A stretch of DNA of 20,757 bases from a virus. Shown piece after piece: positions 1-20,757 of the stretch. Each line of letters starts with the position of its first letter. The stretch's first letter is position 1. Both the position numbers and the translations under genes were made by a program. The notes below the pieces were generated by a model that had not been told where the DNA came from, did not search any database, and was given only the letters and a program-made list of their open reading frames with translations. The DNA lies in the IMG/VR virus record IMGVR_UViG_3300049846_001215, positions 1-20,757 of that record. One strand, 5' to 3'.

Positions 1-2
1 GT

Positions 3-395
3 ACACGCAAAATATGGACCACAAAGAAGGCCGACGACAACTTCAGCCTCTACATACGAGAGCGCGATGGAAAGTGTATGTACCCAGGCTGTACCGTTAC
101 TGAGATAAAGAAGCTCCAGTGCTCCCACTACTACGGGCGCGGTAGAAGTTCCACCCGTTACGACCCACTTAATTGCATCTCACTTTGCTGGCTTCACCAC
201 TACAAAGACAAACAACGCGGGTGGGAGTACCAGAAACAGACCATCGCAGAGCATGGCCACGACGGCCTATACACTAAGTTCATGCAGAACCGGCTCGGCA
301 CCTCACAATTTACCGAACTCTACCTCCGCTCGAAACAATACATGAGCCGCGACAATGCCATCATCGCCTGTATGAGACTCTTAAGTGCCCTCTAG
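3..395 (+). CDS. NinG/HNH-like zinc-binding protein, 5'-truncated
   Basis: The reading frame is open from the window edge (base 3) to a TAG at 393-395, giving 130 codons with no certain start, so the gene probably begins upstream. Counting from the edge, Cys25 and Cys30 are followed by CSHYYGRGR (from residue 40), RYDP (52-55) and CISLCWLHH (58-66). This spacing of Cys/His clusters around a His-Gly-Arg core resembles the phage NinG/HNH nuclease group, whose members act in recombination or, when beside terminase, in DNA packaging. The downstream neighbours are a zinc-ribbon gene and the terminase pair, which fits a packaging or late-recombination accessory role. A start at the internal ATG at 78 would cut off the first Cys, so I do not favour it. 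The nuclease assignment is family inference; the catalytic residues are not proven. Confidence 0.6.
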   Translation, partial: TRKIWTTKKADDNFSLYIRERDGKCMYPGCTVTEIKKLQCSHYYGRGRSSTRYDPLNCISLCWLHHYKDKQRGWEYQKQTIAEHGHDGLYTKFMQNRLGTSQFTELYLRSKQYMSRDNAIIACMRLLSAL

Positions 396-423
396 GATTA
401 CGAAGCGGCAGTATGATTTAAGT

Positions 424-723
424 ATGATACGCACACACTGTGTTAAATGCCACGCACGTCTACCAGGTACTAAGAAGCACCACAGTATATTTGGTAACTG
501 GTGCGAAGACTGCAACGCGAAGGCAGGCCCGAAATCAACTCACAGACTAACCAAAGCGGAACGTGAAGAAAAGGAGAGAGATCGCAGAGACAAGGAGCGC
601 GTGTACCAAGCAGAACTCGACGCATTCTATCTTCAACTGTATGGCAAAACAGAGGAACAAATACTCATGGAGGCCAGACAGTTTCTCACAGAGTACAAAA
701 ACGCGCATTATATGGTAGAATAA
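424..723 (+). CDS. Small zinc-ribbon protein of unknown function
   Basis: This 99-residue frame starts at ATG 424. A GTG at 385 would add 13 residues and overlap the previous gene by 11 bases, but neither start has a ribosome binding site. I prefer ATG because every other well-supported gene here uses it. Near the N terminus, two CxxC pairs (Cys6/Cys9 and Cys27/Cys30) with His19-His20 between them look like a treble-clef or zinc-ribbon fold. The rest is a highly charged helix (KAEREEKERDRRDKER) ending in a short amphipathic region. Its position between an HNH-like gene and terminase suggests a DNA-binding accessory factor, but no specific function can be assigned. Confidence 0.6.
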   Translation: MIRTHCVKCHARLPGTKKHHSIFGNWCEDCNAKAGPKSTHRLTKAEREEKERDRRDKERVYQAELDAFYLQLYGKTEEQILMEARQFLTEYKNAHYMVE

Positions 724-728
724 AAAGA

Positions 729-1130
729 ATGCCAACACTTAGGCAACGAAAACTAGCAAAGAAGATAGTGGAATCAATGCCACTAGACAATCCCCCCACT
801 AATGGTGAGATGTTGGAATCGGTGGGATACAGCAAAAATGTAGCAGAAGCTAAGCCAGGCGAGATTATGTCATCACCTGGAGTTCAAAAGGCATTAGAAG
901 ACCTGGGATTTTCAATAGAAGGAGCAGACCAAGTAGTGAAGAATATACTGTACAAGTCTAAGAGGGAAGACATGAAGCTCCGCGCAGCAGACATGATATA
1001 CAAGCGCAGAGGAGCATACGAAGACACTAAGCAAGGAGCAGGCAAGACACTGGTCATAAACGTAACCCAAGAAACCGCAGAACGATATGCTCTTACTCCA
1101 CGAGTCACAGAAACAGGTAGCGAGGGATAG
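729..1130 (+). CDS. terS: Terminase small subunit (probable)
   Basis: This 133-residue protein is encoded immediately upstream of, and overlapping by 44 bases, an unmistakable terminase large subunit. The N terminus has the usual small-terminase layout: a basic start (RQRKLAKKIVE), then a helix-turn-helix-like stretch with GEMLESVGYSKNVAEAKPGE (about residues 27-46), then SPGVQKALEDLGF. In this family the HTH recognises the packaging site while an oligomeric ring feeds DNA to the large subunit. The remaining part is helical, and the C-terminal tail (about residues 105-133) is probably the large-subunit contact. The call rests on gene order plus the HTH-like pattern. No Shine-Dalgarno sequence precedes the ATG; the upstream bases are A-rich. 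Confidence 0.75.
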   Translation: MPTLRQRKLAKKIVESMPLDNPPTNGEMLESVGYSKNVAEAKPGEIMSSPGVQKALEDLGFSIEGADQVVKNILYKSKREDMKLRAADMIYKRRGAYEDTKQGAGKTLVINVTQETAERYALTPRVTETGSEG

Positions 1131-2319
1131 ACACCGTTTCCGTGTACTCTGCTGTGGCAGACGATGGGGAAAAACTACTCTTGCAATAGACCAGATTAAG
1201 GGTCAGGCTGCTAAACCTGATTCACGCATTGCATACATAGCACCCACCTATCAACAAGCTAGAGATATTGCATGGGAACAGTTAAAGCGTGAGTGCCTAG
1301 AAGCATCAGCGTCAATAAATGAATCACGCCTTGAAATCACACTGATAAATGGCTCACGAATAATCCTACGTGGATGGGAAGCTATTGAGACACTACGAGG
1401 ACAGAAGTTTGACCTTATCGTTCTAGACGAGGTGGCAATGATGCGTGAGTTTTGGAGTAAATGGCAGGAGGTTATACGACCAACGCTCACAGACACAAAG
1501 GGTGAGGGTATGTTTATCTCTACACCTCGTGGATTTAATCACTTCTACGACCTATTCAATTTGCAGTACAAGGACAGCGATTTTATATCGTTTCACTTCA
1601 CCTCATACGACAATCCATTCATACCGGTAGAGGAACTAGATAAGGCACGTAAGGAAGTTACCGAGGACAGATTTGCACAGGAGTACATGGCAGACTTCAG
1701 AAAAACTGAGGGGCTGGTGTACAAAGAGTTTAACCGCACGCAGCATGTGATTAGCGAACTACCACAGCGCACATTCATTAAACACTTTGCTGGTATAGAC
1801 TTTGGTTTTACTAACCCGACAGCGATTATTCAGATATGGAAGGACAGCGACAGAAACTACTACGTCGGTGAGGAGTTTTATAGGTCGGGGAATACAGACG
1901 CTCAGACCGCAGACTATGTGTCAGCACTAAAACTAAACGAGGTATACCCAGACCCAGAGTCAGCGTCGGGTATCGAGGAATTGCGCCGCAGGAATGTAAA
2001 CGTGCGTGATGTGATTAAGAATAAGGATTCAATACGCACAGGTATAAACTCGGTGCGTGAACTCTTTAAAGCTAACAGGCTCTTTATACACAAGGACTGT
2101 ATAAACCTCATATCAGAGCTCGAAACGTATGCATACCCTGAGAAGCGTCCTAACATGAACGAGTACGAGAACCCAGTAAAGGAGCATGACCATGCGCTTG
2201 ATGCGCTCAGATACGCTTTGTCTATGGAGACTGTGGCGGGGACTGATTTTGTGGAAGATAGACTTAATGCACAGTTTCTACGTAATGTCTCGCGTAGTTC
2301 ACTAAACGACACACGATGA
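1087..2319 (+). CDS. terL: Terminase large subunit (ATPase/nuclease)
   Basis: This 410-residue packaging motor shows all the key motifs. Walker A is GRRWGKTT at residues 24-31. Walker B is LIVLDE at 110-115, with the catalytic Glu. The coupling motif is STP at 145-147. The C-terminal RNase H-like nuclease has Asp238 in GIDFG, Asp289 in YPDPES and Asp368/Asp372 in HDHALDALRY. The nuclease cuts concatemeric DNA and the ATPase drives it through the portal into the prohead. The start lies inside the small-subunit gene, giving a translationally coupled arrangement; a start much further downstream would remove Walker A. The length is slightly short for the family (commonly 400-600 residues) but complete. 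The gene ends in TGA, evidence that UGA is a stop codon here. Confidence 0.95.
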   Translation: MLLLHESQKQVARDRHRFRVLCCGRRWGKTTLAIDQIKGQAAKPDSRIAYIAPTYQQARDIAWEQLKRECLEASASINESRLEITLINGSRIILRGWEAIETLRGQKFDLIVLDEVAMMREFWSKWQEVIRPTLTDTKGEGMFISTPRGFNHFYDLFNLQYKDSDFISFHFTSYDNPFIPVEELDKARKEVTEDRFAQEYMADFRKTEGLVYKEFNRTQHVISELPQRTFIKHFAGIDFGFTNPTAIIQIWKDSDRNYYVGEEFYRSGNTDAQTADYVSALKLNEVYPDPESASGIEELRRRNVNVRDVIKNKDSIRTGINSVRELFKANRLFIHKDCINLISELETYAYPEKRPNMNEYENPVKEHDHALDALRYALSMETVAGTDFVEDRLNAQFLRNVSRSSLNDTR

Positions 2320-2323
2320 TGCG

Positions 2324-2332
2324 TGGTATAAT
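2324..2332 (+). promoter_or_regulatory. Extended -10 promoter for the portal operon
   Basis: TGGTATAAT is a perfect TGN-TATAAT extended -10 box. No good -35 hexamer sits 16-18 bases upstream (the bases there read aaacga). Transcription would start near 2339, giving a leader of about 27 bases before the portal ATG at 2366. It lies in the short gap just after the terminase stop, so it would give portal and the head genes their own transcript. Confidence 0.6.
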
Positions 2333-2345
2333 TATCAACGGGGGT

Positions 2346-2363
2346 GGTTACTATAACGTAACC
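2346..2363 (+). promoter_or_regulatory. Hairpin immediately upstream of the portal start codon
   Basis: GGTTAC (2346-2351) and GTAACC (2358-2363) are perfect inverted repeats around a 6-base TATAAC loop, ending two bases before the portal ATG. In the predicted short leader this is a 6-bp hairpin occupying the place where a Shine-Dalgarno sequence would sit. It may influence initiation or 5' stability; this is inference. Confidence 0.45.
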
Positions 2364-2365
2364 TC

Positions 2366-4180
2366 ATGAGCGATATTTGTGAATTAGTCAGAGAGGCTGA
2401 ACAGAACTACCTCAACGGTACTACCAAGCTCGGCGAATACGTCGAGTGGTCAATGCATGACACCATTGAGCGTATTGACGCATACTCAAATAGCAAGCAC
2501 ACGTCAGGAGCACAGGACTCACTCGGTAGAGAAAAGCCATTTTTCAACATAGTAAGCGCAGCAACGAACATTTGGTATAGAGCGACAGACATAGACCGCA
2601 AGAATGTTCGTGTCCTCCCTTCTAAGACATCAGACGTAGGTATGGCATTTGTAGCCACCGTACACCTTCAGGAGTGGATGCGTCGTGAGCGCTTTGGTAC
2701 ATTCCTCAACCTATGGGGTAGGGCACTCGCTAAGTACGGTTCGGCAGTTGTAAAGTTCGTGCCTAAAGACGGCAGACTTGTACCTAGCGTTATCCCGTGG
2801 AATAGACTTATTGCAGACCCAATACAATTTGACGCTATTCCTACGATAGAGAAGTTTTACATGACTCCGGCGCAGTTGCGTAAGAATAAGTCCTACGACA
2901 GAAAGGTTGTAGACCAACTTATCGAAGCTGAGACAGCACGTAAGACACTAGATGGATTTGATAAAGATAACAAAGCAGACTTCATCGAGATATACGAAGT
3001 ACACGGTGAGCTTGAGAAGGAGTACTTGACTGGTGAAGAGAAGGTAGAGACTGAGAACGAAAAGTACGTACAGCAAATGCACGTAGTTTCTTTCGTAAAG
3101 AATAAGAGCGGTGACTATGATGACTTCACACTCTACAGGGGGCGTGAGTCTAAGCATCCATACATGCTTACCCACCTTATCGAAGAGGATGGGCGTACAC
3201 TTGCTATCGGCGCGGTAGAGTACCTATTCGACTCACAGTGGATGGTCAATCATTCTGTTAAAAACCAAAAAGACACCCTAGATCTTGCATCTAAACTCAT
3301 ATTCCAAACATCCGACTCAAATTATCTAGGGAGAAACGTCCTCACTCAGATTGAGACGGGCGACATATTCGTACACAAAGTAAACGAGCCACTAACCCGC
3401 CTTGCTAACGATAAGCCAGACATTACTGCGCTCCAGAACTTCGGCGCGATGTGGCGCAACCTTGCAGGTGAGCTTACCTCTACCCCAGACGCTTTGAGAG
3501 GCAACACTCTACCATCGGGTACACCATATGCACTCGGCTCATACCTCGGAGAACAGGCTAACAACCTTTTTGAGCAGATGACAGAGAACAAGGGTCTTGC
3601 ACTTGAAGATATGCTCCGAGAGTTCGTCATCCCTCACATTAAGACAAAGATGGACACTAAGGATGAGATTGTCGCAGTCCTCGACGCTGAGCAGATAGCT
3701 GAGGTGGACGCTATGTACGTTCCACGCCAGGCCATTCGTAACTATAACAAACGTGCGATTGATGAAATCATAGCTGGTGGTATCCCATCACCTTTTGACC
3801 CTAACGTAGAGCAGCAGAACGTGCAGAAGTCTATGGCTACTCTCGGCAACAAGCGATCATTTAAGCCAGACGAGCTAGACGAAAAGACGTGGAAAGAGGC
3901 TCTAAAGGACTTGGAGTGGAACTTGGTAGTCGAGGTTACTAACGAGACGACAGACAAACAGGCAGTCCTCACGACCCTTTCAACCGTACTTCAGTCAATA
4001 GCAACCAATCCACAGTTATTGCAAGATCCGAACGCGAAGATGATTTTAGGTGCTATACTTACCGAGACGGGACGTATTAGTCCTATTCAAATAGCTTCTG
4101 TACAGGCTCAAGCACAGCCACAAGCTCCCGCTAACCTGCCAGCAGAAGCACTTAATAAATTACCAGCACAAGCTGCATGA
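2366..4180 (+). CDS. Portal protein
   Basis: This 604-residue protein lies directly downstream of the terminase large subunit and upstream of scaffold-like and capsid genes, the canonical portal position. Portals form the dodecameric ring at one capsid vertex through which terminase pumps DNA and to which the tail connector attaches. The body is long, mixed alpha/beta and portal-like: an N-terminal region with REKPFFNIVSAATNIWYRAT, a central Trp-rich segment, and a Q/A-rich C terminus (from about residue 570) typical of a disordered portal tail. The size falls in the podovirus/P22-like range. No catalytic motif is expected in this family, so the call rests on position, length and general sequence character. 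The stop TGA overlaps the ATG of the next small gene (ATGA). Confidence 0.85.
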   Translation: MSDICELVREAEQNYLNGTTKLGEYVEWSMHDTIERIDAYSNSKHTSGAQDSLGREKPFFNIVSAATNIWYRATDIDRKNVRVLPSKTSDVGMAFVATVHLQEWMRRERFGTFLNLWGRALAKYGSAVVKFVPKDGRLVPSVIPWNRLIADPIQFDAIPTIEKFYMTPAQLRKNKSYDRKVVDQLIEAETARKTLDGFDKDNKADFIEIYEVHGELEKEYLTGEEKVETENEKYVQQMHVVSFVKNKSGDYDDFTLYRGRESKHPYMLTHLIEEDGRTLAIGAVEYLFDSQWMVNHSVKNQKDTLDLASKLIFQTSDSNYLGRNVLTQIETGDIFVHKVNEPLTRLANDKPDITALQNFGAMWRNLAGELTSTPDALRGNTLPSGTPYALGSYLGEQANNLFEQMTENKGLALEDMLREFVIPHIKTKMDTKDEIVAVLDAEQIAEVDAMYVPRQAIRNYNKRAIDEIIAGGIPSPFDPNVEQQNVQKSMATLGNKRSFKPDELDEKTWKEALKDLEWNLVVEVTNETTDKQAVLTTLSTVLQSIATNPQLLQDPNAKMILGAILTETGRISPIQIASVQAQAQPQAPANLPAEALNKLPAQAA

Positions 4181-4311
4181 CCTATAAGTCACTCATCTGC
4201 AATTCATACTTGGATGCAGACGTACTATTAAATCAAGCAGCCCAAGAGGGGTGGCAGTTAGTAACTGCACTAGTGGTTTCTGGCACACTCGTCTTTTATC
4301 TAAAGAAATAA
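4177..4311 (+). CDS. DUF4177-like 44-aa microprotein
   Basis: This is a 44-residue frame whose ATG overlaps the portal stop (ATGA) and whose TAA abuts the ATG of the next gene, so it fills the gap exactly. The pattern of an N-terminal MTYKSL beta strand, a helix (DADVLLNQAAQEGWQL), then a strand ending in FYLKK matches the small DUF4177 fold, in which a conserved EGWELV-type turn is diagnostic (here EGWQLV at residues 24-29). The function of that family is unknown. The C-terminal strand is hydrophobic and could be mistaken for a transmembrane segment. The perfect start/stop junctions on both sides argue that it is translated. Confidence 0.65.
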   Translation: MTYKSLICNSYLDADVLLNQAAQEGWQLVTALVVSGTLVFYLKK

Positions 4312-4692
4312 ATGTCAGACGAACCAGCAAAAGCGAACATTCGCGACATATTAAACTACCAGGTAGAGTCGTACATCACAGAGGATGATGTGCGCATTAT
4401 CCGGGAACACTTTAAGGATAACCCAATTTTGTTACAGGTTATCCGTAAGGTGTTTATGCCTTCAATCTCCTATGCGCAAATGCCTGTGGAGGAACTTGGA
4501 AAGGACATGTGGTTTGCAGGTGTAGACTTCTCTACACTCTCAAAGGATGAGGCATACGTCCGTATCCTCGCTCGCCAAGAAGCCATCAAGTTTATTGTAG
4601 GTGGAATGATTTCCCTGAAGCAGATTTCAAACATTAGCGAGGAGGACGACCTAAACCGTGCAGCTCGCAGACAGAAGGACAGTTCAAAATGA
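4312..4692 (+). CDS. Hypothetical head-region protein (126 aa)
   Basis: This 126-residue soluble, mostly helical protein begins directly at the stop codon of the preceding microprotein. I recognise no family. It is rich in charged helices (EDDVRIIREHFKDNP at about residue 24, EEDDLNRAARRQK near the C terminus) with a central aromatic stretch (GKDMWFAGVDF). Its place between portal and scaffold fits a head-assembly accessory or a DNA-entry modulator. The gene ends in TGA just before a structured intergenic region. Confidence 0.7.
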   Translation: MSDEPAKANIRDILNYQVESYITEDDVRIIREHFKDNPILLQVIRKVFMPSISYAQMPVEELGKDMWFAGVDFSTLSKDEAYVRILARQEAIKFIVGGMISLKQISNISEEDDLNRAARRQKDSSK

Positions 4693-4694
4693 TG

Positions 4695-4756
4695 TATCAC
4701 GTTATTCACAACGTCCCCCGCTTAGATGGGGACTTTGTTAGTTGTGTTTCGTGATA
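4695..4756 (+). promoter_or_regulatory. Nested inverted repeat / candidate terminator-attenuator
   Basis: Three nested complementary blocks surround a 9-base loop. The outermost is TATCACG (4695-4701) with CGTGATA (4750-4756). The middle is CACAAC (4707-4712) with GTTGTG (4741-4746). The inner is GTCCCC (4713-4718) with GGGGAC (4728-4733), which is followed by a T-rich run. The inner stem plus T-rich tail could end the portal-operon transcript. The outer arm overlaps the next promoter. Confidence 0.6.
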
Positions 4757-4760
4757 TAAT
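4752..4760 (+). promoter_or_regulatory. Extended -10 promoter for scaffold/capsid genes
   Basis: TGATATAAT matches the TGN-TATAAT extended -10 consensus, with no convincing -35. Its 5' half is the 3' arm of the long inverted repeat at 4695-4756. Initiation would fall near 4767, about 22 bases before the ATG at 4789. It probably drives the scaffold and major capsid genes. Confidence 0.6.
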
Positions 4761-4788
4761 GTAACTATCAGAGTAACCATCTCTAAAA

Positions 4789-5343
4789 ATGGAACCAGAA
4801 ACAACGGACGCTCCTGAAGTCCTTGAAACTCAGGAAACTGACGAGTCTCAGTCACAGACTCAAGATACGCAGGAAGAAACACTTTCCCCCGAGGAAATTG
4901 CAGAACTCAAGCGTAAGGCTTCAGAGCGCGACGAACTAGAGAAGAAGAATAAGCAACTCTACGAGCGCGTAAAGAAGTCGGAAGGCACATCGAAACCGAA
5001 AGAGACTAGAGAGTCTAGCTTGGGCATGAAGGACGTATTGTACTTGGCTAAAGCAGACATTGCACCGGAAGATGTTGACGAGGTTACGACCTACGCAGCA
5101 CGGATGGGCGTAAGTATTGCTGAAGCACACAACTTCTACAAACCTATTCTTTCAGTCCGAGCAGAAGAGCGCAGAACCGCAGATGCAACTCAAACTAGAG
5201 GAGCACGAGGTTCTGCCAAGCAGACAGGTGAAGACCTACTCCAGAAAGCAGAACGTGGGAATGAAACTCCTACAACTGACGAAGGGATTAGGGCTCTCGC
5301 CGAAGCACGGCAAGCTCGTCGATTAGCTGCAAAACAGCGATAA
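4789..5343 (+). CDS. Scaffolding-like protein
   Basis: This 184-residue protein sits immediately before the major capsid gene. The first 45 residues are strongly acidic and rich in Glu, Thr and Gln. Next comes a charged coiled-coil-like helix (AELKRKASERDELEKKNKQL, about residues 38-57), a short ordered segment (MKDVLYLAKADIAPEDVDEV), and a basic, Arg/Ala-rich C terminus (EARQARRLAAKQR). An acidic, coiled-coil protein with a basic C-terminal helix is the usual design of phage scaffolds, which nucleate prohead assembly by binding the coat through the C terminus and are absent from mature virions. No protease motif is visible. It has its own extended -10 promoter; no Shine-Dalgarno sequence precedes the ATG. 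Confidence 0.75.
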   Translation: MEPETTDAPEVLETQETDESQSQTQDTQEETLSPEEIAELKRKASERDELEKKNKQLYERVKKSEGTSKPKETRESSLGMKDVLYLAKADIAPEDVDEVTTYAARMGVSIAEAHNFYKPILSVRAEERRTADATQTRGARGSAKQTGEDLLQKAERGNETPTTDEGIRALAEARQARRLAAKQR

Positions 5344-5365
5344 CGAAAGAGAGCCGTGAGGGGAT

Positions 5366-5384
5366 GGGATATTATTTTTATCCC
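5366..5384 (+). promoter_or_regulatory. Hairpin just upstream of the major capsid start
   Basis: GGGATA (5366-5371) and TATCCC (5379-5384) pair perfectly around a 7-base T-rich loop, ending five bases before the capsid ATG at 5390. There is no Shine-Dalgarno sequence. The hairpin may protect the 5' end of a processed, highly translated capsid mRNA or present the start codon; this is inference. Confidence 0.45.
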
Positions 5385-5389
5385 TTATC

Positions 5390-6256
5390 ATGGCTAACAC
5401 ATTAGGCACAGAATCACTACGTCGCAAATACTTCCAGAGTTCTTTGCAGACACAGCTCCGAAACGCAGTCGTTTGTGAGGAGATTTGTAAGGTAGACCGC
5501 TCAGACCTTAACTACATCGCAAACCCATACGTAACCGCACAGTCTGCTACTATTCAGGCAAAGGTAGGTACGTATACCCCAGCAGCAATGACTGTAACGA
5601 ACGACACACTCACCGTAACGGATGAGGTATGGACTTCGACACACGTCTTTGACTTTGAGACCCTTACATCACAGTTCAATCTCACCGCAGACTTCCTTGA
5701 GGACTTGTCAGCACAGGTTCTTATCGGAGTTGACAAGTTTGTTCTCAACAACCTCTGTGAGGACGGAACTGGTGCATACACCACTCCAGCAGGTGGCTTC
5801 ACGACCGCAGCAAACATTCCAGTTATCATGGCAAACCTTATCTCAAAGGTCGCCGGATACCAGAGTGTATCAATGGGTCGTGGTTCAAACTACTTCCTCG
5901 TGATTGAGAACACAGACCTCGTAGGCTTCATGCAGACGCAGGTTTCGTCAGGATACGCATACGCAGACGCAGCACTCAACTACGGCTTTATGCCAAACTA
6001 CATGGGTGTTGACGTGTACGTCGTTCGCTCTGGTACATTCGTCTCAGCAACTATCGGTTCTACGTCTGTCACGAACTCAGGTCACCGTGTCTTCGGTGTC
6101 AAGGGAGTAGCAACGTACGCTTCACCTCGTGGTCTCCGCTACGAAGAGAAGTCAGTTACCGCTAAGACAGGAAAGGAAATTGTCGCTATCGCACTTGTTG
6201 GATTCAAGCTCTGGGCTACAAACACAGACCTTGTTGTAGACATTACGCTTGCGTAG
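5390..6256 (+). CDS. Major capsid protein
   Basis: This 288-residue protein lies directly after the scaffold-like gene, the standard coat position. Its composition is typical of an HK97-fold capsid protein: no signal peptide, many Thr/Val/Ala residues, an N-terminal arm (residues 1-30), a beta-rich stretch with SATIQAKVGTYTPAAMTVT, a long spine-like helix (TADFLEDLSAQVLIGVDKFV, about residues 99-118), and a C-terminal domain with MGRGSNYFLVIENTDLVGFM and a final strand series. It would form the icosahedral shell. No N-terminal prohead-protease domain is apparent. Its codons are enriched for C-ending forms relative to the genes around 13-15 kb, consistent with high expression. The fold call is inference from context and composition. 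Confidence 0.85.
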   Translation: MANTLGTESLRRKYFQSSLQTQLRNAVVCEEICKVDRSDLNYIANPYVTAQSATIQAKVGTYTPAAMTVTNDTLTVTDEVWTSTHVFDFETLTSQFNLTADFLEDLSAQVLIGVDKFVLNNLCEDGTGAYTTPAGGFTTAANIPVIMANLISKVAGYQSVSMGRGSNYFLVIENTDLVGFMQTQVSSGYAYADAALNYGFMPNYMGVDVYVVRSGTFVSATIGSTSVTNSGHRVFGVKGVATYASPRGLRYEEKSVTAKTGKEIVAIALVGFKLWATNTDLVVDITLA

Positions 6257-6263
6257 TTACTAG

Positions 6264-6330
6264 CCAGCTCATTATGGGCTGGTTGGAGGCATCCATCCCC
6301 GCCTCCACTCAGCCCGTAATAGCTAACTAA
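6264..6330 (+). ncRNA. Two-hairpin intergenic RNA element, copy 1
   Basis: Right after the capsid stop, CCAGCTC (6264-6270) pairs with GGGCTGG (6276-6282) with one G-U pair. Then GGAGGC (6285-6290) pairs with GCCTCC (6301-6306), and AGCTAACTAA lies at 6321-6330, six bases before the ATG at 6337. An alternative long pairing also exists between 6266-6280 and 6311-6324. A second copy of the same architecture occurs at 7064-7121, with compensatory base-pair changes, supporting a real RNA structure. It may be a processing site, terminator or translation-control leader. Confidence 0.6.
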
Positions 6331-6336
6331 CACACA

Positions 6337-6501
6337 ATGGCAAAAGAAAAGGAAACCGAGGTAAAGGAAGAAGCAAAGGTATCGTCACCCCGCGAAATTG
6401 CATGGGAGGCACACCTCGCTTCATACGAGAAGAAGAATCCTAAGAAATTCGCAGTAAAGAAGGCTCGCGGGGAGTTCGACAAGATTCCAGCATCTTTCTA
6501 G
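6337..6501 (+). CDS. Small charged hypothetical protein (54 aa)
   Basis: This 54-residue, highly charged protein (MAKEKETEVKEEAK at the N terminus, KKNPKKFAVKKARGEFDK in the middle) lies between the capsid gene and a membrane-anchored virion-like protein. It starts with ATG six bases after the AGCTAACTAA box of the two-hairpin element and ends in TAG. No domain is recognised. The central IAWEAHLASYEKKNPKKF segment may form one helix. Small basic proteins just after the coat gene are sometimes head-decoration or completion proteins, but that is only positional. Confidence 0.6.
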   Translation: MAKEKETEVKEEAKVSSPREIAWEAHLASYEKKNPKKFAVKKARGEFDKIPASF

Positions 6502-6529
6502 CAAGTATTACTAACTAGTCCGATTACAA

Positions 6530-7057
6530 ATGGACATCAAAAACATCGCAGTCTCAGCAGGAACAGCTCTCATCATTGCACTCGTTGCAGTATGGGGTTT
6601 TGCTCCTGAAGCACAGATTGTACGTGAAGTGCAGAAGTTAGGTGCTGTTGCAAGCCCTGACATCCAGTCTGATTGGCTTCGCTTTGGTGGTGTTACTCGC
6701 TTTGCATACGCAACGAATAACCTCACGCAAGGTTCAGCAACCGTCTGTTCTATTCAGTCTCCCGCAGCTACTTCGACGCTCGTTTCAGGTGGTATCCGCT
6801 TTGACGTAGCATCATCGACACAGTGGCTTGTAGAGATTGGTAAGGCAACGACTAACTCTGCTACTACTACACTCCTTGGTACAGGAATCATTACTGCGAA
6901 TGGTCAGGGAACTATCCTTGCATCATCGACGTTTGGTCTCGGTGTAGACCCAGTAGTTGTATTCGCTCCTAACACGTACTTCAACGTGAAGGCTCCTACG
7001 GCCGGTGGCGGTGCACCATCAGGTCACTGTCACGCAATCTTCGAGACGTATCAATAG
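6530..7057 (+). CDS. N-terminally membrane-anchored beta-rich virion-type protein
   Basis: This 175-residue protein has an N-terminal hydrophobic segment (SAGTALIIALVAVWGFA, about residues 9-25), then a Ser/Thr-rich, probably all-beta domain. That domain contains a VCSIQSPAATSTL stretch, repeated short strands, and the C-terminal signature VFAPNTYFNVKAPTAGG followed by GHCHAIFETYQ. I associate this style (TM anchor, Ala/Thr/Ser beta sandwich, C-terminal PNTY and a final Cys-containing strand) with minor structural proteins of uncultivated phages, but the role is unproven. The hydrophobic N terminus is unusual for a cytoplasmically assembled virion protein. It could instead be an envelope protein. 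Confidence 0.7.
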   Translation: MDIKNIAVSAGTALIIALVAVWGFAPEAQIVREVQKLGAVASPDIQSDWLRFGGVTRFAYATNNLTQGSATVCSIQSPAATSTLVSGGIRFDVASSTQWLVEIGKATTNSATTTLLGTGIITANGQGTILASSTFGLGVDPVVVFAPNTYFNVKAPTAGGGAPSGHCHAIFETYQ

Positions 7058-7063
7058 TCTCAT

Positions 7064-7121
7064 CCAGTCCTAGTGGGCTGGGTGGTGAGCGCGAAACTCG
7101 TACTCACCTTTAGCTCACTAA
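7064..7121 (+). ncRNA. Two-hairpin intergenic RNA element, copy 2
   Basis: CCAGTCC (7064-7070) pairs with GGGCTGG (7075-7081, one G-U). GGTGAG (7084-7089) pairs with CTCACC (7103-7108). AGCTCACTAA lies at 7112-7121, eight bases before the ATG at 7130. GTGAGC (7085-7090) can alternatively pair with GCTCAC (7113-7118), so two mutually exclusive folds are possible. The order and geometry match copy 1 at 6264-6330. It also excludes an upstream start at 7073 for the next gene, because that would put the element inside the coding region. Confidence 0.6.
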
Positions 7122-7129
7122 TCAGAAAT

Positions 7130-7570
7130 ATGAACTCATTTATTAAAAACGGATTTATCGCACTCGCTTCTGCACTCATGGTGCTTGCGGGGGTTATCGT
7201 ACTTGGTATCTACCAGCCACAAACGTCTTTGGCTGGAAATCCACTTCAGGCTCCAATCTCGTACACCGCAACAGGAACGCGCCAGTATGCTGTTAACGCT
7301 GCTGGATGGGCTGAACAAATACTTGCTACGACCACATCAGCTAACCCGAGACTGTATGTTGCGATCTGCAACCGAAGTACTAACATTGTTTATTTAGCTT
7401 TTGAAGCAGACATGTTTACCAACTCGTCTTCCTCAATAGGAATTGGTCAAGGAACCGCAGGTATAGACTCATGCTATGAGATTACTGACAGAAACATGTA
7501 TTGGGGTTCTGTCCGAGCCTCATCAACTAATGCAGCCACAGCCGTTACTGTTATAGAATTCGCACAGTAG
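7130..7570 (+). CDS. N-terminally membrane-anchored beta-rich protein (146 aa)
   Basis: I place the start at ATG 7130 rather than the in-frame 7073, because 7064-7121 is filled by the conserved hairpin element. The resulting 146-residue protein begins with a transmembrane or uncleaved signal segment (GFIALASALMVLAGVIVLGIY, about residues 8-28). It continues with a compact beta domain containing PRLYVAICNRSTNIVYLAF and ending CYEITDRNMYWGSVRAS and VIEFAQ. It shares the TM plus Ser/Thr beta-domain layout with the gene at 6530 but not obvious sequence. Its position suggests a minor virion or cell-envelope protein. No function is assigned. Confidence 0.7.
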   Translation: MNSFIKNGFIALASALMVLAGVIVLGIYQPQTSLAGNPLQAPISYTATGTRQYAVNAAGWAEQILATTTSANPRLYVAICNRSTNIVYLAFEADMFTNSSSSIGIGQGTAGIDSCYEITDRNMYWGSVRASSTNAATAVTVIEFAQ

Positions 7571-7571
7571 T

Positions 7572-7874
7572 ATGGAACTGGTCACGATGCTTGTTGAACT
7601 CGGCTTCACACCGCTCAACATCTTACTCGTCGTGATGCTATACCTTGTGTTAGCGAAGCAGGGAGTAGTCCCGCAGTTATGGAAAGGAGGTACAGAGGAT
7701 ATTCCGGACTGGGCGCAAGAATTAAAGCAATATTTCAACCATGACACTACAGCAGCGCACGACCTCACACACGCAAAGTTGGATAGAATAGAAACAAAGG
7801 TAGACGAGCATAATAGGGTAGAATTAAGTAATTCGGGCAAGTTGGATGAAATCATACGTGCAGTAAACAGATAA
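7572..7874 (+). CDS. Small membrane protein with coiled-coil tail
   Basis: This 100-residue protein has one N-terminal transmembrane helix (TPLNILLVVMLYLVLAKQG, about residues 13-31), then a soluble, charged region with a probable coiled coil at the C terminus (HAKLDRIETKVDEHNRVELS and GKLDEIIRAV). The single TM plus coiled coil recalls phage accessory lysis proteins and membrane-attached adaptors (XhlA-type proteins have the reverse order), so a holin/spanin-like or inner-membrane anchoring role is possible but unproven. It starts one base after the previous stop, with no ribosome-binding site, so it is probably translated by coupling. Confidence 0.6.
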   Translation: MELVTMLVELGFTPLNILLVVMLYLVLAKQGVVPQLWKGGTEDIPDWAQELKQYFNHDTTAAHDLTHAKLDRIETKVDEHNRVELSNSGKLDEIIRAVNR

Positions 7875-7875
7875 C

Positions 7876-8622
7876 ATGCAATTCTCAGACCCCACAAACA
7901 AAAACGGTATCATCCAGACTATAGAGTTTTGGTGTGGTATGTCTGATGGTGAAATTTCCGGGGACGCCACCAAGTTAAGGATATTTACCTCACGTGTAAA
8001 CTCTGGTTTTGACAGCGTTTTACCCCTAGTCCTCCCACGTACTAACGGAATCAAGTGGGATGACCCAAACCACACCGATCTGCCCGTAGGGACTATAAAC
8101 CTAGTCTCAGGACAGGGGAATTACACGGTAGACGAAGACGACAACTCGCTAGATATTTTGAGAATAATAAAGGTGAAGATACTTACCTCACCAACGGCGA
8201 CACAATACTCAGACGTTGAACAAATAGACAGTTCAGACGTTGATGTGTTCAACGCGATGAGCCCAAATTCTGCTGATACTGGTATCCCCACCAAGGTGCT
8301 GATTCGCGGGAACACGTTCCACTGTTTGCCGAAACCTAACTACAACGCCACAGCGGGCGCGAAACTTTTCTTTGAACGCGAACAGTCATACTTTGCATCA
8401 TCCGATACCACCAAAGAGCCTGGTATTCCTAAGCCATTCCACGAACTCCTAGCACTCTACCCAGCACTTGATTGGCTACTTATCTACAAGCCTGACAACA
8501 CATCATTGATTAGTCGTGTAGAGGCACGGATAACCCATCGAGAGAAGGAACTGAGCGATATGAACGACAGACGCTACAGGACAAAGAACACAATGACACC
8601 TAACGTAGAGGACAATAGATAA
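7876..8622 (+). CDS. Head-to-tail connector/adaptor-like virion protein
   Basis: This 248-residue protein lacks a signal peptide, unlike its neighbours. It carries the layout of a widespread phage structural family I recognise by pattern: an N-terminal helix region (GIIQTIEFWCGM, then SGDATKLRIFTSRVN), a KWDDPNHTDLPVGTINLVSG turn, a beta core with YTVDEDDNSLDILRIIKVKI and the IDSSDVD segment, a GNTFHCLPKPNY strand, then FASSDTTKEPGIPKPFHELL and a C-terminal helical pair (SRVEARITHREKELSDMNDR). Proteins of this kind occur downstream of the coat gene and are regarded as head-tail adaptors. The assignment is by recall of the family pattern and context. Confidence 0.65.
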   Translation: MQFSDPTNKNGIIQTIEFWCGMSDGEISGDATKLRIFTSRVNSGFDSVLPLVLPRTNGIKWDDPNHTDLPVGTINLVSGQGNYTVDEDDNSLDILRIIKVKILTSPTATQYSDVEQIDSSDVDVFNAMSPNSADTGIPTKVLIRGNTFHCLPKPNYNATAGAKLFFEREQSYFASSDTTKEPGIPKPFHELLALYPALDWLLIYKPDNTSLISRVEARITHREKELSDMNDRRYRTKNTMTPNVEDNR

Positions 8623-8623
8623 C

Positions 8624-8788
8624 ATGGCAACACTTACAAACGAATCCAAAACAACAGCGTCTCTTACAAATGAGAATTATCCTACCGCCGGCAGAACGTG
8701 GAACAGCACCACGACCACATGGGATGACACAGGAGGCACATGGGACAGAGATTTTACCTCTAACGTATCAAACGAAGCGAAAGCATGA
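8624..8788 (+). CDS. Small TW-repeat phage protein (54 aa)
   Basis: This 54-residue frame is linked to the next gene by an ATGA overlap. It has the pattern LTNESKTTASLTNE followed by TWNSTTTTWDDTGGTWD, i.e. two LTNE repeats and a triple W motif (TWN..., TWDD..., TWD). I recall similar LTNE/TWDD microproteins beside connector genes in several uncultivated phages; their role is unknown. It follows the connector-like gene by one base. A short, Trp/Asp-rich peptide like this could be a minor tail or connector component. Confidence 0.6.
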   Translation: MATLTNESKTTASLTNENYPTAGRTWNSTTTTWDDTGGTWDRDFTSNVSNEAKA

Positions 8789-9654
8789 AACACTTGTTCA
8801 CGCTCTGTTATGCCATTCTCGCACCAGTCATTGTGACGCTGGTTATTTGGAATTATGTACCTGCTAACTGGCTTGACATTACCGCACAGAACCTTGGCTC
8901 GACCATAACGACGATTCAAGGGAGCGACACCATCTCTGCGTCGAGATCAGTTATAAACACCAACTTTGCGAACCTTAATACAGACAAGCTAGAGAGTGGG
9001 AGCACAGCGTCTGCCCTTACCATCGGCACACTAACCCTAACCAATGACCTTACAGTTGCAAATGGCGGTACAGGAGTCTCTACATTTGGTGGGACTAATC
9101 GTATCTTATACACGAGCGCGGCAGACACACTTGCATCAGAGGCAGCGTTTCTATACGACCAGTCACTCAATAAATTGACGGTGGACTATGCCTCAACTAC
9201 ACAGGCTTCATTTTCTAGTCGCCTGTTCATACCATTAAACGTGGTGATAGGAACTGATGGTGAGATTACAGCAGACGACACGTCTGGGCAATTCCGCTTT
9301 GACTCAGGCAGTGCAGAGCGTGTGATCCCGTCCCTCTACACCATAGGCTTTAGTTTTGCTTCCACTACACTCAATACATCCACCACAACCATTTACCTTG
9401 CACCTGCTCGCGGCCAGCTCACCTTTGTAGACGCATTGTGTGACTTCAATAAGCACATGGGTATTTCTCTCTACGATGGAACGAACCGCGCAAACTTCAT
9501 TATCGCGTCATCAAGCATTGGTACGACGACGTTCTCTACAAACAATACCTTCAACATGGGTGAGTCTATCCGCGTCGATGTGGGTACTACCACAAGCGCA
9601 AACATAAACGTGTCTGGTGGGTGTAGGTTCTCATATCGTTATGCGGCTGATTAA
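8785..9654 (+). CDS. Signal/TM-anchored fibre-like protein with GGTG module
   Basis: This 289-residue protein opens with a hydrophobic N-terminal segment (FTLCYAILAPVIVTLVIWNYV, about residues 5-25). Then comes a fibre-like region with ISASRSVINTNFANLNTDKL, the module GGTGVSTFGGTN and ILYTSAADTLASEAAFLYD (within about residues 93-139, bases 9061-9201), and a C-terminal beta domain with CDFNKHMGISLYDGTNR and the final CRFSYRYAAD. The GGTG module matches one in the giant fibre-like gene at 17337-20757 (36 of 47 residues by eye). Such modules belong to phage tail fibres and to Ser/Thr-rich CPR surface proteins. The role is probably receptor contact or surface display. The stop overlaps the next start by 14 bases. 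Confidence 0.7.
   Translation: MKHLFTLCYAILAPVIVTLVIWNYVPANWLDITAQNLGSTITTIQGSDTISASRSVINTNFANLNTDKLESGSTASALTIGTLTLTNDLTVANGGTGVSTFGGTNRILYTSAADTLASEAAFLYDQSLNKLTVDYASTTQASFSSRLFIPLNVVIGTDGEITADDTSGQFRFDSGSAERVIPSLYTIGFSFASTTLNTSTTTIYLAPARGQLTFVDALCDFNKHMGISLYDGTNRANFIIASSSIGTTTFSTNNTFNMGESIRVDVGTTTSANINVSGGCRFSYRYAAD
9061..9201 (+). repeat. GGTG/TFGGTN module, copy in the 289-aa protein
   Basis: This 47-codon block encodes GGTGVSTFGGTNRILYT followed by AADTLASEAAFLYD and TVDYAS. It matches 36 of 47 residues of the block at 19749-19889, but many matching codons differ at the third base. Confidence 0.7.
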
Positions 9655-9985
9655 ATACTCAATACCATCTCTTATAGCGGCACTTATTGCAATTACTGCA
9701 ACAAGTGTATTTGGCGCAAAGGTAGATACCAGACCATTTGAACTAAAGACAGAAGTCGTCCCCCTAAAGGCAGACGGTTCATACACACAATACGCAAAAG
9801 ATGAGTGGAAGCCTGACACTCGTGTTATAGAATACAAGACCGATAAGGAAGCAGGATATCAGGTATTAGAGTATGACCTGCGTGTAGACGGAACGTATAT
9901 GCGCTCCTATGGTGAGGGGCCAGAAGCAGTGGATCGCTCATTTGACTGGATAAAGATTAGTGACTTTGCAACATCGACACCATGA
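9641..9985 (+). CDS. Secreted hypothetical protein (114 aa)
   Basis: I use ATG 9641. An in-frame GTG at 9617 would place eight extra residues before a clean signal peptide, and ATG 9641 still overlaps the upstream gene's stop, as is common here. The N terminus (MRLIKYSIPSLIAALIAITA, continuing TSVFGA) is a typical Sec signal peptide with a likely cleavage after Ala26. The mature part is acidic and beta-rich, with Tyr-containing strands (TRVIEYKTDKEAGYQVLEYD, then YMRSYGEGPE) and the ending DWIKISDFATSTP. No family is recognised. Its placement among anchored proteins suggests part of the same surface or virion assembly. Confidence 0.6.
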   Translation: MRLIKYSIPSLIAALIAITATSVFGAKVDTRPFELKTEVVPLKADGSYTQYAKDEWKPDTRVIEYKTDKEAGYQVLEYDLRVDGTYMRSYGEGPEAVDRSFDWIKISDFATSTP

Positions 9986-10797
9986 AAAAAATAGTTCATA
10001 AAATCATTGCTATAGTCGGGCTTGTTGCTGTGCTTTCTCCGTATGTTGCATTCGCTTTCCCTACAACACAATCAGCGCAACTGGTGCGTGCTTCAAGTCA
10101 GTATTTTTCAAAATCTGACAATGCTCTCTTGGAACCGGGGGCAGCGTTTACTACTGAGTGTTGGATAAAAATGACCAGCATTGTTGGCGGCGGTGCTAAC
10201 GCATACGTGATTGCTTCAAAAGGAACATCAACTGGCTCACAGCGTTCTTTTGTGTTTAAGGTTGTTGATAATGGTTCAAGTGTGATTACGTTGTCAACAC
10301 AAACATCTTCTGCGGGTACATCATACGACGGTGGAACTTCAGTAACATGGTCTGCCACACCATCTAACGATACGTGGTACCACGTAGCATGGGTATTGAG
10401 TGGCTCTACCGAAAGGTACTATGTTGATGGAACACAGATGGGAGCAGACCAAACATCTGCGATCTCTTCTCTTTTTGATTCGACTGGCTCAATAGGATTT
10501 GGGGCAGAAAACATATCTGGTACCCCTAACGACTTTTTCAACGGTAGAGTTGCGCTTTGCCGCGTATGGCAGGTGGCACGCACACAATCCGAGATTGCTA
10601 ACAACCGTTACTGCGTCCTGAATGCAACTTCAAATCTAAGAGGACAATGGACACTCGACAACGAACTAACAGACAGCTCTGGAAACGGCTTTACTCTCAC
10701 CAATAATGGGTCGGCGACATTCGGAGCAGATGTGCCTAGTGGAAACTGTACTGCTTCAGCCCCAACAGAAACATTTTATATGATGCTTGAAAGCTAA
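9982..10797 (+). CDS. Secreted LamG/concanavalin-A-like domain protein
   Basis: This 271-residue protein begins with a textbook signal peptide (residues 1-25, ending AFA before Phe-Pro). The mature protein looks like a LamG-type jelly roll: ASSQYFSKSDNALLEPGAAF, the strand FTTECWIKM, then NDTWYHVAWVLSG at residues 129-141 and YYVDGTQMG, which match the usual 'WHHVA...YVDG' core. Later come FNGRVALCRVWQVARTQSEI and GQWTLDNELTDSSGNG. This family binds glycans or laminin-like ligands. In phages it occurs on tail fibres and baseplates, in bacteria on adhesins. It is likely a carbohydrate-binding surface or virion protein. It overlaps the previous gene by four bases. Confidence 0.75.
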   Translation: MKKIVHKIIAIVGLVAVLSPYVAFAFPTTQSAQLVRASSQYFSKSDNALLEPGAAFTTECWIKMTSIVGGGANAYVIASKGTSTGSQRSFVFKVVDNGSSVITLSTQTSSAGTSYDGGTSVTWSATPSNDTWYHVAWVLSGSTERYYVDGTQMGADQTSAISSLFDSTGSIGFGAENISGTPNDFFNGRVALCRVWQVARTQSEIANNRYCVLNATSNLRGQWTLDNELTDSSGNGFTLTNNGSATFGADVPSGNCTASAPTETFYMMLES

Positions 10798-10798
10798 T

Positions 10799-12271
10799 AT
10801 GCAAAAACTCTTTGAACTCACCTCGCAGGACTGGATGAAGGGGCTTGCTATATCGGGCCACTACCCCTCAACTGGTATTTTTACTGAAGCGAAGGGTATA
10901 AACCCCTTCCTCTCTCCATTCTATGGGCAGTCAGATATGGGTCTTTTACAGACATCAGCGGCAGCACAACAGGTCGGGGTGGTTGTAGATACGGTGCTTG
11001 GGGGGTGGTTTGATGGTGCGGCGTTCAAAGCCTACTTCATAGGTGACGATGGCCACTTCTACGACCAAAATACATCTTCGGACAATGCCCCAACAGACTT
11101 GCGCTCTGGCACACCTATTGCAACAGCGGGTGAGGGCGTTTGCATCTATCAAATAAATGGTGGAACTCGGTACCTCTACTATGCTCGTGAGTCTTTCATA
11201 GGGCGTTGGGATTTGTCAGGCTCATATCCTACAGGATGGGACGATACATACATCGGGACTGCTGGAACAATAAGTACATCAGAAATGCGTGCCACAAAGA
11301 TACGCAACTTTCACCCATTTGTGGGGAATATGTACTGGACTAACAAGGACAGAATTGGTGCGCTGGTGGACCTCGGCACAGGTTCTTTTGGCGCGTCTAA
11401 CGTCATCCCATCAGCACTAGACCTCCCTTCTAACATGACAGCGGTGGACATAGACGATGATGGATACTACCTCGTCGTGGCTGCGACAGAGAATGTTACC
11501 TCTGGGAATACGTCAATTAACACAATCAATAAAATATACTTCTGGGACACTAACTCTAACTCGTGGCAGAGAGAGTGGACTATTCATACCCCATTCATTG
11601 CGGCCATTACGTCTATGGGTGGGCTTATGTACGCCCTATGTGCTGATGGGTTGTATGCCTTTTCATTCAACACCCCACCACAGCTCGTCATCCCGTTTTC
11701 CACAGCAGACTCTCCATCGGCCACCGGTGGTGAAGTACCAACCTCTCACCTACTTGATGAAAAAAACGGCACCCTCTATTGGGCTTCAGCAGACGGGTGT
11801 GTCTCAGCATACGGTTCTCCTATTCCTGGGATGTCTCCAAGGTTCTTCAAGCCATTTAACTCAATAGACGCACTCACAAGACTAGTTTTATGGAGTGGCA
11901 AGCTCAAAGCATACATCTCAACAGCTAATGATAAATACGGGTTTGTACTAAACAGCTCTGGTGGTGCCACCAGCCTTGCGGCAAAGACACTCTACGTCCC
12001 ATTGGGGAGGAAGTTTGATATAAAGCGCATTGAGGTAATGCTCGGAGAGCCATTAGTGTCTGGCGACTCGCTAGACATAGACGTACAAAGTGACGAGGAC
12101 ACGTCGGCAACAGATTGGGGTGCTATGTCCTTTGCATTACATGGCGCAGTACGCTCTAAAATGCTTCCGGGCGCATTTAAAGCAGAAAATCTTAGACTTA
12201 TACTTAACTTTAATGGGGGCAATGTCAAGATAAAGAAAATCGCTGTGTACGGGGAACCAGTAACTATATGA
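10799..12271 (+). CDS. Probable beta-propeller virion/tail protein
   Basis: This 490-residue protein starts at ATG 10799, one base after the LamG-protein stop. A TTG at 10787 in the same frame is an unlikely start. There is no signal peptide. The sequence is a long series of beta strands with Trp/Tyr and Gly turns: RYLYYARESFIGRWDLSG, NMYWTNKDRIGALVDLGTG, KIYFWDTNSNSWQREWTI, GLYAFSF, GTLYWASADGCVSAYG. This spacing of W-D/Y-W blades suggests a propeller-like domain. The last 110 residues (from AKTLYVPLGRKFDIKRIEVM) look like a separate C-terminal beta sandwich. Such proteins often follow connector genes in uncultivated phages. A tail-associated or receptor-binding role is plausible but unproven. 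Confidence 0.65.
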   Translation: MQKLFELTSQDWMKGLAISGHYPSTGIFTEAKGINPFLSPFYGQSDMGLLQTSAAAQQVGVVVDTVLGGWFDGAAFKAYFIGDDGHFYDQNTSSDNAPTDLRSGTPIATAGEGVCIYQINGGTRYLYYARESFIGRWDLSGSYPTGWDDTYIGTAGTISTSEMRATKIRNFHPFVGNMYWTNKDRIGALVDLGTGSFGASNVIPSALDLPSNMTAVDIDDDGYYLVVAATENVTSGNTSINTINKIYFWDTNSNSWQREWTIHTPFIAAITSMGGLMYALCADGLYAFSFNTPPQLVIPFSTADSPSATGGEVPTSHLLDEKNGTLYWASADGCVSAYGSPIPGMSPRFFKPFNSIDALTRLVLWSGKLKAYISTANDKYGFVLNSSGGATSLAAKTLYVPLGRKFDIKRIEVMLGEPLVSGDSLDIDVQSDEDTSATDWGAMSFALHGAVRSKMLPGAFKAENLRLILNFNGGNVKIKKIAVYGEPVTI

Positions 12272-12780
12272 GCGACGAAATAAAAGTCCCTTCAGAAGAT
12301 AAGCCAATAGTGAAACCTGAATATACTGAGGTTATTATCCCACCAGTAGAAGGGACGCACCTCGTAGAGCTTGATGGATTGTTTGAGACCGTTCCCACAA
12401 CACCAAGTGGGAAAGCACGGCGTGTCTTTGAACAAATTCGACTGAATGAAGCAGACGGGTCTGTCTGTTTCTACGACGCAAAAAATAATTCGTGGGTCTG
12501 TGTTGGCGCAAACTCTGTATATGCAGGGTATGTGGTCAGTAACGCCGCGGGGACACCGTTCCCTGCTGGTTGGAGTGTCACAAATCCATCCACTGGTAAC
12601 TACACCGTCACGCACAACCTTGGACACACTGACTATGTAGTTACGGCCACATTCAGAGCGGTGACTGGGTTTATCCAAATTACTAGCCGCGGCACCGCTA
12701 ACTTTGTCGTGAATTGCAAAAACGCTAGTTCAGTAGATGCCAATTCGGACTTTTTCTTCACATTAGTAGTCCAGCAATAG
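12268..12780 (+). CDS. Fibre-tip-like protein (170 aa)
   Basis: This 170-residue protein is linked to the preceding gene by an ATGA overlap. The N-terminal 55 residues are a charged linker (DEIKVPSEDKPIVKPEYTEV). The middle, with SVCFYDAKNNSWVCVGANSV, and the C-terminal domain GNYTVTHNLGHTDYVVTATF plus a last FFFTLVVQQ strand look like the Gly/Thr-rich beta end domain of phage tail fibres and baseplate tips. The likely role is trimeric fibre tip or attachment accessory to the propeller protein. The stop is followed directly by an extended -10 promoter. Confidence 0.6.
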   Translation: MSDEIKVPSEDKPIVKPEYTEVIIPPVEGTHLVELDGLFETVPTTPSGKARRVFEQIRLNEADGSVCFYDAKNNSWVCVGANSVYAGYVVSNAAGTPFPAGWSVTNPSTGNYTVTHNLGHTDYVVTATFRAVTGFIQITSRGTANFVVNCKNASSVDANSDFFFTLVVQQ

Positions 12781-12789
12781 TGGTATAAT
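12781..12789 (+). promoter_or_regulatory. Extended -10 promoter for the ejection-protein genes
   Basis: TGGTATAAT begins at the base after the preceding stop. With initiation expected about seven bases past the box (near 12796), the mRNA would start only three to four bases before the ATG at 12800, so the transcript would be almost leaderless. No -35 hexamer is evident. Confidence 0.6.
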
Positions 12790-12799
12790 AGGTAATAAA

Positions 12800-14542
12800 A
12801 TGGCTCTCCCCACAGCGGATATTTCAGGGTTTACAGACGAGCAAAAGCGTCTCTTTTCACAGGCAGCTTCACTTGGTAGTGGTGTACAGGTAACAAACAA
12901 CGGTCAGACGCAGACTATTGCAGCACCTACAGCCATCACTCCATCCTCTCTCACAGGCACACAGAGCCCATACCAAGTTTCTACCTATACTCCACCCGCA
13001 ACACCTGACACTACAGGATACGATAAGCTGATTTCTGACTTCATGGCGGGTAAAACCGCAGAGCAGACACAGGCACAGGAAGCTCAGAAGTCTACGTTGC
13101 AGACTATTCAGGACACGATGGCAAAGCTCTTAGGTGAGGGAGCTAAAAAGGCAGAACTTGAAACTCAGGCCGGACTCCCAGACATACAGAAGCAACTTAA
13201 TGAGACACTTGGACAGATTCGCCAGAACAACGCTGGTGCTTTTGGTGCGTCACAGGCACAGGAGGATAGACTTGCTCCAACTTTTGCTATTCAGGGCACA
13301 CAGGCGCAGATTGAACGTCAGAGAGCAGTAAAGAACTACGGACTTGCGGCAGTAGCAGAAACACTACAGGGTAATATTGCACTTGCACAGGACAACATAC
13401 AACGCGCTCTTGACGCAGAGTTTAAACCTTTAGAGAAAGTACTTGAGTTCCAGAAACTCTTTTTAGAGCAGAATAGAACAGACCTTGAACGTGCGGATAA
13501 AGACGCGAACAACAAGGCTAATCTTTTAATTGCAGAGCGTGAAAGGATTTTGACTGAAAAACGCGAAGATAAACAAGCAATCTACGCACTTGTAGGCGCG
13601 GCTGCACAAAACTCAGCAAATCCTCCTCCTCAGTCAGTCATAAACTCAGCACTTGCTTCTGGTGACATAAACCAAGCATATTCTATGCTATCTAAATATT
13701 TGTCAGACCCTAATGCAGCACAAGCTGCGGTATACGAACTAGAAAATAAGCGTCTCGCTAACAAAAAATTACAGGCAGATATTGATAAAGTTGCATCTGA
13801 GACAGGTGCTACATCAGTAAATGTTGCGAACCTTACACCTCAAGGGCAGTCTATTATGCAGACTGTAAAAAATCTTCGTTTCAGCTCAAACGATGAGGCT
13901 AAAAGAATTATAAATAATGTTGCACAGCGAGTACAGGCTGGCGATATTCAGGGTGCTGAGGACACACTTAAGCAGTTTGGATATCAGAAGATGGGTGCTT
14001 CGCAACAGGCAGACTTTGACCTATATTCCTCAGCGCAGTCTGCATTAGAAAGTGCATCGAATCAGATTAAGGTACAAAATCTTACTACCGGACCATATAA
14101 GGCGTTACTTGAAAAGTCAAAGCCTTGGCTTGCTATTCAGAATGACAGAAACTTTATAGACCTCAAATCTACTGTAGAACTTGGACAAGCACAACTTAGA
14201 AAAGCATTTTATGGTACTGCGGTTACTGGAACAGAAGCAGGGAATGCACGAAACTTCCTCATTACCGATAGTGACCCAATTGATGTAATTGCATGGAAGA
14301 CAGAGAATGGTTCAAACTTCCTCAAGTTTGTAAATGATGCTAATGTCGCAAACACCGTTGGACTACCTAAGCCAAATATAGACGATTACTTGACATATAG
14401 GGTAAGACAAAAGTCTTCAGGACAAACCGGGACGATTCCACGATCAGAATATAACCCGAATGACTACGAGATCGTCTCATCGTCCCAAGCTCCAGCAAGT
14501 TCTACCGATTCGTACCTTAGAAGTATAGGTTTAATCCCATAG
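12800..14542 (+). CDS. Long helical protein, candidate internal virion/ejection protein
   Basis: This 580-residue protein has a disordered Thr/Gln/Pro-rich N terminus (about residues 1-75) and long alpha-helical or coiled-coil stretches with many Gln, Ala and Glu residues (about 80-290, e.g. QGNIALAQDNIQRALDAEF and DLERADKDANNKANLLIAER). A helical middle (KLQADIDKVASETG) leads into a folded C-terminal part (KSKPWLAIQNDRNFIDLKST onward). It has no signal peptide, no catalytic motif, and no tape-measure-like hydrophobic segments. Together with the next gene it resembles the large helical ejection/internal-core proteins of short-tailed phages, which are extruded into the host during infection. 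This is an inference from architecture and position. GC content is visibly lower than in the capsid region. Confidence 0.6.
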   Translation: MALPTADISGFTDEQKRLFSQAASLGSGVQVTNNGQTQTIAAPTAITPSSLTGTQSPYQVSTYTPPATPDTTGYDKLISDFMAGKTAEQTQAQEAQKSTLQTIQDTMAKLLGEGAKKAELETQAGLPDIQKQLNETLGQIRQNNAGAFGASQAQEDRLAPTFAIQGTQAQIERQRAVKNYGLAAVAETLQGNIALAQDNIQRALDAEFKPLEKVLEFQKLFLEQNRTDLERADKDANNKANLLIAERERILTEKREDKQAIYALVGAAAQNSANPPPQSVINSALASGDINQAYSMLSKYLSDPNAAQAAVYELENKRLANKKLQADIDKVASETGATSVNVANLTPQGQSIMQTVKNLRFSSNDEAKRIINNVAQRVQAGDIQGAEDTLKQFGYQKMGASQQADFDLYSSAQSALESASNQIKVQNLTTGPYKALLEKSKPWLAIQNDRNFIDLKSTVELGQAQLRKAFYGTAVTGTEAGNARNFLITDSDPIDVIAWKTENGSNFLKFVNDANVANTVGLPKPNIDDYLTYRVRQKSSGQTGTIPRSEYNPNDYEIVSSSQAPASSTDSYLRSIGLIP

Positions 14543-14544
14543 TT

Positions 14545-15978
14545 ATGCCATTTAAACCAGATACAGCACAGACAGAAGTACCACCAGCTAATATTTTTAA
14601 GCCATCTAGGTTTGTTGCAGAGCCGAGCCCAATAGACAAACTACAGGCGCTCACAGAAAAGCCTTCTCTTAGTAAGAGAATTGACACAAGTATCAAGAAA
14701 CGTGGAGAAGATGTGTATTCTGCTATAACTGATAGCACAAAGTCGCCAATAACGCGTGGGTTTCAAGCAACTGCTTCTGCTTTCGGTGGGATAGGTGACG
14801 TTCTAACAGAGACAGCCAAATCAATTCCAATAGTTAAAGATATTTATGGAGAAGTAGAGGGAAGTGTTAAAAAGGGCTCATCCGCGCTTATTGATAGACT
14901 CTCTAAAACGCCACTATTCATGGAGGCGGCACAGAACCCAGAGGGTACAAAAAAGATAGAGGAGGTTCTAAGTATTTTGTCTTCTTCGGGTGAGATTTCT
15001 GGAAACATACTTGCAGCAGAGGGTGTAAGGACTGGTTTACAAAAGGCTGTTGATGTATCACCTAAATTAGTCTCTAAGCTGACAACACAGTCAGAGGACT
15101 CTGTGAGGAACGCACTGGTTAAAAGTTTTGAAAAAGGTATTAAACCTGGTCTTTTTGGTAAAAAGACGCTTTCTAAACTTGAAGACTACCGTGATGACGT
15201 AGTAGATGCTGTAAAAACTATTAAGGCAAACAAACAAAATCTATCATTTGCTGATGATGCTTCAGATGATGTAATAGAGTCTATATCAGGACAGACACCT
15301 AAGACACTCCAGCAACTTGCAGAGTCCATTGAGCAGACAAAACGTAAGGTATTTACTGACTACGACACTATGGCAAAAACTGCCGGAGAGGCAGGAGCAA
15401 AAGTTAAGCCGTCTAATATTGCTAATGAGCTAGATACAGTTATTGGGAACAAGGCATTACAACTAAGCAACCCAGATGCTATTCGCTATGCACAGGGCTG
15501 GCAAGAGAGGCTGCGCGGTATTGATGACTTAGGCACTGTTGAGGCGCAGGAGGTAGTACAGAATCTAAATAAGTCATTAGAAGCATTTTATAGAAATCCA
15601 TCGTACGACGCTGCTTCTAAAGCCGCTATTGATGCACTTGTTGCGAATAAACTTCGTGCCTCACTTGATGATGTTATTGGTTCACTAGAGGGAGAGGGTT
15701 ATAAAGCACTACGAAAGCAGTATGGTTCTCTAAAAGCAATAGAGAATGATGTATTGCGTGCCACACTGAGACAGTCACGCGCAAACGTGAAAGGATTGAT
15801 TGATTACACAGACATATTCTCTGGTGGTCAGGTTGTCAGTGGACTTCTCACACTTAACCCACAACTTATTGCGACAGGTGCAGCGCAAAAGGCTATAGCT
15901 TCATTCTTTAAGTACCTAAACAGCCCGAACCGTGCGATTCAGGATGTGTTCAAGCTGGCAGATAAACTACCAGACTAG
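14545..15978 (+). CDS. Second helical virion/ejection-type protein
   Basis: This 477-residue, mostly helical protein starts two bases after the previous stop. The N terminus is disordered and charged. Helical segments include RIDTSIKKRGEDVYSAITDS, an amphipathic TASAFGGIGDVLTETAKSIP, and a C-terminal hydrophobic patch (VVSGLLTLNPQLIATGAAQK) that could insert in membrane. The middle has the spine-like series PKTLQQLAESIEQTKRKVF and ANELDTVIGNKALQLSNPDA. I recognise no family by name; sequence style and pairing with the 580-residue gene suggest a partner in DNA ejection. The stop TAG shares the bases CTAG with the stop of the minus-strand gene. Confidence 0.6.
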   Translation: MPFKPDTAQTEVPPANIFKPSRFVAEPSPIDKLQALTEKPSLSKRIDTSIKKRGEDVYSAITDSTKSPITRGFQATASAFGGIGDVLTETAKSIPIVKDIYGEVEGSVKKGSSALIDRLSKTPLFMEAAQNPEGTKKIEEVLSILSSSGEISGNILAAEGVRTGLQKAVDVSPKLVSKLTTQSEDSVRNALVKSFEKGIKPGLFGKKTLSKLEDYRDDVVDAVKTIKANKQNLSFADDASDDVIESISGQTPKTLQQLAESIEQTKRKVFTDYDTMAKTAGEAGAKVKPSNIANELDTVIGNKALQLSNPDAIRYAQGWQERLRGIDDLGTVEAQEVVQNLNKSLEAFYRNPSYDAASKAAIDALVANKLRASLDDVIGSLEGEGYKALRKQYGSLKAIENDVLRATLRQSRANVKGLIDYTDIFSGGQVVSGLLTLNPQLIATGAAQKAIASFFKYLNSPNRAIQDVFKLADKLPD

Positions 15979-16583
15979 TAAGTAAACGTAATGTCGGGAA
16001 CTGTAATTCTTGCCCCGTCACTACCAACTAGGACGCTTTCAGAACCGAGGAATGTGGCTGCGGTCTGTGATGGATTGTCATACCCACCCTGGCACACACG
16101 CAATGTCTTTAGTTTTTCAGCTTTGTCTACACGTGAGTATGAGAACCCACCCGCAATTTTTAGCATATCACCGCCTTTGTCAGTGCCAGCACCTAGTGCA
16201 TCGGTCTGTAGGACAAACCTTTCAAGGAAAAATGGTTTATCTGATGCAAAGGTAAAGGTAGGACAACGGTCTCCAGGTAAGTTTATATACGATACTGAGA
16301 CAGTCTGTGGTGTCACTACGGGAGCAATGGGTGTTACTTGTCCTAGCACTGGCTGTGTAGGCTCAGATGTAACAGGTACTTGTGCGGTAGATGTCACAGG
16401 TGTACATGATGGGCGAGATTCAAGCTCTGTGACACGGGCAGAAAGCACCGCAATACGATCTTGTAGAAGTCCTATAATTGTTTGCACTAATGGACTTAGG
16501 AACTCCACACCAGGATTCATCGCGGCGTGGCTAGAAAATGGTATAATGAGTAGCAGAAACCCCGTTGCAAGTGTTTTCTTCAT
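15975..16583 (-). CDS. Secreted hypothetical protein on the minus strand (moron)
   Basis: This 202-residue protein begins at the ATG read from base 16583. An upstream in-frame ATG at 16622 would overlap the -35/-10 promoter and precede the signal peptide, so I reject it. The first 20-21 residues (MKKTLATGFLLLIIPFSSHA) are a clear Sec signal. After that come a short amphipathic coiled coil (LLQDRIAVLSARVTELES, about residues 37-54), a Pro/Thr/Val linker (about 60-95) and a C-terminal beta domain containing CPTFTFASDKPFFLERFVLQ and ITVPDITFTY. Three Cys lie in the mature part. It is the only minus-strand gene, with its own promoter, so it is probably a moron expressed separately, for example an envelope modification or superinfection factor. 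No function is known. Confidence 0.75.
   Translation of the reverse strand: MKKTLATGFLLLIIPFSSHAAMNPGVEFLSPLVQTIIGLLQDRIAVLSARVTELESRPSCTPVTSTAQVPVTSEPTQPVLGQVTPIAPVVTPQTVSVSYINLPGDRCPTFTFASDKPFFLERFVLQTDALGAGTDKGGDMLKIAGGFSYSRVDKAEKLKTLRVCQGGYDNPSQTAATFLGSESVLVGSDGARITVPDITFTY
16539..16547 (+). promoter_or_regulatory. Extended -10 promoter toward the collagen-like and giant fibre genes
   Basis: TGGTATAAT on the plus strand lies within the minus-strand gene, in the codons for its signal peptide. Initiation near 16554 gives a leader of about 67 bases before ATG 16621, and the first ~30 bases of that RNA are antisense to the start of the minus-strand gene. No -35 box is visible. Confidence 0.5.
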
Positions 16584-16589
16584 GCGCGG

Positions 16590-16618
16590 AGTATAGCATA
16601 GCGATAGCGGATTTGCAA
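16590..16618 (-). promoter_or_regulatory. Strong sigma70-like promoter for the minus-strand gene, predicted leaderless
   Basis: Read on the minus strand: TTGCAA (16618-16613), a 17-base spacer, and TATACT (16595-16590), itself preceded by TG to form an extended -10. Six bases separate the -10 from the ATG, so the expected start site coincides with the A of ATG and the mRNA should be leaderless. This is the best -35/-10 pair in the window. Confidence 0.7.
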
Positions 16619-16620
16619 GC

Positions 16621-17337
16621 ATGAAAAAACTAAACGAAGAACTAGCTCAAATCACAGACGTACTCTCCCTACTAGACAAGGGGCGTGCTACCACTAAAGA
16701 CTTTGAAGAGTTTGCTACTGCTTTAATGGTAGTGGTTAAGACCTTTATAGACGCTTCTAAGGAGGAAAAGGAGGCATTTATGGATCGTGTCGAGAAGCAG
16801 ATTAAAGGCCGACTAGACCGCATTAAAGACGGCGAGAATGGAAAGGATGGTAAGGATGGACGTGACGGCAAGGACGGAAGTGATGGTGTCGACGGCTTAA
16901 ACGGCAAAGACGCAGACCCAGACGAAATTGCAGCACTGGTACTCTCAATGCTCCCAGAAGAAAAAGAGTATCTAGGCGAGGACTTTAGAAACGGACTAGA
17001 AGCCTTACCAGAAGGTGACAAGCTGTCTATCTCAGCCATCGAAGGGCTAGAGGAAGAACTGAAGAAGATACGCAAAGTTACAGGTGGTCAGGTATACGGC
17101 GCGTCACCATCGGCTATGTTAAACACTATGCGTCACGAAGAGTTTAGTATGGACGGTGCAACAACTGTCGTCACACTCCAACACGGTGTTGCAGCTCAAG
17201 GCCACGCTGTGGTTGCATTACGCTATCAAGGTCAGACACTCGACTTTGGTACACAATACACAGTAAACGGTAACCAAATCACACTCACCTTCACGCCTGA
17301 GAATGGTACAATTATCTCAGTCACGTACTTCTCGTAA
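16621..17337 (+). CDS. Coiled-coil/collagen-like fibre protein
   Basis: This 238-residue protein has three parts. Residues 1-70 are helical and charged (EELAQITDVLSLLDKGRATT, then KEEKEAFMDRVEKQIKGR). Residues 71-97 are nine perfect Gly-X-Y triplets, all with Asp or Asn in the Y position (GENGKDGKDGRDGKDG...). The C-terminal part includes another helical stretch (EGLEEELKKIRKVTGGQVYG) and a compact beta domain from about residue 175 (VVTLQHGVAAQGHAVVALRY, YTVNGNQITLTF). Collagen-like segments trimerise in phage tail fibres, and this protein likely forms a trimeric shaft with a terminal head domain. It overlaps the giant fibre gene as TAATG, suggesting co-translation and a common appendage. 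It has no signal peptide. Confidence 0.8.
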   Translation: MKKLNEELAQITDVLSLLDKGRATTKDFEEFATALMVVVKTFIDASKEEKEAFMDRVEKQIKGRLDRIKDGENGKDGKDGRDGKDGSDGVDGLNGKDADPDEIAALVLSMLPEEKEYLGEDFRNGLEALPEGDKLSISAIEGLEEELKKIRKVTGGQVYGASPSAMLNTMRHEEFSMDGATTVVTLQHGVAAQGHAVVALRYQGQTLDFGTQYTVNGNQITLTFTPENGTIISVTYFS

Positions 17338-20300
17338 TGGAAACTATAGGTTCAGTATTGTTAGCAGTCTACCTCACCCTCACGGGCTTTTTTGGCATTA
17401 CACCATCTACTACCCCTGAACCGACACTTGGGTTATCTATTCTACGCCCCGCGCAAGGTGGTACAGGCATAGGAACAGCTACACCATCAGACGTTGGCAA
17501 GGTTCTTAAAGTATCCGGCGACTCACCATTCACTTACACTCTGCAAGACGACAACACAGGCGCGGGTGGGTCATTCCCTTTCACTCCTACCTCGTGGGGT
17601 AACTCTACCTCTACCGTACTTGGTAACACACTTGGCTTCTTTGCTAACGGTTCTTCAACTTTCAATATCCTACGCGCACAACATTCCACTAGTACTAACC
17701 TTAATGTCACTGGCTTACTGACTTTTAATGGGGTAACAGGTAGTACATGGGCTTCATTCTGTACGACTATCACTGGTTCGGCAGACTTATGTGACGGAAG
17801 TGACGCTACTGGAGGAGGAGGTGGGGGTTCTGGCAACGTAGCCACCTCATCAGCAGAAACGTCAGGCCGTGTCCCATTCTGGACTTCTACAGCAGGCACC
17901 CCAGCATTACTCTCAGGAGGTGTGGCAGGTTTCGCGTGGAACGACACGTTTAAGCGTCTCACTGCTACCTACGCATCGTCCACCATCTCATCGGCTACTA
18001 CCTTTTATGGTGCTCTTGCGGGAAACGCAGACACAGCTACCGCACTAGCCGCAGACCCCGCTAATTGTTCATCAGGTAACGCCCCGCTCGGTATCGTCGC
18101 TTCTGGAGCCGTCGAAGGTTGTTTTGACGTATGGACTGAGGCAGAAAATACATCAGCAGGGTATGTACAAGGCACTCGCGCACTCACTATCGCGGGTACA
18201 GCTAACCAAATTACATCATCAGCAGGTTCTCAGAACCTTACAGCAGACCGTACTTGGACACTTTCTCTGCCATCACACGTCATATTCCCTGGCTCATATG
18301 TCGCAGGCTCAGGCACTACCACAAACGCTACCTCTACGATTCTTAATGCAGTCACACACTTACGCTCTGAGGGGACGACACGATTCGATCAGCTCACATC
18401 GGCACTTGTGCTTACAGGGTCTTCAGGACTTGCCGCAGAATACACAGGCGCGTCATGTACAAACCAAGTAATTGAGGACTTGGACGCGCTCGGTGCTCCA
18501 ACGTGTCGTACAATCACCTCAGCGTATGTGGATTCGACCATTTCTACCTTTGCGTATCCTTTCACAAACTTTACCTCTTGGTTTTCCACCTCAACAATTG
18601 CACTCAATACGGCAGGTATCATGTCCACCGCGTCTTCGACGCTGCACATTCTGAGGAATACCTACCTCACTAATTCATACGCATCGTCCACCTACGCAAC
18701 ACTTGATACAGCTACCACGTCATCATTCTTTGGCGCAATGCTCCGAAATTGTACTTCAAATAATGTTCTTACGTGGTCAAATGGTACGTTTGGCTGTGAG
18801 GCTGATGACGTAGGTGGTGGGGGCTCAACAGATACAGTGGAATGGGCAGAAGCGTCTACATCTAACTGGGCTCCTCTATCTCTCATCACTCTGAGCTCTT
18901 CCACCATCCACAAGCTCGATAACACTTACGCTTCGAGTTCACAACTGTCAGTCTTGAGTAACTTGTACACAAATACCATAAATGGTCTCGCGGGTTCTAC
19001 AGACGTACTAATCTCTCCTAAAAACGACACAGCGGGGCTAGATGTATATGGCAATGGCACTGAAGCGCAGATTGACTTATTGACCACAGCTAATGCAAAA
19101 ATACGTGCCTATGTTTCTAATGGGTTTTCATTCTTTAGAATAAGTGAGGAGACGAAGCGGCAAGTATTCTTGGCTACGCACCAAGACTCGTACTTCCTTC
19201 AGGCACCAGACGCGGAGTTTGGAATTGGCACGTCATCTCCTTGGGCTAAACTGTCTGTACACGCAAGAGATGGGGACCTAGCACAGACACTATTTGCGAT
19301 CGCATCCTCTACTTCTGCGGCAACGACTACATTGTTTTCTATATCAAACACTGGTTCTATTTTCACGCAACTATCTACTGGTTGCATACAATCATCGAGT
19401 GGGGTCTTAACATCAACTGGTGTTTCTTGTGGGTCTGGTTCGGGTGTAGACAACAACAAGTTCGCCACCACGACCGGTGCATTCCTCGGCATCACCCCAA
19501 ACACCGCAGTCGTCGTCGGTATCGGTACCTCAACCCCACGTGCGCTCCTCCATCTCTCAACCTCCACCGCACCACAGCTAGCACTCTCTGATGGCTTCGC
19601 ATCAAACGACAGCTGGACGTTGCGCTCCATCGCAGGTGCCTTCTATCTCTCCACCTCATCACAGGCAACGTTTGCAACCTCGACCACCGCAGGACTCTCT
19701 ATTGATACGAACGGTGACATCGCCCTCGGCAAACCACTCCGTGTGAACCAGGGTGGTACGGGACTCCGCACCTTCGGTGGGACGAACCAGATCCTGTACA
19801 CCACTGCAGCAGACACACTCGCCTCAGAAGCTGCCTTCCTCTACGACTCAGCCTTTAACCGCATCACCGTCGACTACGCATCCTCAACCGCACTCACGGT
19901 TTCTGGTACGGGATACTTCGGCACTGCATCCACCTCGAACCTCACGGTCTCTGGTATCGGCAGTGCAACGAACAACATTGTGACCGTGACTCCAACTGGT
20001 GTGATTGGCGCCTCATCACTCTCAGCCCTCGGCGCAGCAACCTTCGCCTTCCCATTCACTCCAGCAACTAACTGGAACGCAACCTCCACACTCATCCTTG
20101 GTGATGGTGGTTTTATGTCGAACGCCTCATCAACCTTCCACATTTTGAGAAACACTTACGCATCGTCAACGTATGCAAACTTCAGTATTGCCTCGACAAG
20201 CAATCTCATAGTCTCGAGCCTCCTTCAGGGTCAGGTGCCATTTGCGGGCGTCGGTGGTGCGCTGACGGGGAACTCGAACTTTGAGTGGGACAATGTGGTA

Positions 20301-20757
20301 AACGCACTGGGTATCGGTACCGCGACCCCTCGATATCTTGCAACATTCTCAACGTCGACCGCGCCACAGCTCGCGCTCACTGATGGTTCGGGTACCTCAA
20401 ACCAATGGACTTTCCGCTCGATCATGGGCTCGCTCTTCTTTGCTACATCGTCTCCGCTTACATACACGACGTCGACGGTCGCAGCAATAAGCATCGACAC
20501 AAACAGTAACGTTGCGTTTAACGGAGCTGGTGTCGGTATCGGCACCACATCACCGATGGCGAAACTTACCGTCATTGGCGGCGGTACGGGTAACGGCAGT
20601 ACACCGAGCTTCTTGGTCGCTACGACGTCGAGCTGGTTTGGCTCACTCGCACAGCGCCCACTCTTTGTAGTTTCAGCAACGACGACCGGAGATCTTGATT
20701 ACGCACGTGTGGGTATCGGTACCACGTCGCCGTGGGGTAATGCTGGGCTTCGTGATC
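17337..20757 (+). CDS. Giant Ser/Thr-rich repetitive fibre/adhesin-like protein, 3'-truncated
   Basis: The frame opens at ATG 17337 (overlapping the previous stop) and stays open for 1140 codons to the window edge, so the gene continues beyond it. The N terminus (METIGSVLLAVYLTLTGFFG) is a hydrophobic signal-like segment. The body is low-complexity Ser/Thr/Ala/Gly beta sequence. It contains a 34-residue repeat at 17574-17675, 18555-18656 and 20049-20150; a 70-residue repeat at 19518-19727 and 20310-20519; five GIGT-x-x-P motifs starting at 19221, 19518, 20310, 20535 and 20712; and a GGTG/TFGGTN/ILYT module at 19749-19889 shared with the gene at 8785. This is the vocabulary of long phage side fibres and of CPR surface proteins. 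A receptor-binding fibre is the most likely role, but a secreted adhesin is also possible. Confidence 0.7.
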   Translation, partial: METIGSVLLAVYLTLTGFFGITPSTTPEPTLGLSILRPAQGGTGIGTATPSDVGKVLKVSGDSPFTYTLQDDNTGAGGSFPFTPTSWGNSTSTVLGNTLGFFANGSSTFNILRAQHSTSTNLNVTGLLTFNGVTGSTWASFCTTITGSADLCDGSDATGGGGGGSGNVATSSAETSGRVPFWTSTAGTPALLSGGVAGFAWNDTFKRLTATYASSTISSATTFYGALAGNADTATALAADPANCSSGNAPLGIVASGAVEGCFDVWTEAENTSAGYVQGTRALTIAGTANQITSSAGSQNLTADRTWTLSLPSHVIFPGSYVAGSGTTTNATSTILNAVTHLRSEGTTRFDQLTSALVLTGSSGLAAEYTGASCTNQVIEDLDALGAPTCRTITSAYVDSTISTFAYPFTNFTSWFSTSTIALNTAGIMSTASSTLHILRNTYLTNSYASSTYATLDTATTSSFFGAMLRNCTSNNVLTWSNGTFGCEADDVGGGGSTDTVEWAEASTSNWAPLSLITLSSSTIHKLDNTYASSSQLSVLSNLYTNTINGLAGSTDVLISPKNDTAGLDVYGNGTEAQIDLLTTANAKIRAYVSNGFSFFRISEETKRQVFLATHQDSYFLQAPDAEFGIGTSSPWAKLSVHARDGDLAQTLFAIASSTSAATTTLFSISNTGSIFTQLSTGCIQSSSGVLTSTGVSCGSGSGVDNNKFATTTGAFLGITPNTAVVVGIGTSTPRALLHLSTSTAPQLALSDGFASNDSWTLRSIAGAFYLSTSSQATFATSTTAGLSIDTNGDIALGKPLRVNQGGTGLRTFGGTNQILYTTAADTLASEAAFLYDSAFNRITVDYASSTALTVSGTGYFGTASTSNLTVSGIGSATNNIVTVTPTGVIGASSLSALGAATFAFPFTPATNWNATSTLILGDGGFMSNASSTFHILRNTYASSTYANFSIASTSNLIVSSLLQGQVPFAGVGGALTGNSNFEWDNVVNALGIGTATPRYLATFSTSTAPQLALTDGSGTSNQWTFRSIMGSLFFATSSPLTYTTSTVAAISIDTNSNVAFNGAGVGIGTTSPMAKLTVIGGGTGNGSTPSFLVATTSSWFGSLAQRPLFVVSATTTGDLDYARVGIGTTSPWGNAGLRD
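17574..17675 (+). repeat. 34-residue fibre repeat, copy 1
   Basis: Exactly 34 codons starting FPFT and ending SSTFNILR. The same length and skeleton (FPFT/YPFT start, central W and TST, SST-x-x-ILR end) recur at 18555-18656 and 20049-20150. Confidence 0.7.
18555..18656 (+). repeat. 34-residue fibre repeat, copy 2
   Basis: Starts YPFTNFTSW and ends ASSTLHILR, exactly 34 codons, aligning without gaps to copies 1 and 3. Confidence 0.7.
19518..19727 (+). repeat. 70-residue fibre repeat, copy A
   Basis: Runs from GIGTSTPRALLHLSTSTAPQ to SIDTNGDIAL. It aligns without gaps to copy B at 20310-20519, with STSTAPQLAL identical. Confidence 0.7.
19749..19889 (+). repeat. GGTG/TFGGTN module, copy in the giant fibre protein
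   Basis: This is the 47-codon counterpart of 9061-9201, encoding GGTGLRTFGGTNQILYT and the identical AADTLASEAAFLYD. Codons are more GC-ending than in the other copy. Confidence 0.7.
20049..20150 (+). repeat. 34-residue fibre repeat, copy 3
   Basis: Starts FPFTPATNW and ends ASSTFHILR, exactly 34 codons. It is followed by NTYASSTYA, which also occurs in related form (NTY...YASSTYA) after copy 2. Confidence 0.7.
20310..20519 (+). repeat. 70-residue fibre repeat, copy B
   Basis: Runs from GIGTATPRYLATFSTSTAPQ to SIDTNSNVAF, the gap-free counterpart of copy A. Confidence 0.7.

Follow-up and report, generated by a model that had tools for sequence, protein, structure and literature searches.

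Gene order and predicted folds

The window, as we call the whole stretch of DNA analysed, is a 20.8-kb (20,757-nucleotide) fragment of a tailed phage taken from a virus record. The terminase gene lies at 1087-2319 and the portal gene at 2366-4180 (plus strand), the latter named from its position between terminase and scaffold and carrying no database name; the scaffold gene (4789-5343) was likewise assigned by position. The major capsid protein (MCP) gene (5390-6256, plus strand) ends in TAG and was recognized from a weak PHROG major head match and from its relatives. Downstream of it, a 54-aa gene and then a 175-aa gene precede an SU10-type adaptor gene (7876-8622). Two related hairpin elements lie in this region, copy 1 in the gap 3' of the MCP gene and copy 2 in the gap 3' of the 175-aa gene. 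A search for annotated relatives retrieved no annotated phage that encodes this MCP. Every locus read has TAA or TAG as the MCP stop codon and none has TGA, which closes both the terminase and the portal gene in the window. At three places in the window (2324-2365, 4749-4788 and 12787-12799) a gene starts a few bases past a TATAAT or extended -10 motif, without a Shine-Dalgarno sequence, as if the transcripts were nearly leaderless.

Both elements are built from the same segments on the plus strand. Copy 1 opens with segment 1 (CCAGCTC, 6264-6270), followed by segment 2 together with loop 1 (ATTATGGGCTGG, 6271-6282), and the first stem pairs CCAGCTC (6264-6270) with GGGCTGG (6276-6282). An inner stem, stem 3, and its apical loop (6284-6307) come next, with TGGAGGC (6284-6290) and GCCTCCA (6301-6307) enclosing the loop ATCCATCCCC (6291-6300), which is antisense to leader targets described below. 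Segment 4 (6309-6320) completes the element as the partner of segment 2 in a long hairpin, to which pairing of 6266-6269 with 6321-6324 adds an outer extension. Segment 2 is common to both competing helices, and segment 1, its partner in the small hairpin, is displaced once segments 2 and 4 pair. Copy 2 has segment 1 (CCAGTCC, 7064-7070), segment 2 with loop 1 (7071-7082), a first stem of CCAGTCC (7064-7070) and GGGCTGG (7075-7081), an inner stem (7084-7108; GGTGAG 7084-7089 with CTCACC 7103-7108) closed by a short apical loop that has no recurrent target, and segment 4 (7109-7120).

Compared with dinucleotide shuffles, copy 1 folds with a z score of -6.9 and copy 2 with -3.9 (0 of 200 shuffles in each case). 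The predicted minimum is one long hairpin, with segments 2 and 4 paired on the outside (6271-6282 with 6309-6320 in copy 1, 7071-7082 with 7109-7120 in copy 2) and the inner stem nested within, and not two separate hairpins. When each fold of copy 1 was forced, two hairpins gave -26.5, the long hairpin -31.8 and the long hairpin with its outer extension -38.6 kcal/mol; for copy 2 the two hairpins gave -28.1 and the long hairpin -29.9 kcal/mol. Because the first stem and the long helix use the same segment 2, the two compete, and by these calculated energies the long hairpin is the stable state of each copy. The initial annotation of this DNA had described both elements as two-hairpin leaders, and their stems, G-U pairs and both-sided changes are all present where it placed them. 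The label is nevertheless incomplete, as the long hairpin is the predicted minimum and excludes the first stem; the alternative pairing that the annotation had listed for copy 1 becomes that minimum once extended to 6271-6282 and 6309-6320. Its AGCTNACTAA box before an ATG overlaps segment 4 in part and is not conserved in relatives, and the idea that the elements substitute for Shine-Dalgarno signals found no support for these two.

Stable GC-rich hairpins between genes also suggest transcription terminators or attenuators, and termination was among the roles first proposed. The stems lack a following U-tract, however, and neither element was among the terminator-like sites in a scan of the window, so that we regard such a function as barely credible. 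Stimulation of stop-codon readthrough or frameshifting was considered because the structures begin about 12 nt past the stop; it was rejected because in the window the frame beyond the MCP stop ends where the hairpin ends, and because both TAA and TAG serve as stops.

Recurrence in related phages and the two-state base

Searches with the MCP returned 4 and then 32 viral loci together with 4 genome-bin loci, and later a second batch. The loci comprise a discovery set of 31 and an independent set of 49, non-duplicate and about 80 in all, with start codons assigned from the reading frame and folds taken as minimum free energy predictions. One relative lies in a contig binned as Parcubacteria; the TIGR-Tas guide arrays known from the Parcubacteria literature were considered, and no array is present here.

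In nearly every locus a long hairpin stands directly 3' of the MCP gene (site 1), with a median duplex of 26 predicted pairs, and most loci carry another hairpin 3' of the counterpart of the 175-aa gene (site 2). Median z scores against shuffles were -6.7 at site 1 (n=33) and -3.6 at site 2 (n=28). An alignment of 15 sequences has changes on both sides in 12 of its 14 pairs, and 89.5% of its cells pair; none of 500 shuffles attained any of five measures. The covariation that the initial annotation had deduced from the two copies therefore extends across relatives, and the fold is found again 3' of the MCP gene in about 80 non-duplicate relatives. These phages support two proposals of that annotation, selection on RNA structure and a switch between alternative pairings. 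Of 77 informative loci, 68 favoured folding of the sense strand over its complement (68:9, p 1e-11). The stretches compared had been bounded by means of the sense-strand fold; in unselected windows of 85 nt the ratios were 22:9 and 21:5. Since the sense strand folds better, the entity under selection is most likely the RNA and not a DNA cruciform. The site-2 elements of two loci (L001, 6664-6735; L002, 6650-6722) are near-identical, and the genes that flank them have diverged.

Pairing between segments 1 and 2 was scored for each locus against segments mixed between loci. Own complementarity at site 1 was 18.5 versus 11.6 across loci (z 13.5); site 2 gave z 8.1, and the validation set z 10.6, where 31 of 45 loci reached 6 bp or more. 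Segment 1 is absent from several distant members. At the level of complementarity, the comparison shows the base of the hairpin to be a two-state switch, in which segment 2 pairs with either segment 1 or segment 4. An H-type pseudoknot, in which loop 1 would pair with segment 4 while segments 1 and 2 stay paired, is possible in part; competition is the simpler reading because segment 4 pairs well into segment 2. One relative (L027, 5873-6330, compared with L018, 5873-5960) carries an extra ORF (5903-6253) between segments 1 and 2, in loop 1 of the small hairpin, with the remaining element intact downstream. By eye, the start of its translation is zinc-finger/HNH-like, and the arrangement is probably a natural split of the switch by a mobile gene.

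The long hairpin begins a median of 12 nt past the MCP stop (10 to 16 nt in 54 of 78 loci), which is about the edge of a terminating ribosome, and segment 1 falls within that stretch. A ribosome ending at the MCP stop could thus mask segment 1, let segments 2 and 4 pair and so set the expression of the next gene. We find such translation coupling rather unlikely as the main function, as segment 4 holds no ribosome-binding site, several phages have no segment 1, and short gaps between the genes could be enough to explain the spacing.

Complementarity between the apical loop and head-gene leaders

The apical loops at site 1 mostly read CCRYC. In the window, the loop at 6291-6300 is complementary to a target, T (GGGGATGGG, 5360-5368, plus strand), in the MCP leader, a G-rich segment upstream of the gene and about 900 nt 5' of the loop; its part CCATCCCC is complementary to GGGGATGG at 5360 and to GGGGGTGG at 2340. 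This loop is the key recognition part of copy 1, and its partners upstream in the MCP and portal leaders had escaped the initial annotation. We scored the pairing of each loop with its own leader against cross-locus permutation (20000 permutations). In the 31 discovery loci the own score was 22.9 versus 15.7 (z 11.6, 0/20000). Because the complementarity had first been noticed by eye in these loci, 49 further loci were scored by the same procedure, and their own score was 22.5 versus 16.7 (z 12.1, 0/20000), with 12.3 in the reverse-complement (reversed-leader) control; all 80 loci together gave z 18.4. They hold 63 distinct target/loop pairs, such as GGAATGGGG/CCCCATTCC, AAATAGGTGAAT/ATTCACCTATTT and TCGACGGGGGA/TCCCCCGTCGA. 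Thinning the set as a check on relatedness left z scores of 11.4, 5.7, 5.9 and 4.7 at 47, 24, 14 and 10 loci, the last with MCP identity below 58%, and when loops were swapped with those of the nearest relative the own pairing was better in 44 cases and worse in 6 (p 3e-8). When the whole 105-nt 3' region was searched for the best complement to the MCP leader, 65 of 80 loci had it no more than 4 nt from the apex of the hairpin. Co-evolution of the loop with T is well supported by these comparisons.

In about 10 of the 80 loci, the 100 nt next to the MCP gene contain no convincing T. Two loci (L020 and L031) have a candidate target some 670-800 nt upstream of MCP and in front of a different gene, which looks like the outcome of a gene insertion separating the leader from MCP. 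In another (L035), 17 nt near the end of the portal gene and 1074 nt upstream of the MCP start (GGACAACCGGTGGTAAA) are perfectly complementary to the loop and upper stem of the hairpin, a match far longer than the usual one.

The MCP leader of the window also contains a hairpin (5366-5384, plus strand; GGGATA 5366-5371 with TATCCC 5379-5384) whose 5' arm overlaps T. T lies 12-45 nt upstream of MCP in 56 loci. A hairpin between this target and the MCP start is conserved among them (z 9.6): it is present in 50, and its 5' arm takes in at least 2 nt of T in 45. Given this overlap, loop pairing and the leader hairpin are mutually exclusive.

A second target of the loop (CGGGGGTGG, 2339-2347, plus strand) lies in the portal leader after TGGTATAAT (2324-2332), with a portal leader hairpin (GGTTAC 2346-2351, GTAACC 2358-2363) on its 3' side. 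Across loci the loop matched the portal leader with z 6.6, often in the arrangement T, 5-10 nt, ATG, and the junction of the portal gene with the next gene 3' of it with z 9.9; in the window and in one relative (L025) the portal-leader target is directly 3' of TATAAT. Portal targets are clear in only about one quarter of the loci. The loop did not match the leaders of the adaptor (z 1.3), terminase (z -0.2) or 175-aa (z 1.9) genes. In whole-locus scans, leader matches numbered 46 against 10.4 expected and coding matches, near chance, 101 against 82.5, so that enrichment was clear in leaders only. The apical loops of site 2 were scanned as well and yielded no recurrent target.

T and the loop could instead be sites, in opposite orientations, of a phage DNA-binding protein, their joint change then reflecting shifts in protein specificity and not pairing. 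Such sites would fit the exact Watson-Crick matches that make up most pairs, the few deviations with no G-U preference, and the several plus-oriented copies per genome. The strand test was neutral, with 33 G-U and 33 A-C among the non-Watson-Crick cells of the loop:leader register and 5 versus 2 interrupting mismatches in MCP leaders. We nonetheless consider a protein site very improbable: the inverted copy coincides with the tip of a conserved hairpin in those 65 of 80 loci, this hairpin forms better on the sense strand, and T is confined to the leaders of portal, the next gene and MCP, where it overlaps an RNA leader hairpin.

RNA processing, which the initial annotation had also raised, is a possible role for the elements. 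The hairpins might even do no more than direct RNase III processing of the late mRNA or stabilise its 3' ends, the complementarity of the loop having no regulatory role and the paired segments 1 and 2 being the 3'-terminal hairpin that remains after cleavage. The duplex length (median 26 predicted pairs) fits RNase III, site 2 has the same layout with loops that lack a recurrent target, and the pairing of segments 1 and 2 is conserved at both sites. As a sole function this is improbable, because it leaves the co-evolution of loop and leader unexplained; it is compatible with leader pairing as a second role.

Proposed regulation and relation to known systems

We conclude, with a probability of about 0.7, that the element 3' of MCP acts as a regulatory hairpin in the sense-strand RNA, through pairing with head-gene leaders. 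The pairing is well supported; the regulatory sign and the role of the switch are what we propose. Once MCP and its 3' hairpin are transcribed, the loop would bind T on the same mRNA; this would open the leader hairpin, free an AU-rich start region with no obvious Shine-Dalgarno sequence and so activate MCP translation. In portal leaders T usually precedes the start codon by 5-10 nt; pairing there should prevent initiation and would in this way help to hold portal low and MCP high. The switch between segments 1 and 2 probably serves processing, since the long duplex suits RNase III; after cleavage the MCP mRNA could end in the hairpin of segments 1 and 2, and the released stem-loop could act in trans. 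Masking of segment 1 by the terminating ribosome would be an alternative role for the base. Copy 2 (7064-7120) has the switch but lacks a recurrent target. In its full form, in which one loop activates the capsid gene in cis and represses portal and the next gene, thereby setting stoichiometry, and the refolding base couples this to RNA processing or translation termination, the model is tentative and on the whole rather doubtful.

The same pairing could have the opposite sign, with the 3' loop repressing MCP translation, triggering RNase III decay, or both, as an autogenous negative feedback. We hold this to be a serious if lesser possibility. We found a single established precedent for pairing between the 5' and 3' UTRs of a bacterial mRNA, and that one represses: in Staphylococcus aureus icaR, a 3'UTR motif, UCCCCUG, pairs with the 5'UTR of its own mRNA, covers the Shine-Dalgarno sequence and controls translation and RNase III decay (PMC3868564). 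Portal targets likewise occupy the position of ribosome binding. Against repression of MCP, T mostly lies 12-45 nt before the start, outside the usual Shine-Dalgarno position, pairing would open the hairpin that adjoins the MCP start codon, and one would hardly expect the head protein in greatest demand to be under constitutive repression in cis. The nearest tested precedent being repressive, we put activation of MCP only somewhat above repression in likelihood.

The element shares with icaR a C-rich 3' motif complementary to a G-rich 5' leader of the same mRNA and a long duplex suited to RNase III. In contrast to icaR, the motif is the apical loop of a hairpin, the MCP target is followed by a leader hairpin and recurs at other head genes, a two-state switch forms the base, and the arrangement is found in phages, conserved in about 80 genomes. 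Because coverage of the Shine-Dalgarno position was looked for and not found for MCP, portal targets alone lying there, we file the element as a novel form of base-pairing mRNA control and not as a member of the icaR kind. Rfam 15 covariance models gave no match at the gathering cut-off in the whole window, and only sub-threshold matches in the element region and in six relatives; these, Rubella_3 on copy 2 among them, are at chance level and were dismissed. Searches of open-access papers turned up no report of such an element, although absence there is not proof. The initial annotation knew of no described class with this layout, and we too found no Rfam family and no described phage system.

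Other systems resemble the element in part. Trans-acting sRNAs of Firmicutes with C-rich loops use a C-rich hairpin loop against the G-rich translation-initiation regions of several mRNAs; the loop here is also C-rich and complementary to several G-rich leaders. Unlike those sRNAs, the hairpin belongs to an intergenic region of the MCP operon, with no separate sRNA gene, promoter or terminator known, and each phage has a target and a loop of its own. Attenuators of the trp type have mutually exclusive pairings of consecutive segments beside a translated region, as does this element, which differs in lacking a terminator and leader peptide and in following a large structural gene. RNase III sites in T7 mRNA are intergenic hairpins that may leave the transcript with a protective hairpin at its 3' end; ours likewise lie between genes, with a predicted duplex that is a candidate for cleavage, but their apical loop pairs with leaders and their base is a conserved two-state one. 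In the 3' cap-independent translation enhancers of plant viruses, the loop of a 3' hairpin kisses the 5' leader over a long distance, much as proposed here. Those enhancers, however, belong to RNA viruses of eukaryotes and recruit ribosomes or factors.

Tailed phages need capsid proteins by the hundred but only about one portal ring. The co-evolving loop and leader point to an undescribed RNA circuit governing head-protein production; if this is true, control of the capsid:portal ratio at the RNA level by such a pair would be an unusual answer to that need. The phage group has no cultured members, and the elements form an RNA family that is strongly conserved within it. The pairing code varies so much between phages that every genome is its own test.

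The annotated metagenomic phage MW202577.1 (L118) has a portal protein only 23% identical. By eye, the gap 3' of its likely MCP gene (about 10893-11020) appears to contain the same two-state hairpin, ACCCTACTT/AAGTGGGGT versus TCTAAGTGGGGTA/TACCCCGCTTAGA, together with stem 3; no G-rich leader target was found in this phage. Given this likeness in a phage with so distant a portal, the switch may predate this MCP group by far.
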